Below, one piece after another: positions 1 to 64,000 of a stretch of DNA of 64,000 bases. Under the pieces are notes generated by a model. The model saw nothing but the letters and a program-made list of their open reading frames with translations, was not told the origin of the DNA and searched no databases. Each line of letters opens with the position of its first letter. Position 1 is the stretch's first letter. The DNA is from a virus, in IMG/VR virus record IMGVR_UViG_3300046314_000148, positions 1 to 64,000 of that record. One strand, given 5' to 3'. Position numbers and translations under genes: made by a program.

Positions 1-519
1 ACTGGGAATTCTTTCAAGGAGACCTTGTCACACGACTCTGATTTCCGTAACGTTGGTTACACTTCGAACGGTCTAGAACTACAGTTCCAGCCAGACTTCG
101 GTGAAGTCCAGGTTGACCAGGTTCTTGACGTTGCAAAGCTTTACAAGCAGGGTATGCAGGTTAACCTGAATACTACATTTGCAGAGTCTACACTTGAGAA
201 CCTATTGTTCTCACTTGCAGGCAAGGATAGCGATCTATCTACTGTTGCAGGAAACCCTACACTAAACCTTTCAGCTGGTGACATTGGAGAATGTCCAGTT
301 GAGCGTGGTCTAGTTGCAGTTGGTCCTGGTACAGGTGACTGTGAAATTGGTAGCTCTCTAGAGCGTGTTTACGTTGCATACCGTGCACTTTCAATCGAAA
401 GCGTTACAGTATCAGCTAAGCGTGACGAAGCAACAATGTTTGAGGTCTCATTCAGACTCCTACCAAATGACTCAGCGTCATACGGTAAGATCGTAGACCG
501 CACCATCCCAGCTTCATAA
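1..519 (+). CDS. Major tail tube protein, 5' truncated by window edge
   Basis: The reading frame is open from base 1 (TGNSFKETLSHDSDF...), so the true start lies upstream. A TTG at 25 is in frame but there is no reason to prefer it. The product ends in a TAA at 517-519. The visible 172 residues are mixed beta-type with no membrane segment, and include a stretch about fitness over a repeated beta pattern (VSFRLLPNDSASYGKIVD near the C-terminus). Its place directly before tail assembly chaperones and the tape measure gene is the classical place of the tail tube subunit. The call rests mostly on this position; a head-tail or other structural protein is the alternative. A terminator follows at once, which fits a highly expressed structural gene. 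Confidence 0.6.
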   Translation, partial: TGNSFKETLSHDSDFRNVGYTSNGLELQFQPDFGEVQVDQVLDVAKLYKQGMQVNLNTTFAESTLENLLFSLAGKDSDLSTVAGNPTLNLSAGDIGECPVERGLVAVGPGTGDCEIGSSLERVYVAYRALSIESVTVSAKRDEATMFEVSFRLLPNDSASYGKIVDRTIPAS

Positions 520-545
520 AAACTAAATAACAATTTAATAGCAAG

Positions 546-573
546 CCGTCCAGTTTAAAAGCTGGGCGGTTTT
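546..573 (+). terminator. Rho-independent terminator after tail tube gene
   Basis: A 9-bp stem (CCGTCCAGT at 546-554 with GCTGGGCGG at 561-569, two G-U pairs) with a TTAAAA loop is followed by TTTT at 570-573. It would separate the tail tube transcript from the chaperone genes. Confidence 0.75.
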
Positions 574-578
574 GCATT

Positions 579-587
579 TGGTATACT
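579..587 (+). promoter_or_regulatory. Extended -10 promoter, leaderless start for 594
   Basis: TGG at 579-581 is followed by TATACT at 582-587, then exactly 6 nt before the ATG at 594. The predicted transcription start is the A of the start codon, so the mRNA would be leaderless. No Shine-Dalgarno sequence precedes the ATG. No clear -35 box is seen, as expected for an extended -10 promoter. Confidence 0.65.
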
Positions 588-593
588 TGTAGG

Positions 594-1277
594 ATGGCAA
601 CTAAAATATACGAATCAGAAATCATCTATACCATGGACAATACCCCTATATACATGACACCTCTAAAAATCAAATACCTACGACAATTCCTAGAAGAGTT
701 TGATAATGTCAAGAAGGCAAAAGATGATGATGAGGCAATCGAGAGATTAACTATCTGTGCAAAGATAGCAATGCAGCAGTATAGGCCAGACCTCAAGACC
801 GTTGAGGATGTAGAAGACAACTTCGACCTAAAGACAATATATAAAATAATTAATATAGCTGCTGGCATTAAGATAGATAGCGATGAAGAAGAGCAGCCAG
901 TTGCGAAGCAGGCAGAGGACAGCGGAGCCACTTGGGAATCTTTGGACCTAGCAAAGCTAGAGGCAGAGGTGTTTCTGCTTGGTATCTGGAAAGATTACGA
1001 AGAGCTAGAGAGCTCCCTTTCAATGTCAGAGCTAACCGCCACGCTCACTGCAAAAAGAGAAATAGATTATTCAGATAAAAAGTTTCAGGCATCGATTCAG
1101 GGCATCGATCTAGACAAGAACGTTGGAAAGAAAGATGCTTGGGAAGAGATGAAGGCTAGAGTGTTTAGCGGAGGGCAGACAGCAGATCCAAACGACGTAT
1201 TGTCATTCCAAGGGGTCAATGCACAAAAGGCAGGCTTCGGAATTGGCATGGGACTTAGCTACGAAAAAATAGACTAG
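594..1277 (+). CDS. Tail assembly chaperone, long form (G+T-like)
   Basis: A 227-residue protein with two parts. Residues about 17-95 (PIYMTPLKIKYLRQFLEEF... DLKTIYKIINIAAG) match the neighbouring short protein at 1334. Residues about 110-227 carry a second domain (EVFLLGIWKDYEELESSLS, AKREIDYSDKKFQASIQGIDLDK) typical of the T extension of phage tail assembly chaperones. It lies between tail tube and tape measure genes, the standard place. In most phages the long form is made by ribosomal frameshifting; here it is encoded in one frame. Function (known for the family): keeps the tape measure protein soluble and recruits tube subunits during tail assembly. Confidence 0.75.
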   Translation: MATKIYESEIIYTMDNTPIYMTPLKIKYLRQFLEEFDNVKKAKDDDEAIERLTICAKIAMQQYRPDLKTVEDVEDNFDLKTIYKIINIAAGIKIDSDEEEQPVAKQAEDSGATWESLDLAKLEAEVFLLGIWKDYEELESSLSMSELTATLTAKREIDYSDKKFQASIQGIDLDKNVGKKDAWEEMKARVFSGGQTADPNDVLSFQGVNAQKAGFGIGMGLSYEKID

Positions 1278-1293
1278 AACAGCCATCTTCGTA

Positions 1294-1302
1294 TGGTATA
1301 AT
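1294..1302 (+). promoter_or_regulatory. Extended -10 promoter for short chaperone/tape measure
   Basis: TGG-TATAAT at 1294-1302. Predicted start is near 1309, giving a leader of about 25 nt to the ATG at 1334, which is preceded by GAGG (1325-1328). This is a normal leadered promoter, in contrast to the one at 579. Confidence 0.6.
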
Positions 1303-1333
1303 TATCTAACCTACTAAAATGAAAGAGGAACAA

Positions 1334-1642
1334 ATGTCAATTACAATTAGCGAAGAGACTACTGTAAAGCTACTAGACGGAACAGAACTAAACCTTAGAC
1401 CACTAAAGCTCTCACTGCTTAGACCATTTCTAAAGAAGTTCGCTGAAATTCAAGAAGTAGCGGAAGATGACGACAAGTCAATGGACCTATTGCTTGACTG
1501 TGTGGTTATTGCTCTCGAGCAGTTTAGCCCAGAGCTTGCAAAGGACCGTGCCAAGTTGGAAGACATTCTAGATCTACCAACAGTTTACAAGATTGTTGGA
1601 GAGGCATCTGGAAACGCTGCACTCCTACCATCAAATAACTAA
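1334..1642 (+). CDS. Tail assembly chaperone, short form (G-like)
   Basis: A 102-residue protein starting MSITISEETTVKLLDG. The ATG at 1334 is preferred over an in-frame ATG at 1319 because GAGG at 1325-1328 gives it a proper ribosome site. It is a paralogue of the N-terminal half of the 594-1277 product: shared elements are LRPLKL/MTPLKI, a run of acidic residues after the first helix (EDDDK/KDDDE) and a DLPTVYKIV/DLKTIYKII segment. It lacks the T domain. It ends just before the tape measure gene. Having separate long and short chaperone genes is unusual and is discussed as a finding. Confidence 0.7.
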   Translation: MSITISEETTVKLLDGTELNLRPLKLSLLRPFLKKFAEIQEVAEDDDKSMDLLLDCVVIALEQFSPELAKDRAKLEDILDLPTVYKIVGEASGNAALLPSNN

Positions 1643-1668
1643 TAATTTAAAAAGGGAAGTGCTAGTTA

Positions 1669-4600
1669 ATGACTGAAAACGTACAGTCAGACATAATCAT
1701 AAATGTTGATACCTCCGTAGGTATCGCAGAGATTAAGCAACTACAAAGGCAGATATCTTCCCTAAATGCACAGCTCATGTCGAGCGGTGCAGCTCAAGCA
1801 AAATCAGCACAGAACGTACAGCGTAACCTATTAAACAATATTAACGCTACTGGAGATTTTGCAGCACGAGTAAAAACAATTGCTAGCACCACAGAAACAT
1901 TCACCACCAGGCTTGAGAAAAACAAGATGGGTATGGGTGAGTACTTCAGATATGCAGGTGCATCAAGCAAGACCTTTGGAAAGTTATTCAGAAATGAATT
2001 TGACACGATCGAAAAGGTTGCTCGTGAACGAGTAAAGACACTACAGACACAATATATAAAGCTAGGTCGAGACGCAAATGGTGCACTAAAAGCCATTTCG
2101 GTTCGGCCTTTAGCTTTAGACATGGAAAACCTAGCAACAAAGACTGCTATGGCTGCACAGAAGCAGCAGCTAATGAATCAGCTCTTGAAGCAGGGATCTA
2201 CAAACCTTCTAAACTTCGGTAAGAACACTCAGTGGGCTGGTAGACAGCTTATGGTTGGTTTCTCCATCCCATTGGCAATGCTTGGCTCCGCTGCTGCAAA
2301 GACATTCATGCAGATGGAAGAGCAAGCCATCAAGTTCAAGCGTGTTTACGGAGAAGCATTTACCTCGACCGCAGAAACAGACAAGATGCTTGACCAGGTC
2401 AAGAGGCTTGCTAACGAGTTTACAAAGTATGGTGTTGCAGTAGAAGATACCATGAAGATGGCTGCTAATGCTGCTGCTATGGGTAAGCAAGGTGCAGATC
2501 TTCTTGCACAGGTCAACGAAGCCGCCAGACTAGCAGTACTTGGTGGGGTAGAGCAAGAGCAGGCTCTAGAAACAACAATATCTCTTACCAATGCATTTGC
2601 TGTTTCCGCAGAAAATCTAGCTGGTAAGGTTAACTTCCTAAACGCAGTTGAAAACCAGACTGTAACCTCCATTGAGGATCTAACCATTGCCATTCCAAAG
2701 GCTGGTCCAGTTGTTCAGCAGCTTGGTGGAGACGTAGAAGACTTAGCCTTCTTCCTAACAGCGATGAAGGAAGGTGGAATCAACGCATCCGAAGGTGCTA
2801 ACGCACTTAAGTCAGGTCTTGCATCTTTGATCAACCCAACAAAGAAGGCATCAGAAATGCTTGGTGCCATGGGTATAAACATTACTGGAATTGTTGAGGC
2901 CAACAAGGGTGACGTTAAGGGAACTGTAGTTCAGTTCGCAAAAGCCCTAGACACACTAGACCCACTGAACCGTGCCCGAGCAATCGAGCAGCTATTTGGA
3001 AAGTTCCAGTTCTCTCGTCTATCGACTTTGTTCCAGAACGTTATTGCCGAGGGTAGCCAAGCGTCAAAGGTGCTAAGCCTCACTAACGCTACTACTCAAG
3101 AGCTAGCAATCCTATCAGAACGAGAACTGAAGCGTGTTCAAGATTCTCCAATGTACAAGTTTAAGAAGGTAGTAGAAGACCTTAAGGTATCTCTAGTACC
3201 ACTGGGAGAGGCATTCCTGAAGGCAATCACTCCGCTGGGAGAATTCGTAAAGGGCTTCCTAGATAAGTTTAACTCTATGGGCGATGGAGCCAAGCAGTTT
3301 GCAGTTATTGCAACTACTGTTGTTGCTGGTATCGGACCAGTACTACTTATGACCTTTGGTCTTATTGCTAACGGTGCAGCAAACTTAATTAAGCTATTCC
3401 TTGGTGTTGGTAAAATCTTCCAGAGAACTGGCAAGGGATCTCAGACGCTAGGCTCCCAGACAGAGTACATGACTCAGCAACAGCTCGAAGCAGCCGCTGT
3501 AGCAGCCTCACTCGACCAGACTCACGGAAGACTAATCCAAACATTCTCGTCGGAGACCAAGGCCGTTAATGCTTTGGCTACGGCATATGCCAGAGCAGTA
3601 GTCGCACAGTCTAATCTTGCTGGTGTGCCAATCGGTGCCGCTGCAGCAAAAACAAAGGGCACAAGAGCCAAGAAGTATGCTTCTGGAGTTGTATCTGTTC
3701 CAGGTCCAAAGGGTGCTGGCGACGTAGTCCCTGCAATGCTGTCACCTGGAGAGTCGGTAATTCCAGCAGACATGACCCAGAAGTATGCTCCACTAATCAG
3801 CGGCATGGTAAATGGGAAGATCCCAGGATTCGCTGAGGGAGTATTCAACTTTGGCGGTAAAGAATTTAAGGTTGCTTCTCAGGGAGGCGTGTACTCTCTA
3901 GAAAAGGCAGTGCAGCTTCTCCTATCTAAGAATATTCCGCAAGAATCAATCATGGAGAAGCTGGAATATTACCAAGAAAAGTCGATACTAAAAAATTCCG
4001 CAGAGCTAAATGCAAAAAATATTTTAAGAAAGTTTGGATTTAAGACTAATGGTGAAAAGGATACCAAGAGAGGATCTGGAAAGAGTGCCTCTACCGAACA
4101 GGTAAGACTCCTTGGCCAACCAGCACAAATAGAGTTCGATGAAGAAAGAAAGTATCTAAGGAAAAAGCTAAAAGAGCTTGGTCTCTCTTTAACTGATGAC
4201 CAGATAAAGAATCAGCTCCAGTTGCAGGCATCTCACATTAGAGAAGACTTGAATGCGGATGGATCTAAAAACTGGCAAAACATGAAAAACCTTATTCCAG
4301 ATCTGGGATATATAAACGGTTACATGAAAGACCTCAGCACTCCAGGCAACAAGTTTGTCCTAGAGCTAAGAAAGCTAGCTAAAGAAAATCCAAAGGCCCT
4401 TGCCGCCAAGGGCATTGACATAAAGCTTCTAGATAGACTCATTACCAATACTCACCCAACTACAAAAGCAGAAGTAGCCACCCTAAGAGCTATTGCACAA
4501 GAGCACGTAAGGTTCCTAGGACCTTCTGGAAAAAATATCTATAGACCTTTGATGGTTGACATGGGTCTAGAGTACCGTCAGCAGACTGGTCACTACAATA

Positions 4601-7600
4601 AGCCATCTAAAACATATCACGATAGACTACTTTCTGGTCAATTTAAGAATAGAAATCTTTTAAAGGCTGCTCAAGAGGCAGATGCTAAGAAGCCAAGCAA
4701 AAGACCGCAAGGTGTAACTCCTAGAGGAAAAGCTGCCCCAGTAAGTCAGACCGTAAAGAAGGCTCCAAAGCCAAAGGGCCACAGCCTACAACAAATCATA
4801 CAAACTCCAATTATGACAAGAGGGCGTATCAGGGGATACGCAGATGGAGTAGTTGAAGTCCCAGGTCCAAAGGGAGCTGGAGATGTAATACCTGCAATGC
4901 TTTCTCCAGGAGAGTCTGTCATTCCTGCCAAGATGGCAAAGAAGTATGCCCCACTTATTTCTGGAATGATTAAGGGCAACCTCCCTGGATTCTTCGGCGG
5001 CTTCGACGCCAACTATGACCCTAAGACAGATCCTATGAATGAGATGTCTGGCTACATGCTAGATGCTCCTCCAGGAAGCGACCCGTTTGACTCGAAGTCT
5101 GCCATTGGATCAAATGGAATGCTTTCAGCCCCTCCAGGATCAGATCCATTTGGAACCAGCGGATCCTTTGACGACTACGAAAAAGAAAACAAAAAGATGG
5201 GCGGCAAATTCGTAGATGGCATGAAGGAGAAGCTGGGCCCAGCAGCAAAACAGTTTGGTAAGAACGTAAGCTCTGAGATGGCATCTGGTGCCAAGGCTGT
5301 TGGTAAAAATATTTGGGATAGAGCTAAGAAGGGTGCTCAGGAAGCAGGTGCTAGAGCACTATCATCTACTACCCTTGGCCAGAAGATGTCTGGCGGAGCA
5401 GGCATTACCTCTCAATCTGGAAAGACTTATGTCGCTGGAGCAGAAGTTAGAACAGACAAAAACGGTGTTCAGTATGGATATATTCCAGGTGTAGGAAAAA
5501 CCTCTGTAGAAAAGGCCCAGGCTGCGTCTAAAGATCCAAACGCTGCAAAACAAAGTGCTAGAGATAAGTTCGGGGCCAAGGCTCAAAAGGTTGGAATGAT
5601 TGGTATGGCTGGCAGCATGGCCGTATCTGCAGCCACACTTCTACCAGGAGAAGCTGGAAAGACTGCAGGAGACTTAGCACCACTGTTGCTCGGTCTTTCA
5701 TCGCTGGCAATGATTGTTCAGGGTCCTATAAGTGCTGCATTTGCAACCCTTGCAGCTGCTGTTGCCCTACCGCTATACGCAATGTTTAAATCAAACGAAG
5801 CCTTTGATCAGGCACAGGAATCTGCCCTGGCACTTGGCGAAGCGATGGGTGTTGGCAGCGGTGCAATTGTAAAGTTTGCAGAGTTTGCTGGAAACGTAAC
5901 TTCTAAAGAAGTTATGGATAGACGTAGGTCCGAGGGCTTCAGCGGATTCCAAATAAAGAGTGGCAAGAATACTTTTGGAAAGTCATTCTTAGGGTCCGAT
6001 GCTGGCAAGGCATTGCTTGACAATACACAAAAGACAATTAAGTCTGGTGGGGACAAGGCTGCTATAAGTCAAACAACCGCCCAGATGGCTACAGCCATAA
6101 GCTCTGGAGCAATGTCAGCCGCACAGGCTAGATCTGTTGTCGCACAACTTGCAGAAGAAATGGGTGACTACAACTTCGGAATACAGGTAAATTCTGAGCT
6201 AATGTCTTTGATTGGCCCAGACGGAGAAAACCTACTTACCGATCCACTAGGCGTTCGACTTAAAATGCTAGATGCTAAGCAGGGAGACATCAAGGCATCA
6301 GTAGAGAACATGAACAAGATTGCCGAAAAGGGCTTCCAGGGAACTGGGGCAGCAATCGGTGGTGCAATCGCTGGCGGCCTTGCAGGTGCTGGTATTGGTG
6401 CCGCTATTGGTGCCGCCCTAGCTCCAGCTACTCTGGGCCTATCCGTTGGTATTGGTGCTGCTGTGGGTGGTCTTGTTGGAATTGTTTCTGGTGGGATCAC
6501 TGGTGCAATTGCAGGAAATGAAGAGCATATCAAGGATCTTGGTTTGGCTTCTGCTGCAACTGTTGCAATGCAAAAAATGGCACTAGAGCAACAGCAAGAA
6601 ATTTCAGACTCTCTCGAGATGGAATATGAAAAGAGAATTGCAGCCGCAGAGGCAGCAGGGGACCTTGTTAAAAAGGAAGAGCTTCTTGGAAAACTTGCAG
6701 CAGCAAGAGTAGCCATAATGAACAAGAATAAGGGTCTTAATGAGCAAATCATTGGCTCATACAAGAATGCAAAAGATGACGAGCTACGGTCAAAGATGCA
6801 GTCTGGTGCAGAAAAGGCAGTAAAGAATACGTATAAGGGTACTGCCATGGAAGACGTAGCAGCCTATGCACAAAATTCACTCATGGATAGCAACATTGCC
6901 CCAGAACAAAAGTATCTTCTTACACTAGACATGTCTACAGGGGCGATAAACCCAAGTCAGATGATTGACATTCTTAGCATGTCAGAAAAGTCAAGAAACA
7001 TCGTAATTGGTATAGCCACAACCTATGGCGGTGCCACTGCAGGAGAGGTTACAAGCCTAACCTCACTATTCGTTGACCCAGTCACGAAGAAGCCAATTGA
7101 AAGCATTCAGACAGACTTCTTGCTGAAGATTCAGCAGGCAAAGACTCCAGAAGAGTTTAAGGACACTATGGAATTCTACAAGAAGGTGTCTCAGTCTGGA
7201 GCTGTCCTCAATACTGCGGTAGTCACTGACTACCTATTGAAGAACCCAGATGCTGCAGAGCGTCTAGATACCATGTTCGACAAGCTGAGAGACACTAAGG
7301 GTAAGATAAATCTAAAAGTTCTTGCAGATGTAGTTGGTGCAAAAGAGATAGCGGCAATCAATAGTGATCTCACATACTTCGAGAAGCTGAGCGACGATGA
7401 AAAAAAGGTATATACTCAAGTCCTAGCTACTACCCTACAGACAACAACCATCGCAGATCCTAAGTTCAAGAATTGGCTAAGCTCTGCTGGATCTAAGTTT
7501 AAGAATGCTTCAGACGCAACTCAGCTACAAGCATACGGTACTTGGAATTCCAGGGCAGTAACCGACCAGGTAAAGGCAGATGGCAAGGTTGATGAATTCC

Positions 7601-9507
7601 TAAGCCCTACCCCAACACCAACTGGTGGAACCAAAGAAAAGAATCCGCTAGATGATATCCTGTCCAGACTAAAGATGGTTCGTGATGCAAGCATAAATGC
7701 AACAGGTGGAATCAAGGAACTTCTTCGAGTTGTTGGCAAGAAGGGTGAAAAGAATATTGCATCATTCACTGGTATAGAACAAAACCTAATTAAGCGAGAC
7801 AACGTGTCTAGCTCATTCATGGACTTCTACGACGGCCTAGACGAAAAAGCAAAGAAGACATACGTATCTATTTCTGGTAGCGGTGCCAAGGCTGTTGCTA
7901 GACTGACTGATGATGGTAGAAAGGTGCAGGCTGCTCTTCGTGAAATTTCTATTGGAGATTTCCAGAGTGGGCTAGTTAAGCAAAAGCAGGACCTGGTAAA
8001 TTCAGCAAGGGCCTTCAGCATGTTGAAGTCAGCTGGTATGACATCAGCCGATGCACTAGAGGTTTCTAGGGATGCAGAGTTGGCAAATGCTATTGCAACT
8101 AAGGCAAATGCTAAGGAAGTCCTAGACCTTGTTAATGCATATAAGGCACTAGCAAATGCAGCAACAGCAGCAGATAAGTTCCAGAAGGCATTCGACGAGG
8201 CTAATGCTGCTTGGGATGCAAAGAGAAACAAGATCGAGCTAGATTTTGAGATCAACACAGAGGCTCTCCAGCAGGCAGTTACAGATGCTCAGAATGAGAT
8301 TGCAAAAAAGACTAATGAGGCTGGTGGGTTAGATGACCTACAGGCTGGTCTTACAGAAATTGGCTGGGCAGAAGATGAGATTAACAAGAAGTATGATCTA
8401 AGATCTGAAGCTCTAGATAGAGTTGCAAAGGCTAATGACAAGATTCTTGCATCACAAAAGGGACAGCTTACTATTGCTGATGCACTTTCTCGTGGAGATA
8501 TTTCTGCTGCAGCAGTTGCTATACAGGACCAAAGAGCTCAAGAGTCACAGAATGCTATTCAGTCTCAAAGAGACCTCATGGACAACGCCCGTAAGGCAGA
8601 GCTTAGTGGAATCACTACAACAGTAAATGGTGTAAAGATGACTAGAAAAGATATCGAAGCAAAGATCCTTACAATTGAAAAGGAAATATTTGCAATTGAG
8701 GAGAAGCGTCTTGAGCCAGCAAATGAAAGCATTCGACTCAAGGAAGTTGACAAGGCAGTAGCACTAAAGTCTCTAGACCTGCAAGAGCGTGAGTGGAGAA
8801 TTCTACAAAGCGATATTGATCTAGCTGCAACCGCTGCTTGGGACTATGTTGCTGCACTGGCTGCTGCAAAGGGGCTAGCTGCTCAAGCAGTTATCGATGC
8901 TAAGGATCCACTAGCACCAGTTGGTGACTCGAGAAATGCCCCAGGGTCTAACGCATCAACCCCTACCACTACTAAGGCTCCAGTCACTAAGGCCCCTGCT
9001 GCTACAACTAAGGCTCCAGCTGCTAAGGCAAAAGCTACAACTACTACTGCAGCTGCTCCAAATCTTGCGGCTAATCAAACTTCATTCGTAGATGCTACTG
9101 GTAAAACTGTTATAGCAACAAAGACTGCTAGAAGAGGCACTGGAGTCTATAATGGATCACAGTTCGTTCCAGCAGTTTATGACACTGTATATACCTACAA
9201 GGCTAAGGGTGGAATGATTCAAAACTATCTTGCTAATGGCGGATCCCCACTTGCCAAGGGTACAGATACAGTTCCTGCCATGCTAACTCCTGGAGAGTTT
9301 GTAATGAGTAAATATGCTGTAGATAATTTTGGTGTAGAAAACATGAAGGCTATTAATAGCGGAGCTTCGATTGGCAGCACAGTGTATAATAGTTATGACC
9401 TAAATGTAAATGTACGCTCCGACGCAAATCCAAACGAAATTGCTAGAGCAGTAATGGCACAGATAAAGCAGGTAGATTCTCAAAGAATTAGAGGAGTAAG
9501 GCTATAA
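1669..9507 (+). CDS. Tail tape measure protein
   Basis: A 2612-residue protein, the longest in the window. Length sets the tail length in such phages, so a long tail is expected. The N-terminus is alanine/glutamine-rich and helical. Residues about 190-450 resemble the TP901-type tape measure core (TKYGVAVEDTMKMAANAAAMG, INASEGANALKSGLASLI, LFGKFQFSRL). Strongly hydrophobic stretches lie near residues 544-584, 1306-1374 and 1558-1617, the last a glycine/alanine zipper. A motif with PGPKGAGDVxPAMLSPGESVIPA occurs near residues 670 and 1060, and a weaker copy (TDTVPAMLTPGEFVMS) near 2530. A charged domain with several histidines (about 850-1030) sits between the first two copies. The ribosome site AAGGGAAG lies upstream of the ATG. 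It is translationally joined to the next gene (TAATG). Confidence 0.95.
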   Translation: MTENVQSDIIINVDTSVGIAEIKQLQRQISSLNAQLMSSGAAQAKSAQNVQRNLLNNINATGDFAARVKTIASTTETFTTRLEKNKMGMGEYFRYAGASSKTFGKLFRNEFDTIEKVARERVKTLQTQYIKLGRDANGALKAISVRPLALDMENLATKTAMAAQKQQLMNQLLKQGSTNLLNFGKNTQWAGRQLMVGFSIPLAMLGSAAAKTFMQMEEQAIKFKRVYGEAFTSTAETDKMLDQVKRLANEFTKYGVAVEDTMKMAANAAAMGKQGADLLAQVNEAARLAVLGGVEQEQALETTISLTNAFAVSAENLAGKVNFLNAVENQTVTSIEDLTIAIPKAGPVVQQLGGDVEDLAFFLTAMKEGGINASEGANALKSGLASLINPTKKASEMLGAMGINITGIVEANKGDVKGTVVQFAKALDTLDPLNRARAIEQLFGKFQFSRLSTLFQNVIAEGSQASKVLSLTNATTQELAILSERELKRVQDSPMYKFKKVVEDLKVSLVPLGEAFLKAITPLGEFVKGFLDKFNSMGDGAKQFAVIATTVVAGIGPVLLMTFGLIANGAANLIKLFLGVGKIFQRTGKGSQTLGSQTEYMTQQQLEAAAVAASLDQTHGRLIQTFSSETKAVNALATAYARAVVAQSNLAGVPIGAAAAKTKGTRAKKYASGVVSVPGPKGAGDVVPAMLSPGESVIPADMTQKYAPLISGMVNGKIPGFAEGVFNFGGKEFKVASQGGVYSLEKAVQLLLSKNIPQESIMEKLEYYQEKSILKNSAELNAKNILRKFGFKTNGEKDTKRGSGKSASTEQVRLLGQPAQIEFDEERKYLRKKLKELGLSLTDDQIKNQLQLQASHIREDLNADGSKNWQNMKNLIPDLGYINGYMKDLSTPGNKFVLELRKLAKENPKALAAKGIDIKLLDRLITNTHPTTKAEVATLRAIAQEHVRFLGPSGKNIYRPLMVDMGLEYRQQTGHYNKPSKTYHDRLLSGQFKNRNLLKAAQEADAKKPSKRPQGVTPRGKAAPVSQTVKKAPKPKGHSLQQIIQTPIMTRGRIRGYADGVVEVPGPKGAGDVIPAMLSPGESVIPAKMAKKYAPLISGMIKGNLPGFFGGFDANYDPKTDPMNEMSGYMLDAPPGSDPFDSKSAIGSNGMLSAPPGSDPFGTSGSFDDYEKENKKMGGKFVDGMKEKLGPAAKQFGKNVSSEMASGAKAVGKNIWDRAKKGAQEAGARALSSTTLGQKMSGGAGITSQSGKTYVAGAEVRTDKNGVQYGYIPGVGKTSVEKAQAASKDPNAAKQSARDKFGAKAQKVGMIGMAGSMAVSAATLLPGEAGKTAGDLAPLLLGLSSLAMIVQGPISAAFATLAAAVALPLYAMFKSNEAFDQAQESALALGEAMGVGSGAIVKFAEFAGNVTSKEVMDRRRSEGFSGFQIKSGKNTFGKSFLGSDAGKALLDNTQKTIKSGGDKAAISQTTAQMATAISSGAMSAAQARSVVAQLAEEMGDYNFGIQVNSELMSLIGPDGENLLTDPLGVRLKMLDAKQGDIKASVENMNKIAEKGFQGTGAAIGGAIAGGLAGAGIGAAIGAALAPATLGLSVGIGAAVGGLVGIVSGGITGAIAGNEEHIKDLGLASAATVAMQKMALEQQQEISDSLEMEYEKRIAAAEAAGDLVKKEELLGKLAAARVAIMNKNKGLNEQIIGSYKNAKDDELRSKMQSGAEKAVKNTYKGTAMEDVAAYAQNSLMDSNIAPEQKYLLTLDMSTGAINPSQMIDILSMSEKSRNIVIGIATTYGGATAGEVTSLTSLFVDPVTKKPIESIQTDFLLKIQQAKTPEEFKDTMEFYKKVSQSGAVLNTAVVTDYLLKNPDAAERLDTMFDKLRDTKGKINLKVLADVVGAKEIAAINSDLTYFEKLSDDEKKVYTQVLATTLQTTTIADPKFKNWLSSAGSKFKNASDATQLQAYGTWNSRAVTDQVKADGKVDEFLSPTPTPTGGTKEKNPLDDILSRLKMVRDASINATGGIKELLRVVGKKGEKNIASFTGIEQNLIKRDNVSSSFMDFYDGLDEKAKKTYVSISGSGAKAVARLTDDGRKVQAALREISIGDFQSGLVKQKQDLVNSARAFSMLKSAGMTSADALEVSRDAELANAIATKANAKEVLDLVNAYKALANAATAADKFQKAFDEANAAWDAKRNKIELDFEINTEALQQAVTDAQNEIAKKTNEAGGLDDLQAGLTEIGWAEDEINKKYDLRSEALDRVAKANDKILASQKGQLTIADALSRGDISAAAVAIQDQRAQESQNAIQSQRDLMDNARKAELSGITTTVNGVKMTRKDIEAKILTIEKEIFAIEEKRLEPANESIRLKEVDKAVALKSLDLQEREWRILQSDIDLAATAAWDYVAALAAAKGLAAQAVIDAKDPLAPVGDSRNAPGSNASTPTTTKAPVTKAPAATTKAPAAKAKATTTTAAAPNLAANQTSFVDATGKTVIATKTARRGTGVYNGSQFVPAVYDTVYTYKAKGGMIQNYLANGGSPLAKGTDTVPAMLTPGEFVMSKYAVDNFGVENMKAINSGASIGSTVYNSYDLNVNVRSDANPNEIARAVMAQIKQVDSQRIRGVRL

Positions 9508-10148
9508 TGGCAACCCAAGAATATTTGGACGGTAGAAAGAAGTACGCTCGTCCACAAGCCATGATGTGGTCTACCCAACCTCCACAGATACTAGATGGCA
9601 AGTATGTTCCGTATGGTCTAGAGGTAAATGATAATGTGGACTCAGTGTCCGATGAATCGCTTAAGGATCAGTTTCTCATTCTATCCGATGACAATCGAGA
9701 GTCCCTAGGTTTTTCTGTCGAAAGAATCGAGTCTCGCAAAAGAATGGTAAATGGGCAAATGCGTTCATACCACATTGCAGATAAGCTAAACATAGCCACA
9801 TCCTGGTCAATGCTACCTTCTAGAGGGTTTGCAACATACCCAAACTTTAATCTAACTACTGGGCAGCCTAACCCAGCACTGACTCAGCAGCAGATGGTAA
9901 CATCAGATGGCGGTGCAGGTGGGGTAGACATGCTGAGCTGGTATGAAAATCATAAAGGATCTTTTTGGGTTTACCTTTCATATGATAAGTATACAGAGTT
10001 TGAAAGAGATGGTAACCGCTACCTGAGATTAGCAGAATACCCACAGGCAATAGAGATGTTCATCTCATCATTTAGCTATGACGTTGTAAAGCGTGGAGGT
10101 CACAACCACGATCTCTGGAACATATCGCTTTCGCTGGAAGAGGTATAA
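9507..10148 (+). CDS. Tail protein downstream of tape measure (Dit-like or minor tail)
   Basis: A 213-residue soluble protein that overlaps the tape measure stop and the next start by 1 nt. No catalytic motif is visible. It is rich in aromatic residues (SFWVYLSYDKYTEFERDGNRYLRL) and has a beta-rich pattern. The first gene after the tape measure is usually the distal tail protein, which joins tube and tip; that is inferred from position here. It could also be a small baseplate component. Confidence 0.55.
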   Translation: MATQEYLDGRKKYARPQAMMWSTQPPQILDGKYVPYGLEVNDNVDSVSDESLKDQFLILSDDNRESLGFSVERIESRKRMVNGQMRSYHIADKLNIATSWSMLPSRGFATYPNFNLTTGQPNPALTQQQMVTSDGGAGGVDMLSWYENHKGSFWVYLSYDKYTEFERDGNRYLRLAEYPQAIEMFISSFSYDVVKRGGHNHDLWNISLSLEEV

Positions 10149-13100
10149 TGTTTGGAGATAGCACCTTTCTCTCAGAGCTAAACTCATCATCTACGCTAGG
10201 GGTAGAGTCTAAGGTCTTTGCCGAGTGGAACATGAATATTCCAAGCAATTTTTTGTCAATAGGAAACTATCGATATAGACAGCAAGAACCATCCTCTCTA
10301 TATAATCTAGTTCCAGAAACATTCGATAGGTATGATTCTGGCAATTACTATACTGGAGCAACCGATGCTGACGTACTCATTGATGGAGGTTACGATGACT
10401 CTAATGAGGCACTGGCTTTCTCTTCTAAGCAAGAGCTGACCAAGATTCTTTTTTCGCTAGAAGACTGTTTTGGCAAATTCCGACCACGCTCTGGAATCAA
10501 TAAGGCGAAGATCCCATACGGACCAAACTCATATTTTCACTACTCAAACAAGGACATGGCTAAAAGACCTAGATACTATCTTGCCTCTAAGCATGACAAG
10601 TTTAAGTACTGGACATCAGATAGGTCTGAGAACGGCAAGCTTCGTGGAGTATCTTACCCACTAACATCCAGGGCATACGGAATTGACGACGTGGCCCCGT
10701 TTATCGTATATAGTAGCCCAGTTCCAGCCAATAGGATTGTCGTAAAAATGCAAACCCATGTTGGCTCAGATGACAAGGGGCAATTTTACGGCAATAATGG
10801 GTCAGCAATTGCAGATCCTTTTTACGGTTACCAAAATAGCAAGACTCCAACAAAGTGGAGAATCCAATATCTAGTTAATAATAACTGGGTAGATGCAGTC
10901 TCATTTCTACCATCAGATGTTAGATCAAGCGGAGAGCCCATCATTGGTGAAGATGGTACAGTAGAGGTTTACTATGGAATAAAGATTCCAGAAAAGTACA
11001 GCCAGATATTTAACTATAAGAAAACCTATCTAGTAGAGTCAATGATTCCGACAAGCCCAGATGTTGGATCAGCATACTTGGTGAAGCCAACTGAATCATC
11101 ACCTGGGGTATTCCACATATACACCGAGGACGGGTATGACACTTTTGACGCTGTTTATGGATGGTCCTTGCTCGACGGCGAGGTAGTTGACTATAGAAAC
11201 TCTCTGGATAAAGCTTCTAGCCCAGACTCATTCATAAATTCAGTGACTGGTAAAAAGCAATTCTCTAAGTTCGAGTATGTCTCTGGACTAAGAGTTGTTA
11301 TAGATCAGATGAATACAAATGCCAGCACCTTCGATCTCATAGAGCTTTCTCCAAGACTAGTGGCTGACATAACCGATAATGTCGAGAGCATTTCTGTAAC
11401 AAAGAGTGCATCCGATCTGGGTAATGCAGGAATGCCAGTGGGGCAACTACTGGCCTCTGTTGGAAAGTTAGAGCTATTCGATCACGACCAAGCCTTTAAT
11501 GAAAACAATGACAATAGCGTAATCGCAAAATACCTAGACCAGATTATAAAGTTCTATATTTACGAAGCAATCACTGTCCCATCAGGAGCAGTAACCCTAA
11601 TACCAATTAAAACGATGTACTCAGCTGAAAAGCCTAGCGTGTCAGCTAAGTCAAGAAGCGTATCTGTAGACTTAAGAGACCTGATGTTCATGCTAGAAAA
11701 TGTTTTAGCTCCAGAACTACTCTTGGTAGATGTGTCACTTAGCGTAGCTATATCTACGCTGTTAGACAGCATAGGCTTCACAAATTACAAGTTCTTGAGG
11801 ATCGATGGAGAAACAGACCTAATTATCCCCTATTTCTTTGTGGCACCAGATCAGTCTACTTTGCAAGTTCTAGAAGACTTGGCTGTATCATCACAGTCTG
11901 CTATGTTCTTTGACGAAGAGAACAACCTTATTATCATGAGCAAGAACTACATGATGCCATCGATTACCGACCGTGAGACTAGCACTGTCTTATCTGGTAA
12001 TAGAGATGCCAATAACTTCTCCAATATTGAGGCAATCTCTGCTCAGGATAACCATGTTTTTAATGACGGACAGATTTCGTATCGTGAGAGATATATCCAG
12101 AGATCATATGGATCAATCAAGCAATCGATGATGATAGATAGAGATAAGACCTGGATATACAAGCCTTCCCTCTTGTGGGAGGCATCAGGAAGCCTAAACA
12201 CAAAAACTCAAAATGGCCAGGTAACGGAGTCATCAGCATACTCTCTATCTGCAATTCCACTCAATTCTGCTTTATCCGCTGCTGTTCCGACAGTCGTGAA
12301 TGGCCAGGTGGTGAATAACATCATTGATTTCGGAGAAGGATCTTACTTCTTGTCAAGGTATGATGGTTACTTCTATGCAAACGGTGAAATTATTTACTAC
12401 GATGCAGTAGAGTACAGCATTCCAAACACAGTAGGTAATGTTTGGATTCAGAGCACCCAGGAGTACTCGGACTATTTCCAGAATGTCAAGTTTGCAAAGA
12501 GCATCTTCCCTACTGGACGAGTCAGAATCTACGCAGAGCCATTCTATGAAATCATAGATGGCGTTACTAGTTTTAAGAATGGTCCAGTTAGGATTCATGG
12601 TCGTGGCCAGTTTGGCACTCCAGTTATGGCCCACGAATCTGGAATATCCGATCAGTGGTCTAGCCAAACAGTGAACCCTACAAAGGGCTGCAAGGTGCCG
12701 CTATCAGGAATTATAGGCTCTGATCCAGAAACTGCAACTGCTTCTAGCAAGGCCGCAATTCTTGGAGAAGCTGGCGTGGCGGACTCTGTCGTGGTTTCTG
12801 CAACTAGAAACGGAGTCATCAAGAATGCTATTGGAGGAGTATCAAGAAGCGAGGCAAGCATCTTGGCTCTAAAGTCTGCAGAGATTGGAACTGTTCAATC
12901 ATCGGCTTTAGTATTCAATGGACCAGCATTTACATCAGATTTAACTGCAAGCGACTACATCTCTTATGTTCCTAAAAAATTAGAGAATTCATACTCTCAC
13001 TTTGGAACAAGGCTAAGACTGGTCGGTAGATATGAAGATGGAAAAACTAAGGTACAAACACCAGCTGGCTCAATGGGCTACTATGATAGTGGAAGAATTG

Positions 13101-14401
13101 GTGGTGCATCCGCAGGCCTAGCAGTCCTTCTGAATTCCGCAAACAATAACGGATACTACTTTGAGATAATGGCACTAACAAACGGAGAGTCATCGGAGAC
13201 AAGCTCCGAAGTCCTTAGCAACGTAATCTTCTATAAGATTAAGGGTAACTCTTCTAAGAATGCTGTACCAGTTAAGCTATGGTCTGGTCTAGCAAATATC
13301 CTGGTAGATTCAGGTGGATTTGTGGGGCAGTCTAGAGTATTCGGGGAAGAGAACCCAACAGTATACGACCTATCCGTAGAGTATCAAGACATCGGCACAA
13401 GCACTAGAAGATTCTATCTTTATATAAATAACAGGTGTGTGGCTATCGTTGATGATGGAGACAGGCTGCCAGTATATAACAATATGGCTCTTTTCATCCG
13501 AGGCACATCGAAGGCAATGTTTGAAAATGTGTTCGCAATTACAAAGAAGTACTCTCTGGACTCTAGAGCAACCCTAGGTACACCAATTAGCTCTGTATTT
13601 GGAGACAACGACGTAGATGTGTCCGAGTCGCTAAGAAAGTACTCCATGAGCGGTGCAGTTCAGAAAACATATCTATCCGACATAAGCTCGCAGAGTGGCT
13701 CTGGGTATGACATGTACTTTGAGGAATTCGGAACTATCATGAGAGAGGCTGCCTATTTTAATATAAAGTACGACAAGGCCTATCCAGCACTTTCTGCACA
13801 GATCTCTCCAACGTTCAATAAGATAAAGGGGTACACCGTTTCTGGTTTTATCCCTGGGGCTTATGGGGCAGAGTTTCTAATCTTTAATAATACTGATACT
13901 GTTATCAGTCTAGATGAAACTACAGGTAATTACCTAAGAATTCAGGGTGTAACTTTTACACAAAACTCAGACAAGGTTCTAACTCTAAATGATTTCTTTA
14001 ATGAGAATAGCAATCTATCAGATGTAGATAGGTTAGACAAGAATCCTCTAGAGTCTCCAGTTCGAGCAAAGAAGCAATACTTCGACATATCATCTAGCAG
14101 ATCTACATATGGAACTAATGCTTTTTCTATAGATGCAAAGTATATTCAAAATTCTGATGCAGCTAAGGAGCTTATGGGGTGGCTAATTGATAAAACCATA
14201 AAGCCTAGAAAATCAGTGGGTCTTAGCGTATTTGGAGGATCAATACTTCAGCTAGGTGACATTGTCCAAATATCAATGTCAGATTCATCTGGCATGGATT
14301 CATCAGTATCTTCAGATAAAAGATTCGTTGTATATAGCATAGAGTACAGCAGAAACTCCGAAGGTCCAGAAACAACAGTATTCGTAAGCGAGGTATTATA
14401 A
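10148..14401 (+). CDS. Large minor tail / tail-tip protein with lectin-like region
   Basis: A 1417-residue virion protein, second largest in the window. The N-terminal third contains a segment with many aromatic and charged residues (GKFRPRSGINKAKIPYG, KRPRYYLASKHDKFKYW) typical of tail-hub proteins of actinobacteriophages. Residues about 920-1140 have the strand pattern of a concanavalin/LamG-type domain (GRYEDGKTKVQT, YYFEIMALTNG, FYLYINNRCVAIVDDGD). That would give glycan binding, so a role in host attachment or the central tail hub is likely. The C-terminal part resembles a baseplate hub end (LGDIVQISMSDSSGMD, RFVVYSIEYSRNSEGPETTV). It is tightly coupled to both neighbours by 1-nt overlaps. 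Confidence 0.7.
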   Translation: MFGDSTFLSELNSSSTLGVESKVFAEWNMNIPSNFLSIGNYRYRQQEPSSLYNLVPETFDRYDSGNYYTGATDADVLIDGGYDDSNEALAFSSKQELTKILFSLEDCFGKFRPRSGINKAKIPYGPNSYFHYSNKDMAKRPRYYLASKHDKFKYWTSDRSENGKLRGVSYPLTSRAYGIDDVAPFIVYSSPVPANRIVVKMQTHVGSDDKGQFYGNNGSAIADPFYGYQNSKTPTKWRIQYLVNNNWVDAVSFLPSDVRSSGEPIIGEDGTVEVYYGIKIPEKYSQIFNYKKTYLVESMIPTSPDVGSAYLVKPTESSPGVFHIYTEDGYDTFDAVYGWSLLDGEVVDYRNSLDKASSPDSFINSVTGKKQFSKFEYVSGLRVVIDQMNTNASTFDLIELSPRLVADITDNVESISVTKSASDLGNAGMPVGQLLASVGKLELFDHDQAFNENNDNSVIAKYLDQIIKFYIYEAITVPSGAVTLIPIKTMYSAEKPSVSAKSRSVSVDLRDLMFMLENVLAPELLLVDVSLSVAISTLLDSIGFTNYKFLRIDGETDLIIPYFFVAPDQSTLQVLEDLAVSSQSAMFFDEENNLIIMSKNYMMPSITDRETSTVLSGNRDANNFSNIEAISAQDNHVFNDGQISYRERYIQRSYGSIKQSMMIDRDKTWIYKPSLLWEASGSLNTKTQNGQVTESSAYSLSAIPLNSALSAAVPTVVNGQVVNNIIDFGEGSYFLSRYDGYFYANGEIIYYDAVEYSIPNTVGNVWIQSTQEYSDYFQNVKFAKSIFPTGRVRIYAEPFYEIIDGVTSFKNGPVRIHGRGQFGTPVMAHESGISDQWSSQTVNPTKGCKVPLSGIIGSDPETATASSKAAILGEAGVADSVVVSATRNGVIKNAIGGVSRSEASILALKSAEIGTVQSSALVFNGPAFTSDLTASDYISYVPKKLENSYSHFGTRLRLVGRYEDGKTKVQTPAGSMGYYDSGRIGGASAGLAVLLNSANNNGYYFEIMALTNGESSETSSEVLSNVIFYKIKGNSSKNAVPVKLWSGLANILVDSGGFVGQSRVFGEENPTVYDLSVEYQDIGTSTRRFYLYINNRCVAIVDDGDRLPVYNNMALFIRGTSKAMFENVFAITKKYSLDSRATLGTPISSVFGDNDVDVSESLRKYSMSGAVQKTYLSDISSQSGSGYDMYFEEFGTIMREAAYFNIKYDKAYPALSAQISPTFNKIKGYTVSGFIPGAYGAEFLIFNNTDTVISLDETTGNYLRIQGVTFTQNSDKVLTLNDFFNENSNLSDVDRLDKNPLESPVRAKKQYFDISSSRSTYGTNAFSIDAKYIQNSDAAKELMGWLIDKTIKPRKSVGLSVFGGSILQLGDIVQISMSDSSGMDSSVSSDKRFVVYSIEYSRNSEGPETTVFVSEVL

Positions 14402-15006
14402 TGACAGAGGTTCCACTAGGACATGGGTGGTTTGTAGATACAAATACTGGCAAGAGTTATGAAAAAACTGGTGGCGGTTACTTTGCAGGAGAAGCAGCTG
14501 CCGCAGAAGAGATAGCAAATAGGCAAATTGCTGCAGCTGCAGCTGCCCCTGCATCTAACCCACCAGCTACAGAGACTAAGCCACAGGTAAAAGCAGCAAC
14601 TCCAGACCTCATTCAGATAACTGAAGAGGGTATGTCAATAGAGGTAATTACCGACCTGCTATTTGAAGACATCGGAGGAACAGAGATTCTAAATATTGCC
14701 AGGCATGACCTAATCAATGGAGTTGATGTAAAGTATCAGCAAATATCTAACCTGTCCAAAATTCAAAGTACGTTTGGTGGGTCAAGCTTAATCAGTACAC
14801 AGAACCCAATAGAACAAATATTCAATAGATTTGCAGTAAAAAGGTATCAGTACATACCCTCAGAAACTGCAGATCCATCTGGACTCAACAATCACCTGTA
14901 TGTCGATTCTTCTGGAAACATCAACATAGAGCTAGATAATCTAGAAGAGAATATGCAAATTGAGATAGAGTTCAAGGCCGCAGACACTACTGATATAATA
15001 TATTAA
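14401..15006 (+). CDS. Minor tail protein with Ala/Pro linker
   Basis: A 201-residue protein. The N-terminus (GHGWFVDTNTGKSYEKTGGGYFAGE) is followed by an alanine-rich helix and an Ala/Pro/Thr linker at about residues 40-65, then a compact C-terminal domain (FEDIGGTEILNIARHDLINGVDVKY). It overlaps the tail-tip gene by 1 nt. The architecture (tag, flexible linker, domain) suggests a tail-tip accessory or adaptor protein. No enzymatic motif is seen. Confidence 0.55.
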   Translation: MTEVPLGHGWFVDTNTGKSYEKTGGGYFAGEAAAAEEIANRQIAAAAAAPASNPPATETKPQVKAATPDLIQITEEGMSIEVITDLLFEDIGGTEILNIARHDLINGVDVKYQQISNLSKIQSTFGGSSLISTQNPIEQIFNRFAVKRYQYIPSETADPSGLNNHLYVDSSGNINIELDNLEENMQIEIEFKAADTTDIIY

Positions 15007-15013
15007 GGACATT

Positions 15014-16387
15014 ATGATTACTAATAAAGGGCAAGCCCTACTAACAAAATACCTGATTGGTCAGGCACCAGCTTATGCCTCTTATATTGGTGTAGGCTGT
15101 GGGCCTACGCCATATGCGTCATCAGATATTCCAACATCGGCAGAAATATCTTCACAAAGACTTAAAGAAAATCTAGACTTTGAGATGTTCAGGGTTCCAA
15201 TTACTTCTCGTGGATATGTAACAGAAGTTTCTGGAGCAGCCACAATTACTGGGGCATCTGTATCTGGATCATCGGTAACCTACACTGCTGCCAATAGCTT
15301 TGTTGCTGGAGACACTGTAACAATTACTGGTATCACACCATCTCAGTTCAATATTCACGAGGGAATTATCGTGTCAGCAAACTCAACTACTTTCACTATA
15401 ACAAATCCTATTACTGGGGCATACACCTCTGGAGGTCTGGCCAAGACATACTACACCAACATAGTTCTGACCGCAGAGCTTCCAACAGAAGAAAGATACG
15501 AGATCTCAGAGCTTGGGCTATTCTCTGCTCAGGCTAATCCAGATGCTGGCTCAAGGGGCAGCAGAATAATCTATTCTTTTTCTCAGAGCGAGAACTGGCA
15601 GAATCATGGCACAAGTCTAGAAAAAATTCCTGTAGTGTATACACCGCTAGATGCTGGTAATGAAGCAAATCAAATAGATGGAACCTACTTCGTTGACGGA
15701 GTTCAGAAAGACTGCAAGGTTCTTCATACAAATGCAGATAACACGGTTTTCTCTAACTCTGCAAGAATCGCCAGATATGAGACTCCAAGATTTTTAAATA
15801 ACTCTATTGCTATTCGTGGAAACCTATCAGATCTTGGGTACACAGCTGGAAGGCTTGTCTATAACTCTGGAGACCACATCCATTTAAACGGAGTATCCAT
15901 TAGCCTAGATAAAAACTCTCCATCAGATGAACTAAGGCTTGCGTTCTCTGTAGCAAATAGAAGGGGTGCAGAAGATGAGCACCCATCTGCCGTAAGAATA
16001 CTAATACAGTTCTCATCAGTAGACGCAATATCTGGAGGAGAGTCAGCCTCATTTGAGGTAAACCTGACAAGCTCTGACGTAGACTTTTCAGAAAACAGAT
16101 ACTTCGCAGTATCTAAGAAAATAAGCGAGCTAAAAACAACCTCAGCTTTTTCTTGGGCACGTGTTCAAAACGTTACCGTTCATGTCACTACCCTAGACTC
16201 TTCTGCTGCAGTTAGTGATAATTTCTATGTTCTTCTAGATGCACTTAGACTGGAGAATACCACAGTCGTAAGTCCGTTATATGGCATGTCTGGATACGCT
16301 ATTGCCAAAACTACTGGAGCTGCAACAATTAAAAAACTTGCAAACACAACTAGCTACGTAGAGTTTAGGTTTGGAATGGACGTATAA
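15014..16387 (+). CDS. Tail fibre / baseplate-type protein
   Basis: A 457-residue protein beginning MITNKGQALLTKYLIGQAPAYASYIGVG, similar to the N-terminal pattern of phage tail fibre proteins (start of fibre, solvent-exposed hydrophobic anchor). A threonine/serine/glycine-rich beta insert follows (about residues 70-140). The end of the protein is beta-rich (TSYVEFRFGMDV). The ribosome site is AAGGAC at about 15005. It ends in an overlap with the next gene. A role in host recognition is inferred from its place downstream of the tail tip. Confidence 0.6.
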   Translation: MITNKGQALLTKYLIGQAPAYASYIGVGCGPTPYASSDIPTSAEISSQRLKENLDFEMFRVPITSRGYVTEVSGAATITGASVSGSSVTYTAANSFVAGDTVTITGITPSQFNIHEGIIVSANSTTFTITNPITGAYTSGGLAKTYYTNIVLTAELPTEERYEISELGLFSAQANPDAGSRGSRIIYSFSQSENWQNHGTSLEKIPVVYTPLDAGNEANQIDGTYFVDGVQKDCKVLHTNADNTVFSNSARIARYETPRFLNNSIAIRGNLSDLGYTAGRLVYNSGDHIHLNGVSISLDKNSPSDELRLAFSVANRRGAEDEHPSAVRILIQFSSVDAISGGESASFEVNLTSSDVDFSENRYFAVSKKISELKTTSAFSWARVQNVTVHVTTLDSSAAVSDNFYVLLDALRLENTTVVSPLYGMSGYAIAKTTGAATIKKLANTTSYVEFRFGMDV

Positions 16388-16806
16388 TGGCAAATAGAAA
16401 AATAACAATTAATAAGTTATCTTTGCCATTGGTGAACTCAGATAACAAGTACTATCTTCGATACAGAATTATTCAGGATAAGACAAGAGATTCTGACTGG
16501 TCTCAAGTGGCCGCATTAGATGGCAAAGCAGTCTCAACAGTTACTGGAGTTATTAGCTTCACGACTACAGCTGAATCGAAGGTTGTTACCATAACTTGGG
16601 ACAAAGACAACAACTCCCCAACGTATGATATATTCATCGGATGGGACTCAGCTGGCTACGCATACGAAAAAAATGTTTCTTCTACAAGCCATAGCGTAAT
16701 TGCTCCTGCTGGAGCGACTAGCGTTCAGGTTTTGGTTCAGATTGGATCAGCCCAAAAGATAGTGTCCTCAGTCCTGAAGGTCTTTGAGGGAACCAAGACC
16801 TTATAG
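16387..16806 (+). CDS. Small fibronectin-III-like tail protein
   Basis: A 139-residue protein with an immunoglobulin/fibronectin-like strand order: KYYLRYRIIQD...DWSQV, then KVVTITWDKDNNSPTYDIFIGWD and VQVLVQIGSAQK. The WD...PTYDIF pattern is typical of FnIII repeats in phage tail proteins, which bind carbohydrates weakly. It overlaps the upstream fibre gene by 1 nt and is the last gene before a new promoter. Confidence 0.5.
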   Translation: MANRKITINKLSLPLVNSDNKYYLRYRIIQDKTRDSDWSQVAALDGKAVSTVTGVISFTTTAESKVVTITWDKDNNSPTYDIFIGWDSAGYAYEKNVSSTSHSVIAPAGATSVQVLVQIGSAQKIVSSVLKVFEGTKTL

Positions 16807-16815
16807 TGGTATAAT
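16807..16815 (+). promoter_or_regulatory. Extended -10 promoter, leaderless start for 16822
   Basis: TGG-TATAAT at 16807-16815 is followed by 6 nt (ATACAG) and the ATG at 16822. Predicted transcription start coincides with the start codon. No ribosome site is present in the 15 nt before the ATG. Confidence 0.7.
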
Positions 16816-16821
16816 ATACAG

Positions 16822-17268
16822 ATGAGCAATATAGTTAGAATACCAAACCCAGGCCAGCCAATTGACGCAACCTACATGTTTGAGCTAGCCAATGCAATCA
16901 ATAAGATTGCGACACAGCTATCGACATCCCCAACAGCACAGATCCTGACAGTAGATACCCCAACCGCTGGTAAGCAGTCTATTAAGACTTCAGAGGCTAG
17001 AGTTATTGGTGGCTACAAAGAAGTTCTTAGCAATAGCGTTTCTGCAGGTGCAGTTGTTTCTTGGACATATGATTTCCCAGCAGACTTTAAGTATCCACCT
17101 ATTGCAACAGCAACACCAATTAGCGTTGCAGGGTCAGATTCTGGAAAGCTAGTTTCCGTTATGATAAAGACCATTGGTCAGAACAGTATAACTGGTACTG
17201 CAACTTTTGCAGGATCTGGAGATCTTACCGTCGGTATCAACATAATTCTTATTGGAATACCAAACTAA
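16822..17268 (+). CDS. Small tail-associated protein, function unknown
   Basis: A 148-residue protein with an N-terminal helix (PIDATYMFELANAINKIATQL) and a C-terminal beta domain (FPADFKYPPIATATPISV...GDLTVGINIILIGIPN). The C-terminal region resembles small receptor-binding or fibre-tip domains, with a glycine/threonine-rich strand pattern. It is expressed from its own predicted leaderless promoter, so it may be needed in a different amount from the tail operon. The assignment to the virion is from position only. Confidence 0.45.
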   Translation: MSNIVRIPNPGQPIDATYMFELANAINKIATQLSTSPTAQILTVDTPTAGKQSIKTSEARVIGGYKEVLSNSVSAGAVVSWTYDFPADFKYPPIATATPISVAGSDSGKLVSVMIKTIGQNSITGTATFAGSGDLTVGINIILIGIPN

Positions 17269-17270
17269 AA

Positions 17271-17816
17271 ATGAAGCAGCACAGACTTGGGGCCATGAGC
17301 CGTGAGGACTATAACAATTCTCCGATTATTTCAGGCAACAAGAAGGTGTGGTTTCTTAACGGGGACCTGGTAAGAGTCCACCATCTAAATAAGTCAAATG
17401 GAATAATGTCTGTATATAACATTATCCAGGATAGAATTGAAAGCTGTCTTATTAGTGATTTTAAGAAGAATCGTGAACGTGCCTTTACTGTAGGTGAGAC
17501 AGCCCAGCTAGTGAATCGTCACAAGAAGTACATGCCATCTCTGATGAGGAGAGAGGTTATCCCTAGACCAACTGGATCTCAGAAGGGTGGAGACACAGGC
17601 TGGCAAGTAAGAAGCTACTACTCCGAGTCCCAGGTATTTGAGATTCGTGATATACTTGCTTCTTACCACATTGGCAGACCGAGGTTTGATCGCCTAATAA
17701 CCAATAGCATAACTCCCACGAGACAGGAGTTGACAAGGCGTATTGGCGATGGTATACTGACTTATACAAGAACAGAAGACGGACGCTTCATTCCGATATG
17801 GTCGGAATCAATTTAA
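17271..17816 (+). CDS. MerR-like helix-turn-helix DNA-binding protein
   Basis: A 181-residue basic protein starting 2 nt after the previous stop. The central region (residues about 65-125) reads FTVGETAQLVNRHKKYMPSLMRREVIPRP, then a short loop, then SYYSESQVFEIRDIL. This order of helix-turn-helix, wing and a conserved aromatic before a second helix matches MerR-type DNA-binding domains. Residues 25-55 form a small beta domain (KVWFLNGDLVRVHHL). No effector domain is obvious. It sits at the junction between the structural and replication genes, so it may act as a regulator or assist replication initiation. Function is inferred. Confidence 0.5.
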   Translation: MKQHRLGAMSREDYNNSPIISGNKKVWFLNGDLVRVHHLNKSNGIMSVYNIIQDRIESCLISDFKKNRERAFTVGETAQLVNRHKKYMPSLMRREVIPRPTGSQKGGDTGWQVRSYYSESQVFEIRDILASYHIGRPRFDRLITNSITPTRQELTRRIGDGILTYTRTEDGRFIPIWSESI

Positions 17817-17832
17817 TAGAAAGTTATAGGGT

Positions 17833-18036
17833 ATGAATAACGAAGAGACTAAAGTAAAGGTAGGATTGGGGTACACCCTCAACCTAGGCAATTTCCAATC
17901 ACTCCGCATTGACCTGGAAGTACAGGATAACAAGCGTGAGGGAGAAACCACTAGCGAAGCCTTTGAGCGTGTCTATGCTTTTGTTGAAGCAAAGCTAACG
18001 GAAAAGGTAAGCGAAGCTAAGTCTGAAGTAGACTAA
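17833..18036 (+). CDS. Hypothetical small protein
   Basis: A 67-residue acidic protein (MNNEETKVKVGLGYTLNLGNF...). An N-terminal beta segment is followed by an amphipathic helix (TTSEAFERVYAFVEAKLTEKVSEAKSE). It overlaps the next gene by 1 nt, placing it in the replication operon. I do not recognise it. Confidence 0.6.
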   Translation: MNNEETKVKVGLGYTLNLGNFQSLRIDLEVQDNKREGETTSEAFERVYAFVEAKLTEKVSEAKSEVD

Positions 18037-18344
18037 TGGCTGAACGCAAAGACCGTATGGCTTTGCTAAGTAGGTACGCTAAGCTTCACAAGCAGCGTTT
18101 CGAAGAAAAGCCATTATTGAATTTAAATGTTGAGCAGTGGGCTTCTGATGCCCTAATAGAGTCGTACACTTTACAATTCTGCTACGATCTGCTAGAATAT
18201 TATTTCGAAGCAGCAGAGACCCCTAGTTGGAAGTACTTTGCTAACTACGCAGACAAAATTATCGATGCACGAAAAGAATACAAACGAGACTTAGAGGAGA
18301 GAGCAGAGCGACGCAAGTTAGCTATGCAGTGGTTGAATGAATAA
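18036..18344 (+). CDS. Hypothetical protein upstream of helicase (possible loader)
   Basis: A 102-residue, highly charged helical protein (MAERKDRMALLSRYAKLHKQRF..., DARKEYKRDLEERAERRKLAMQWLNE). It lies directly before, and overlaps by 8 nt, the DnaB-like helicase gene. Small helical proteins in this place are often helicase loaders or partners, but no loader motif is visible and there is no P-loop. The loader role is an inference from context. Confidence 0.55.
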   Translation: MAERKDRMALLSRYAKLHKQRFEEKPLLNLNVEQWASDALIESYTLQFCYDLLEYYFEAAETPSWKYFANYADKIIDARKEYKRDLEERAERRKLAMQWLNE

Positions 18345-19557
18345 TACAGAGGCAAAATTAATCTCGGCAGTCCTTAAGGACAAGCAGGTCCACGTTCTCC
18401 TTCAGGCTAACGTAGACAACCTGTTGCGTACTCACAACGATGTCTGGGAGTTTATTCGCAAGTACGTAGAGACCAACCAGACTGTCCCACCAGCTGACCT
18501 CGTAGTAGACAAGTTCCGTGACTTTACCCCAGTAGATGGTGTTGGTGCTACCAAGTATCACCTAGAAGAGCTTCAGTCAGAGTACATGACAGATAGCCTA
18601 AAGAATATTATTCGAGAGGCTGCTGCCGATGTTCAGGCAGATAAGGGCCTCGATGCCCTAGAGGCAATCATCTCTAAGACATCAGAGCTTAGAAAAAATA
18701 CTGCTGCAATTCGAGACATCGATGCTACAGACCTGGACTCTGCAGTGGCCTACTTCGAGAACGTGAAGAAGCAGAATGAGCTAGGCATTTCTGGAATCAA
18801 GACTGGCCTCCCAGGCTTCGATAACTACCTTCCTGCTGGCATTATGCCAGGGCAGCTAGGAGTAATGCTTGCATATCCAGGTATTGGTAAGTCTTGGCTA
18901 TCACTATACTTTGCAGTACAGGCATGGAGACAGGGCAAGTCGCCAATGGTTATCTCGCTTGAAATGAGTGAGACAGAAGTGCGTAACCGTGTGTTTACTA
19001 TTATGGGCGATGGTCTTTGGTCACACCGAAAGATGAGTGCAGGTCTGATCGAGATTGATGACCTAAAGCACTGGCACGAGAAGAACCTTCAGGGCAAGCC
19101 AGAGTTCCACATTATTTCCAATGACTCTGGAGGAGATGTTACTCCTTCTGTTTTGCGTGGAAAGATTGACCAGTACAAGCCAGACTTCATTATCGTTGAT
19201 TACCTACAGCTAATGTCTCCTAACCAAAAGGCAGACAACGAAACTGTTCGTATGAAGAACCTGTCTCGTGAGCTCAAGCTGATGGCTATTAGTGAAGAGA
19301 TTCCTATCATTGCAATTTCATCTGCAACACCAGATGATGTTAATAAGCTAGACACTGTTCCTACACTTGGTCAAACTGCGTGGTCACGTCAGATTGCTTA
19401 CGATGCTGACTGGGTCTTGGCTCTTGGCCGTGGAAACAACTCCGACATCATCGAGTGCGTATTCCGAAAGAACCGCAATGGTTTTATGGGAGAGTTCCTA
19501 GTGCAGGCAGACTTCGACAAGGGCTACTACAAGTACAAGGACTTTGAGCAGAACTAA
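18337..19557 (+). CDS. dnaB: DnaB-like replicative helicase
   Basis: A 406-residue RecA-fold helicase that unwinds DNA at the fork using ATP. The Walker A motif YPGIGKSW lies near residues 179-186, ISLEMSE near 210, and the Walker B motif FIIVDYLQLM near 283-292. An H3-type segment (IAISSATPDD) and an arginine-finger-type region near the C-terminus (VFRKNRNGFMGEF) follow. The N-terminal 130 residues are helical, as in the DnaB N-terminal domain, but shorter than in bacterial DnaB (about 450-470 residues in total). It overlaps the upstream gene by 8 nt and the primase by 1 nt, as expected for a helicase-primase pair. Confidence 0.93.
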   Translation: MNNTEAKLISAVLKDKQVHVLLQANVDNLLRTHNDVWEFIRKYVETNQTVPPADLVVDKFRDFTPVDGVGATKYHLEELQSEYMTDSLKNIIREAAADVQADKGLDALEAIISKTSELRKNTAAIRDIDATDLDSAVAYFENVKKQNELGISGIKTGLPGFDNYLPAGIMPGQLGVMLAYPGIGKSWLSLYFAVQAWRQGKSPMVISLEMSETEVRNRVFTIMGDGLWSHRKMSAGLIEIDDLKHWHEKNLQGKPEFHIISNDSGGDVTPSVLRGKIDQYKPDFIIVDYLQLMSPNQKADNETVRMKNLSRELKLMAISEEIPIIAISSATPDDVNKLDTVPTLGQTAWSRQIAYDADWVLALGRGNNSDIIECVFRKNRNGFMGEFLVQADFDKGYYKYKDFEQN

Positions 19558-20474
19558 TGAGCGTATATACAGAAGAGCAAATCAAGAGGGTTCTTGCAGG
19601 TGCAGGGCAGACTATTCAGAATGAGGTCGATTCCGACTACATCATTTTTTGCCCATTCCACCCAAACAATAGAACACCTGCTGGAGAAGTGGACAAGAGA
19701 AGCGGAAAGTTTTTCTGCTTTTCCTGCCACCACATTGCAGATCTTGTAGAGCTAATCATGCATACAACTGGCAGGACCTACTTTGAATCAGTGCGTTTCA
19801 TTAAGACAAAGGAGCAGGCATCACTACTTACAGCAGACGTAGAGAGACAGTTGTACGTAAAGCCAGACTATACTCTTTTTGATAAGGCTCTAATCGCTAC
19901 ACTCAACGAAAGTGCTCTGTCTTCTAGCAGGGCAATGGCCTACTACAGGGGCAGATCAATTACTGAGGACAGCGTCAAAACTTTTCAGCTGGGATACTCT
20001 CAGAAGCAAGACATGGTAACCATTCCAGTACATGCTCCAGACGGTATGCCAGTTGGCTTCGTGGGCCGCTCTGTCGAGGGCAAGGACTTTAAGAATACTC
20101 CAGGCTTGCCAAAGGGAAAGGTGCTTTTTAACTTACACAGAGTAAAAGCATCTAGTAAGGTTTTTGTGGTAGAATCGTCATTCGATGCAATTCGTTTAAG
20201 CCAGGCTGGCTTGCCAGCGGTAGCAACACTCGGGTCAAACGTATCAAACACACAAATAGAATTGCTTCACAAGTATTTCAACAATGTAGTAATATTGCCA
20301 GATAACGATGAAGCAGGAAACAATATGACAGATAGGGTTACCAAGAAGCTTGGTAGTCGTGTATCGGTTGTAAAGCTAGATAGTAAGTATAAAGATATTG
20401 GAGACATGTCCGATGAAGAGATAAAAACTCTCGATGAATCATTTGACAAGTCAATAGTATCCATGCTACAATAA
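19557..20474 (+). CDS. DnaG-type primase
   Basis: A 305-residue primase that lays down RNA primers on the lagging strand. A zinc-binding domain (CPFHPNN... then CFSCH) occupies about residues 32-59, close to the CHC2 pattern. A Toprim fold follows: the glutamate motif VFVVESSFDAIRL near 202-214 and LPDNDEAG near 247-254. The protein is shorter than bacterial DnaG (about 600) and lacks a helicase-binding C-terminal domain. It follows the helicase by a 1-nt overlap. Confidence 0.92.
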   Translation: MSVYTEEQIKRVLAGAGQTIQNEVDSDYIIFCPFHPNNRTPAGEVDKRSGKFFCFSCHHIADLVELIMHTTGRTYFESVRFIKTKEQASLLTADVERQLYVKPDYTLFDKALIATLNESALSSSRAMAYYRGRSITEDSVKTFQLGYSQKQDMVTIPVHAPDGMPVGFVGRSVEGKDFKNTPGLPKGKVLFNLHRVKASSKVFVVESSFDAIRLSQAGLPAVATLGSNVSNTQIELLHKYFNNVVILPDNDEAGNNMTDRVTKKLGSRVSVVKLDSKYKDIGDMSDEEIKTLDESFDKSIVSMLQ

Positions 20475-20499
20475 TAAAACAAACCAAACAAGGAGAAAA

Positions 20500-21156
20500 A
20501 TGAGTGTAATTAGAGGGCTAAAAGATATCGGTGCAATTCTCGATAAGCCAAAGTATGAATCAACAGGAGCAAAGGTACGCTGGGTTAAGCTTGCAGACGG
20601 ACAGTCAGCAAAGATCCGCTTCGTAGAAGAGCTAGACCAAGACTCAGCACACTACTCAGAGGCCCGTGGCCTATCTGTAGTAATCGCACAGCACACCAAT
20701 CCAAAGGACTACAAGCGTATGGCTGCTTGTACCCAGGACTCAGAGGGCCGTTGCTTTGCTTGTGAGATGGCTCGCAAGGAGCCAAAGGCTGGCTGGCGTT
20801 CAAAGCTACGCTTCTACTGCAACGTGCTAGTAGATGATGGCCTAGAGTCTCCATATGTTGCTGTATGGTCACAGGGTGTCACCAAGCAGTCTGCATTCAA
20901 CACCATCCGTGAGTATGCTCTAGAAACTGGAAGCATCTCAAACCTTCAGTGGAAGCTGAAGCGTAATGGTCAGGGAACCGAGACCAACTACACCTTGATC
21001 CCAACTGGCCCCGACGCAGAGCCATTCACCTGGGGTGACTACGAGTTCCACAACTTGGAGAAGGTAGTTCGTGAAGTTCCTTACTCAGAGCAGGAAGCAT
21101 TCTACTTCGGCTTCGACGGACCAACTTCAATCACCTCTACCAATACTGACTGGTAG
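20500..21156 (+). CDS. gp32-like single-stranded DNA-binding protein with zinc motif
   Basis: A 218-residue protein preceded by an excellent ribosome site (AAGGAGA). Residues about 65-92 have H-x11-C-x7-C-x2-C (QHTNP...AACTQDSEGRCFACE), close to the zinc motif of T4 gp32. Strands on either side (KLRFYCNVLVDDGL, YVAVWSQGV, NYTLIPTG) fit an OB fold. The C-terminus is short and not strongly acidic (SITSTNTDW), unlike gp32. It would coat single-stranded DNA at the fork. A strong site and a terminator just behind fit a protein made in large amounts. Confidence 0.75.
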   Translation: MSVIRGLKDIGAILDKPKYESTGAKVRWVKLADGQSAKIRFVEELDQDSAHYSEARGLSVVIAQHTNPKDYKRMAACTQDSEGRCFACEMARKEPKAGWRSKLRFYCNVLVDDGLESPYVAVWSQGVTKQSAFNTIREYALETGSISNLQWKLKRNGQGTETNYTLIPTGPDAEPFTWGDYEFHNLEKVVREVPYSEQEAFYFGFDGPTSITSTNTDW

Positions 21157-21168
21157 TCGATAAAGCTT

Positions 21169-21202
21169 TGGGGGTATCTGCAAAAGGTACCCCCATTCGC
21201 TT
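21169..21202 (+). terminator. Hairpin terminator after ssDNA-binding protein
   Basis: A 10-bp stem (TGGGGGTATC at 21169-21178 with GGTACCCCCA-type arm at 21186-21195) encloses a 7-nt loop. A weak T-rich tail (TTCGCTTT) follows. It separates the helicase-primase-SSB genes from the polymerase gene. Confidence 0.65.
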
Positions 21203-21210
21203 TACATGTC

Positions 21211-21239
21211 TTGACAACATGCAAAAAATATGTCATAAT
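21211..21239 (+). promoter_or_regulatory. Sigma-70-like promoter for DNA polymerase
   Basis: TTGACA at 21211-21216, 17 nt, CATAAT at 21234-21239 with TGT before it. The predicted start is near 21246, leaving a 28-nt leader with AAGGA before the ATG at 21274. Confidence 0.75.
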
Positions 21240-21273
21240 TTTTACACATTATTAAAATAACATTAAGGATAAT

Positions 21274-24200
21274 ATGAGTTACGCAGGGCTTCACGTTCAC
21301 ACGCACTACAGTTTGTTTGACGGAATCGCCACCCCACAGGAATATGTGGACCGTGCAGTACAGCTAGGCATGCCAGCTATTGCAATTACAGACCATGGAT
21401 CTCTATCTGGTCACCGTGAAATGTACCGTGCCGCAAAGGAGGCTGGCATCAAGCCAATTCTGGGCATCGAGGGATACATCACGAAGGATCGCTTTGATCA
21501 CACAGACAAGAAAGAGAAGAACGATCTTCTCGACCTAAACTACAACCACTTGATTATCTTGGCTAAGAATGCCAAGGGTCTTGAAAACCTAAACAAGCTT
21601 AATGAACTTGCCTGGACTGAGGGCTTCTACAAGAAGCCACGCATTGACTGGCAGATTCTAGAGCAGTACAAGGAAGGCCTAATCGTAACCTCTGGCTGCC
21701 TATCTGGATTCCTTGCAAAGGCTATCGAAGCAGATAACCTAGCTGTTGCTAAAGAGCACATCCAGTGGGCTAAGAAGACCTTTGGGGATGACTACTATAT
21801 CGAGGTTATGCCACACAACCCAGCAGAGGTTAACAAGCTCCTCCTAGACCTAGCCGATGAATTCGGGGTAAAGCCAGTTGTAACACCAGACTGCCACCAC
21901 TCAGACCCATCGCAGAAGGAAATCCAGGAGCTAAAGCTTATCCTAAACTCTTACTCTAACAAAGTAGAGAAGGAGTCAACCTACGAAGGCTCTCAGAAGC
22001 ACGAAGGCCTCATGGAAAAGCTAGACTACCTGTACGGTGCAGACCGCCAAATGTCGTTCAACAAGTTCGAGATTCACTTGCTTTCAGATGAAGAGATGCA
22101 CAACGCTATGAAGGCACAGGGCATTGATCGTGAAGACATGTACGAGTCAACCATTGAGATCGTTAATAAGATTGGTGACTATAAGATCAAGGACCACCAG
22201 GACCTACTTCCAGTACAGTACCAGAATCCAGACCAGGAACTTCGTGACCTTGCTATTGCAGGTCTAGAGAAGCGTGGCGTAAAGACTCAGGAATACCTAG
22301 ACAGACTAGACGAAGAGCTTAAGGTAATTAGCGACAAGAACTTTGGACCTTACTTCCTAGTTGTACGCTCCATGATTACATGGGCTAAAAAAGAGGGAAT
22401 CATGGTTGGACCAGGACGTGGTTCAGCAGCAGGTTCCTTGCTATGCTACGCCCTAGAGATTACAGACATTGACCCTATTGTTCACGGTCTACTATTCTTC
22501 CGCTTTATTAACCCAGAGCGTAATGACTTCCCAGATATCGATACAGATATCCAGGACTCACGTCGTGAAGAGGTCAAGGACTACCTGGTTCGTCAGTATA
22601 AGCACGTAGCGTCTATTGCTACATTCCTGCAGTTCCGTGGCAAGGGCATGGTGCGTGACATCGCACGTGTTCTAAACATTCCACTATCTGACGTAAACAA
22701 GGTTCTTAAGCTAGTTGACGATTGGGACGACTACTGTACCTCTAAGCAGACAGCATGGTTCCGTGAGAAGTATCCAGAGATTGAAACCTATGGAGACCTT
22801 CTACGTGGCCGTATTCGTGGTACTGGAATTCACGCTGCAGGTGTTGTAACATCTAAGCAGCCTATCTTTAAGTTTGCACCTCTAGAGACTCGAACCACTC
22901 CTGGCTCAAAGGACCGCATCCCAGTTGTTGCGGTAGACATGGAAGAAGCAGAGCGTATTGGTCTTATTAAGATCGATGCTTTGGGTCTAAAGACACTGTC
23001 TGTATTGCGAGACACGCTAGACATTATCGAAGAGCGTCACGGAAAAAAGATTAATCTTCTAGATGTTAAGACAGATGATGCCAATGTCTATAAAATGTTG
23101 TCAGAGGGATATACCAAGGGTGTGTTCCAGTGTGAAGCTACTCCATATACCAACTTGCTAGTCAAGATGGGTGTTAAGAACTTTGCTGAACTTGCTGCAT
23201 CTAACGCACTAGTTCGCCCAGGTGCCGCCAACACTATTGGTAAAGACTACATTGCCCGTAAGCACGGTAAGCAGAACATTGCCTACCACCACCAGGTGAT
23301 GAAGGCATTTACCGAGGAGACCTATGGATGTATTCTATACCAGGAGCAGGTCATGCAGGCCTGTACCGAACTTGGTGGAATGACCATGGCTGAAGCTGAC
23401 AAGGTTCGTAAGATTATTGGTAAGAAGAAAGACGCACGTGAATTTGACGCATATCGTGATCAGTTCGTAAAGGGTGCATCCCGATTCCTATCCCCTAACG
23501 TCGCTGAAGAGCTCTGGACGGACTTTGAGGCCCATGCTGGATACTCTTTTAATAAGTCTCACGCTGTGGCTTACTCGACCCTCTCATACTGGACCGCTTG
23601 GCTCAAGTATAACTATCCACTAGAGTTCATGTACTCATTGCTAAAGAATGAAAAGGATAAGGATGCTAGAACAGAGTATCTAATCGAGGCAAAGCGTATG
23701 GGAATCTCTGTCAAGTTACCACACATCAACGACTCTGGAATCGACTTCCAGATCGAGGGTAAGGGTATTCGATTTGGCCTAACTGCTATCAAGTACATCT
23801 CAGACAACATTGCTGCTAAGTACATGGAGCACCGTCCATTCAACTCTTACAAGGAGCTAGAAGAATTCACCTTTGCTAAGGGTAGCGGAGTAAACTCTCG
23901 TGCCCTACAGGCTTTGCGTGTTATTGGTGGTGCAACTTTCCCAGATAATCCTAGGAACGACCAAGAGATTAAAGAGAACCTATACGAGTACCTGAACCTA
24001 CCAGAATTCAACTTCTCGATTCCACAGCACTACTACGCATTCATCAATGACGTAGAAGAGTTCGAGGAAAAGGGTTCGTTCATCCTTATGGGCATGGTCA
24101 AGAGCATCAAGCGAGGTTCTGGTTGGAGCCGAGTGGAGATCCTAGATAAGACTGGTAGCGTGGGCATCTTTGACGAGGAGCAGACAACAATCGAGAGCGG

Positions 24201-24549
24201 AAAGACCTATCTTATTCTTGCTAGCGATAATAGAATTGTAGAGTCAATTCAGGTAGACGACATCGGAAAGGTAGACTCAGCTCTGACTAAGTATCTTAGT
24301 TACAAGACTTTGCCATACAAGGAGGATGAGTTGTTCGTGGTATCATTTAAGCCACGAGTGACAAAGGCTGGAAAGAAGATGGCCTCACTTACTTTGGCAG
24401 ATACATCCCGAGAGCTGCACCCAGTTACAGTCTTCCCTACTGCTTTTCCAAAGGCATATATGAAGATTCAAGCTGGTAACGCCTATAAGTTTGATCTTGG
24501 TAAGACAAAGGATGGCACAGTCATCATGGAAGATGTGGCAAATGTTTAA
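21274..24549 (+). CDS. dnaE: DNA polymerase III alpha subunit
   Basis: A 1091-residue replicative polymerase. The PHP domain begins at residue 4 (GLHVHTHYSLFDGI, AIAITDHGSLSG, IKPILGIEGYI). The palm catalytic triad is in FPDIDTDIQD near residues 418-427. PGRGSAAGS near 385 and the DNA-binding SHAVAYSTLSYW segment near 762 are conserved. The C-terminal part (about 936-1090) forms OB-type strands. The length is near that of bacterial DnaE (about 1150). No beta-clamp-like gene or exonuclease subunit is seen in the window, so host clamp use is likely. It has its own promoter and the ribosome site AAGGA. Confidence 0.95.
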   Translation: MSYAGLHVHTHYSLFDGIATPQEYVDRAVQLGMPAIAITDHGSLSGHREMYRAAKEAGIKPILGIEGYITKDRFDHTDKKEKNDLLDLNYNHLIILAKNAKGLENLNKLNELAWTEGFYKKPRIDWQILEQYKEGLIVTSGCLSGFLAKAIEADNLAVAKEHIQWAKKTFGDDYYIEVMPHNPAEVNKLLLDLADEFGVKPVVTPDCHHSDPSQKEIQELKLILNSYSNKVEKESTYEGSQKHEGLMEKLDYLYGADRQMSFNKFEIHLLSDEEMHNAMKAQGIDREDMYESTIEIVNKIGDYKIKDHQDLLPVQYQNPDQELRDLAIAGLEKRGVKTQEYLDRLDEELKVISDKNFGPYFLVVRSMITWAKKEGIMVGPGRGSAAGSLLCYALEITDIDPIVHGLLFFRFINPERNDFPDIDTDIQDSRREEVKDYLVRQYKHVASIATFLQFRGKGMVRDIARVLNIPLSDVNKVLKLVDDWDDYCTSKQTAWFREKYPEIETYGDLLRGRIRGTGIHAAGVVTSKQPIFKFAPLETRTTPGSKDRIPVVAVDMEEAERIGLIKIDALGLKTLSVLRDTLDIIEERHGKKINLLDVKTDDANVYKMLSEGYTKGVFQCEATPYTNLLVKMGVKNFAELAASNALVRPGAANTIGKDYIARKHGKQNIAYHHQVMKAFTEETYGCILYQEQVMQACTELGGMTMAEADKVRKIIGKKKDAREFDAYRDQFVKGASRFLSPNVAEELWTDFEAHAGYSFNKSHAVAYSTLSYWTAWLKYNYPLEFMYSLLKNEKDKDARTEYLIEAKRMGISVKLPHINDSGIDFQIEGKGIRFGLTAIKYISDNIAAKYMEHRPFNSYKELEEFTFAKGSGVNSRALQALRVIGGATFPDNPRNDQEIKENLYEYLNLPEFNFSIPQHYYAFINDVEEFEEKGSFILMGMVKSIKRGSGWSRVEILDKTGSVGIFDEEQTTIESGKTYLILASDNRIVESIQVDDIGKVDSALTKYLSYKTLPYKEDELFVVSFKPRVTKAGKKMASLTLADTSRELHPVTVFPTAFPKAYMKIQAGNAYKFDLGKTKDGTVIMEDVANV

Positions 24550-24573
24550 TAACGAAAATGGAGAAACTAGATA

Positions 24574-25587
24574 ATGGTAATGACAGTAGAAGATGTGCTA
24601 GCTCAACTAAACCCGAAGCTACGCAAGAATATTACAACTGGTGACATGGTAGCTGAAACAGAGTTCCAGGCCCTGCCTAGCTATGGGCTAAACCGTGCAC
24701 TAAACGGTGGACTACCATATGGCAGACAGGTTCTGATCTGGGGAAGCAAGTCTTCCGCAAAGTCTTCACTCTGCTTGCAGATGATTGGAGAGGCTCAGCA
24801 GGATGGCAAGGTTTGTGCTTGGATCGATGCAGAGATGTCATACGACAAGTCTTGGGCAGAAAAGCTTGGGGTAGACACCTCGAAGCTAATCGTATCTCAG
24901 GCACGAACCATCAACGAGATGGTGGATGTCGGGGTACAGCTAATGCATGCTGGAGTAGACCTAATTGTCGTAGACTCGATTACATCACTCCTACCTGCAA
25001 TCTATTTCGAGAAAGACTCTGACGAACTTAAGCAGCTAGAGAACACCAAGCAGATTGGTGCAGAATCTAGAGACTTCAGTAACGCAACCAAGATGCTTAA
25101 CTATGCCAACAACAAGGTTAAGCCAACTTTGCTAGTGTTTATTAGTCAGTCTAGAAATAACATTAATGCAATGTACACTCAGCAGCAGCCAACAGGCGGA
25201 CAGTCTATCAAGTTCTACTCGTCTACCGTAATCAAGCTGTTCTCTTCTGAGTCTGACAACCAGGCAATTAAGGGTAAGATTCACGTGGGAGACAAGCTTA
25301 TCGAGGAAAAGGTTGGTCGCAAGGTACGCTGGGAGGTTCAGTTCTCGAAGACTTCTCCTGCATTCCAGTCTGGGGAGTACGACTTCTACTTCCGAGGTGG
25401 CCTAATCGGCATAGACACCATCGGAGACCTAGTAGATACTGCAGAGATGATGGGCATTGTAGAGCGTACAGGAGCCTGGTACATCTTGCCAGATGGGTCT
25501 AAGGTCCAGGGTAGAGAAGCATTCGTTAACCGTGTAAGAGAAGATGTAGATCTTCAGGACTCAATTAAGGCTAAGATCAATGTCTAA
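24574..25587 (+). CDS. recA: RecA-like recombinase
   Basis: A 337-residue strand-exchange ATPase. The P-loop near residues 56-64 reads GSKSSAKSS, with alanine where RecA has glycine before the lysine. Other RecA elements are CAWIDAEMSYDKSWAEKLGVD, LIVVDSITSLLP (Walker B, about 129-140), LVFISQSRNNIN, and the loop PTGGQSIKFYSS corresponding to the GGxALKFYAS region. The protein lacks most of the C-terminal tail of bacterial RecA (about 350). The start at 24574 is served by GGAG near 24560; an ATG at 24580 is also possible. It lies in the polymerase operon. Confidence 0.9.
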   Translation: MVMTVEDVLAQLNPKLRKNITTGDMVAETEFQALPSYGLNRALNGGLPYGRQVLIWGSKSSAKSSLCLQMIGEAQQDGKVCAWIDAEMSYDKSWAEKLGVDTSKLIVSQARTINEMVDVGVQLMHAGVDLIVVDSITSLLPAIYFEKDSDELKQLENTKQIGAESRDFSNATKMLNYANNKVKPTLLVFISQSRNNINAMYTQQQPTGGQSIKFYSSTVIKLFSSESDNQAIKGKIHVGDKLIEEKVGRKVRWEVQFSKTSPAFQSGEYDFYFRGGLIGIDTIGDLVDTAEMMGIVERTGAWYILPDGSKVQGREAFVNRVREDVDLQDSIKAKINV

Positions 25588-25750
25588 GTATACAGTTTAT
25601 AATGGTAAGTTCTTGTGCCACACTTGCAAAGATCTAGTGACCAGCCTAAGATCATATCCAGAAACAAAAGAGCTAACCTGGATGTGCAAGGAGAAGCACA
25701 TGACCCGTATCGACCTAACAACCAAGAGAAGCAAAAAAGACTATGAGTGA
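25580..25750 (+). CDS. Small zinc-finger protein
   Basis: A 56-residue protein that begins inside the RecA gene end (8-nt overlap) and overlaps the next start by 8 nt. It has two metal-binding pairs: CHTC near residues 13-16 and C-x4-H near 36-41 (MCKEKH). This spacing suggests a small zinc ribbon. Lysine and arginine are abundant, so nucleic-acid binding is likely. It fits the operon reading with no gaps. Confidence 0.7.
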   Translation: MSKYTVYNGKFLCHTCKDLVTSLRSYPETKELTWMCKEKHMTRIDLTTKRSKKDYE

Positions 25751-26039
25751 GCGTGGAGAGGCTAGCAAGGTTGGTGCCAAGCAGCATAAGAATTCTGGTA
25801 GAAATACCAAGAAGGGCGACGCCACTTGGCACAACTTCACGGTTGACTTCAAGGAGTACCCAAAGGGGTTCACCGTAAATAAAGACAACTGGGCAAAGGC
25901 AGTAACCGATGCAATGAGAAACCACGCTGACCCAGCAATTTTCGTAGTGCTTGGAGAAGGAAACCAAAAGGTAAGGCTTGCTATAATAGAGGTGGGTATG
26001 CTAGAGCTATTGGTGGAGGGCCAAGTTGAAAATAGATAA
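25743..26039 (+). CDS. Possible PD-(D/E)xK-like nuclease / resolvase-like protein
   Basis: A 98-residue basic protein. The N-terminus (GEASKVGAKQHKNSGRNTKKGD) is rich in Lys/Arg/Asn, then WHNFTVDFKEYPKGFTVNKDNW contains a D-x-K step after a beta strand, and VRLAIIEV closes the fold. The GD...VDFK pattern would fit a minimal PD-(D/E)xK-type nuclease such as a small Holliday junction resolvase. The call is weak: residues alone do not prove activity. It is located between recA and a 2OG-oxygenase-like gene in the recombination region. Confidence 0.35.
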   Translation: MSERGEASKVGAKQHKNSGRNTKKGDATWHNFTVDFKEYPKGFTVNKDNWAKAVTDAMRNHADPAIFVVLGEGNQKVRLAIIEVGMLELLVEGQVENR

Positions 26040-26655
26040 AATAAGTAATGTACTTACTCAGGATCAGGTACAGAGGATTCTAGATAACATAAGCTATCAA
26101 ATCTCAATTCGCCCAAAAACTGAGCTAGGCACGACATCAGCAGAGACTTCTGTAGAGGCAGACGTAAAGTTCTATCGTGATCAAGGCAGAATGGACCTGG
26201 AAGAAATTGTACTAGACGAAGATATCCAGGCCGTTTTTGACAGCATAGCTTCCAGGTATAATGCAGATCTAAAGCTAATCCCCAATGGAGTAATGTACGC
26301 CAGATATGATGGTTCTATTGGGGATAACCCTTTTCTAGGGCCACACTATGATGGCGGTGATTGTGATTTTATGCTAGATTATCAGCTAGAATCTAATACG
26401 GATTGGGCAATAGGCCAAAACGAAGTTGTTACAGACATGGTAGACAACGAAGCCCTGACCCTATATCCACTATCCAAGCTTCACTACCGTCCAAAGAAGA
26501 CATTCTCCAAGAGCGATTTCGTTACGGCACTTTTCTTTAGATATACTGTTCGTAGCGGAAATGCCCCTGGTATCGAGAAGGATACGTCAGATGACCTAGA
26601 CAGCATTGTCCAGGACATATACAGTAACTATTACTCTGGGCTATACTTAAAGTAA
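26026..26655 (+). CDS. 2OG-Fe(II)-oxygenase-like protein
   Basis: A 209-residue protein starting at TTG 26026, with GGAGGG just upstream and a 14-nt overlap with the previous gene. The double-stranded beta-helix signature is present: HYDGG (H-x-D pair, about residues 107-109), a distal histidine in KLHYRP and an arginine in LFFRYTVR. These fit the metal ligands and cosubstrate arginine of the 2OG-Fe(II) oxygenase family. The substrate is unknown; location beside recA raises DNA or protein modification as possibilities. A degenerate, inactive relative cannot be excluded. Confidence 0.5.
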   Translation: MKIDKISNVLTQDQVQRILDNISYQISIRPKTELGTTSAETSVEADVKFYRDQGRMDLEEIVLDEDIQAVFDSIASRYNADLKLIPNGVMYARYDGSIGDNPFLGPHYDGGDCDFMLDYQLESNTDWAIGQNEVVTDMVDNEALTLYPLSKLHYRPKKTFSKSDFVTALFFRYTVRSGNAPGIEKDTSDDLDSIVQDIYSNYYSGLYLK

Positions 26656-26694
26656 AGAAATACTCGTATACCTATTACAATTATCAGATTTTTA

Positions 26695-26703
26695 TGCTAG
26701 AAT
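26695..26703 (+). promoter_or_regulatory. Extended -10 promoter for 26733
   Basis: TGC-TAGAAT at 26695-26703. Predicted start near 26710; the ribosome site AGGAAA precedes the ATG at 26733. The 78-nt gap holds no gene. Confidence 0.55.
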
Positions 26704-26732
26704 TAGCTTGTTAAAAAAGATTAGGAAAAAAT

Positions 26733-27557
26733 ATGAACATAAACCCAATGACAGGTGCAATGCCACAGCCAGCAAAGATGCACGAGTATCTGACTGGCTT
26801 TGACAAGTACACACAAGAATTACCAATATATGTAGAGAAGCCATTCTCTGACGACCAGGTTGCTCAGCTTCGCTCAGTTATTGAAGCAAACAGAGCACTC
26901 ATGAACACTGGAGAAGACTACGAGGCTGTTCCTGGAAAGCAGGAGCAGTACTACGGGGCATCAAGATACCACCCTAAGAAGATCGTTCACATGTCACGAC
27001 TACTTATCGAGTTCGACTGTCCACCAGAAGTTCAGGCGGTAATGGATGATTACTGTAAGCCATTGCACAAGGACCCAGTGGTCCTGACACACTACAACTA
27101 CATCGATTACAATATGGAGTATGGAGAAGGCAAGCATGCTCCTGCGTTACCACCACATCTAGATGCAGACGAGAACCTTGTAACATTTAACTATATGATC
27201 GGTGGAAACGTCGATGACTGGACACTCTGGGTAGATGACAAGCCATACGATCTGAAGCTTAACGATGCTGTAATCTTTAGTGCTGTTAACCAGGTACACT
27301 GGAGATCAAAGCGAAACTGGAAGCCAGGAGAGTTCGTAGAGATTGTAAGCTTCGACTATTGCCCTACCACTAACTATAGATGGACTGGCCAAATGAACCC
27401 AATCGATCCTATGCAGCGTCATCAGGAGAGAGCAATCTATCAAGAGGCAGTAAACAACCATCCAAAAATGCAAGAAGCATGGAGCCTCTACAACGCTGAA
27501 GGAATTAAGGACGGGATTCCTCAGCACGAGATTGCAGGTTTTGCAGATGCAGAATAG
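26733..27557 (+). CDS. 2OG-Fe(II) oxygenase
   Basis: A 274-residue protein. The metal-binding motif is PPHLDADENL (H-x-D), with the distal histidine in NQVHWRSKRNW and arginine following; the strand FVEIVSFDY ends the double-stranded beta helix. These are the facial-triad positions of 2-oxoglutarate-dependent oxygenases. The N-terminus (about 100 residues) is an extra helical domain. The reaction would be hydroxylation or demethylation of an unknown target. It is the second such gene beside recA. Confidence 0.65.
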   Translation: MNINPMTGAMPQPAKMHEYLTGFDKYTQELPIYVEKPFSDDQVAQLRSVIEANRALMNTGEDYEAVPGKQEQYYGASRYHPKKIVHMSRLLIEFDCPPEVQAVMDDYCKPLHKDPVVLTHYNYIDYNMEYGEGKHAPALPPHLDADENLVTFNYMIGGNVDDWTLWVDDKPYDLKLNDAVIFSAVNQVHWRSKRNWKPGEFVEIVSFDYCPTTNYRWTGQMNPIDPMQRHQERAIYQEAVNNHPKMQEAWSLYNAEGIKDGIPQHEIAGFADAE

Positions 27558-27870
27558 CGATACAACAGGCCAGCAGCCAACCACGTTAGACATGATTAAT
27601 GGTCTTGCAGATATTGCAGACTACATGGATGACAAGGAGCTAACAGAAGCTCTAACCTTTATTGCTAAGATTATTATTAAACCAGACATTCCATTACAGG
27701 TTGCAACTATCGAGATCGTACGCCTGCAAGCAATTGCAGCAAAGATGTCTTTTAAGGCAACATGGATGGCAAACGTAGACAAGGGAGACAGAGCGAAGAA
27801 GAACTTATACTATACTGCTGCAGAATCAATCAATGCACTAGTATCAGCACTTAAGTACATTACTCGCTAA
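27547..27870 (+). CDS. Hypothetical helical protein
   Basis: A 107-residue protein from the ATG at 27547 (an in-frame TTG at 27532 is less likely). It overlaps the upstream stop by 11 nt. The sequence is helical and amphipathic (GLADIADYMDDKELTEALTFIAKIIIK...). I do not recognise it. It belongs to the operon leading to the nuclease gene. Confidence 0.6.
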   Translation: MQNSDTTGQQPTTLDMINGLADIADYMDDKELTEALTFIAKIIIKPDIPLQVATIEIVRLQAIAAKMSFKATWMANVDKGDRAKKNLYYTAAESINALVSALKYITR

Positions 27871-27876
27871 GGTTAT

Positions 27877-28689
27877 ATGATGGCTAAAAATTTACTAAGC
27901 CAGGTTATGCTAAAGAAGGTAGACAATAAGGTTGCCTCTTTTCTTAACACTGCAGAACTAATTGAAAAAATCAACAGCGGTTATACTATTAATCGTGTAG
28001 ATAAGTTTCAGACAAAGAAAACTTTTGCACCATCAACGATTGCATTTTCTCACGGAGAATGTGCCCGTTATTGGTACATTGCTTTCAGCGGTGCAAACTT
28101 TACTGATAATGCAGATGCCTACGGCGGTGCCAACATGACAGCTGGTACCAAGTCGCACGAGCGTATTCAGGAAGCTATGGGAAATGTCCCAGGATTTCTG
28201 GTGGATTCAGAGTTTAAGATTACATCAGAAGACCCTCCAATCTTTGGTTACGGCGACGTAATCCTGAATTGGGAAGGAGAAGACCTTCTAGGCGAAATTA
28301 AAACAATGCCAAGCGAAGGCTTCGAATACAGAAAGAATGTCGGTAAGCCAAAGCTTGGACACCTAGTCCAGCTACTTATCTACATGAAGATTTTAGGCAA
28401 GTCAAGGGCTGTCCTTATATATGAGAATAAGAACAATCACGAACTATTGATTCTGCCTATTGAGGTAACTAAAGATAGTTACCTAGTTGCGTGGGTAAAC
28501 CAGACATTTGAATGGATGAAGGATGTTCGAAAGGCTTGGGAAAATAAAACCTTGCCAGAGAAGGTCTATCGATCAAATTCAAAGATCTGCAAGACGTGTC
28601 CTGTTCAGGCTGCGTGTGCAGAGGCTGGTGCTGGAGTAATTAAACTCAAGTCCATGGAGCCTATAGATGAAGCATTGTCAATGGTGTGA
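27877..28689 (+). CDS. Cas4/RecB-like exonuclease with Fe-S cluster cysteines
   Basis: A 270-residue nuclease. One cysteine lies near residue 61 (HGECARYWYI) and three near 238-248 (CKTCPVQAAC), the arrangement that holds a 4Fe-4S cluster in Cas4/AddB-type enzymes. Between them are the PD-(D/E)xK residues: GYGDVILNW (D near 127) and GEIKTM (E-x-K near 139-141), followed by GHLVQLLIYMKIL, the motif-QxxxY helix. It would degrade or process DNA ends during recombination. No CRISPR array is seen, so the Cas4 likeness does not mean a CRISPR system. Two ATGs (27877, 27880) can start it. Confidence 0.85.
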   Translation: MMAKNLLSQVMLKKVDNKVASFLNTAELIEKINSGYTINRVDKFQTKKTFAPSTIAFSHGECARYWYIAFSGANFTDNADAYGGANMTAGTKSHERIQEAMGNVPGFLVDSEFKITSEDPPIFGYGDVILNWEGEDLLGEIKTMPSEGFEYRKNVGKPKLGHLVQLLIYMKILGKSRAVLIYENKNNHELLILPIEVTKDSYLVAWVNQTFEWMKDVRKAWENKTLPEKVYRSNSKICKTCPVQAACAEAGAGVIKLKSMEPIDEALSMV

Positions 28690-28966
28690 TAGTAACTTCT
28701 CACCAAGAACTTCGTACCAGATCTACTGTTCTGTACCTTGCAGAGACTCTGCAACTAAAGAAAAGATAGCACTGAGATACGAACAAACTCGTAGAGAGCG
28801 TAGAAAGAACAAGGACCGTCGCTGTAGGTTATGCGACGAGTCCTTGTCTATCTATAATGATGAAAAGACCTGTGAAAAGTGTGTCGTAGACCCCAAAGAG
28901 GTAGACAGGGTTCTTAGACAGGTCAAGGGGATTGCTAATGGCAAAACTAAACTCTCTGACCAATAA
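28667..28966 (+). CDS. Double zinc-finger protein
   Basis: A 99-residue basic protein with two zinc sites: CQWC...CSVPC near residues 4-25 and CRLC...CEKC near 53-72. A lysine/arginine-rich helix (RYEQTRRERRKNKDRR) lies between them. It overlaps the previous gene by 23 nt and the next by 29 nt, so translation is coupled. Likely nucleic-acid binding, possibly a partner of the resolvase. The sequence resembles HNH-type zinc scaffolds but lacks the HNH histidines. Confidence 0.65.
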   Translation: MKHCQWCDSNFSPRTSYQIYCSVPCRDSATKEKIALRYEQTRRERRKNKDRRCRLCDESLSIYNDEKTCEKCVVDPKEVDRVLRQVKGIANGKTKLSDQ

Positions 28967-29516
28967 GCCTAGTAAGCTGCTGGCCATTGATGCCAGCACC
29001 AACAGCCTAGCCTTTGCCTTGTTTTACGGCAAAGAGCTTCAGTCGTTTGGAAAAATACTTTACTCTGGTGCCACAACCTACGACAAGGTACTAGACGCAG
29101 GCAGAAAGACCAAAGCCTTTCTAGATGTATATAAAGACATAGACGCCATAGTAATCGAGCATACGGTGTTTATGAACAGTCCAAAGACAGCTGCTGATCT
29201 TGCCCTTGTGCAGGGATCGCTACTGGGGGCAGCAGGCATGTGTGGTGTAGCTCAGGTAAAGGCAGTTGCACCAATCACCTGGCAAAACTTTATAAATAAT
29301 AAGAAGTTTACTAAAGAGGAAAAACTGCAAATAAAGCAGCAGTACCCAGACAAGTCTGACTCTTGGCTAAAGACTCATGAAAGAAATTTGAGAAAGCAAA
29401 AAACCATTAACTATATAAACATTCAGTATGATAAGATAGTTAACGATAATGACGTTGCAGATGCAATTGGCATCGGACACTACGCAATAAATAATTGGGA
29501 AAGATTGACAAGCTAA
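28938..29516 (+). CDS. RuvC-like Holliday junction resolvase
   Basis: A 192-residue protein from the ATG at 28938 (a TTG 6 nt earlier is in frame). The RNase H-like fold is seen: LLAIDASTNSLAF (Asp near residue 18), IVIEHTVF (Glu near 74) and NDNDVADAIGIG (two Asp near 170-175). These are the four acidic positions of RuvC. The central helix pair is present, with a lysine-rich insertion (KKFTKEEKLQIKQQ). It would cut branched DNA before packaging. The terminase large subunit lies 1.5 kb downstream. Confidence 0.8.
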   Translation: MAKLNSLTNKPSKLLAIDASTNSLAFALFYGKELQSFGKILYSGATTYDKVLDAGRKTKAFLDVYKDIDAIVIEHTVFMNSPKTAADLALVQGSLLGAAGMCGVAQVKAVAPITWQNFINNKKFTKEEKLQIKQQYPDKSDSWLKTHERNLRKQKTINYINIQYDKIVNDNDVADAIGIGHYAINNWERLTS

Positions 29517-29668
29517 TGGCAAAACTGTATACTAGTGAAGCATGGTTAAAGAAGCGGTACTGGATCGACAAGAAGAGTCCAGAAGATATCGCTAAGGAAT
29601 GCGGAACAAGCGTAGAAACTATCTACGTTTATCTTGCTAAATTTAGACTAAGAAGGTCAAAGAGATAA
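29516..29668 (+). CDS. Small helix-turn-helix protein
   Basis: A 50-residue basic protein (MAKLYTSEAWLKKRYW...SPEDIAKECGTSVETIYVYLAKFRLRR). The segment SPEDIAKECGTSVETIYVYLAKF is a standard helix-turn-helix. It overlaps both neighbours by 1 nt (TAATG). DNA binding is very likely; the role, regulatory or in DNA packaging, is unknown. It was too short for a routine ORF cut-off. Confidence 0.75.
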   Translation: MAKLYTSEAWLKKRYWIDKKSPEDIAKECGTSVETIYVYLAKFRLRRSKR

Positions 29669-29925
29669 TGCCAAAACTAACATATAGCCCATCCTACATT
29701 ACCCCAGACGGCTTTGAGGTAAAGAAGGGTGACCTTATAAAGATTCATGGAGAGTATGGGGTACGGTTCAAGTTCCACTCCCTAACTGTAAACGAAGAGA
29801 GCAACTCTGAGTGGGTTGACTGCTTCGAGGTTTTCCGTGGTCAGGTCGGTGCCTTTAGATCATTCAGAACTAATAGGGTAAAGCGTATCCCTACAAGAGG
29901 AAAGAGAGCCAAGCGTGTCGTTTGA
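29668..29925 (+). CDS. Hypothetical basic protein of actinophage type
   Basis: An 85-residue protein with a compact beta pattern (GDLIKIHGEYGVRFKFHSLTVN, WVDCFEVFRGQVGAFRSFR) and a basic C-terminus (RGKRAKRVV). I recall similar proteins among actinobacteriophages but no function. It overlaps the next gene by 11 nt. Confidence 0.65.
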   Translation: MPKLTYSPSYITPDGFEVKKGDLIKIHGEYGVRFKFHSLTVNEESNSEWVDCFEVFRGQVGAFRSFRTNRVKRIPTRGKRAKRVV

Positions 29926-30451
29926 AGACTTAACAGTAGAACACCTTGACAGTGTAAATAAGGTAGTAGAAAAGTATCTGGCAGGTTCAGATGCTACCCA
30001 AATCTCCAAAGAGCTCTCTATGCCAAGACAGAAGGTTGTCGCCTACATCGACGAGTGGCGTGGCATGGCTGCAGACAATGCAGCTATCCGTGCTAGAGCT
30101 AAAGAGGCTCTCGTGGGTGCAGACACCCACTACTCAAAGCTAATTAGTAAAGCGTACGAGGTTATCGATGAAGCAACAACTGTGGCTAATCTGAATGCCA
30201 AGACTGCTGGCATCAAGCTTGTCATGGACCTAGAGAAGACCCGTATCGATATGCTTCAGAAGGCAGGGCTTCTAGAAAACAAAGAGCTTGCAGAAGAGAT
30301 GATCGAGATTGAGCGTAAACAGGAAGTGCTTGTTAATATACTTAAGGATATAGCAACGGAGCACCCAGAGGTACGAGACAAGATTATGCGTCGCCTATCT
30401 GACGTAGCGAAAGAGCGAGAGGTAATCACAATTGTCAACAATGTTCAATGA
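29915..30451 (+). CDS. Terminase small subunit-like protein
   Basis: A 178-residue protein from a GTG start. A helix-turn-helix near residues 20-48 (YLAGSDATQISKELSMPRQKVVAYIDEW) is followed by a long helical region with many charged residues, as in small terminase subunits that bind packaging sites and oligomerise. It directly precedes and overlaps (11 nt from the ATG at 30441) the terminase large subunit. The identification rests on domain type and position. Confidence 0.6.
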   Translation: MSFEDLTVEHLDSVNKVVEKYLAGSDATQISKELSMPRQKVVAYIDEWRGMAADNAAIRARAKEALVGADTHYSKLISKAYEVIDEATTVANLNAKTAGIKLVMDLEKTRIDMLQKAGLLENKELAEEMIEIERKQEVLVNILKDIATEHPEVRDKIMRRLSDVAKEREVITIVNNVQ

Positions 30452-32216
30452 TTTTATCGATGCTCTAAAGTCCGATAACTTTGCAGAGATTCCTGTGGAC
30501 GCAAAAACATTTGTCGAGGGTGAAGCCTATCTAGGCCAGCCACCGCTATCTCAGGTTCAGTACGACATCGTAGAGGCCATGAGCCAGATATATAAGTTAG
30601 AAGACCTAGTTGATTTGCTGGGAGAGGAAGAGGGCAGACGCTATTATAAAAAGTATACTAAGAATGAGATCATTCTTCAGCTTGGCAAGGGATCGGGTAA
30701 GGACTTTACTTCTACTGTTGCTTGCTCCTATATTGTATATAAACTATTATGTCTTAAAGACCCTGCTAGGTATTTTGGTAAACCAAGCGGGGATGCTATT
30801 GATATCATTAACGTTGCGATTAACGCTCAACAAGCAAAGAACGTTTTCTTTAAGGGATTCAAGTCAAAGATTGAAAGATCTCCGTGGTTTGCTGGGAAAT
30901 TCAATGCCAAGGCGGAGAGTATTGAGTTTGACCATTCAATTACAGTCTATTCAGGACACTCTGAAAGAGAATCACATGAGGGCCTTAACCTTTTACTCGC
31001 AGTCCTTGATGAGATTTCTGGTTTTGCTCAGGAGATTGGAACAGGCAATGACCAGGGCAAGACTGCAGATAATATCTATAAAGCTTTCCGTGCGTCAGTA
31101 GATTCACGATTCCCAGACCTTGGTAAGGTTGCCCTACTATCTTTCCCCCGTTATCCTGGAGACTTTATTTCTACCAGATACGATGCAGTAATTGCAGAGA
31201 AAGAGGTTGTGACAAAGCATCACAAGTTTATTATGAATGAAGAGCTTCCAGAAGATTCTGCTGGAAACTCCCTAGAGATCGAGTGGGATGAGGATACTAT
31301 CCTTTCCTATAAGTTCCCAGGAATGTTTGCCCTAAAGCGACCAACCTGGGTAGTAAATCCTACTCGTAAAATCGATGACTTCAAGCTTGCATTCTACACA
31401 GACATCGGAGATGCCATGCAGCGTTTTGCATGTGTCCCAACGTTTGCATCCGATGCTTTCTTTAAGCAGCAGGAAAAAGTTCGTGCATGCATGACCATCC
31501 GTAATCCTATCGACAGTTCAAAGAGATTTGATCCATCGTTTACTCCAGATCCAGACAAGAAGTATTTCGTACACGCTGACCTTGCCCAGAGACACGATAA
31601 GTGTGCTGTTGCAATTGCTCACGTAGAAAAGTGGGTATCTGTCCAGGTAATGAAGGACTATGAGCAAGTAGTGCCAATGGTAGTCGTAGATGCTGTAGTA
31701 TATTGGGAGCCAAAGATTGAGGGCCCAGTAAATCTTTCAGAAGTTAAGCAGTGGATCCAGAACTTGCGTAGACAAGGGTTCGATGTTGGAATGGTCTCAT
31801 TTGACCGCTGGCAATCATTTGATATCCAGAATGAGCTTAAGGCTGTTGGTATTAGAACGGAAACCGTCTCTGTGGCCAAGAAGCACTATGAAGACATGGC
31901 CATGCTAATGTACGAAGAAAGACTCGCCCTCCCTGCTATAGAGCTCCTATTCGAAGAGCTAACAGAGCTAAAGATCATGAAGGGTAATCGAGTAGACCAC
32001 CCGAGAAAGTCTTCTAAGGACCTTGCAGACGCTGTCTGTGGAGCAATCTTCGGAGCCATAAGCCACACCCCAAAGAACAGCAACCTTGAAGTAGAGGTTC
32101 ATACTTTTAGGGATAGGCCAAAGCAAGCACTTGACACCGACCATGGCAATGTGATAAAATATAAGCCTATGCCCAAAGATGTGCAAGATTATCTACAAAG
32201 ATTTGATTTAATTTAA
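30441..32216 (+). CDS. terL: Terminase large subunit
   Basis: A 591-residue packaging motor from the ATG at 30441. The ATPase Walker A is LGKGSGKDFTS near residues 81-91, and Walker B with catalytic Glu is LLAVLDEISGF near 184-194. The C-terminal RNase H-like nuclease has VHADLAQRHDKCAVAIAH near 378, and DLADAVCGAI near 528-537. It cuts concatemers and pumps DNA into heads. In this genome it stands in the replication half, far from where portal and capsid genes must lie. Confidence 0.93.
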   Translation: MFNDFIDALKSDNFAEIPVDAKTFVEGEAYLGQPPLSQVQYDIVEAMSQIYKLEDLVDLLGEEEGRRYYKKYTKNEIILQLGKGSGKDFTSTVACSYIVYKLLCLKDPARYFGKPSGDAIDIINVAINAQQAKNVFFKGFKSKIERSPWFAGKFNAKAESIEFDHSITVYSGHSERESHEGLNLLLAVLDEISGFAQEIGTGNDQGKTADNIYKAFRASVDSRFPDLGKVALLSFPRYPGDFISTRYDAVIAEKEVVTKHHKFIMNEELPEDSAGNSLEIEWDEDTILSYKFPGMFALKRPTWVVNPTRKIDDFKLAFYTDIGDAMQRFACVPTFASDAFFKQQEKVRACMTIRNPIDSSKRFDPSFTPDPDKKYFVHADLAQRHDKCAVAIAHVEKWVSVQVMKDYEQVVPMVVVDAVVYWEPKIEGPVNLSEVKQWIQNLRRQGFDVGMVSFDRWQSFDIQNELKAVGIRTETVSVAKKHYEDMAMLMYEERLALPAIELLFEELTELKIMKGNRVDHPRKSSKDLADAVCGAIFGAISHTPKNSNLEVEVHTFRDRPKQALDTDHGNVIKYKPMPKDVQDYLQRFDLI

Positions 32217-32250
32217 TCAAATAAACAATATAGAAAAGGAAAATAAAAAT

Positions 32251-33189
32251 ATGACTTCACTAAAGAAGCCTCTAATCGCTATTGCAACTGCAGTAGTCCT
32301 TGCTACAACTGCTCTAGTAGCAGCTCCTGCTCTTGCAGTCGGTGCAACCTATGCACTAACTGTTGCAGGATCAGCACCAGCAACTGCTGGCACTACCGAA
32401 GCTGCTGCAATCGCACTTCCAGTTCCTGCAGATAACTCTGTAGACACTGCAGACACTCTAGACTTCGCCCTAACCAGCATCACAGCTGGCGAGGCAGTCA
32501 CCGTAGTAGCCACCGATGCAACTCTGATCGCTGCTGGAACCACTGGTACAATTACTGCATCTACTGGTGTAGCCCGTCTGGACATTGCTACTGGTACTGG
32601 TACCACGGCAGCTTTCAAGGTATATACCAAGACTACTAAGGTAGGCAAGGTTGTTGTTACCGTAGGTGCTGCTAACCCAGTAACTTACTACGTAAAGGGT
32701 ACTGCTGGTGCACTAAATGCCATCACCCTATCAGCACCAACTGCTGCTCTAGGAACTACTGCTAAGGTGACCGCTACTGGTACTGACGTATTCGGCAATG
32801 CTGTTTCTGGTGCAACTGTTGCCCTTCAGGTAATCAACGCTAAGGGAACCAACACCTACTCAGTAACCACTGCAGCTGACGGAACAGCCGTCAAGGACCT
32901 AACTGGTCTATCAGTAGACACCTATGACCTAATCGCAACTGCTACCGTAGCTGCTCAGGTTACTGGTCTTACTACTCCTGCTGGTTTTGTTCGTGGAACC
33001 CTAAAGGTGGTAGACCTAGCTGGTCTAGTTGCAACCAAGGATGCAGAGCTTGCTGTTGCAACCGCAACCATTGCTGACCTAAAGTTGCAGATTGCTGCAC
33101 TAAAGGCTGCAGAGATCAAGAAGTACAACACTCTTGCTGCTAAGTGGAACAAGAAGTTCCCAAAGGCTAAGGTTGTTCTTCGCAAGTAA
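32251..33189 (+). CDS. Exported Ig-like protein with C-terminal coiled coil
   Basis: A 312-residue protein with a signal peptide (basic MTSLKKP, hydrophobic core, APALA cleavage near residue 29). The mature part is Ala/Thr/Val-rich. Residues about 170-240 match a bacterial Ig-like domain (LSAPTAALGTTAKVTATG, NAVSGATVALQVIN, DGTAVKDLTGL). The end is a helical segment (LVATKDAELAVATATIADLKLQIAALKAAE) with a basic tail (KWNKKFPKAKVVLRK). It looks like an actinobacterial surface protein. Codon use appears similar to neighbours but more biased, which suggests high expression. A role at the host surface, for example to block re-infection, is possible but not shown. The ribosome site is AAAAGGAAA. 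Confidence 0.65.
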   Translation: MTSLKKPLIAIATAVVLATTALVAAPALAVGATYALTVAGSAPATAGTTEAAAIALPVPADNSVDTADTLDFALTSITAGEAVTVVATDATLIAAGTTGTITASTGVARLDIATGTGTTAAFKVYTKTTKVGKVVVTVGAANPVTYYVKGTAGALNAITLSAPTAALGTTAKVTATGTDVFGNAVSGATVALQVINAKGTNTYSVTTAADGTAVKDLTGLSVDTYDLIATATVAAQVTGLTTPAGFVRGTLKVVDLAGLVATKDAELAVATATIADLKLQIAALKAAEIKKYNTLAAKWNKKFPKAKVVLRK

Positions 33190-33206
33190 TTAAGATATAC
33201 TTGATT

Positions 33207-33240
33207 GGGGAAGGCTAAAAACCTTCCCCTTTCTTGTCTT
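33207..33240 (+). terminator. Strong Rho-independent terminator
   Basis: A perfect 8-bp stem (GGGGAAGG at 33207-33214 with CCTTCCCC at 33222-33229) and a CTAAAAA loop is followed by TTTCTTGTCTT. It closes the exported protein gene. Confidence 0.9.
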
Positions 33241-33267
33241 CAAATGTAAAAAATGGAGTTAGAATAG

Positions 33268-33652
33268 ATGTCTATCCAAATCGTATACTTCTCAAATTAC
33301 TCAGAAAATACCAAGAGATTTGTAGAAAAGATAACAGGTTCAGCTGTTAGAATCCCCATCAAGGGGGACAGCCCAAGGGCTAGCAGGGAATATATTCTTT
33401 GCGTTCCAACCTACGGTGGTGGTAGTATTAAGTCTGCCATACCAAGACAGGTTAAAGAGTTTTTAAATGTCCCTGAGAATAGGGATCTCCTTCGTGGAGT
33501 TATAGGTTTAGGCAACACAAATTTTGGAGAAGACTACTGCAAGGCTGCAGAGTTAATCTCACAAAAAACTGGGGTACCAGTAATAGCCAAAGTGGAAATC
33601 TTTGGTACAGACGACGATGTAAATAAAGTAAAAGAAAGGCTAGGTCTGCTAT

Positions 33653-33660
<8 letters not shown>
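33268..33660 (+). CDS. nrdI: NrdI flavodoxin
   Basis: A 130-residue flavodoxin that activates the manganese cofactor of class Ib ribonucleotide reductase. The FMN loop is [13 protein letters not shown] at residues 6-18, and FMN contacts follow in [14 protein letters not shown] and [14 protein letters not shown]. Its gene overlaps nrdE by 8 nt, the standard nrdI-nrdE-nrdF order. A NrdH-like redoxin is far away at 58124. The size matches the family (about 130-150). Confidence 0.95.
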
Positions 33661-36726
<3,066 letters not shown>

Positions 36727-36740
36727 GTCATAAAGCAGCG

Positions 36741-36766
36741 GAGGCATCCTACGGGGTGCCTCTTTT
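36741..36766 (+). terminator. Rho-independent terminator after nrdF
   Basis: A 9-bp stem GAGGCATCC/GGGGTGCCTC (36741-36762) with a TACG loop is followed by TTTT and a further T-rich stretch. An outer CAGC/GCTG pairing (36735 and 36767) strengthens it. Confidence 0.85.
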
Positions 36767-36779
36767 GCTGTTTAAACGA

Positions 36780-36820
36780 TGATATAATTATCTTGTTAGT
36801 CATACCCCACTAACAAGGAG
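36780..36820 (+). promoter_or_regulatory. Promoter, 5' hairpin and strong ribosome site
   Basis: TGA-TATAAT at 36780-36788 places the start at G36795. The transcript would begin with a 6-bp hairpin GTTAGT (36795-36800) / ACTAAC (36809-36814), followed directly by AAGGAG (36815-36820). A hairpin at the very 5' end is typical of mRNA-stabilising leaders. The first possible codons after it are ATC, not ATG. Confidence 0.65.
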
Positions 36821-36826
36821 ATCATC

Positions 36827-38611
36827 ATCAAAACCCCAAGACTGTTAGCAGCAATTTCTATGGCATTCCTGCCATTGTTTTTTGCTATGCCAGCTATGGC
36901 AGAAGACGTACCTGCAGAACCAGTTGTGGTTGTGGTTACAACTCCTGGAGGAGATGACTCATCCTACCAAGTACCCCTGACGACTACCGTAACCTTCGAT
37001 GGTGTTGTCTATGATCAGGTATTTGCTACAACTAACTCGGTAATTACTTTTGGTAGACCAGACGGAACTTACTGGGCATATCCAGCTACCCCATCAATTA
37101 GCCTTTACTCAATGGACTGGGTTGTATTCCCCTGGGCACGTCCAGACGAGCACCTGACCATCTCGGCATCTGATGGTGGCTTTCAGGTAGATATTTCTGC
37201 TAGACCTATCTGGCTACAGCAAGCCACAGAGCCAACAAATATCAATATCGTTGCTGCCATTAATACAGATGGAACAGTGTCAATATCTTATTCTTTAACT
37301 GGTCCAACCTACGAAGGTCAGACAAGAACTGGTGTTCGTCTTACAAATGGAGATGTAGTTACCCTAGAAGAGTATGGAGTCGTCCGTGTTGAGGAGCCGC
37401 CAGTACTTGAGCCAGAGCCAGTAGTTCCTACACCTACCCCATCACCAGAATCTACAGATGTTCCAGTAGATCCAACACCAACACCAACTCCAACTATTGA
37501 TCCTACACCAACCCCTATTCCAGAGCCTACAGTAGAGCCTACCCAGGAGCCAACCCCAGAGCCTATTCCAAGACCAGTTGTTCCAGAGGGGGCAACAATT
37601 ATATCAGAAGGTTCAAGCATTGAGGTGGTTGCTCCAGCAGGACAGAGAATTGTTAGCATAATGGCCTGGTATGGAGACCCAGATAATGCCACCCGAGGCA
37701 TTGACGTATCCTCTACATTGACACAGCTCGCTTCTGGGCAGACGTCAGTAACCATAGAGTCTTCCAATATGTATGGAGATCCAGCAGGAGGAACTGTAAA
37801 GGTGCTAATATTCCTGCCAACGTATGAGCAGATCCCAACCCCAGAACCAACTCCTACCCCAGAGCCAACACCTACAGTGCCACCAGTGGTAGTTTCAGAG
37901 CCAACACCTACGCCTGCTCCAACACCAGAACCTCGGCCTGCTCCTCAGCCTGCACCAGAACCAGCCCCTGCACCAAGCCCAGAGCCTGCTCCTCCAGTTG
38001 TAGAGCCAGAACCACCTGTTGCAGAACCAGAGCCTCCAGTCGTAACCCCAGAACCGCCAGTAGTAGAACCAGAACCACCTGTTGTAGAGCCAGAGCCACA
38101 ACCAAAGCCTCCTGCAGAGCCAGAGCCCCAGCCTGAGCCAGCACCAGAGCCTCCTGCAGAAGAATCGGCGGTAGCGGAGATTTCAAGTCTGGTAGAAACT
38201 GCACCAGAAGATCTAACAGACGCACAAATAGAACAGCTTGTAGAAGCAGCTATGGTTGTATTCGAAACAGCAGAGCAGGGCTCACCAGCCTATGAGCAAG
38301 CACTTGAAGCTCTGGTAGTAGCAGCAGAGGCAGACGATGCTGAGCTACCATCTGAGCTTGCAGCAATCCCACTACTTGGAGATGTTGCTGGAGCAGCCCT
38401 AGAAGTCTTTAATAATCTTGGTAACGTCGGTGCCGATATGGCACCTGCAGTCCGTGAGGAAGCAGAGAAGACAGTTATCGCATCCGTTATCGCAACTGGA
38501 GCAGCAGTGAATGCTGTTGCAGCAGCAGCTACGGCAGCATCTGGATCAGCAGGAGGGGCCTCATCTGGAGGATCTTCAGGTGGGTCAGGATCAACAAGGA
38601 GAAAAGAATAA
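36827..38611 (+). CDS. Exported proline-rich repeat protein, probable AUC start
   Basis: A 594-residue protein if it starts at ATC 36827 (583 from ATG 36860). The ATC start gives (M)IKTPRLLAAISMAF..., a full signal peptide with basic n-region and cleavage after AMA; the ATG start would lack the basic residues and any ribosome site. The mature protein has an N-terminal domain (GGDDSSYQVPLTTTVTFDGV, about 30-170), a Pro/Thr/Glu repeat linker, a second beta domain (EGATIISEGSSIEVVAPAGQ, about 245-330), a long Pro/Glu repeat, and a helical end with a hydrophobic segment and basic tail (STRRKE), likely a membrane or wall anchor. Surface display on the host cell is likely. Confidence 0.6.
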   Translation: MKTPRLLAAISMAFLPLFFAMPAMAEDVPAEPVVVVVTTPGGDDSSYQVPLTTTVTFDGVVYDQVFATTNSVITFGRPDGTYWAYPATPSISLYSMDWVVFPWARPDEHLTISASDGGFQVDISARPIWLQQATEPTNINIVAAINTDGTVSISYSLTGPTYEGQTRTGVRLTNGDVVTLEEYGVVRVEEPPVLEPEPVVPTPTPSPESTDVPVDPTPTPTPTIDPTPTPIPEPTVEPTQEPTPEPIPRPVVPEGATIISEGSSIEVVAPAGQRIVSIMAWYGDPDNATRGIDVSSTLTQLASGQTSVTIESSNMYGDPAGGTVKVLIFLPTYEQIPTPEPTPTPEPTPTVPPVVVSEPTPTPAPTPEPRPAPQPAPEPAPAPSPEPAPPVVEPEPPVAEPEPPVVTPEPPVVEPEPPVVEPEPQPKPPAEPEPQPEPAPEPPAEESAVAEISSLVETAPEDLTDAQIEQLVEAAMVVFETAEQGSPAYEQALEALVVAAEADDAELPSELAAIPLLGDVAGAALEVFNNLGNVGADMAPAVREEAEKTVIASVIATGAAVNAVAAAATAASGSAGGASSGGSSGGSGSTRRKE

Positions 38612-38612
38612 T

Positions 38613-38780
38613 ATGAAGAAATTCTTAAATGATATTCTAGGCCAGGCATGGACCCTATTGGGTATGTTTGTAGCCTGGGTGGTCCTCGAAGGGTCTGCAA
38701 AGACTATCGTGGGCTATTGCATCTTGGGAACGCTAGGCCTATGGGCGGTGACGTATCCCCTGAGAAAGGACGGTGAATAA
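38613..38780 (+). CDS. Small membrane protein
   Basis: A 55-residue protein with two hydrophobic segments (ILGQAWTLLGMFVAWVVLEG and TIVGYCILGTLGLWAVTYPL) and a charged tail RKDGE. AAGGAGA (38596-38602) precedes the ATG at 38613. Holin-like topology is possible, but the distance to the endolysin (8 kb) gives no support. It lies directly behind the exported proline-rich protein and may act with it. Confidence 0.65.
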   Translation: MKKFLNDILGQAWTLLGMFVAWVVLEGSAKTIVGYCILGTLGLWAVTYPLRKDGE

Positions 38781-38909
38781 TAATATGTATAAATATTATT
38801 TGACACTACAAGAAACAAATAGAAAGCTTGATAATTCAGCAGTGAGGTACCAAGCCAAGTAAAAGCAACAAACCATTTAGATTTAACCCCAAGTAGAAAG
38901 GAATCAAAA

Positions 38910-39185
38910 ATGGATGAATTAGAAACTGGTGTAGCAGGAGGACTTGCTACTATCAAAAACGTAATCTGGAGAATCCTGGCTGTATTTGCAGCTTCAGGTC
39001 TATCAGTTCTAGGTGCAGGTGCCGTAGTTGGCGTTCAGCTTCTAGATGCTGTCTTTATGGCAGGTATCCTTGGTGTGGCCACGGTAGTTGAGAAGCTAGC
39101 TAGAGCCTTCCTCGAGGATGGAAAGCTGACTCTGGATGAGATTAATGCTGCCTTTGCTAAGGTAGATAAGAACTCGGAGCAGTAA
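38910..39185 (+). CDS. Membrane protein, holin-like
   Basis: A 91-residue protein with two hydrophobic helices (VIWRILAVFAASGLSVLGAGAVVG and LLDAVFMAGILGVATVVEKL) and an acidic-basic C-terminus (FLEDGKLTLDEINAAFAKVDKN). Size and topology fit phage holins. AAAGGA lies about 8 nt before the ATG. The 129 nt before the gene hold only a possible 25-codon ORF without a good ribosome site. A strong terminator follows. Confidence 0.55.
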   Translation: MDELETGVAGGLATIKNVIWRILAVFAASGLSVLGAGAVVGVQLLDAVFMAGILGVATVVEKLARAFLEDGKLTLDEINAAFAKVDKNSEQ

Positions 39186-39218
39186 ACAAAGCCCTTAGTC
39201 CCAACCAACCCCCGAAGA

Positions 39219-39271
39219 CCCCTTCTTTTTAGTGTATACTGTATGGAAACACTATAAAGGAGGGGTTTTTT
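39219..39271 (+). terminator. Long hairpin terminator
   Basis: A 16-position stem (CCCCTTCTTTTTAGTG at 39219-39234 with CACTATAAAGGAGGGG at 39250-39265, one mismatch, one G-U) is followed by TTTTTT. It ends the 38.9-kb transcript before a new promoter. Confidence 0.85.
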
Positions 39272-39281
39272 AAAATAATGC

Positions 39282-39310
39282 TTGACATCCACGTTTGAAG
39301 AGGGTAGAAT
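39282..39310 (+). promoter_or_regulatory. Consensus promoter, leaderless start for 39317
   Basis: TTGACA at 39282-39287, 17 nt, TAGAAT at 39305-39310, then 6 nt (ATATAC) and ATG at 39317. This is the clearest leaderless case because both promoter boxes are present. Confidence 0.85.
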
Positions 39311-39316
39311 ATATAC

Positions 39317-39505
39317 ATGAGCACAGATGAAAAAAATGTAAGACAAGAAGTCTGGGAATGGCTTCAGGTGGGCATAGATAAGGGCTGGGTTACCGAGCCT
39401 TTCTGCTACACACATGACGGAGATCCGTACATGTCCGAAGAAGAAGAAAAAGAATGGGAAGACGGCGGAGACCCGTGTGCCCCAGTAATCAAAATTCTAG
39501 CATAG
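39317..39505 (+). CDS. Small acidic protein of actinophage type
   Basis: A 62-residue protein (VRQEVWEWLQVGIDKGWVTEPFCYTHDGDPYMSEEEEKEWEDGGDPC). I recall very similar small proteins with the CYTHDG and DGGDPC elements in many actinobacteriophages; function is unknown. It is translated from a predicted leaderless mRNA. Confidence 0.75.
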   Translation: MSTDEKNVRQEVWEWLQVGIDKGWVTEPFCYTHDGDPYMSEEEEKEWEDGGDPCAPVIKILA

Positions 39506-39516
39506 AAAATAAGGGT

Positions 39517-40290
39517 ATGAAAAAACTAATCATTGTACTATCAGCACTAGCACTATCAGCCACAGTTGTTCCAGCACAAGCAGAGACAAAATCTTTGGCA
39601 ATTATCGATTCCTACTTTGACAACGCAACTGTCTGCGTAGCCACAGCTGGATGCAACATCACACTGGCCTCTAAGCCAGCACTAATTTCTAACCCAGCAA
39701 ACCATGGCAATGGAATGGTAGAGGTTGCAAAGCGACAGAATCCATCCCTGAGCATCGTTACAGTTCGCTCAGCTAACACTACGGCTAAGGCCACTAATGA
39801 GATGACTACTGGAGACTTTATCCGTGCACTTGATTGGGTGAACAACAATTCATCTAGCATTGGTGCCGTGTCAATCTCTAGGGCTTTTAATGGAAACAAG
39901 GCTTGCTCTCCTAATACAGCAGGAACAGTAGAGTTCGGTGGTGCCGTAAAGGCAGACCTAAAGATCAAGGAACTGATTGCATCACTATCTGCCAAGGGTA
40001 TCCCAGTCTTTGCTGCAACTGGAAACAAGTTTAACGGTCCAGTAGACTACCCAGCATGTTTGCCACAGACTAACTCAGTTGGAGTAGGATCTTTGAACAA
40101 GGTAGGGGCACCAGTGAGTGCATATTCATTTAATGCAGATACAGACTACTTTGCATCAGCATCAGTCTATTCATTTAAGTCACCATTGTTTGGACTGATT
40201 CCAAACACGACATCAGCAGGTAACGTTGCCGTTGCTGCAAAGTATCTTACAGGAACGCTTGACAACAAGTTTGTAAATGTGATACCATAG
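39517..40290 (+). CDS. Exported subtilisin-like (S8) serine protease
   Basis: A 257-residue protein from the ATG at 39517 (ribosome site AAGGG). It begins with a signal peptide (MKKLIIVLSALALSATVVPAQA). The subtilase triad can be traced: Asp in LAIIDSYFD, His in PANHGNGMVEVA, Ser in PNTTSAGNVAVAAKYL. The oxyanion region is FAATGNKFNGPVDYPA. It is small for the family and lacks a pro-domain. It would cut proteins outside the cell or in the wall. A promoter for the tRNA cluster lies in its last codons. Confidence 0.7.
   Translation: MKKLIIVLSALALSATVVPAQAETKSLAIIDSYFDNATVCVATAGCNITLASKPALISNPANHGNGMVEVAKRQNPSLSIVTVRSANTTAKATNEMTTGDFIRALDWVNNNSSSIGAVSISRAFNGNKACSPNTAGTVEFGGAVKADLKIKELIASLSAKGIPVFAATGNKFNGPVDYPACLPQTNSVGVGSLNKVGAPVSAYSFNADTDYFASASVYSFKSPLFGLIPNTTSAGNVAVAAKYLTGTLDNKFVNVIP
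40259..40288 (+). promoter_or_regulatory. Promoter for first tRNA cluster
   Basis: TTGACA at 40259-40264, 18 nt, TACCAT at 40283-40288 preceded by TGA. The predicted start is near 40295, 28 nt before the tRNA-Asn gene. A small GTCC/GGAC hairpin (40304-40319) lies in the leader. Confidence 0.55.
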
Positions 40291-40322
40291 TATCAAAGGA
40301 AGTCCATCCTTAAACGGACGAT

Positions 40323-40395
40323 TGGGACATAGCTCAGCTGGCAGAGCGTTCGACTGTTAATCGAAATGTCGCAGGTTCGATCCCTGCTGTCCCAG
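40323..40395 (+). tRNA. tRNA-Asn (GTT)
   Basis: Acceptor TGGGACA pairs with TGTCCCA (40388-40394). The anticodon stem TTCGA/TCGAA holds the loop CTGTTAA. The T-loop is GGTTCGATCC. The discriminator base is G and CCA is not encoded. Confidence 0.93.
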
Positions 40396-40445
40396 CTAAT
40401 GGTTCCACTTGCACCACTCCTGGGTATGGGATAAAAGCAAGTAAT

Positions 40446-40516
40446 GCGGACGTTGCATAATGGTAGTGCCTCATCCTTCCAAGTTGAAGGTGCCAGTTCG
40501 ATTCTGGTCGTCCGCT
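40446..40516 (+). tRNA. tRNA-Gly (TCC)
   Basis: Acceptor GCGGACG pairs with CGTCCGC. The loop CTTCCAA gives anticodon TCC; the anticodon stem TCATC/GTTGA has one T-T mismatch. CCA is not encoded. The 50-nt spacer before it can form an ACTTGC/GCAAGT hairpin. Confidence 0.85.
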
Positions 40517-40680
40517 CTATAGGCTAATCACCTATACGCATGAGGAAGTCGTTAAATTTCTCGGTTCTAAGTGACTTTATACTTAGCGTGTAGGTAATCT
40601 CACGATATAGGTTCGGGGCTGGTCACCTGTCTTATGGAACGACTCAGGGATATAGATCTGATTAATCTGATATCCCCCCT
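40517..40680 (+). other. Structured spacer between tRNA genes
   Basis: A 164-nt stretch with no ORF of note. It can form CTATAGG/CCTATA-type, CTAAGT/ACTTAG (about 40565-40585) and GGGATAT...ATATCCC (about 40649-40678) hairpins. No T-loop or acceptor for another tRNA is seen. It may hold RNA-processing sites or a decayed tRNA. Confidence 0.4.
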
Positions 40681-40757
40681 GGCTTCATAGCTCAATTGGT
40701 TAGAGCACCGCCCTGTCACGGCGGAGGTTGACGGTTCAAGTCCGTTTGGAGTCGCCA
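40681..40757 (+). tRNA. tRNA-Asp (GTC), CCA encoded
   Basis: Acceptor GGCTTCA pairs with TGGAGTC with two G-U pairs. The perfect anticodon stem CCGCC/GGCGG holds CTGTCAC. Discriminator G54 is followed by encoded CCA (40755-40757), unlike most tRNAs here. Confidence 0.92.
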
Positions 40758-40928
40758 TCAGAGTTTGCTACTCTGGGAAGGCTGATAGACCTTTTAAAAC
40801 GTCTATCCGTATATCTGGAGATCGTTAAGTATCAGGTGTCGCCACTACGGACCTTTGTAGAGGCAGTTGTTAGTGCTGGTCTCACTAACCAGCGGACAGA
40901 GGAAGTCGCTTTCCTTGTGTCCGCACAT
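40758..40928 (+). other. Structured spacer between tRNA genes
   Basis: A 171-nt spacer without a convincing gene. Hairpins: GCTGGT...ACCAGC (about 40875-40893) and a strong GCGGACA-GAGGAAG / CTTTCCT-TGTGTCCGC hairpin (40892-40924) right before the tRNA-Thr gene. The latter looks like an RNase III-type processing site. Confidence 0.4.
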
Positions 40929-41004
40929 GCCGCCTTAGCTCATCTGGTAGAGCGACGCACTTGTAATGCGTAGGTGGTCGGTTCGAGTCCGACAGGTGGC
41001 TCCA
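40929..41004 (+). tRNA. tRNA-Thr (TGT), CCA encoded
   Basis: Acceptor GCCGCCT pairs with AGGTGGC. The anticodon stem ACGCA/TGCGT holds CTTGTAA. Discriminator T is followed by encoded CCA (41002-41004). Confidence 0.94.
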
Positions 41005-41023
41005 AGCATTAAGGAAGTGTGTC

Positions 41024-41869
41024 ATGAACCAAGCGGTATTCACGTCATTTGACGAAAACTACTCTGACTATGCATTGGTAATGGTCAAGACATTTTGTGA
41101 AAATTATCACGGAGACCCTATAGATCTTTATTGCCTAGTCCCAGAAGACATCCAGCAGCTGCAGCAGGAATACATTGAAAAGTGTGGGAACCCAAATAAT
41201 GTTGTCATTCGTTTCGTAACTCTAGAGAAGCAGAAGCAGATTCAGGATAGGTTCTCTGACGATGATGTGTCTATATCCTACATTACGCTACAATGCTTTC
41301 ATCGAATATTTATTGCAGACTCGTTTCCAGATCTAGATGTTGCTATCTATATAGATCCAGATACAATCATTCTTAGAGATGTTCAGTCGCTGATAGATTA
41401 TCCATTAGCCTCTGTCATAGCTGCAAGATCGGAGAGCATAGATGACCACAAGATTTCTGTAGTTGGTGTGGACGGCATTTACTTTAACAATGGGGTATAT
41501 AAGACAGACTTAAATTTCTGGAGGTCAGAGCAGTTGGCAGATAAAATGCTCGATAGGCTTACTACTCATGGGATAACCCTGTATCCAGAACAAGACCTAA
41601 TGAATATCTTCCTAGCAGGCCACGTAGCAGAGCTGCCAATCAACTTTAACTTTTCATCTTGGCTAAGCACTATTGGATTTTTTAGTCACACGGTACCAAA
41701 CCCAATGATTCTGCACTTTGCAGGACCAGACAAGCCATGGAAAAACCATAGCCTGGAAAAGAATTGGACAGCTATCTGGAGAAGCAAATACGAAGAAATT
41801 TTTGGGGATAAGGCAGAGCATATCAAGGACTTTGAAAATCTTTACACATACGACATGGGGGACAAGTAA
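41024..41869 (+). CDS. Glycosyltransferase family 8-like
   Basis: A 281-residue transferase. The start MNQAVFTSFDENYSDYALVMVKTF resembles GT8 enzymes. The metal/nucleotide-sugar motif is AIYIDPDTII (DxD, about residues 108-112), then GIYFNNGVYKTDLNFWR and the closing HFAGPDKPW motif. It would add a sugar from a nucleotide donor. AAGGAAG serves the ATG, 19 nt after the tRNA-Thr. It overlaps the next gene by 1 nt. A paralogue lies on the minus strand at 46140-46937. Confidence 0.85.
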   Translation: MNQAVFTSFDENYSDYALVMVKTFCENYHGDPIDLYCLVPEDIQQLQQEYIEKCGNPNNVVIRFVTLEKQKQIQDRFSDDDVSISYITLQCFHRIFIADSFPDLDVAIYIDPDTIILRDVQSLIDYPLASVIAARSESIDDHKISVVGVDGIYFNNGVYKTDLNFWRSEQLADKMLDRLTTHGITLYPEQDLMNIFLAGHVAELPINFNFSSWLSTIGFFSHTVPNPMILHFAGPDKPWKNHSLEKNWTAIWRSKYEEIFGDKAEHIKDFENLYTYDMGDK

Positions 41870-42549
41870 TGGATAAGCCAGACATAACCACTAAAGAGGT
41901 AGGAAACTTTGGTATATGGTACGACACTATTGATCCAAACTTTACAGAGATATCTAGGATGTCAAATATTCCCCACCACTGGTTATCTTTTCAGGAAGTC
42001 CTTGCAGGTCCATATTCCGAATCAGTAATTAAACCAATAAACAAATATGTTCAAAGACTGGTTCCTCCGCCAACCCTAGTCAGTATATCAGATGGCCAGA
42101 TACGCCTCCGCCAGGGTAACCATGCAGAATTTTTTCTTTTGGAAAGCAGTGACGGAACCTTCACCCATAGAGATAGACCATGGCAGAGACAATACTATAA
42201 CACTAGCCAGGACGGTATCGTAGCTCCAGACAATACCTTTGAGACAGCATTTAAGTTCTATGTTCCATGGATTTTAGATGAGAACGTTCATGTAAAGATA
42301 GAGCAGGTCGATGGAAGTCCATTTACAATCTTGCCTACGGAGTTTAACTACTACAAAGTTCCCGAGCAGATCCAAAACATAGAGCCAAAGTTTGTCACTT
42401 TTTTCTTTAATCGTGTTGGCACCCACATGGTGTCCGACACCTTTGGGAAGATACCAAGACAGTCCCCAATGTTTGACATGGTTTTTTCTGCAAATGGTAT
42501 ACTTATAGATAAAGTTAGGAATTTTTATGAAGAAGCAGAACGTAATTAA
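41869..42549 (+). CDS. Unknown protein related to next two genes
   Basis: A 226-residue soluble protein (MDKPDITTKEVGNFGIWYDT...). Its second half (FKFYVPWILDENVHVKIEQVDGSPF, FVTFFFNRVGTHMVSDTFGKIPRQSPMFDMVF) follows, loosely, the strand order of the two downstream proteins. This suggests a distant paralogue. No catalytic motif is recognised. Position between a GT8 enzyme and other glycan genes suggests a role in glycan or virion decoration. Confidence 0.6.
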   Translation: MDKPDITTKEVGNFGIWYDTIDPNFTEISRMSNIPHHWLSFQEVLAGPYSESVIKPINKYVQRLVPPPTLVSISDGQIRLRQGNHAEFFLLESSDGTFTHRDRPWQRQYYNTSQDGIVAPDNTFETAFKFYVPWILDENVHVKIEQVDGSPFTILPTEFNYYKVPEQIQNIEPKFVTFFFNRVGTHMVSDTFGKIPRQSPMFDMVFSANGILIDKVRNFYEEAERN

Positions 42550-43261
42550 GTTTTATCCACTAAACGATAAGACAGCAGAGTTTTCCCCAGAGCCTAAGCC
42601 AGGGTCTAGGGCCTTACCAGAGTGGTACAAGCAGCAGCCAGGAAGCGTAGATAATGGAGAGCTTCTTGCACAGTTCGGTCAGCCTGCCAGCACGGTAAAG
42701 AAGTGCTTGCCAATATTTGACGTTATCACAGCTGGATATATCATAGTTGCCCCACTAGACATCTACATTGACGCAACCGATCCAGATAAGCTTAGTTATC
42801 AGATTCCAGCTGCAATGACTTTGTTTAAGGGGGATATCTTTGCAACTCACGATAGAAAGCAGTATGCAAACATGCCTATGGAGTCTGACCTATACCACCA
42901 AGACTTGCTGAGGATAATGCCATTTTGGATTGCATCAACTCCCCCAGGATTTAGTGCTCTGTTCCTAGACCCACTACACAAGGACCCAACTCCGCTGACA
43001 GCACTGCCAGGACTAATCGACACCGATGGCTACCCATCAGATGGGCATCTATCGTTTAAGGTTCAGAAGGGATTCAAGGGCGTAATCAAGCAGGGCACAC
43101 CTCTAGTCCAGGTTATTCCATTTAGAAGAGAAGACTGGAAGATGGAAGTCGTCGATGCATCAGAGTCTGAGTCATTCCTAAAGAGGCACAGAATGAATCT
43201 TAGAAGCACTTTTAATAATGGTTACAAGAATAAGTTTAGATCTCCCAAGGAATATAAGTGA
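42527..43261 (+). CDS. Unknown protein, member of a paralogous pair (DUF6065-like?)
   Basis: A 244-residue protein. Motifs shared with the next product are PEWYKQQ (PEW[YF]), CLPIFDVITAGY, STPPGFSALFLDPL, LPGLIDTDG and GFKGVIKQGTPLVQVIPFRREDWKMEV. The pattern fits a family I recall as DUF6065, but the name is unchecked. The fold looks like a beta barrel or cupin; the [FY]-x-G-x-I-x2-G-T-P segment is like a closing strand. It overlaps its upstream neighbour by 23 nt and the downstream gene by 4 nt. Function unknown. Confidence 0.6.
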   Translation: MKKQNVIKFYPLNDKTAEFSPEPKPGSRALPEWYKQQPGSVDNGELLAQFGQPASTVKKCLPIFDVITAGYIIVAPLDIYIDATDPDKLSYQIPAAMTLFKGDIFATHDRKQYANMPMESDLYHQDLLRIMPFWIASTPPGFSALFLDPLHKDPTPLTALPGLIDTDGYPSDGHLSFKVQKGFKGVIKQGTPLVQVIPFRREDWKMEVVDASESESFLKRHRMNLRSTFNNGYKNKFRSPKEYK

Positions 43262-44037
43262 GCAATGAGCCACTCAAAATTAAATTTATTCCTCCGCACC
43301 AGCAGAGAGAAGATGGTTCTGGACCCAACTTTCCACCAGAGCCAGCAGTAAGGCATGTCCCAGAATGGTATCGTGCTCTCGCAAGATTCGATAAATCTAA
43401 TAACGACATCACTCTTAATCCTAAAAACAACATAGGCACCGATGGTGCCCAGGTATCTACAAAGATGTGCATGCCATACTTTGATGCCCTTACTGCAGGG
43501 TATAACTATTGCCTAGAGGATGACCTTTACGTCGATATGGATGAAGATGGCCACCCAATAATGTCCTGGGGTGGAGATGTTATGCTAGTGGATACTAGAC
43601 CAATCTTTGACGTACCTTTGCCAGATAACTGCCACCCAATACATTACGGTTGGAGAATGAACTGGTTCTACGAGACCCCACCAGGGTATTCTGTTCTTAT
43701 AACCCACCCGATGAATAGACATGATCTCCCGTTCTATACCCTATCTGGAATAGTGGAGTCTGACATTTGGGGGCTGCCAGTGTTTACGGCCTTTTTTCTT
43801 AAGAGAAATTTTCGTGGAATAATCCCAAAAGGAACTCCAATCTTTCAGATTATTCCGTTTAAGAGAGACAACTGGGAGCTAGAGGTTGATGATAGCCAAG
43901 AGGCTATTGACGAACACTGGTTCCGTGCAGAGAATAGACGGTCAATGCTTTATGGGTACTATAAGAAAATTGCCTGGAGAAAAAAGATTTTTGGAATTTT
44001 TGGGAAAAGGGAAAAAGAGGTAAACCACGATGACTAA
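43258..44037 (+). CDS. Unknown protein, second member of the pair
   Basis: A 259-residue protein from a GTG start overlapping the previous stop. It repeats the motifs VPEWYRALARF, CMPYFDALTAGYNYC, ETPPGYSVLITHP, FRGIIPKGTPIFQIIPFKRDNWELEV. A histidine-rich stretch (LPDNCHPIHYGWRMNWFY) could bind metal, but its partner positions are not proven. It overlaps the next gene by 8 nt. The pair arose by duplication, then diverged. Confidence 0.6.
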   Translation: MSNEPLKIKFIPPHQQREDGSGPNFPPEPAVRHVPEWYRALARFDKSNNDITLNPKNNIGTDGAQVSTKMCMPYFDALTAGYNYCLEDDLYVDMDEDGHPIMSWGGDVMLVDTRPIFDVPLPDNCHPIHYGWRMNWFYETPPGYSVLITHPMNRHDLPFYTLSGIVESDIWGLPVFTAFFLKRNFRGIIPKGTPIFQIIPFKRDNWELEVDDSQEAIDEHWFRAENRRSMLYGYYKKIAWRKKIFGIFGKREKEVNHDD

Positions 44038-44893
44038 TCTTCCTATAGCAATCATAGTCGTGGGCTATAAGGATAAGGGCATCCTAGATTTTGTAAAGCA
44101 CCTAAAGAGCGTTACTAGTTCTAAAAATATGGTGCTTGTCACCGATCAGCACCCACTAAAACACAAAGACGAGTTCTCGTCAGTAGATATGTGTAGCTAT
44201 GATCACGTTATCTGGGACTCAATAGATGGCCCAGCCAAGCATAGGTCAGAGAAGATATCTGATGCCGTATCATACGCAGATTATATCTGTATAGTTAGTC
44301 CAGACATATCCCTAAAGTATGGCTGGGACCTAGAATTGATCCATAAGATAGGCTCTGAACGCATAGTTCTATCTGGATCTGGAAGTATTTCTGTATCTAA
44401 CAAGGATATATTCTCGTTGTCACCCACATATACAGAATCTGAAGAATACAATACTACACAGTTTATAGATAGAAATTTCATATTTACAAAATCAGATGCA
44501 TTTTCAAAAATAGTCTTGCCAGACTTTCTTAAATATGACGGCGAGAATGAGTACCTGTCTCTAGCCATGCTATCAGCAGGATATGATATCGTCTCCGTAC
44601 CATCTGAAATCTATTCAGATTCACACATACGGTCCGTAGAGAATACCTACCATACCTTCTCGACAGAACACAACTACAACATCGTAGTGGATCTACTCAG
44701 CGGACTGGGGCTGACCGACTACGGAGTATCAGAAGAGGCACTATCAAAATTCTTAGACTTTCATGGCCTAGAGCTGGCTCCAGTTAAGAGGCTTCCTTAC
44801 TCGACAAATGATGTTATCTATGATCCATACAAGCTAAAGATGCATGGAGTCGATGCTCGCAGGTTCATTGCTGGCACAAAAGCAGTTTACTGA
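44030..44893 (+). CDS. GT2-like glycosyltransferase
   Basis: A 287-residue protein. The start LPIAIIVVGYKDKGILDFVKHLKSV is the usual nucleotide-binding strand of GT-A enzymes. ADYICIVSPDISLKYGWDLEL around residues 83-103 takes the place of the DxD region, with PDIS in place of DxD, followed by an ICDR-like segment (YLSLAMLSAGYDIVSVPSEIYSDSH) near 185. It probably transfers a sugar or glycan residue. A leaderless promoter for the next gene lies directly behind it. Confidence 0.6.
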   Translation: MTNLPIAIIVVGYKDKGILDFVKHLKSVTSSKNMVLVTDQHPLKHKDEFSSVDMCSYDHVIWDSIDGPAKHRSEKISDAVSYADYICIVSPDISLKYGWDLELIHKIGSERIVLSGSGSISVSNKDIFSLSPTYTESEEYNTTQFIDRNFIFTKSDAFSKIVLPDFLKYDGENEYLSLAMLSAGYDIVSVPSEIYSDSHIRSVENTYHTFSTEHNYNIVVDLLSGLGLTDYGVSEEALSKFLDFHGLELAPVKRLPYSTNDVIYDPYKLKMHGVDARRFIAGTKAVY

Positions 44894-44899
44894 TATAAT
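44891..44899 (+). promoter_or_regulatory. Extended -10 promoter, leaderless start for 44906
   Basis: TGA-TATAAT at 44891-44899, 6 nt (ATTATT), then ATG 44906. It sits in the last codons and stop of the previous gene. Confidence 0.7.
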
Positions 44900-44905
44900 A
44901 TTATT

Positions 44906-45505
44906 ATGCATAGAATAACCGTGATCGATAACTTTATTAGTCCAGAGGATGCAGCCATCCTAATGGAAGAGCAGGACAGGCCATCTGAGAGAAATCCCTA
45001 TCCAGAATATTATGCCAAAAGATTTGGTGGTACAGCCTTCCCTTATAATCAGCGTGTCATGGACATCCTGATAAAGTATGGACTGCTTTCAAACGATGTT
45101 CACAAAAAGGCTAATGGGTTTGTTAATCCAATATTTGTGTTTAAGAGCTTTGGCTCGGTATGGAAGCCAGTCAGCAAGGCTGGACTACACCTAGATGCCC
45201 AGGACCCAGAACCGTTTATTGAGTTCAGCACAATCATATACTTGAATAGCCCAGACGAATACGAGGGTGGGGTAATATATTTCCCAAACCAGGATTATGA
45301 ATATAAACCGAGACAATACTCTGCTGTTTTCTTTCCGTCAGCAGGCTCGGAATATATCCACGGAATAACATCAGTTACCAGTGGTACTAGAAGAACTGCT
45401 CTCTATATGCATACCAGTATCCCAGAGCATGCAGATCCAGATTTCCACTCGGCCGAGGAAACTGCAGTTTGGCAAGCTCAGACCCACCCAAACAACAAGA
45501 AGTAG
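44906..45505 (+). CDS. 2OG-Fe(II) oxygenase, prolyl hydroxylase type
   Basis: A 199-residue protein. The motif H-x-D is GLHLDAQDPE (about residues 93-97). The hydroxylase core follows: IYLNSPDEYEGGVIYFPNQDYEYKPRQYSAVFFPSAGSEYIHGI, with the distal His in YIHGI and the cosubstrate Arg in RRTALYMHT. This is the prolyl-4-hydroxylase-like fold common in phages. It would hydroxylate a protein or sugar substrate of unknown type. Confidence 0.8.
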   Translation: MHRITVIDNFISPEDAAILMEEQDRPSERNPYPEYYAKRFGGTAFPYNQRVMDILIKYGLLSNDVHKKANGFVNPIFVFKSFGSVWKPVSKAGLHLDAQDPEPFIEFSTIIYLNSPDEYEGGVIYFPNQDYEYKPRQYSAVFFPSAGSEYIHGITSVTSGTRRTALYMHTSIPEHADPDFHSAEETAVWQAQTHPNNKK

Positions 45506-45512
45506 CCTAGAT

Positions 45513-46157
45513 ATGAATCACGAAATTCTTGATCTTGGCTTGGTGTACTATCGTGAAGTAATAGATAGTCCACAAACAATAATTGATTTAATCGAAGATG
45601 TTGATAGGCGGTTTAGGGCCAGTGAGCACGGAGCCAACGACACCATTGTGGCAGACTGGAAGCCTTGGACATACGATCACCTATTCTTTAATTATCAAAA
45701 GTTTTTCCCAGAGGCAGAGAATGTTCCAGCAAACGACTACTATGCAAAAGAGATGATAGAGATTGCAAATGCTCTATACCCGTCCCTGAATAAGGCATTT
45801 GATCACTACTCAAAGGTTGTCTATCCCTTCGCAGGAAGAAGTGTTAAGGCTAGAGAGTACAGCATCCATCTACTAAAATATGGAGTCGGTGGCCATCTCC
45901 CAGCTCACTCCGATCAGGGTATAAGTACTAGAGTTCTATCCTCAGTCATGTATCTGAACGATGACTACGAGGGTGGAGAGATCGAGTTTATAAATTCTGG
46001 GGTAAGGATTAAGCCGCAGGCTGGTAGCGTAATATTTTTTCCATCAAACTTCTTATATGTTCACGAGGTACATCCAATAACTGATGGCTTTAGGTATTCG
46101 ATGCCGCATTGGTATCACAATAGAAAAGATTTTATTGCATCAGACGGTACCGAGTAA
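45513..46157 (+). CDS. 2OG-Fe(II) oxygenase, prolyl hydroxylase type
   Basis: A 214-residue protein; the ATG at 45513 is the first sensible start, 7 nt after the previous stop. The motif is LPAHSDQGISTR (H-x-D), then SVMYLNDDYEGGEIEF, KPQAGSVIFFPSNFLYVHEVHPIT (distal His) and FRYSMPHWYHN (Arg). It is a second copy of the same class as 44906, not closely similar. It overlaps the convergent GT8 gene by 18 nt. Confidence 0.8.
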   Translation: MNHEILDLGLVYYREVIDSPQTIIDLIEDVDRRFRASEHGANDTIVADWKPWTYDHLFFNYQKFFPEAENVPANDYYAKEMIEIANALYPSLNKAFDHYSKVVYPFAGRSVKAREYSIHLLKYGVGGHLPAHSDQGISTRVLSSVMYLNDDYEGGEIEFINSGVRIKPQAGSVIFFPSNFLYVHEVHPITDGFRYSMPHWYHNRKDFIASDGTE

Positions 46158-46937
46158 CATCGGTTTAAAGTCTTTATAGACACTTCTCCACAGATCCGCA
46201 TAGATAGAGGCTGACTCGTCAGCCCAAGGCTTCTGATAGCCAGCAAAATGAACAATCAATGGGTCATCATATTCCTTAGCCATTAGCTTATTATTTCCAA
46301 TTATCCAGTCAAAGAAGTTAAAAGAGAATGGAAGTGGAGATAGGTGCTTAGCCAGAATGGCGTTTAGAGAGTCTTGTTCTGCAAATTGAGTGTCTGGGTT
46401 ATGTGTGATCCACTCGACTAGCTTATCTTCTATGCTGTTAGATCTCCAAAACTCTAAATCAGCTATAAATACACCAGAGTTAAAGCACGGGACATCAGAA
46501 TTATTAAATAAACGCTTGCTGTTATTGACAGTCTCCATTACCGCAAAGAATGTACCAGACCCAGAATAATCAAGTAGTGGCGAAATATCTCTAAGTATAA
46601 TTGTATCTGGGTCTATGTATATTGCAAAATCATATTCTGGGAAAAGTGAACCAATGAATATTCTTTGATAAGCATTGGGTGTAACGTGCTGAACCCCTCT
46701 GGCATACCCATCTTTGTCTAGCTTCAGAAACTTCTCAGATATCATAAACTTAATGCGTAGATTACCCTGAGCCACAGACATTCTATAGTCATCTTCTAGA
46801 TCCATGATTGATTCTGGAACTAGGCAGACGACATCTAGTGGGGCATCCCCATGGTAGTTCATACCCAATGACTTGATGGCTACACGAGAATACCCCATGT
46901 AGTTGCTGTCGAATGAGGTAACTACTACTTTTTTCAT
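46140..46937 (-). CDS. Glycosyltransferase family 8-like
   Basis: A 265-residue transferase on the minus strand, paralogous to the 41024 gene: MKKVVVTSFDSNYMGYSRVAIKSL, IYIDPDTIILRDI (DxD), FNSGVFIADLEFWR and HFAGYQKPW. It is convergent with the hydroxylase gene and slightly overlaps its end. It has its own leaderless-type promoter. The two copies bracket the whole cassette. Confidence 0.85.
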   Translation of the reverse strand: MKKVVVTSFDSNYMGYSRVAIKSLGMNYHGDAPLDVVCLVPESIMDLEDDYRMSVAQGNLRIKFMISEKFLKLDKDGYARGVQHVTPNAYQRIFIGSLFPEYDFAIYIDPDTIILRDISPLLDYSGSGTFFAVMETVNNSKRLFNNSDVPCFNSGVFIADLEFWRSNSIEDKLVEWITHNPDTQFAEQDSLNAILAKHLSPLPFSFNFFDWIIGNNKLMAKEYDDPLIVHFAGYQKPWADESASIYADLWRSVYKDFKPMLLGTV

Positions 46938-46943
46938 ACATCT

Positions 46944-46952
46944 ATAATATCA
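46944..46952 (-). promoter_or_regulatory. Extended -10 promoter, leaderless start for GT8 gene
   Basis: On the minus strand: TGA-TATTAT (plus coordinates 46944-46952), 6 nt (AGATGT), then ATG ending at 46937. Confidence 0.6.
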
Positions 46953-46996
46953 TGGTATGGTTTTGGTAAAAATTACTTTACTATTACCCCCCATTC

Positions 46997-47005
46997 TGAT
47001 ATAAT
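46997..47005 (+). promoter_or_regulatory. Extended -10 promoter for endolysin operon
   Basis: TGA-TATAAT at 46997-47005, predicted start near 47012, followed by AGGAGG (47025-47030) and the ATG at 47036. A conventional leadered promoter. Confidence 0.7.
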
Positions 47006-47035
47006 TAAGCTAATATATAAAAGTAGGAGGCCACA

Positions 47036-47845
47036 ATGGCAAAAGCACAATTCCCAATAGACGGAAAGCTTGGAAAGGACTTTAAGGCAACTAGCCTTAT
47101 GGGTATGCGTATCCACCCAGTCACCAAGCAGAAGAAGCACCACAATGGTACCGACATCTGGTCACCACATGAGCCATGCTGGATCGAGGCACCTTACGAT
47201 GCAACAGTCCTAGAGGCAAAGAAGTCAACCTCCCCAGGCGGAGGGTTTGGAAACTATGTAATTCTTCTGCACAAGATTAATGGCAAGTTCTATACTACGC
47301 TTTATGCTCACATGCAGGATGGTTCGATAAAGGTTAAGAAGGGCCAGAAGATTACTGCTGGCACCCCACTTGGAAAGATGGGTACTACTGGCATGTCTAC
47401 TGGCAAGCACCTACACTGGGAGCTTCGTCTAGGCAAGGTCCACACTTGGGACGCAAACGGAAAGTTCTACATCGAGCCAATCGCATTCTTCAAGGCACTT
47501 ATTGCACAAGAGAAGATTATTGCAACCGCAGCAGACGTAGCAACAGATGACGATCCGATTGCAGAAGCACCAGAGCACAATGAAGCACAGGCAGCCAAGG
47601 TTGATGCAGTACTTGCAGAGAAGAAGGCAGTCGCAAAGCTTGTAAAGCCAGTCCTATCTGGTGAGCTAACCATTGGTTCAACTGGTGATGCTGTGAAGTA
47701 TCTTCAGGGCAAGCTTGGAGTTTCGGTAACTGGTGAATTTGATGAGGCAACTAAGCTTGCAGCAATTACATTCCAAAAGAAGCACAAGGAAATTACTAAG
47801 CCAGACGGCGTAGTGGGTCCACTATCTTGGAAGCTCTTGGGATAA
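47036..47845 (+). CDS. Endolysin: M23 peptidase with peptidoglycan-binding domain
   Basis: A 269-residue enzyme that cuts peptidoglycan cross-links. The M23 zinc motif is HHNGTDIW (about residues 35-42) and the second site is HLHWELR (about 125-131), with YAHM between. An acidic Ala/Glu linker (about 160-205) leads to a PG_binding_1 domain at about 211-269 (GSTGDAVKYLQGKLGVSVTGEFDEAT). No signal peptide, so release needs a holin; a holin-like gene lies at 51802. Alternative role: virion-associated lysin. Confidence 0.9.
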   Translation: MAKAQFPIDGKLGKDFKATSLMGMRIHPVTKQKKHHNGTDIWSPHEPCWIEAPYDATVLEAKKSTSPGGGFGNYVILLHKINGKFYTTLYAHMQDGSIKVKKGQKITAGTPLGKMGTTGMSTGKHLHWELRLGKVHTWDANGKFYIEPIAFFKALIAQEKIIATAADVATDDDPIAEAPEHNEAQAAKVDAVLAEKKAVAKLVKPVLSGELTIGSTGDAVKYLQGKLGVSVTGEFDEATKLAAITFQKKHKEITKPDGVVGPLSWKLLG

Positions 47846-48048
47846 TGTCAGACTCTAAGAAGAAAACTTTTCTAAAAACAATTAGCTGGGAGACGTTTCA
47901 CCTTGTGGGTGTAGCAGGAGTAATCTACCTGTTTACTGGCGAATGGGAGTATGCAACCTGGGGAGCTCTTCTCTATATTGCATGGGAAGCTGTCGGATAT
48001 TTTGTTCACGAGCGATTGTGGACAAAGTTTGGAAAGAAAGTTAAGTAA
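47845..48048 (+). CDS. DUF2061-type membrane protein
   Basis: A 67-residue protein. Two hydrophobic segments (FHLVGVAGVIYLFTGEWEYATW and LLYIAWEAVGYFVHERLW) with KTISWETFH and FVHERLWTKF match the DUF2061 family. The start at 47845 overlaps the endolysin stop. A second DUF2061-type gene lies at 49206, and an APS kinase-like gene between them. Confidence 0.75.
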   Translation: MSDSKKKTFLKTISWETFHLVGVAGVIYLFTGEWEYATWGALLYIAWEAVGYFVHERLWTKFGKKVK

Positions 48049-48224
48049 TGGCAACATATGAATATCAGTGCTTGGCATGTGAGACTAAGTTGTCTGTAAC
48101 TAGAAGCATATCTGATCCAGACCCTGGCTATTTCTGCGAGTCTTGTGGTAATAGGCTAAATAGGGTATACTCAATGAGTAACCCTGTTTTCAAGGGTAGT
48201 GGATTCTATAGAACGGATAAGTAG
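48048..48224 (+). CDS. FmdB-type zinc ribbon protein
   Basis: A 58-residue protein starting MATYEYQCLACETKLSVTRSI, then FCESCGNRLNRVYS. Two CxxC pairs form a zinc ribbon as in the FmdB family of putative regulators. It overlaps both neighbours by 1 nt (TAATG; TAGTG). Its role is unknown. Confidence 0.75.
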   Translation: MATYEYQCLACETKLSVTRSISDPDPGYFCESCGNRLNRVYSMSNPVFKGSGFYRTDK

Positions 48225-48457
48225 TGTCAGAGACAGTGGAGTGGGTACTCACTGCCAACGATCGTTGCGATAGTTGTGGAGCACAAGCGTATGTCCAGGT
48301 AACAGGAGTTACTGGAGACCTTGTGTTCTGCAACCATCACTATAACAAGATCATGGACAGTACCACGGGGTATGAAAAGATGATGAACTTTGCCTACAAC
48401 ATTCTTAACGAGAGAGAAAGACTTGTAGAGAATAGGTTAATAGGAAGCGACAGATGA
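48224..48457 (+). CDS. Small zinc-binding protein of actinophage type
   Basis: A 77-residue protein from a GTG start. CDSCGAQAYVQV and FCNHHYNKIM form a C-x2-C / C-x-H-H zinc site. This is a common small protein of actinobacteria and their phages (recalled as DUF7455, name unchecked). It overlaps the next gene by 4 nt. Confidence 0.65.
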   Translation: MSETVEWVLTANDRCDSCGAQAYVQVTGVTGDLVFCNHHYNKIMDSTTGYEKMMNFAYNILNERERLVENRLIGSDR

Positions 48458-49209
48458 TTATACAGATAATAGGACTACCAGGTAGTGGAAAGACCACCTT
48501 GGCTAAAGCTCTAAAGGAACGCACTAACGCTATCCACCTAAATGCAGACGAGGTACGTGCAGATATAAACTCTGACCTTGGATTTTCAGAGGCGGAAAGA
48601 GAAGAGCAGTCACGCAGACTGGGAGCAATGGCAAGGTTGTTGTCTAACCAGGGCTACGATGTGATTGTTGATTTTGTATGTCCTACTGCAGACACCAGAA
48701 CTGTTTTTGGTAGACCAGATATCCTTATTTGGATGAACACCATTAAGCAGGGAAGATTCCTAGATACAAACAAGTTGTGGCAAGATCCAGAGAATGCAGA
48801 CTACGTGTTCGAAGAGCAGATATCCGTAGATGACATGGCCTCTACAATCATAGAAGAGTTTGCACTTTTTGACTGGTCTGCACCAACGACACTAATGCTT
48901 GGAAGATACCAGCCATGGCACGAGGGCCACCAGATGCTCCGTGACCACGCTGCAGAACGAACAGATCAGATTCTAATTGGGGTTAGAAACACTTATAACA
49001 CTTCCGAAAAAGATCCATTGCCATACGACATGGTTGAAAAGCTTATTTATGATAAAAATTCTGGATATGTAAATCTTATTAAGAGGCTTCCAAACATTAC
49101 TAATATAGTTTACGGTCGTGATGTGGGGTACAAGATCGAGCAGATCGACTTGCCTGCTGAAATACAGGCCATCTCAGCTACTCAAAAACGTAAGGAGATG
49201 GGCATATGA
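48454..49209 (+). CDS. APS kinase-like / nucleotidyltransferase fusion
   Basis: A 251-residue two-domain protein. The N-terminal domain (1-135) is APS kinase-like: P-loop GLPGSGKTTLAKAL, LNADEVRADINSDLGFSEAEREEQSRR, GYDVIVDFVCPTADTR. The known reaction is phosphorylation of adenylylsulfate to PAPS. The C-terminal domain (about 147-251) has MLGRYQPWHEGHQMLRD, an HxGH nucleotidylyltransferase motif, and RNTYNTSEKDPLPYDMVEKLI, closest to NMN adenylyltransferase-type enzymes. The domain pair is unusual. It is flanked by two DUF2061 genes. The window also holds a sulfotransferase that needs PAPS (60937). ATP sulfurylase is not seen. Confidence 0.75.
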   Translation: MIIQIIGLPGSGKTTLAKALKERTNAIHLNADEVRADINSDLGFSEAEREEQSRRLGAMARLLSNQGYDVIVDFVCPTADTRTVFGRPDILIWMNTIKQGRFLDTNKLWQDPENADYVFEEQISVDDMASTIIEEFALFDWSAPTTLMLGRYQPWHEGHQMLRDHAAERTDQILIGVRNTYNTSEKDPLPYDMVEKLIYDKNSGYVNLIKRLPNITNIVYGRDVGYKIEQIDLPAEIQAISATQKRKEMGI

Positions 49210-49415
49210 AAGAAACAAATAAAAGATCAATAGTCAAGGCGTTAACTTATAGATTTTGGCAAAGTCTAAACACATTCTTGATTTCTTTGGTTGTTACTGG
49301 TAAACTAGATATGGCTGCTGCTATTGTTAGTATTGAAGTTGTAGTAAAGATAGTTATTTACTTCTTCCATGAACGCATCTGGAGCAAAATTAAATGGGGT
49401 TTAAAAAATGTTTGA
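49206..49415 (+). CDS. DUF2061-type membrane protein
   Basis: A 69-residue protein with two hydrophobic segments (FWQSLNTFLISLVVTG, AAIVSIEVVVKIVIYFFHERIW), the RSIVKALTYRFWQ start and FFHERIW ending of DUF2061. It overlaps the fusion gene by 4 nt and the nuclease gene by 8 nt. It differs from the 47845 copy but has the same topology. Confidence 0.75.
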   Translation: MKETNKRSIVKALTYRFWQSLNTFLISLVVTGKLDMAAAIVSIEVVVKIVIYFFHERIWSKIKWGLKNV

Positions 49416-49812
49416 GTATTATGTAAAAGAAGTAACCAACGTAGTAGATGGAGATACCATTGACGTTGTAATCGATCTAGGGTTTGACATTAGCTTTAGT
49501 TCACGTGTTCGCCTGGCTGGTATTGATACCCCAGAGTCACGCACAACTGACAAGGCTGAGAAGGCCCTAGGCCTAGAGTCCAAGGAATATCTTAAGAAGG
49601 CCATCAAAGCTGCCAAGACTGTCGTAATCAAGACTGAGAAGATGGATTCCTCGGAGAAGTACGGTCGCATTCTTGGCTGGGTATATCTAGATGGATCTGG
49701 AAACTCTATCAATAACGAAATGATTGAGAAGGGCTACGCCTGGGGATACCTGGGTGACACCAAGGTAAAAGATTTTGATGCCCTAGCAAAGCAACGTGCA
49801 CTCCATAAGTAG
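49408..49812 (+). CDS. Thermonuclease (SNase)-like protein
   Basis: A 134-residue nuclease. Conserved elements: NVVDGDTIDVVIDLG (calcium-binding Asp), RVRLAGIDTPESR (Arg, Asp), EKYGRILGWVYLD (Glu-Arg) and GYAWGY. Catalytic Arg/Glu/Arg positions appear intact. No signal peptide. It cuts DNA or RNA with calcium in this family; a role in host DNA breakdown is possible. Confidence 0.85.
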   Translation: MFEYYVKEVTNVVDGDTIDVVIDLGFDISFSSRVRLAGIDTPESRTTDKAEKALGLESKEYLKKAIKAAKTVVIKTEKMDSSEKYGRILGWVYLDGSGNSINNEMIEKGYAWGYLGDTKVKDFDALAKQRALHK

Positions 49813-49818
49813 TATAAT
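49813..49818 (+). promoter_or_regulatory. -10 element, leaderless start for 49825
   Basis: TATAAT at 49813-49818, 6 nt (ATATTT), ATG at 49825. Preceded by TAG, not TGN, so weaker than the others. Confidence 0.6.
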
Positions 49819-49824
49819 ATATTT

Positions 49825-50262
49825 ATGGAATACGTTATAGGAGCAACGCTCACACTAATTACTGTTGCAGTCTGTAACATATTGCTTAGAAAAAATGTTT
49901 CTAGGTCTATAAAGGTAAACGTAAACTCTAGCCAGTCTAGAACATACCAGCTAATGAGACCATTAGTCTTCTTCGAAGACCTGCTTTCTTCTAAGCTAGA
50001 GCCGAGGATGCCAACACAAAGCAGTAGGCACCACGATAAGGTTCACGTCAAGGTTATCATTTCAGATACCGAAGCGTATTGGATTGCTAATAGTAAATTC
50101 TACGTTGCCGAGGTAAAAGACGAGATGATAGTTCAGGAAACAACCCGAGAGGTTGACACGATGGCCATGGATGATGTACAATTGAAAAAGATTATAGATA
50201 TCGTAGACATGTTAGGAGAAGAAAATGATCGTGGTAGTTCAGGGAACAAAGAGATTCGATGA
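49825..50262 (+). CDS. Hypothetical protein with N-terminal membrane anchor
   Basis: A 145-residue protein. Residues 3-22 (YVIGATLTLITVAVCNILL) form one membrane helix, then a basic stretch and a soluble domain (KVHVKVIISDTEAYWIANSKFYVAEV). I do not recognise it. The end overlaps the next gene by 38 nt. Confidence 0.6.
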   Translation: MEYVIGATLTLITVAVCNILLRKNVSRSIKVNVNSSQSRTYQLMRPLVFFEDLLSSKLEPRMPTQSSRHHDKVHVKVIISDTEAYWIANSKFYVAEVKDEMIVQETTREVDTMAMDDVQLKKIIDIVDMLGEENDRGSSGNKEIR

Positions 50263-50575
50263 CTATTCAGTCTTCTTAACTGGCATGAGGTCTGCCCTAA
50301 TTAATCTAACAGACAATGATAAGTCATTCACAGTATTTAGTGCAGGACCAGCAAACATCAATGCTATGGCAATGGAGTTTGTGAATGTTACAGAGAGAAG
50401 CCTAAAGGCAAGAGGGATCAAGTCAAAGCTTGTCAAGGTTCCACCTAGCTGGATTGAAAATAATGTTGATGACATAGATCTGTTTGCATACTATGCATTG
50501 CCTAAAGAGCCAATTCCAGAGATGGTTACATCTGTAAGTAACAAAGGTGTAAACGTTCAGTTTTACAGATTTTAA
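50225..50575 (+). CDS. Hypothetical protein, SLOG-like fold possible
   Basis: A 116-residue protein starting with a strand and glycine-turn (MIVVVQGTKRFDDYSVFLTGM), then FTVFSAGPANINAMAMEFV, similar in order to Rossmann-type SLOG nucleotide-binding proteins. The call is tentative. GGAGAAG precedes the ATG within the upstream gene. Confidence 0.4.
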   Translation: MIVVVQGTKRFDDYSVFLTGMRSALINLTDNDKSFTVFSAGPANINAMAMEFVNVTERSLKARGIKSKLVKVPPSWIENNVDDIDLFAYYALPKEPIPEMVTSVSNKGVNVQFYRF

Positions 50576-50599
50576 ATACTGACATAGAGGTATTTAAAA

Positions 50600-50619
50600 G
50601 TCCCGTAGATATTCGGGAC
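50600..50619 (+). promoter_or_regulatory. Intergenic hairpin
   Basis: GTCCCG (50600-50605) pairs with CGGGAC (50614-50619) around an 8-nt loop in the leader of the 50651 gene. No T-tract follows, so it is more likely an mRNA structure or processing site than a terminator. Confidence 0.35.
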
Positions 50620-50650
50620 ACAAATAAACAAAATATAAGGAGAAGAGACG

Positions 50651-50863
50651 ATGAAAATCATTACGTCTCTAGAGCAAATGGACAAAATTGTCCGATCAGA
50701 AAAGTCTTTGCGTTGGAATGGCTGGGATGTAGAACATACAACCCCCAACCCAACTGCCTGGAGTAAGCCAAACGGTGTTTTTGTCAGGGGCAGATGGTAT
50801 GTGAAAGAAACATTTCCTATCACTGAGTCTGGGTGGGAGATCCCTGGCAAGTTTGTGAGGTAG
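50651..50863 (+). CDS. Hypothetical protein
   Basis: A 70-residue protein with ribosome site AAGGAGA. Pattern SLRWNGWDVEHTTPNPTAWSKPNGVFVRGRWYVKETF is rich in Trp/Pro and resembles small proteins I recall next to WhiB in actinophages. Function unknown. Confidence 0.65.
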   Translation: MKIITSLEQMDKIVRSEKSLRWNGWDVEHTTPNPTAWSKPNGVFVRGRWYVKETFPITESGWEIPGKFVR

Positions 50864-50866
50864 CTC

Positions 50867-51157
50867 ATGGACATATCCAGAGATAAGTGGAAAGACGATG
50901 CCAAGTGCATTAAGTTTGACACAAATCTATTCTTCGATACATATGAAGAAGACCCAGAAATCAGAGCCGATGTAGATGAGATGTGCTTTGGCTGCCCCGT
51001 AGCAAGAAAATGTTTTGCTATCGGTGTTTCTCAGAAATCCTGGGGAGTATGGGGTGGCATATACTTGGAGGATGGCGAAATATCTAAAGAGTTTAACAGA
51101 CACAAGACAAAGGCTCAGTGGGGTAACACTTGGCAAAAGCTAACCAATGATAGATAG
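50867..51157 (+). CDS. whiB: WhiB family transcriptional regulator
   Basis: A 96-residue protein. Conserved: Cys in AKCIKFD, then EMCFGCPVARKCFAIGV (C-x2-C-x5-C), the four cluster ligands, and GVWGGIYLEDGE, the family's beta-turn. The C-terminus is basic (NRHKTKAQWGNTWQK), which fits DNA contact. WhiB proteins occur only in Actinobacteria and their phages, so this gene sets the host group. Phage WhiB proteins can redirect host transcription or block superinfection. Confidence 0.93.
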   Translation: MDISRDKWKDDAKCIKFDTNLFFDTYEEDPEIRADVDEMCFGCPVARKCFAIGVSQKSWGVWGGIYLEDGEISKEFNRHKTKAQWGNTWQKLTNDR

Positions 51158-51165
51158 GATGATTG

Positions 51166-51402
51166 ATGTATACAGACGCAATGAAAGTAGCATTCCATTC
51201 TATTCCAGCACCTAAAAACTTTGGAGTTCGCCTAGAAGACAATGACACGTTCCTAACCATTAGGGCAAAAGAAGACGTATTTATGAGACTATACGATGAC
51301 GAAAAGCGTCAGGCTGTGGAGTACATGATTCGACTGAAGAAGGCCCTAGAGGATAACGGAGCCATTGTGCTCATCGTTCGAGAAGGTGGCAAAGAAGAAT
51401 GA
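51166..51402 (+). CDS. Hypothetical protein
   Basis: A 78-residue protein from the ATG at 51166 (AGGA 7 nt upstream). Sequence MYTDAMKVAFHSIPAPKNFGVRLEDNDTFL... is mixed alpha/beta with no clear motif. It overlaps the next start by 4 nt. Confidence 0.55.
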   Translation: MYTDAMKVAFHSIPAPKNFGVRLEDNDTFLTIRAKEDVFMRLYDDEKRQAVEYMIRLKKALEDNGAIVLIVREGGKEE

Positions 51403-51791
51403 TAAATTGGATAGATATTCTAGCCTTGATTCCGATGCTTGGATTAATATTTGTGGCATATCAGTATCTAGTCATAAAGAGACAAAACACGAATCTGGCA
51501 AAGATGTTTATGCAGTCTGAAGTAGACAAGAATCTACTTGGACAGCAGATCTTACAGATCAGAGAAGACAAGAGGCTGCTAGAGTCTGATGAGTTCATGA
51601 TGTTTTTAAACAATAGCCGTCAGGCAGCGTTTGACTACATCGAGGATGCACAGGCTGGAATTAAAAAGTTCGACGAGGATGTTCGTCTAATTCTTTTAGA
51701 AGAAAACTCATCTGCAGCCACGCTGGTAAAGATTCTAGAAGCTAATAAGCAGCTTCAAAAGCTATTGCCAGATAGTATAAATAAACAATAA
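51399..51791 (+). CDS. Membrane-anchored coiled-coil protein
   Basis: A 130-residue protein. Residues 4-24 (WIDILALIPMLGLIFVAYQYL) form one membrane helix. The rest is a charged helical coiled coil (SEVDKNLLGQQILQIREDKRLLE...). Short membrane-anchored coiled coils upstream of a holin-like gene may act as spanin-like or holin regulators. Function is not established. Confidence 0.5.
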   Translation: MINWIDILALIPMLGLIFVAYQYLVIKRQNTNLAKMFMQSEVDKNLLGQQILQIREDKRLLESDEFMMFLNNSRQAAFDYIEDAQAGIKKFDEDVRLILLEENSSAATLVKILEANKQLQKLLPDSINKQ

Positions 51792-51801
51792 GGAGAAATA
51801 A

Positions 51802-52167
51802 ATGAATAAGCAACTAAAAGCAGCATCAGCATCGTACGCAAGATCAGTTCTTGCTGCAGCATCTGCCCTATACCTAGCTGGGGTAACTGACCCAGGACAG
51901 CTACTAAACGCACTAATCGCAGGTATCCTACCAGTAGCACTACGTGCATTAAACAAGAACGATCCAGCATTCGGTATAATCGAGAAGCTTGCACAGCCAC
52001 ACCTGGCAAAGCTATCGGATGGTGAGCCTGTAATCTCTAAGGAATATCTGGAGAAGAACAGGGAAGCCATCGAGAAGCTCGCTTCTGAATACCAGAAGGC
52101 TAGCAAGGCTCAGGCAGCTAAGGCAGCTGCTAAGCCAACCACTAAGCCAACACCGAAGAAGAAGTAA
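51802..52167 (+). CDS. Holin-like protein
   Basis: A 121-residue protein with ribosome site AAGGAGA. The N-terminal half has hydrophobic stretches (SYARSVLAAASALYLAG, LLNALIAGILPVALRALN) and the C-terminus is Lys/Ala/Pro-rich (KAAAKPTTKPTPKKK). Composition and topology match holins of actinobacteriophages. A terminator follows. Confidence 0.65.
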   Translation: MNKQLKAASASYARSVLAAASALYLAGVTDPGQLLNALIAGILPVALRALNKNDPAFGIIEKLAQPHLAKLSDGEPVISKEYLEKNREAIEKLASEYQKASKAQAAKAAAKPTTKPTPKKK

Positions 52168-52184
52168 TTCTCTTAGTATAGATA

Positions 52185-52213
52185 GGGGGGCCGCAGATGC
52201 GGTCCCTCTTTTC
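52185..52213 (+). terminator. Rho-independent terminator after holin-like gene
   Basis: Stem GGGGGGCCGC / GCGGTCCCTC (52185-52208) with a 4-nt AGAT loop is followed by TCTTTTCTT. It lies between convergent genes. Confidence 0.85.
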
Positions 52214-52218
52214 TTATG

Positions 52219-52929
52219 CTAGTATACTATCCTATTGTCCCAGGCATAGCTCCAGGAGATTCTACCAAGGTCGCTAGACGAAGTATCTGGCCTCTTGCTG
52301 AAGTCCTTAAAGTTCGCTACGTGAGCCCCATCGTAATGATACTCTAGGGTGGTCTTGCCAGACTTGAGATCATCTATTGTGGTAAATGAACTGCCCATCT
52401 CCCCAATCCCGATCCTCTCCGTAGCCTGAGTGAACACCCTGCCCATCTGAGCAGTGCCACCTATGTATGCTGGGTCCTTGCCATACTCTCTAGCGTTATA
52501 TATGTTAGATAAGTTTATTATGCACTCTAGAATTTCTGGTTGTCTCGGCAGAGAATATATAACAGCATTCTGGATAATGCTTTTGTATTTAAATATCTTT
52601 TTTAGGGCATTGTCTCTAAATACGATGATGTCTTTTTCTAAAGCTATCTTATCTATAAATCTAATTCCCAGGTCAGAGTAGATGCCTCCATGAACATACA
52701 GGATGCACAGCCTGGCAAGGTCTGCCTTGTAAGCGTATGGCTTAACTGCATTGTAGGCCGTAAGGACAGATGGCCCAAAGTTGCTACTAATCAGATCCTT
52801 TATCATTCGGTCATCCCATATTCGGATATCCACACCCTGGGTGCTGGCAAAGGCCCCGATCTCATCTGAATATGTATCTAGATAAACATCTCGCATGGTT
52901 CCAAGGTATATAAGATGTCCTAGATTCAT
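52219..52929 (-). CDS. GT32-type glycosyltransferase
   Basis: A 236-residue minus-strand protein. AYKADLARLCILYVHGGIYSDLGI is the DxD sugar-binding region of the Gly_transf_sug (GT32) family, with SDLG in place of the usual DxD. The N-terminus (LGHLIYLGTMRDVY) and INLSNIYN... fit a GT-A fold. It is expressed from its own leaderless promoter, divergent from the RNA/Dps region. Confidence 0.75.
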   Translation of the reverse strand: MNLGHLIYLGTMRDVYLDTYSDEIGAFASTQGVDIRIWDDRMIKDLISSNFGPSVLTAYNAVKPYAYKADLARLCILYVHGGIYSDLGIRFIDKIALEKDIIVFRDNALKKIFKYKSIIQNAVIYSLPRQPEILECIINLSNIYNAREYGKDPAYIGGTAQMGRVFTQATERIGIGEMGSSFTTIDDLKSGKTTLEYHYDGAHVANFKDFSKRPDTSSSDLGRISWSYAWDNRIVY

Positions 52930-52935
52930 GACTAA

Positions 52936-52944
52936 AGTATATCA
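52936..52944 (-). promoter_or_regulatory. Extended -10 promoter, leaderless start for GT32 gene
   Basis: On the minus strand: TGA-TATACT (plus coordinates 52936-52944), 6 nt (TTAGTC), ATG at 52929. Confidence 0.7.
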
Positions 52945-52950
52945 TAATGG

Positions 52951-52959
52951 TGATATACT
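52951..52959 (+). promoter_or_regulatory. Extended -10 promoter for candidate RNA
   Basis: TGA-TATACT at 52951-52959. The predicted start is G52966, exactly the first base of a 13-bp stem. It is back to back with the minus-strand promoter. Confidence 0.5.
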
Positions 52960-52965
52960 AATACT

Positions 52966-53055
52966 GTCCCCCACATGGGCCTACGCTTAGGATGGATTAG
53001 TTACCTATTTATAAGACCGTGGCCATCGTGCTTGAATTGCCCGTGTGGGGGCTTT
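52966..53055 (+). ncRNA. Candidate small structured RNA
   Basis: A 13-bp stem (CCCCCACATGGGC at 52968-52980 with GCCCGTGTGGGGG at 53039-53051, one G-U) encloses 58 nt; an inner GATGG/CCATC helix is possible. The 5' end matches the predicted start. The end is followed by CTTT. No ORF of note lies within it. It is not a known tRNA or 6S type by eye. It directly precedes the leaderless Dps-like gene. Confidence 0.45.
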
Positions 53056-53056
53056 A

Positions 53057-53065
53057 TGGTATACT
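53057..53065 (+). promoter_or_regulatory. Extended -10 promoter, leaderless start for Dps-like gene
   Basis: TGG-TATACT at 53057-53065, 6 nt, ATG 53072. It overlaps the end of the candidate RNA. Confidence 0.65.
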
Positions 53066-53071
53066 TTTCAT

Positions 53072-53530
53072 ATGGAACAATTACTTATTCAGCTCAAGCA
53101 GCTACTGGCAGACAACATTGCCCTTGCATTTAAGGCACAGGGATACCACTGGAACGTAGAGAGCGACGATTTCCCACAGTTGCACGAATTCTTCGGAAAA
53201 ATATATGAAAACTTTGGTGGTGCAACAGACGGCTATGCAGAGTGGATGCGTATGCTTAAGGTCTACGCACCATATCGCCTAGTTGACTTCTTTGACCAGA
53301 CAACCGTAGGTGAGCCATATATTATCGGGGAGCCAGAGCCAATGCTCGCTGACCTATACACATCAATTGAAAAGCACATTGCAGATCTTGTCGTCGCAGG
53401 AAAGCTAGCTAACACATCTAGCGAATTCGGACTAGCAAACTTCTTTGCCGAGCGTCAGACAGCTTCTCAGAAGCTTTGCTGGCAACTACGTGCATCTATC
53501 GAGATAGAGGAACCAGACACCAATGAATAA
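53072..53530 (+). CDS. Dps/ferritin-like protein
   Basis: A 152-residue protein. AFKAQGYHWNVESDDFPQLHEFFGKIYENF carries the Dps ferroxidase His/Asp region, with helix II (GATDGYAEWMRML) and a third helix set (LADLYTSIEKHIADLV). The start at 53072 is set by the leaderless promoter; an upstream in-frame ATG at 53045 is less likely. It may bind DNA or iron in the infected cell; some actinophages carry similar genes. Confidence 0.8.
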   Translation: MEQLLIQLKQLLADNIALAFKAQGYHWNVESDDFPQLHEFFGKIYENFGGATDGYAEWMRMLKVYAPYRLVDFFDQTTVGEPYIIGEPEPMLADLYTSIEKHIADLVVAGKLANTSSEFGLANFFAERQTASQKLCWQLRASIEIEEPDTNE

Positions 53531-54068
53531 TGATTTAATCACAAAGCAATCACCTTGCTGGGACGGATACGTTCAGCGTGGCATGAAGCCAGGAGAAGGT
53601 GGGGCCATGGTTCCTAACTGCGTTCCTGCAGAAAAGGCAGACGACCTATTCGAAGACTCAGACGATGTCGAATACGATACAGACTCTATGGCAAAGGCCG
53701 AAGGCTATTCTCCTCCAGCTGGTGCAAGAGCAGCAGCACGTAGAGCTATCAAGTTTAAGGAAGATGGCAAGGCTAATGGGGCTGGAACATCTGTAGGCTG
53801 GACTCGTGCAGGGCAGCTGGCAAGAGGGGAGACCATCTCTCTTAGTACTGTTAAGCGTATGTACTCATACTTCTCACGCCACGAGGTAGACAAGAAGGGC
53901 AAGGACTGGGGAAACTCTGCTAACCCATCTAATGGATACATCATGTGGCTTGCCTGGGGTGGAGATGCAGGGTACTCTTGGTCACGTAAGATAGCCCAGA
54001 AGGCTTCGGACAAGGCCCTATTCTCTGACTTCGGCAAAGATTACACAAAGTCTTCTAAGATAGTTTAG
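53523..54068 (+). CDS. Hypothetical conserved phage protein
   Basis: A 181-residue protein. N-terminal PCWDGYVQRGMKPGEGGAMVPNCVP is a segment I have seen on various phage proteins. The C-terminal part (YSPPAGARAAARRAIKFKEDGKANG, GNSANPSNGYIMWLAWGGDAG) is a compact basic domain repeated in many phage proteomes. Function unknown. It overlaps the Dps-like gene by 8 nt. Confidence 0.6.
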   Translation: MNNDLITKQSPCWDGYVQRGMKPGEGGAMVPNCVPAEKADDLFEDSDDVEYDTDSMAKAEGYSPPAGARAAARRAIKFKEDGKANGAGTSVGWTRAGQLARGETISLSTVKRMYSYFSRHEVDKKGKDWGNSANPSNGYIMWLAWGGDAGYSWSRKIAQKASDKALFSDFGKDYTKSSKIV

Positions 54069-54079
54069 GTAGCTATAGT

Positions 54080-55018
54080 ATGGGTCAGCCCACTATATTC
54101 ATAACCATACCAGCATACGAGGATCCTCAGCTCCTGGAGACCATAGAGGGGGCACTGGACAATGCCTTATATCCAGAAAGACTATTCTTTTGTATTGGTA
54201 TGCAATACAGAGTTCTGCCAGATATATCTAAATACCTAAGTAATCCAAATTTCAAATTTTTATTTTATGATGTAGATACTAGACCAGGTGTGTACCAGAT
54301 CAGAAAAGAGATGGCAGACGAGCACAGCGGCCAGGACTATTTTATGATGATCGACTCACACATGACATTTGTCAAGTATTGGGACTCTATGTTGGTAAAT
54401 GACTATAAAAATTTGGTGGCAACTCACGGAGAAAAGACCGTGATGTCTAAGCCAGTGACACACAAGATAGGCTTGACCCTAAACAATGGGCATATAAACG
54501 ATTATCCATGTTGGGAGATAAATCGCAATGTCAGCCCTAAAGAGATCAATAGGTTTTTAATTCCAGCAGTTCGCAACATCCCATGGAATGGTGATAGATT
54601 TATAAAGATATACTACGCCTGTAGCCATTTCTTTTTTACTAGCAAAAAGTTTCTAGAGGACCTTGGATTTTTCTCAGGTATAAGATTCTATTGCGAGGAA
54701 CTAATAACTAGCGTCCTAATTTACATATCTGGTTGGGACATATACATGAATCCATCTCATATATTAGTTGGCCACGATGATAAAAAAACCATGAGAAGCC
54801 TATACAATAGAGATAGCTACTCTCTGGCCGATGGCAAGACCTTTACGGCAATAGAAGATGACGGGGGTACCAAGTTGGAGATTGCAAGGTTTGTGCTAAC
54901 TGGAAAGTCTAAGCTCATAGATGTGAACGCTAGCAGATCAGTAGAAGATTATTACACGGTGTCTGGCCTAGCTGACGTATATCGTGAGCTAAAGGTCGAA
55001 AATCTAATATTAGATTAA
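54080..55018 (+). CDS. GlcNAc-type glycosyltransferase
   Basis: A 312-residue protein. Start TIFITIPAYEDPQLLETIEGAL is the GT-A first strand; the active site is FMMIDSHMTFVKYWDSML (DxH in place of DxD), as in the GlcNAc transferase family related to Skp1 glycosyltransferases. FFFTSKKFLEDLGFFSGIRFYCEELITSVLIYISG continues the fold. It overlaps the end of the convergent HNH gene. Confidence 0.7.
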   Translation: MGQPTIFITIPAYEDPQLLETIEGALDNALYPERLFFCIGMQYRVLPDISKYLSNPNFKFLFYDVDTRPGVYQIRKEMADEHSGQDYFMMIDSHMTFVKYWDSMLVNDYKNLVATHGEKTVMSKPVTHKIGLTLNNGHINDYPCWEINRNVSPKEINRFLIPAVRNIPWNGDRFIKIYYACSHFFFTSKKFLEDLGFFSGIRFYCEELITSVLIYISGWDIYMNPSHILVGHDDKKTMRSLYNRDSYSLADGKTFTAIEDDGGTKLEIARFVLTGKSKLIDVNASRSVEDYYTVSGLADVYRELKVENLILD

Positions 55019-55255
55019 GTCGTGCTCTCTTAGGTATGTTCTGGCTTTATGGCAGTTCGAGCAAACGACATCGCACTTTCTGACCTCTTTCCAGGCAGCG
55101 TCTCTACCAAACTTCTTTAGGACCCTGTATACTATGTCAACCTTCTTGACACCTGGACGATGATCAAACTCTAGGATGTAGTGGGGGTACTTAACCTTAC
55201 AGTCAAGGCAGCCCATCTTTTCCTTATGCGTCTGAAACTCAAGAAAGCTTGTCAT
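55010..55255 (-). CDS. HNH-type nuclease-like protein
   Basis: An 81-residue minus-strand protein. Zinc pairs: MGCLDCKVK and VVCSNCHKARTYL. HYILEFDHRPGVKK is the HNH beta-alpha motif (Asp-His). Small HNH proteins often act in packaging or as homing nucleases. Expressed from a leaderless-type promoter (TGT-TATAAT, 7 nt, ATG). Confidence 0.7.
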   Translation of the reverse strand: MTSFLEFQTHKEKMGCLDCKVKYPHYILEFDHRPGVKKVDIVYRVLKKFGRDAAWKEVRKCDVVCSNCHKARTYLREHDLI

Positions 55256-55262
55256 CTATTAA

Positions 55263-55287
55263 ATTATAACATTATTGGTTGTATAAT
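55263..55287. promoter_or_regulatory. Divergent leaderless promoters
   Basis: Minus strand: TATAAT at 55263-55268 with TGT before it, 7 nt from ATG 55255. Plus strand: TATAAT at 55282-55287, 6 nt from ATG 55294. The two genes are separated by only 38 nt. Confidence 0.65.
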
Positions 55288-55293
55288 TATTGT

Positions 55294-55521
55294 ATGGATT
55301 TGAACATTGAAAACATTGACGATATCGAGATGCGTTCTCGACAGCTATTGCAAAAGATAGATGATGTTACAGCAGACCTTTATAGCCTGGGTGGCCTAGA
55401 GGAGCGTCTTGTGTTTATGTCTAACCTTCGTAGCCTTATCGCAGAAAAAGATCTTATCGGTGATCAGTTGGCTGTAGATGTTTTAAATTGGGCTTGGCAA
55501 AGACTTGCGGAATCAGACTGA
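55294..55521 (+). CDS. Hypothetical small helical protein
   Basis: A 75-residue acidic helical protein (MDLNIENIDDIEMRSRQLLQKIDDVTADLY...). The start is fixed by the leaderless promoter rather than a TTG at 55279. I do not recognise it. Confidence 0.6.
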   Translation: MDLNIENIDDIEMRSRQLLQKIDDVTADLYSLGGLEERLVFMSNLRSLIAEKDLIGDQLAVDVLNWAWQRLAESD

Positions 55522-55533
55522 GTCTGCTAGAAT
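55505..55533 (+). promoter_or_regulatory. Promoter for tRNA-Glu
   Basis: TTGCGG at 55505-55510, 17 nt, TAGAAT at 55528-55533 preceded by TGC. Predicted start near 55540, 10 nt before the tRNA. Confidence 0.6.
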
Positions 55534-55549
55534 AGTATAGCTAATAATC

Positions 55550-55622
55550 GGCCCCATCGTTTAGAGGCCTAGGACACCGCCCTTTCACGGCGGCAGCACG
55601 GGTTCGAATCCCGTTGGGGTCA
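55550..55622 (+). tRNA. tRNA-Glu (TTC)
   Basis: Acceptor GGCCCCA pairs with TGGGGTC. Perfect anticodon stem CCGCC/GGCGG with CTTTCAC. CCA not encoded. Confidence 0.95.
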
Positions 55623-55642
55623 CTCATAGAGAGAAGATCGGT

Positions 55643-56536
55643 ATGATACTAGTCACAGGTGGTGCAGGATTTATTGGATCCCATCTGGTCGATAAGCTAA
55701 TCAGTGATGGCTTCACCGTGCGAGTAATTGATAACGAGTCTGCCACAGAGAATGATGCCTTCTACTGGAACCCAGAGGCAGACAACCACAAGCTAGACGT
55801 GGCTAACTATGAAGCAACTAGGCATCTCTATGATGGAATAGAGGTTGTCTACCATCTGGCAGCAATCTCCAGAATACAGCCAGCAATTGCCAGCCCACAT
55901 TCTGTAGTAGAAACAAACATTGTTGGTACAGAAAATGTCCTTCGCTGTTCCGCAGAGGCAGGGGTGCAAAGGTTTGTATTCTCATCATCCTCATCTATTT
56001 ATGGTAATAACGATATTCCAAATGTGGAATCTCAGAATGCAGACTGCCTAAACGCATACTCATCAAGCAAGCTCTCTGGCGAGCTCATGTGCAATGCAAT
56101 GCATGGTGTATCTGGAATGGAAACAATCTCTCTTAGATTTTTTAATGTTTATGGTGAGCGTCAGCCGTTACGAGGTAAGTACGCAACAGTAATTGGCCTA
56201 TTCCTTCTCCAGGCCAAAAGAAATTTGCCGCTTACCATAGTGGGTGACGGGCATCAGACAAGAAGCTTTACTCATGTCTCGGATGTTGTAGATGCATGCT
56301 ACAGAGCAGGATTCTCTGTTCCCTGGGATGGGGCATTCGGGGATACCTATAACGTAGGCTATGAAACCTCGTACTCCATAAATGATGTTGCCAAAATGAT
56401 ATCAGATAACACTGCCAGCATCCCAGAAAGAATAGGGGAAGCTAGGCACACACTATCTGACTCCTCTAAGTTTAAGGATGTCTTTGGGTGGAAGCCAAAT
56501 GTATCTCTAGAGGATTGGGTAGCCCAGAATGTCTAA
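55643..56536 (+). CDS. NAD-dependent sugar epimerase/dehydratase
   Basis: A 297-residue SDR-type enzyme. N-terminal GGAGFIGSHLVDKL (NAD-binding GxxGxxG), active site SSSSIYGN and YSSSKLSGE (Y-x3-K), with RFFNVYGERQP. It interconverts nucleotide sugars such as UDP-glucose/galactose. It overlaps the next gene by 8 nt. Confidence 0.9.
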   Translation: MILVTGGAGFIGSHLVDKLISDGFTVRVIDNESATENDAFYWNPEADNHKLDVANYEATRHLYDGIEVVYHLAAISRIQPAIASPHSVVETNIVGTENVLRCSAEAGVQRFVFSSSSSIYGNNDIPNVESQNADCLNAYSSSKLSGELMCNAMHGVSGMETISLRFFNVYGERQPLRGKYATVIGLFLLQAKRNLPLTIVGDGHQTRSFTHVSDVVDACYRAGFSVPWDGAFGDTYNVGYETSYSINDVAKMISDNTASIPERIGEARHTLSDSSKFKDVFGWKPNVSLEDWVAQNV

Positions 56537-57284
56537 CATGCTAATTATTGGCAAAGGAAAAGTAGGCCAGGCAACAGCAAGAAGCTTACCCTCAGCGACC
56601 ATAGACTTTCACGATCCATACATGGGTATGGTAATCGATGACCCAAGTAGCTATAGCCATGTGATTATCTGTGTAGATACTCTTCAGCAAGGGCCGAGAG
56701 ATTACAGAGATCTGGACTCTGTCCTAGAATATCTAAGCTCCTACAAGAACCTTGTGATAGTCAGAAGCACTATCGATCCAGATAAGGCCAGGGAGCTGGG
56801 CCACCTCTTTGGAGATAACCTAATTATTTTCCCAGAGTTCATGGACCATCATGACTTTAAAAATCAGCGTGACCCAGCCTCTAGGATTGTGCTAGGGGGA
56901 GCCATCAGCATGACTAATGCCTTCTTCGAATTGCTGGGAGATCTCGGGTATCCATGGATTAGAGACACGTTCTTCGTATCTCATGAAGAAGCATCAATAA
57001 TAAAACTATCATCTAACGCAGCATTAGCCACTAAGGTAATCATGTTTAATGCAATATACGAGATCTGCAATAATTATGGAGTACCCTACGATGAGGTCAG
57101 GAAGGCTATAGGTGCTGATTCTAGAATTGGTCTTGGACATACCCTGGTGCCAAGTCCAGATGATGGCCAGCTAGGGTTTGGTGGCCATTGCTTGCCAAAA
57201 GACATAAAGGCAATAGCAGACATTGACAGCCTTGGATTCTTTAGTTTCGTAAACAATTTAAATAAAAGGCTTGGCAGATCCTAA
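56529..57284 (+). CDS. UDP-glucose/GDP-mannose dehydrogenase-like
   Basis: A 251-residue protein, short for the family (about 400-450). N-terminal MLIIGKGKVGQATA binds NAD; VIICVDTLQQGPRDYRDL and STIDPDKARELG follow; the active-site cysteine lies in GFGGHCLPKDIKAI near residue 220. The C-terminal UDP-binding domain is missing, so substrate binding may be altered, or it acts with a partner. Confidence 0.75.
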   Translation: MSNMLIIGKGKVGQATARSLPSATIDFHDPYMGMVIDDPSSYSHVIICVDTLQQGPRDYRDLDSVLEYLSSYKNLVIVRSTIDPDKARELGHLFGDNLIIFPEFMDHHDFKNQRDPASRIVLGGAISMTNAFFELLGDLGYPWIRDTFFVSHEEASIIKLSSNAALATKVIMFNAIYEICNNYGVPYDEVRKAIGADSRIGLGHTLVPSPDDGQLGFGGHCLPKDIKAIADIDSLGFFSFVNNLNKRLGRS

Positions 57285-57290
57285 ATTGTA

Positions 57291-57299
57291 TGCTACAAT
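57291..57299 (+). promoter_or_regulatory. Extended -10 promoter, leaderless start for 57306
   Basis: TGC-TACAAT at 57291-57299, 6 nt (ATATCC), ATG 57306. Confidence 0.55.
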
Positions 57300-57305
57300 A
57301 TATCC

Positions 57306-57407
57306 ATGGAGATAACTATGAAGTCAAACCAGCATCCGCATCAGCGATATAGCTTGGCCTACTCGTGGCAACAGCATGCCAGCCTCCAGAGCATTCGCTC
57401 ACTATAA
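57306..57407 (+). CDS. 33-residue small protein, leaderless
   Basis: Codes MEITMKSNQHPHQRYSLAYS and 13 more residues rich in Gln, His and Ser (ending ASLQSIRSL), then TAA. It is too short for usual ORF calling. A promoter with exact leaderless spacing supports translation. Function unknown. It lies just ahead of the second tRNA cluster, so it may instead be a leader peptide. Confidence 0.45.
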   Translation: MEITMKSNQHPHQRYSLAYSWQQHASLQSIRSL

Positions 57408-57439
57408 ATCAAACAATCTATAACTTAATAAACATATAA

Positions 57440-57510
57440 TCCTCACTGGTGTAGTGGTAGCACAACAGCTTCCAAACCTGTTGGTCTGAGTTCGATTCTT
57501 AGGTGGGGGG
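57440..57510 (+). tRNA. tRNA-Trp (CCA)
   Basis: Acceptor TCCTCAC pairs with GTGGGGG. Loop TTCCAAA gives anticodon CCA; stem ACAGC/CCTGT has a C-C mismatch at 31-39. T-stem CTGAG/CTTAG. A TCC (Gly) reading needs a worse stem. Confidence 0.7.
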
Positions 57511-57515
57511 CGTAA

Positions 57516-57587
57516 ACCAATATAGCTCAACGGAAGAGCATTTGCCTACGAAGCAAAGGGTTAAAGGTTCGAATCCTTTTATTGGTA
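57516..57587 (+). tRNA. tRNA-Arg (ACG)
   Basis: Acceptor ACCAATA pairs with TATTGGT. Stem TTTGC/GCAAA with loop CTACGAA. A34 would need deamination by TadA. Confidence 0.92.
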
Positions 57588-57612
57588 CTGATAACTAAAT
57601 ATAGAAATGCAA

Positions 57613-57695
57613 GGAAGTGCGTCGCAGTTGGAGAGGCGAGGCGGTCTGTAAAACCGTTGGGTGCACCTAAGTCAGTTCGAATCTGACCACTTCCA
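57613..57695 (+). tRNA. tRNA-Tyr (GTA)
   Basis: Acceptor GGAAGTG pairs with CACTTCC. Loop CTGTAAA gives anticodon GTA. Long variable arm (TGGGTGCACCTAA) as in bacterial class II tRNA-Tyr. Confidence 0.92.
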
Positions 57696-57697
57696 CT

Positions 57698-57768
57698 GTG
57701 TACGTAGTTCAATGGTAGAACGCTTGGTTGTGGTCCAAGGAATGGGGGTTCAATTCCCCTCGTGCACC
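57698..57768 (+). tRNA. tRNA-His (GTG)
   Basis: Acceptor GTGTACG pairs with CGTGCAC. Stem CTTGG/CCAAG with loop TTGTGGT. Base -1 is T, not the usual G. Discriminator C. Confidence 0.88.
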
Positions 57769-57771
57769 CCA

Positions 57772-57844
57772 GCTCTTCTAGCCCAATGGCAGAGGCAACG
57801 GCTTCAAAACCCGTTTAGTGTAAGTTCGAATCTTACGAGGAGCA
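57772..57844 (+). tRNA. tRNA, anticodon ambiguous (CAA by numbering)
   Basis: Acceptor GCTCTTC pairs with GAGGAGC; T-arm GTAAG/CTTAC. Standard numbering gives loop TTCAAAA (CAA, Leu) with a C-C mismatch at 31-39; a shifted loop CTTCAAA would give TCA. It has a short variable loop, which is odd for Leu. Confidence 0.6.
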
Positions 57845-57846
57845 CA

Positions 57847-57939
57847 AGTTACATAGTATAGTAGGCAGTACGCCATAGTCTATAAACTGTATGCAGCAGA
57901 TGGCTAGGGGAAGCATGGGTTCGAGTCCCATTGTAACTA
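57847..57939 (+). tRNA. tRNA-like gene with long variable arm and odd anticodon arm
   Basis: Perfect acceptor AGTTACA/TGTAACT and T-arm ATGGG/CCCAT. The anticodon arm ATAGT/ACTGT leaves only a 6-nt loop (CTATAA). A variable arm of about 24 nt (GCT...AGC) fits class II. Identity is unclear; perhaps degenerate or a suppressor. Confidence 0.4.
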
Positions 57940-57968
57940 GGTAAGGTAATGATCTGCCTTACCGATCT

Positions 57969-58040
57969 ACTCCTATGGTGTAATTGGCAACACTACGGTT
58001 TTTGGTACCGTCATTTTTGGTTCGAGTCCAGATAGGAGTG
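57969..58040 (+). tRNA. tRNA-Gln (TTG)
   Basis: Acceptor ACTCCTA pairs with TAGGAGT. Perfect stem ACGGT/ACCGT with loop TTTTGGT. CCA not encoded. Confidence 0.92.
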
Positions 58041-58091
58041 CTTTGTTACACAATTGTAATACAAATAAAAATATTCTATTAAACAAATCTG

Positions 58092-58097
58092 TATAAT
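58092..58097 (+). promoter_or_regulatory. -10 box for redoxin gene
   Basis: TATAAT at 58092-58097, predicted start near 58104, then AGAGGAG before ATG 58124. No clear -35 box. Confidence 0.5.
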
Positions 58098-58123
58098 AGA
58101 TCTACAACTATAGAGGAGATAAT

Positions 58124-58345
58124 ATGACAACGGTTTATACTAAGCCAGCATGCGTCCAATGTGACCAGACAAAGAAGCTATTGGATAAGAACGGGGTAGA
58201 GTACACAACCATTGATATCTCTAAGGACCAGGAAGCATTCGACAAGATTGTTGCCATGGGATTCATGTCAGCACCAGTAGTTATTTCTGGAAATGATAGC
58301 TGGGCAGGGTTCCAGCCAGATAAAATTAATTCAATAACTGCTTGA
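58124..58345 (+). CDS. nrdH: NrdH-like glutaredoxin
   Basis: A 73-residue redoxin. Active site CVQC (residues 10-13), cis-proline SAPVV, and GFQPDKINSI at the end match NrdH, the electron donor of class Ib ribonucleotide reductase. It lies 22 kb from nrdIEF, which lack their own nrdH. Confidence 0.88.
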   Translation: MTTVYTKPACVQCDQTKKLLDKNGVEYTTIDISKDQEAFDKIVAMGFMSAPVVISGNDSWAGFQPDKINSITA

Positions 58346-58370
58346 CAACTAGCCTCCACCTAAGTATAAT
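58342..58370 (+). promoter_or_regulatory. Consensus promoter
   Basis: TTGACA at 58342-58347, 17 nt, TATAAT at 58365-58370. Predicted start near 58377, 22 nt before ATG 58399. It drives the small membrane protein and GroES. Confidence 0.85.
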
Positions 58371-58398
58371 AGATATACAAAAGGTATGAGAGGACCCG

Positions 58399-58575
58399 AT
58401 GCACGAAGATATCCTAGGCGTAGTGTTTGGCATTGACCACATTATTGCAGAGTTCTTTTGGAATGCCATATTCGCAATAGCAGTATTTGCATTTTCAAAA
58501 GCCAAGGCTAAGCGTAGCCTACACAAATACATTGATGATAAGCACGGTGTAACACACCAGAAGGATGAGTACTAA
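58399..58575 (+). CDS. Small membrane protein
   Basis: A 58-residue protein (MHEDILGVVFGIDHIIAEFF...). Hydrophobic segment FFWNAIFAIAVFAFSK then a basic stretch (KAKAKRSLHKYI). GAGAGGA precedes the start. It ends directly before groES. Confidence 0.6.
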   Translation: MHEDILGVVFGIDHIIAEFFWNAIFAIAVFAFSKAKAKRSLHKYIDDKHGVTHQKDEY

Positions 58576-58576
58576 T

Positions 58577-58867
58577 ATGAGCATTAGACCACTAGAAGAT
58601 AAGGTAGTCCTAGAGCTGCCAAAGGCAGAAGAAAAGACAACTCAGTTTGGCCTTATCATTGCAGGAACAGCAGATGAGAAGCCACAGGAGGCAATTGTAG
58701 TGGCTGTAGGTCCAGGAGCCAAGTTTGCAGACGGTAGTACCATGGAAATGGCAGTAGAGCCAGGAGATAAGGTTATCTTTTCTAAGTACCAGGGTACAGA
58801 GGTAGAACACGAAGGCAAGAAGTATCTAATCGTTGCCTACCGAGACATCTTTGCAGTGATTGGATAG
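58577..58867 (+). CDS. groES: GroES-like co-chaperonin
   Basis: A 96-residue protein from the ATG at 58577 (an ATG at 58565 is in frame but has no ribosome site). Start MSIRPLEDKVVLE, mobile-loop region EKTTQFGLIIAG, VGPGAKF, GDKVIFSKYQGTEV and end YLIVAYRDIFAVIG match GroES. No groEL is seen; it likely works with the host GroEL, as gp31 of T4 does. Confidence 0.92.
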   Translation: MSIRPLEDKVVLELPKAEEKTTQFGLIIAGTADEKPQEAIVVAVGPGAKFADGSTMEMAVEPGDKVIFSKYQGTEVEHEGKKYLIVAYRDIFAVIG

Positions 58868-58871
58868 TATA

Positions 58872-59069
58872 ATGGGAAGAATTCCAGACATCAACTACGC
58901 AGATGAATATGAGCGTGGTTATGAGGCTGCACTACACGCACTGCATGATGAATTTGAAAAGGAATACTTTAAGATTGCCGATGAAGATCCGTACTATGCG
59001 TACTACATCAAGCATGTTCTAAATGTTATTCGTAAAAAGATTAATCCACTTATCGCCATCGATGAGTAG
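58872..59069 (+). CDS. Hypothetical protein
   Basis: A 65-residue protein (MGRIPDINYADEYERGYEAALHALHDEFEKEY...). Acidic-helical, with no family known. The start is 5 nt after the groES stop. Confidence 0.55.
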   Translation: MGRIPDINYADEYERGYEAALHALHDEFEKEYFKIADEDPYYAYYIKHVLNVIRKKINPLIAIDE

Positions 59070-59241
59070 GCATAGAGCAACCAGCCACTGGTCCTACCTG
59101 TGGGGCATTCTTGATTACCCTATTCCAGTTTATAAGCATTGGCTTCTGAATAGCTGGAACTACTTTACAAAACCAAAGATATCTGCTAAGGTAGCAGAGT
59201 ACACAAAAAGACTTAGGAGACTCCATGACAGAGCCAATTGA
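59062..59241 (+). CDS. Hypothetical basic protein
   Basis: A 59-residue protein (MSRHRATSHWSYLWGILDYP...). Rich in Trp/Tyr and basic residues; it overlaps its upstream neighbour by 8 nt and the next gene by 17 nt. Function unknown. Confidence 0.5.
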   Translation: MSRHRATSHWSYLWGILDYPIPVYKHWLLNSWNYFTKPKISAKVAEYTKRLRRLHDRAN

Positions 59242-59518
59242 GGGCCAGCTAAAAGGCATAGGACTTCGTTTAGACCCACAAGAGATACTAATCGCACCGC
59301 ATGAAGAAGGTGGTCTCAAGTGGGGCTATACGATTATTGATAAGACCCACATTCCTACCATGTATATGGGTGGTGAGTGGAAGAATGTTGTCCCAGAGGG
59401 TGTCTGGCTGCAAATGCTAGACAACTGGGATGCCATTGCCAAGACTGCAAAAGAAGTTTTGGCAGAATATCCAGAGTATCTAGAGTATCCAGAATTGAAG
59501 GCACTTGTAAATGACTAA
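59225..59518 (+). CDS. Hypothetical protein
   Basis: A 97-residue acidic protein (GQLKGIGLRLDPQEILIAPHEEGG...). No motif recognised. It overlaps thyX by 8 nt. Confidence 0.6.
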   Translation: MTEPIEGQLKGIGLRLDPQEILIAPHEEGGLKWGYTIIDKTHIPTMYMGGEWKNVVPEGVWLQMLDNWDAIAKTAKEVLAEYPEYLEYPELKALVND

Positions 59519-60200
59519 TATTAAAGTTCTAGACGAAGGGTACGTAAGACTAGTAGACACTTTGGGTGACGATCTTTCAGTAGTAAATGCTGCTAGAGTA
59601 TCTTACGATAAAGAGTCATCAGAGTTTGAGCCACGTGATGAGAAGCTAATCAACTTCCTGGTACGTGAAGGTCATACCAGTCCATTCAGACACGCAGCAC
59701 TGACTTTCGAAGTCTATGCTCCGCTGTTCGTTGCACGTCAGTGGTGGAAGTATGCTGTTTCATCTAGTCACGTAGACGATCAGAACGGATGGAATGAATC
59801 ATCTCGCCGCTACATCACAGAAGATGAGCAGTTCTACATTCCTGGACCAGACGAGTGGCGTAGCAAGCCAGAGAATAGCAAGCAGGGTAGCGGTGAGCCA
59901 ATCAACGAAAATTTGGGGCAGTTCTACTTCAAGAAGCTAATCGAAACTGTAGCTAGCGGTACCAGCCTATATCACCAGGCAATGGATGACAACGTTGCTC
60001 CAGAGATTGCACGACTATTCTTGCCAGCATACGGAATGTATGTACGTTGGCGTTGGACCGCATCTCTACAGAGCGTAATGACTTTCCTAGACCAGCGACT
60101 CGGACATGATGCCCAGGTTGAAATCCAGGAGTATGCAAAGGCAGTAGAGAAGTTGACAGCAGAAGTATTCCCACAGACCATGAAGGCAGCAAGACAGTGA
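59511..60200 (+). CDS. thyX: Flavin-dependent thymidylate synthase ThyX
   Basis: A 229-residue FAD enzyme that makes dTMP from dUMP. EGHTSPFRHAALTFEV, ARQWWKYAVSSSHVDD and NESSRRY are the family motifs, but the usual RHR after RQW is KYA with an insertion. QRLGHDAQVEIQEYA near the end binds dUMP or FAD. It overlaps the kinase gene by 4 nt. Confidence 0.92.
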   Translation: MTNIKVLDEGYVRLVDTLGDDLSVVNAARVSYDKESSEFEPRDEKLINFLVREGHTSPFRHAALTFEVYAPLFVARQWWKYAVSSSHVDDQNGWNESSRRYITEDEQFYIPGPDEWRSKPENSKQGSGEPINENLGQFYFKKLIETVASGTSLYHQAMDDNVAPEIARLFLPAYGMYVRWRWTASLQSVMTFLDQRLGHDAQVEIQEYAKAVEKLTAEVFPQTMKAARQ

Positions 60201-60736
60201 TTATTGGATTAAGCGGATATGCCCAGTCGGGCAAGGACACCGTTGCTGACTACCTAGTTAAGCAGCATGGCTTTACCAAGGTATCTTTTGCAGATCCTAT
60301 TAGACAGGCACTAATTCTTCTAGATCCAAAAGTAACTATCGCTGACATGCAGGGGGTTCCTTTATCTACTGCCGTTGCTGGCTTGGGTTGGGAGAATGTA
60401 AAGGTTGATAGTCCAGACGTTCGTGGCCTGATGCAGCGTATGGGCACAGAAGTTGGTCGCCAACTATTTGGTGAAAATTTCTGGGTTAATCAAGCTATGG
60501 CAAAAGCCGCAGAATACCCAAGAGTAGTTTTTGCAGATGTCCGCTTCGAGAACGAGGCAAAATCGATTCTCGAGGCATCTGGGGCCGTCTGGAGGGTATC
60601 TAAGCCAGGTGTTTATGCAGCAAATGGACACATATCGGAGACTTCTTTAGATAATTATTCATTTACTAAAGAGGTAAATAATATTGGTTCTTTGGAGGAC
60701 CTATATGAGACTGTAGATTATCTTATTAGTCATTAG
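60197..60736 (+). CDS. Deoxynucleoside monophosphate kinase
   Basis: A 179-residue P-loop kinase from a GTG start. GLSGYAQSGKDTVADYL is the ATP-binding loop, and VSFADPIRQAL, QRMGTEVGRQLFGENFWV, VVFADVRFENEA are typical of phage dNMP kinases. It acts after ThyX. Confidence 0.88.
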   Translation: MIIGLSGYAQSGKDTVADYLVKQHGFTKVSFADPIRQALILLDPKVTIADMQGVPLSTAVAGLGWENVKVDSPDVRGLMQRMGTEVGRQLFGENFWVNQAMAKAAEYPRVVFADVRFENEAKSILEASGAVWRVSKPGVYAANGHISETSLDNYSFTKEVNNIGSLEDLYETVDYLISH

Positions 60737-60741
60737 TCTTA

Positions 60742-60815
60742 GGGGTGTTAGCTCAGCTGGTTAGAGCAGCGGACTCATAATCCGTCGGTCGTGGGTTCAA
60801 GTCCCACACACCCCA
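60742..60815 (+). tRNA. tRNA-Met (CAT)
   Basis: Acceptor GGGGTGT pairs with ACACCCC. Stem GCGGA/TCCGT with loop CTCATAA. An initiator or lysidine-type Ile2 identity cannot be excluded. Confidence 0.85.
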
Positions 60816-60819
60816 CTCT

Positions 60820-60893
60820 GCTCCAGTAGCTCAGTAGGTAAGAGCATCAGACTTATAAACTGAAGGCCGATGGTTCAATCCCATCCTGGAGTA
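60820..60893 (+). tRNA. tRNA-Ile (TAT)
   Basis: Acceptor GCTCCAG pairs with CTGGAGT. Loop CTTATAA gives anticodon TAT; the stem has an A-A mismatch at 31-39. Confidence 0.75.
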
Positions 60894-60936
60894 CTTATGG
60901 TGTATTATAGTTATTAGACTATAGAAAGAAGAAGAT

Positions 60937-61464
60937 GTGGACATATCTATAAACAGTTTTCCAAGAAGTGGATCACAGTTTCTTAAGTTTAATCTAGATA
61001 ATATGATTGGACATCGAAGAGTTGCCAAAAATCCACCGAATCTTCATAAGATACTTAAAGATAGAAGCTACTTTCAGGTTGTTGTTGTCAGAAATCCGAG
61101 GGACACTGTAATATCCTGCATCGCTCATTCGGAATACCTTAGACACGGGAGCAGCAAGAACATAAAACAGGTGCTAGTAGACACCTTGCGAGAGTACTGT
61201 AATGCAATAGATAACTTTTTGGAAAATGTACAGCATATAAATCTTTACGATTTTGAATATCTGGATTGGGCAGTAATTGATATTGCAAACAAGGCAAAGA
61301 TTGATATTCCAGACAGCTTTGTCCTTACTCCAAAGCACTACAGTGTGAGCGACACAGATTTTTATCAGGACCTATTGGATGCAGACATAGATGACTCTTT
61401 ATTTGAAGAGGCAAATAAGAAGTACGAGTCAATCCTAAGCTTCTGCCAGAGACCTGCAGATTAA
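60937..61464 (+). CDS. Sulfotransferase
   Basis: A 175-residue protein from a GTG start. The PAPS-binding loop SFPRSGSQFLKFNL is at residues 7-20, and the second motif VVVVRNPRDTVISCIAHS near 47-64. It moves a sulfuryl group from PAPS to an alcohol, probably on a glycan. Smaller than typical (about 250-300), so the C-terminal domain is reduced. It overlaps the convergent neighbour by 4 nt. Confidence 0.8.
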   Translation: MDISINSFPRSGSQFLKFNLDNMIGHRRVAKNPPNLHKILKDRSYFQVVVVRNPRDTVISCIAHSEYLRHGSSKNIKQVLVDTLREYCNAIDNFLENVQHINLYDFEYLDWAVIDIANKAKIDIPDSFVLTPKHYSVSDTDFYQDLLDADIDDSLFEEANKKYESILSFCQRPAD

Positions 61465-62159
61465 TTAGAGCTAGCAGTACTTTCATATATAGATGGTTCT
61501 GGAAACATCTCCATCAGCATATCAAGAATCTTTTCAAACGAGCTGTCTTCTGTGGACAGGAAGTAGGATTCCCCACTCAGGAAGTCGTATGACCTAGAGC
61601 TCATCCTTCCCTTAGAGTATACCTTTACATCATTGCTTATCGATCCACCGATACCAAAGATGTTTCCATAGTTTGATCTTTCTAAGTATGGCATAGTGAG
61701 CACCTTGTCAAGCAGTATCTTATTCATGACCATCGGTACGTGGATGTCATAGTCTAGTGGATTTGGAATGCCAAGCTTAACCAGTCTCTTGTGAGTGCTT
61801 GCCAGCAGCCTAGTGTACACTGAGCTTGGGGTTAGCTTCTGATACAGGGACACACGATCTTCCAGCAGTCCACCATGCAGCACTGGAATAGAGTCTATCT
61901 TTTTAGTGATAAAGAAATCATCGTGCATTGAAACAAAGTCATCAGATATTTCATCGCTGCTCACTATGGCAGACATGCACTTCTTTATATTATCAAACTT
62001 ATACTGGGTATCTCGAATTGGAATAAAGTTTCCAGTGTACCACTTAGGCTTATAGCCAATGACCCATATGTTTCCAGGTGGTAGGTTTTCAACAACAGAT
62101 CGAATCGAGTATCGAAGCTCTTCGTTATCACCTTTACGACAGATGTAAACGTAATCCAT
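61461..62159 (-). CDS. Stealth/capsular phosphotransferase-like transferase
   Basis: A 232-residue protein. [27 protein letters not shown] and FVSMHDDFFITKKI resemble conserved regions of Stealth-type sugar-phosphate transferases (D-x-V and DDF motifs). Start overlaps the gmd stop (TAATG), so the two are one operon on the minus strand. Confidence 0.6.
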   Translation of the reverse strand: MDYVYICRKGDNEELRYSIRSVVENLPPGNIWVIGYKPKWYTGNFIPIRDTQYKFDNIKKCMSAIVSSDEISDDFVSMHDDFFITKKIDSIPVLHGGLLEDRVSLYQKLTPSSVYTRLLASTHKRLVKLGIPNPLDYDIHVPMVMNKILLDKVLTMPYLERSNYGNIFGIGGSISNDVKVYSKGRMSSRSYDFLSGESYFLSTEDSSFEKILDMLMEMFPEPSIYESTASSN

Positions 62160-63193
62160 TATTCTCCGTGGTGATTAGGAAAAACCTTCGCAGTGTTCTC
62201 ACACATATCATCTACAAGATCAACGAAGGAACGCTTTCTAACCCATCCAAGCTTGGTAGAAGCCTTTGTGCAGTCTCCTAGAAGGGTCTCTACCTCTGCT
62301 GGTCTAAAGAACTTAGGGTTAATTCTAATAACAGTCTTGCCAGAAATGGTGTCAACACCAACCTCATCTAGGCCTTCACCCTGCCACTCGATCTTCATTC
62401 CGAAATAGTCTCCAGCCTTCTCAACAAACTCTCTGACCGAGTGCTGCTCTCCAGTAGAGATTACATAGTCATCGGGGGCATCCTGCTGTAGCATTAGCCA
62501 CATTGCGTATACGAAATCTTTTGCATGCCCCCAGTCTCGCATGGCATCTAGGTTGCCCAGCTCTAGGACATCCTGTCTTCCAACACTAATGTTGTTTAAA
62601 CCAAGAACGATTTTGCTTGTAACAAAGTTTACTCCACGTCTCGGGCTCTCGTGATTGAAGAGAATGCCGCTAGACGCATGCATACCGTAAGACTCTCTAT
62701 AGTTCTTGGTAATCCAGTGGCCATATAGCTTTGCTACACCGTAAGGAGAGCGAGGGTAGAAGTCTGTAGTTTCTTTCTGAGGTACTTCTTGGACAAGGCC
62801 AAACATCTCAGAGGTGCTTGCCTGATAGAAGCGAGTCTTATCCTTTAGTCCTAGAACTCGGATTGCCTCTAAGATTCTTAGTGGCCCAAGGGCATCTGTC
62901 TCAGCAGTAAACTCTGCGGTATCAAACGATACCTGGACATGGCTCTGAGCACCCAGGTTATAGACCTCATCTGGCTCAATGATCTTAATAAGATTAGTTA
63001 TTGACGCAGAGTCTGTCAAGTCTCCTTGGTGGAGAAATAGGCTGTCATTATCAAGAATGTTCTTGATTCGTGTAAAGTTATCAGTCGATGATCTACGAAC
63101 AAGTCCGTGTACTTCGTATCCGATGTTTAGCAGTAGTTCTGCCAAGTATGAACCATCTTGTCCAGTGATTCCCGTGATGAGAGCTTTCTTCAT
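62159..63193 (-). CDS. gmd: GDP-mannose 4,6-dehydratase
   Basis: A 344-residue SDR enzyme. [15 protein letters not shown] (NADP-binding), ASTSEMFG (active-site Ser/Thr-Glu), [15 protein letters not shown] (Y-x3-K), [27 protein letters not shown]. It makes GDP-4-keto-6-deoxymannose, a precursor of fucose and rhamnose-type sugars. Length matches the family (about 350). Confidence 0.97.
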
Positions 63194-63214
63194 TTATAAT
63201 CCTATCTTATAAAA

Positions 63215-63223
63215 AGTATAGCA
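63215..63223 (-). promoter_or_regulatory. Promoter for gmd operon
   Basis: On the minus strand: TGC-TATACT (plus coordinates 63215-63223). Predicted start near 63208, 15-nt leader with AGGA before the ATG at 63193. Confidence 0.6.
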
Positions 63224-63233
63224 TAAGAGACTA

Positions 63234-63242
63234 TGGTACACT
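63234..63242 (+). promoter_or_regulatory. Extended -10 promoter for 63261
   Basis: TGG-TACACT at 63234-63242, predicted start near 63249, just before AGGAG (63250-63254) and the TTG at 63261. It is divergent from the gmd promoter. Confidence 0.5.
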
Positions 63243-63260
63243 TGTTGTTAGGAGTTCACA

Positions 63261-64000
63261 TTGTCAAGAGTATTAGTATTATCTTCAACCCCAGACCCGT
63301 TCTCAGAAAATCATGGGGGTAAGCAGCGACTAGTAAAGTTACTGAGATCGCTTTCAACCAGGCATTCCGTCACCCTATTATCCCTTAGCTGGGAAGGGCA
63401 GGAGTTTCGCAAAGAGATATCCGAAAGACTTATCCACATATCAGTTGCAGTAGAGCCAGAGGTTATTCGTGCAGCCAGGGGAAGAACGACCCTTAAGAAG
63501 CCAAACAACGACACAAGAATTGCATACTTTAAAAGATACTTCAAGAGCTATAAGGCCAAGCTAAAGGACCTAGCAGAGGTTCACGACATCATTGTTGTAG
63601 ACCACTATGCAACAGCACCACTAGTTCATTCAGTCAAGACAGACATTCCAGTTTTCTATTCCTCTCAGAACTTTGAAACAGACCTTGCTAACCAGGTTTT
63701 CCCAAAAAGATCTGAAGATATCCGCATAGTAAATGAAACTGAGAAAGATATCATAGATCGATCATCTGCCATAGGATACTGTTCCGTAGATGACTTCGAG
63801 GCAATGAGGTCTCATTTCATTATTGATAAGCCAGCATATTACATTCCAAATGGAAATGATATGGTTCCTGGCATATCTGCTGGGGCAGGTCAGAAGTCAA
63901 AGAGAATTATCTTTATTGGAAGCGGTCACCCACCAAACATTATTGCAGCAGAAAGAGTTATAGAGTTGGCAAAGATGGTTCCAGACTATGACTTCGTAAT
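63261..64000 (+). CDS. GT4-like glycosyltransferase, truncated by window edge
   Basis: The first 246 residues are visible, from TTG 63261 with AGGAG 6 nt upstream. MSRVLVLSSTPDPFSENHGGKQRLVKLLRSL is the acceptor-domain start with glycine loop; VFYSSQNFETDL and YYIPNGND, then RIIFIGSG start the donor domain. Typical of GT4 enzymes. The rest lies beyond the window. Confidence 0.75.
   Translation, partial: MSRVLVLSSTPDPFSENHGGKQRLVKLLRSLSTRHSVTLLSLSWEGQEFRKEISERLIHISVAVEPEVIRAARGRTTLKKPNNDTRIAYFKRYFKSYKAKLKDLAEVHDIIVVDHYATAPLVHSVKTDIPVFYSSQNFETDLANQVFPKRSEDIRIVNETEKDIIDRSSAIGYCSVDDFEAMRSHFIIDKPAYYIPNGNDMVPGISAGAGQKSKRIIFIGSGHPPNIIAAERVIELAKMVPDYDFV

What the first reader, a model, noticed from the sequence alone, without database searches (positions are those of the whole stretch)
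41024..46937. A compact glycan and hydroxylation cassette with three related unknown genes
Two paralogous GT8 genes bracket three related unknown proteins (two clearly paralogous), a GT2-like enzyme and two prolyl-hydroxylase-type 2OG oxygenases. Genes overlap by 1-23 nt from 41869 to 44037. The combination could hydroxylate a virion or exported protein and then glycosylate the hydroxyl, with the unknown proteins as substrate carriers or structural recipients. This is the best candidate for an undescribed system in the window.
Basis: inference. Interest (0 to 1): 0.65.

Follow-up and report, generated by a model that had tools for sequence, protein, structure and literature searches.

The report
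Phage protein-modification operon with dUTPase-fold trio
A conserved phage gene cassette pairs enzymes that probably add hydroxyl groups and sugars to a protein with three related proteins of a repurposed dUTPase fold, and across many uncultured phages relatives of this cassette sit just downstream of genes for odd proline/phenylalanine-repeat tail proteins, which are therefore the likely targets.

Summary
All eight genes are present and the overlaps are as described. The three unknowns are related to each other, one of them only remotely. The interpretation needs revising. The conserved unit in other phages is six genes: U1, DUF-A, DUF-B, a GT-A-like protein, 2OG and 2OG. The two GT8 genes are found only in this virus and one close relative. 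DUF-A and DUF-B belong to phrog_7084, which has no described function. A confident model of DUF-A (pLDDT 96) matches only dUTPases among its best 50 PDB hits, but motif I Asp and motif V are lost, so it is probably an exapted dUTPase fold. U1 is a remote relative. Most multi-copy loci hold exactly three such genes; A and B are ancient paralogues. Wider survey: these genes and 2OG oxygenases lie directly downstream of FN3 or PASTA proteins with aromatic/Pro repeats (PFGFT, PFFP). Starting from the repeats alone, 43/61 de-replicated loci carry a dUTPase-fold gene downstream, against 1/39 beside collagen repeats. Repeat Pro content tracks 2OG number. The window's virus carries such a repeat protein 51 kb away. 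Best reading: hydroxylation, glycosylation and handling of repeat tail proteins. Substrate and chemistry are inferred.

The parts
41024..41869 (+). GT8 glycosyltransferase (accessory, not core)
   Evidence: PF01501 E 1.4e-31; DxD YIDPD; only in this virus and L006
41869..42549 (+). U1: remote paralogue of the DUF genes
   Evidence: no Pfam hit; hhalign vs DUF profile E 9e-6, prob 83, controls >=0.034; AF2 pLDDT 91, no clear PDB match
42527..43261 (+). DUF-A: phrog_7084 protein with dUTPase-like fold
   Evidence: phrog_7084 5e-42; AF2 pLDDT 95.8; Foldseek PDB best 50 all dUTPases; motifs I and V missing
43258..44037 (+). DUF-B: second phrog_7084 paralogue
   Evidence: phrog_7084 1e-31; DUF6065 4e-4, below cut-off; 29% to DUF-A; own ancient clade
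44030..44893 (+). GT-A-like protein remotely related to PF11397 GlcNAc transferases; DxD/DxH degenerate
   Evidence: hhalign to PF11397 family prob 97.8, E 7.6e-13; motif columns
44906..45505 (+). 2OG-Fe(II) oxygenase, prolyl-hydroxylase type
   Evidence: PF13640 1.4e-7; HLD...H...R
45513..46157 (+). 2OG-Fe(II) oxygenase, prolyl-hydroxylase type
   Evidence: PF13640 5.8e-17; HSD...H...R
46140..46937 (-). second GT8 glycosyltransferase, convergent (accessory)
   Evidence: PF01501 1.4e-32; 39% to first GT8
54080..55018 (+). PF11397 (GT60-like GlcNAc transferase), possible partner; its homologues follow the cassette in L006 and L007
   Evidence: PF11397 3.4e-17; DSH motif; position in L006/L007
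36860..38611 (+). exported Pro-rich (PTPEP) protein upstream; possible but weakly supported substrate
   Evidence: 16.8% Pro, signal-peptide-like start; PTPTPE repeats show no general link to the cassette

Best explanation
The cassette is a phage protein-modification and handling operon. Two prolyl-hydroxylase-type 2OG oxygenases hydroxylate residues, most likely proline, in a repetitive phage tail/adhesin-type protein. Glycosyltransferases (here GT8 enzymes and a PF11397 enzyme; elsewhere a carbamoyltransferase) decorate the hydroxyls. Three dUTPase-fold paralogues (U1, DUF-A, DUF-B) no longer act as dUTPases and form a trimer, probably a heterotrimer, that binds the repeat and presents or chaperones it. 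Shown here: gene content, conservation, the fold of DUF-A (by prediction), the paralogue trio, intact 2OG and GT8 motifs, and adjacency of the family to aromatic/Pro-repeat proteins. Inferred: substrate, hydroxylated residue, order of steps, trimer composition. In the window's own virus the repeat protein (record position 98168-98890) is not next to the cassette, so the link there is by homology.
For: Core conserved in many contigs. Multi-copy loci carry the GT-like gene (24/33 vs 4/26 single-copy, p 1.6e-5) and 2OG (24/33 vs 8/26, p 0.002) more often. dUTPase fold with motif I Asp and Gly-rich motif V lost. 26 of 33 multi-copy clusters have exactly three dUTPase-fold genes; DUF-B forms one clade across two cassette types, 36/36, support 0.99. 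Repeat proteins lie upstream of DUF genes: 25/59 clusters within 6 genes upstream vs 2/59 downstream. Reciprocal scan from repeats: dUTPase-fold gene downstream in 43/61 vs 1/39 for collagen repeats, p 1e-12; 2OG 43/61 vs 2/39. Pro fraction of the repeat correlates with number of 2OG genes, rho 0.67, n 50. Pro-poor repeats (FGA, FYHG) keep DUF genes but have no adjacent PF13640-type 2OG gene in most cases. The window's virus has FN3+aromatic repeat, an OGb-like gene and a 2OG at record position 98-100 kb.
Against: In the window virus and in G004 (100 kb) the repeat protein is far from this cassette and has its own downstream 2OG genes, so in this clade the cassette may serve another protein. 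The GT-like core protein lacks DxD/DxH and may be inactive. The Pro/2OG correlation is not corrected for shared ancestry. DUF6065 also occurs in Rhizobiales chromosomes, where the simple gene calls found no 2OG neighbours. U1 has no PDB fold match.
Confidence: 0.5

Rival explanations
1. DNA or nucleotide hypermodification: the dUTPase-fold proteins bind a nucleotide, the 2OG enzymes hydroxylate a base (as TET/JBP do) and the GTs glycosylate it.
For: dUTPase fold; weak Tet_JBP score 2.8e-4 for the second 2OG; carbamoyltransferases and GTs nearby.
Against: PF13640 is a far better match than Tet_JBP; dUTPase motifs I and V missing; the family tracks repeat-protein genes, not nucleotide genes.
Confidence: 0.1
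2. The cassette modifies a host surface polysaccharide, lipid or small molecule (for example to exclude superinfecting phage), not a protein.
For: GT8 enzymes, NDP-sugar epimerase/dehydratase, Stealth-like and DXD sugar transferase genes in the same window; O-carbamoyltransferases often act on sugars (family knowledge).
Against: Does not explain the dUTPase-fold trio or its adjacency to repeat proteins; the GT8s are not conserved with the core.
Confidence: 0.12
3. In this clade the substrate is the exported Pro/Thr-rich protein 36860-38611 rather than the aromatic-repeat protein, giving a hydroxyproline-linked glycoprotein as in plant HRGPs.
For: It lies 3 kb upstream, has a signal-peptide-like start and is 16.8% Pro; Pro-rich proteins also lie 6-8 genes upstream in L007, L015, L017, L020, L023, L024 and L094.
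Against: Starting from PTPTPE repeats, 0 of 20 viral loci have the dUTPase-fold genes; some relatives have a long protein there that is not Pro-rich (L016, L080). An exported protein would have to be modified before secretion.
Confidence: 0.15
4. Neighbourhood only: a hot-spot behind tail-fibre genes collects unrelated auxiliary genes and the repeat/DUF/2OG link is inherited synteny.
For: Cyanophages carry many 2OG genes; PMC3037559 notes 2OG oxygenases in 14 of 16 cyanophage genomes.
Against: Several unlike repeat types (PFGFT, FGA, PFFP, NPPPY, FYHG) on FN3 or PASTA scaffolds share the association; control collagen repeats do not.
Confidence: 0.13

Closest known systems
Skp1 hydroxyproline glycosylation pathway (PhyA P4H, Gnt1 GT60, then further GTs incl. 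GT8-type Gat1 in Toxoplasma; from own knowledge, cf. PMC3515798)
   Same: prolyl-hydroxylase-type 2OG oxygenases together with PF11397 (GT60-like) and GT8 enzymes in one virus
   Different: viral, repeat-protein neighbours, dUTPase-fold trio, carbamoyltransferases; the core GT-like protein has lost the DxH motif; activity not shown
dUTPase family (trimeric beta-clip)
   Same: fold by AF2/Foldseek; motif III-like GIVDTD and motif IV-like GTPxxQ
   Different: motif I Asp and Gly-rich motif V absent; ~100 residues longer; companion genes are oxygenases and GTs
Cyanophage Syn9 2OG / tryptophan-halogenase cluster (gp40-gp60)
   Same: phrog_7084-type gene (gp43) beside tail-fibre genes and several 2OG oxygenases
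   Different: tryptophan halogenases, no U1 or GT-like core gene; no repeat protein recognised in the stretch read
HF2-like haloarchaeal virus hypothetical proteins (e.g. HrrHF2_475)
   Same: single phrog_7084-type homologue, 26-32% identical, near tail genes
   Different: no oxygenases or GTs annotated beside it

Membership tests
dUTPase | trimeric beta-clip fold | tested here: inconclusive
   fold met for the DUF-A model (pLDDT 95.8, best 50 PDB hits dUTPases); trimerisation not tested
dUTPase | five conserved motifs incl. motif I Asp (AGxD) and C-terminal Gly-rich motif V | tested here: not met
   AGY is followed by I/M/Y/H, not D; no Gly-rich tail; motif III/IV-like stretches kept
phrog_7084 | full-length profile match | tested here: met
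   5.2e-42 and 1.1e-31 for DUF-A and DUF-B
Pfam DUF6065 | score above gathering cut-off | tested here: not met
   DUF-B 20.3 bits vs 26.6; DUF-A no hit
2OG-Fe(II) oxygenase (P4H type, PF13640) | profile match and HxD...H...R/K facial triad with 2OG-binding residue | tested here: met
2OG-Fe(II) oxygenase (P4H type, PF13640) | hydroxylates peptidyl proline | not testable with these tools
   needs biochemistry
GT8 | PF01501 match and DxD | tested here: met
PF11397 / GT60 | profile match and DxH metal-binding motif | tested here: not met
   for the core protein 44030: no Pfam hit, motif degenerate, although remotely homologous. Gene 54080 meets both
Skp1-type hydroxyproline glycosylation | GlcNAc added to hydroxyproline of a defined acceptor | not testable with these tools
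   no substrate data

The most novel reading that the evidence does not exclude
Phages have exapted the dUTPase trimer into a three-gene heterotrimeric scaffold that captures silk-like Phe/Pro/Gly repeat tails of FN3 or PASTA proteins and hands them to dedicated prolyl hydroxylases (number matched to repeat Pro content) and glycosyltransferases: an undescribed system for making modified aromatic-repeat tail proteins.
Probability: 0.35. Interest if true: 0.88.

Novelty: new variant of a known kind. Interest (0 to 1): 0.7.

Why it matters
A large phage family of unknown function (phrog_7084, at least 594 viral places) gains a fold, a partner set and a testable target. The many orphan 2OG oxygenases of aquatic phages, which PMC3037559 explained as 2OG-level or DNA-repair helpers, may instead be maturation enzymes for repeat tail proteins. 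It would be a case of enzyme-fold exaptation and of hydroxylation-linked glycosylation in phages, with possible use for making hydroxylated silk-like polymers.

Tried and rejected
GT8 genes as core: rejected, only here and in L006. Collagen GXY repeats as general partner: rejected, 1/39, although this virus has one collagen-like protein. PTPEP repeats as general partner: 0/20. A DNA pattern search for FG repeats in clade records found nothing, even in G000 where the protein exists, because the pattern was too rigid; the protein search worked. PDB sequence searches with the family profiles gave nothing. Isolated phages hold no homologue of U1, the GT-like protein or the repeat protein. Literature searches found no paper on DUF6065 or on such repeats. 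Promoter and terminator scan uninformative.
Full report
Setting. The window is part of a 112,245-base virus record with tape-measure, tail, DnaB-like helicase, primase and DNA polymerase genes. The cassette lies after a small tRNA cluster and before an M23 peptidase gene. No DNA-level relative of the cassette exists among isolated phages; the matches found are to the flanking tRNA-Thr.

Observation. The second GT8 gene is on the other strand. GT8 pair 39% identical; DUF pair 29%; the two oxygenases share their catalytic half. U1 is unrelated by BLAST but related by profile comparison. I checked this against about 60 other protein families taken from the same loci: the best of them reached only E 0.034, compared with 9e-6 to 3e-5 for the U1/DUF pair.

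Conservation. Searches of IMG/VR found close relatives and then at least 594 places encoding the DUF family. Profiles built from the window genes were run over about 90 loci. The order U1-DUF-DUF-GT-2OG(-2OG) recurs, often followed or preceded by a carbamoyltransferase (identified in L007) and, in L006, L007, L016, L021 and L024, by a homologue of the PF11397 transferase gene. Other layouts are DUF-U1-DUF with extra oxygenase-like genes, three DUFs with four to seven 2OGs, and single DUFs. The GT8s occur only here and in L006. After de-replication at 90% there are 59 clusters: 33 multi-copy and 26 single-copy. Multi-copy clusters have the GT-like gene in 24/33 against 4/26 (p 1.6e-5) and 2OG in 24/33 against 8/26 (p 0.002).

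Fold. The AF2 model of DUF-A from 81 sequences has pLDDT 95.8. The best 50 PDB matches are all dUTPases (best E 6.8e-4, probability 1.0, TM 0.75 over the target); in the viral library, dUTPases follow the family's own members. Motif I Asp is replaced and there is no Gly-rich motif V, so dUTPase activity is unlikely. The U1 model (pLDDT 91) has the same order of elements in its last 100 residues but no clear PDB match, so its fold assignment rests on homology. DUF-A and DUF-B are ancient paralogues: 53% and 64% mean identity within each group, 29% between; DUF-B genes from two different cassette layouts form one clade of 36/36 with support 0.99. With three copies in 26/33 multi-copy clusters, a heterotrimer is a natural but untested idea.

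Enzymes. Both 2OG proteins are PF13640 with intact motifs (the loose motif pattern also matches 31% of shuffled sequences, so the profile match is the stronger evidence). The GT-like protein has no Pfam match but aligns over 244 columns with the PF11397 family; the metal-binding DxH is not kept. The window also has a genuine PF11397 gene (54080), an epimerase, a UDP-glucose-dehydrogenase-type piece, GDP-mannose dehydratase, a Stealth-like gene and a DXD sugar transferase.

Likely substrate. Proteins next to DUF genes in distant phages carry extreme repeats such as PFGFTPFGFT, FGAFGA, PFFPPFF, NPPPYDNPPPYY and FYHGFYHG, behind FN3 or PASTA-like domains and often before a C-terminal region that looks Hint/intein-like (weak Pfam match). 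They lie upstream (25/59 clusters within six genes) and hardly ever downstream (2/59). I then scanned IMG/VR for the repeats alone (first count). After de-replication, a dUTPase-fold gene lies within 5 kb downstream in 43 of 61 loci and a 2OG gene in 43 of 61; for collagen GPQ repeats the figures are 1 and 2 of 39 (p 1e-12 and 2e-11), for PTPTPE repeats 0 and 1 of 20. Upstream of the aromatic repeats almost nothing is found. The Pro fraction of the repeat correlates with the number of 2OG genes (rho 0.67, n 50; 0.52 over all 69), without correction for ancestry. Pro-poor repeats still have DUF genes but mostly no PF13640-type 2OG gene next to them. This suggests a division of labour: DUF proteins serve the repeat, 2OG enzymes its prolines.

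Back to the window. This virus encodes such a repeat protein at record position 98168-98890, followed by a gene of the oxygenase-like OGb family and a PF13640 2OG gene, plus a PASTA-like/aromatic protein at 90633-90980 and a collagen-like protein at 87838-88539. The other clade member of at least 100 kb also has the FN3/aromatic protein with its own downstream oxygenases. So in this clade the cassette is separated from the repeat gene, and the substrate may be that protein in trans, the exported Pro-rich protein 36860-38611, or something else.

Status. Shown: conservation, predicted fold of DUF-A, paralogue trio, motif states, family-level link to repeat proteins. Inferred: hydroxylation of proline, glycosylation of the product, trimer, and the target in this virus.

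Noticed in passing
L362 (record 83001-102000) 15168-15890, i.e. record 98168-98890: FN3-like protein with aromatic repeat tail (PFGVFGFSPFGVFGF), followed by an OGb-like gene and a 2OG oxygenase; outside the window.
   Followed up: yes
L362 7633-7980, i.e. record 90633-90980: Short PASTA-like protein with an aromatic-repeat tail.
   Followed up: partly
L041 6708-7958, L061 6343-7956, L069 3148-4023: Aromatic-repeat proteins end in a region resembling a Hint/intein domain (weak PF14890 matches in L041 and L069).
   Followed up: partly
window 36860-38611: Apparently exported protein with long PTPEP/PEPPV stretches, 16.8% Pro; relatives lie upstream of the cassette in L006 and L007, and a Pro-rich protein with a different head in L015.
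   Followed up: partly
L015 5814-7274: Apparently exported protein with an HExxH-type motif (HEMWH), directly upstream of the cassette in that phage.
   Followed up: no
L096-L175 (Rhizobiales and other genomes): Relatives of the DUF family are common as chromosomal genes in Rhizobiales, with no 2OG neighbours by simple gene calls; function unknown.
   Followed up: partly
L004 6416-8780 (phage Syn9): phrog_7084-type gene gp43 overlaps a tryptophan halogenase gene; halogenation of aromatic residues in a tail protein is a thought worth testing.
   Followed up: no
L040 7717-9008: OGb proteins (the window virus's copy matches phrog_2696) with HxH and GHPH motifs, no significant Pfam match, recur next to aromatic-repeat proteins; possibly another oxygenase family.
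   Followed up: partly
window 57847-57939: tRNA-like gene with an unresolved anticodon inside a tRNA cluster.
   Followed up: no
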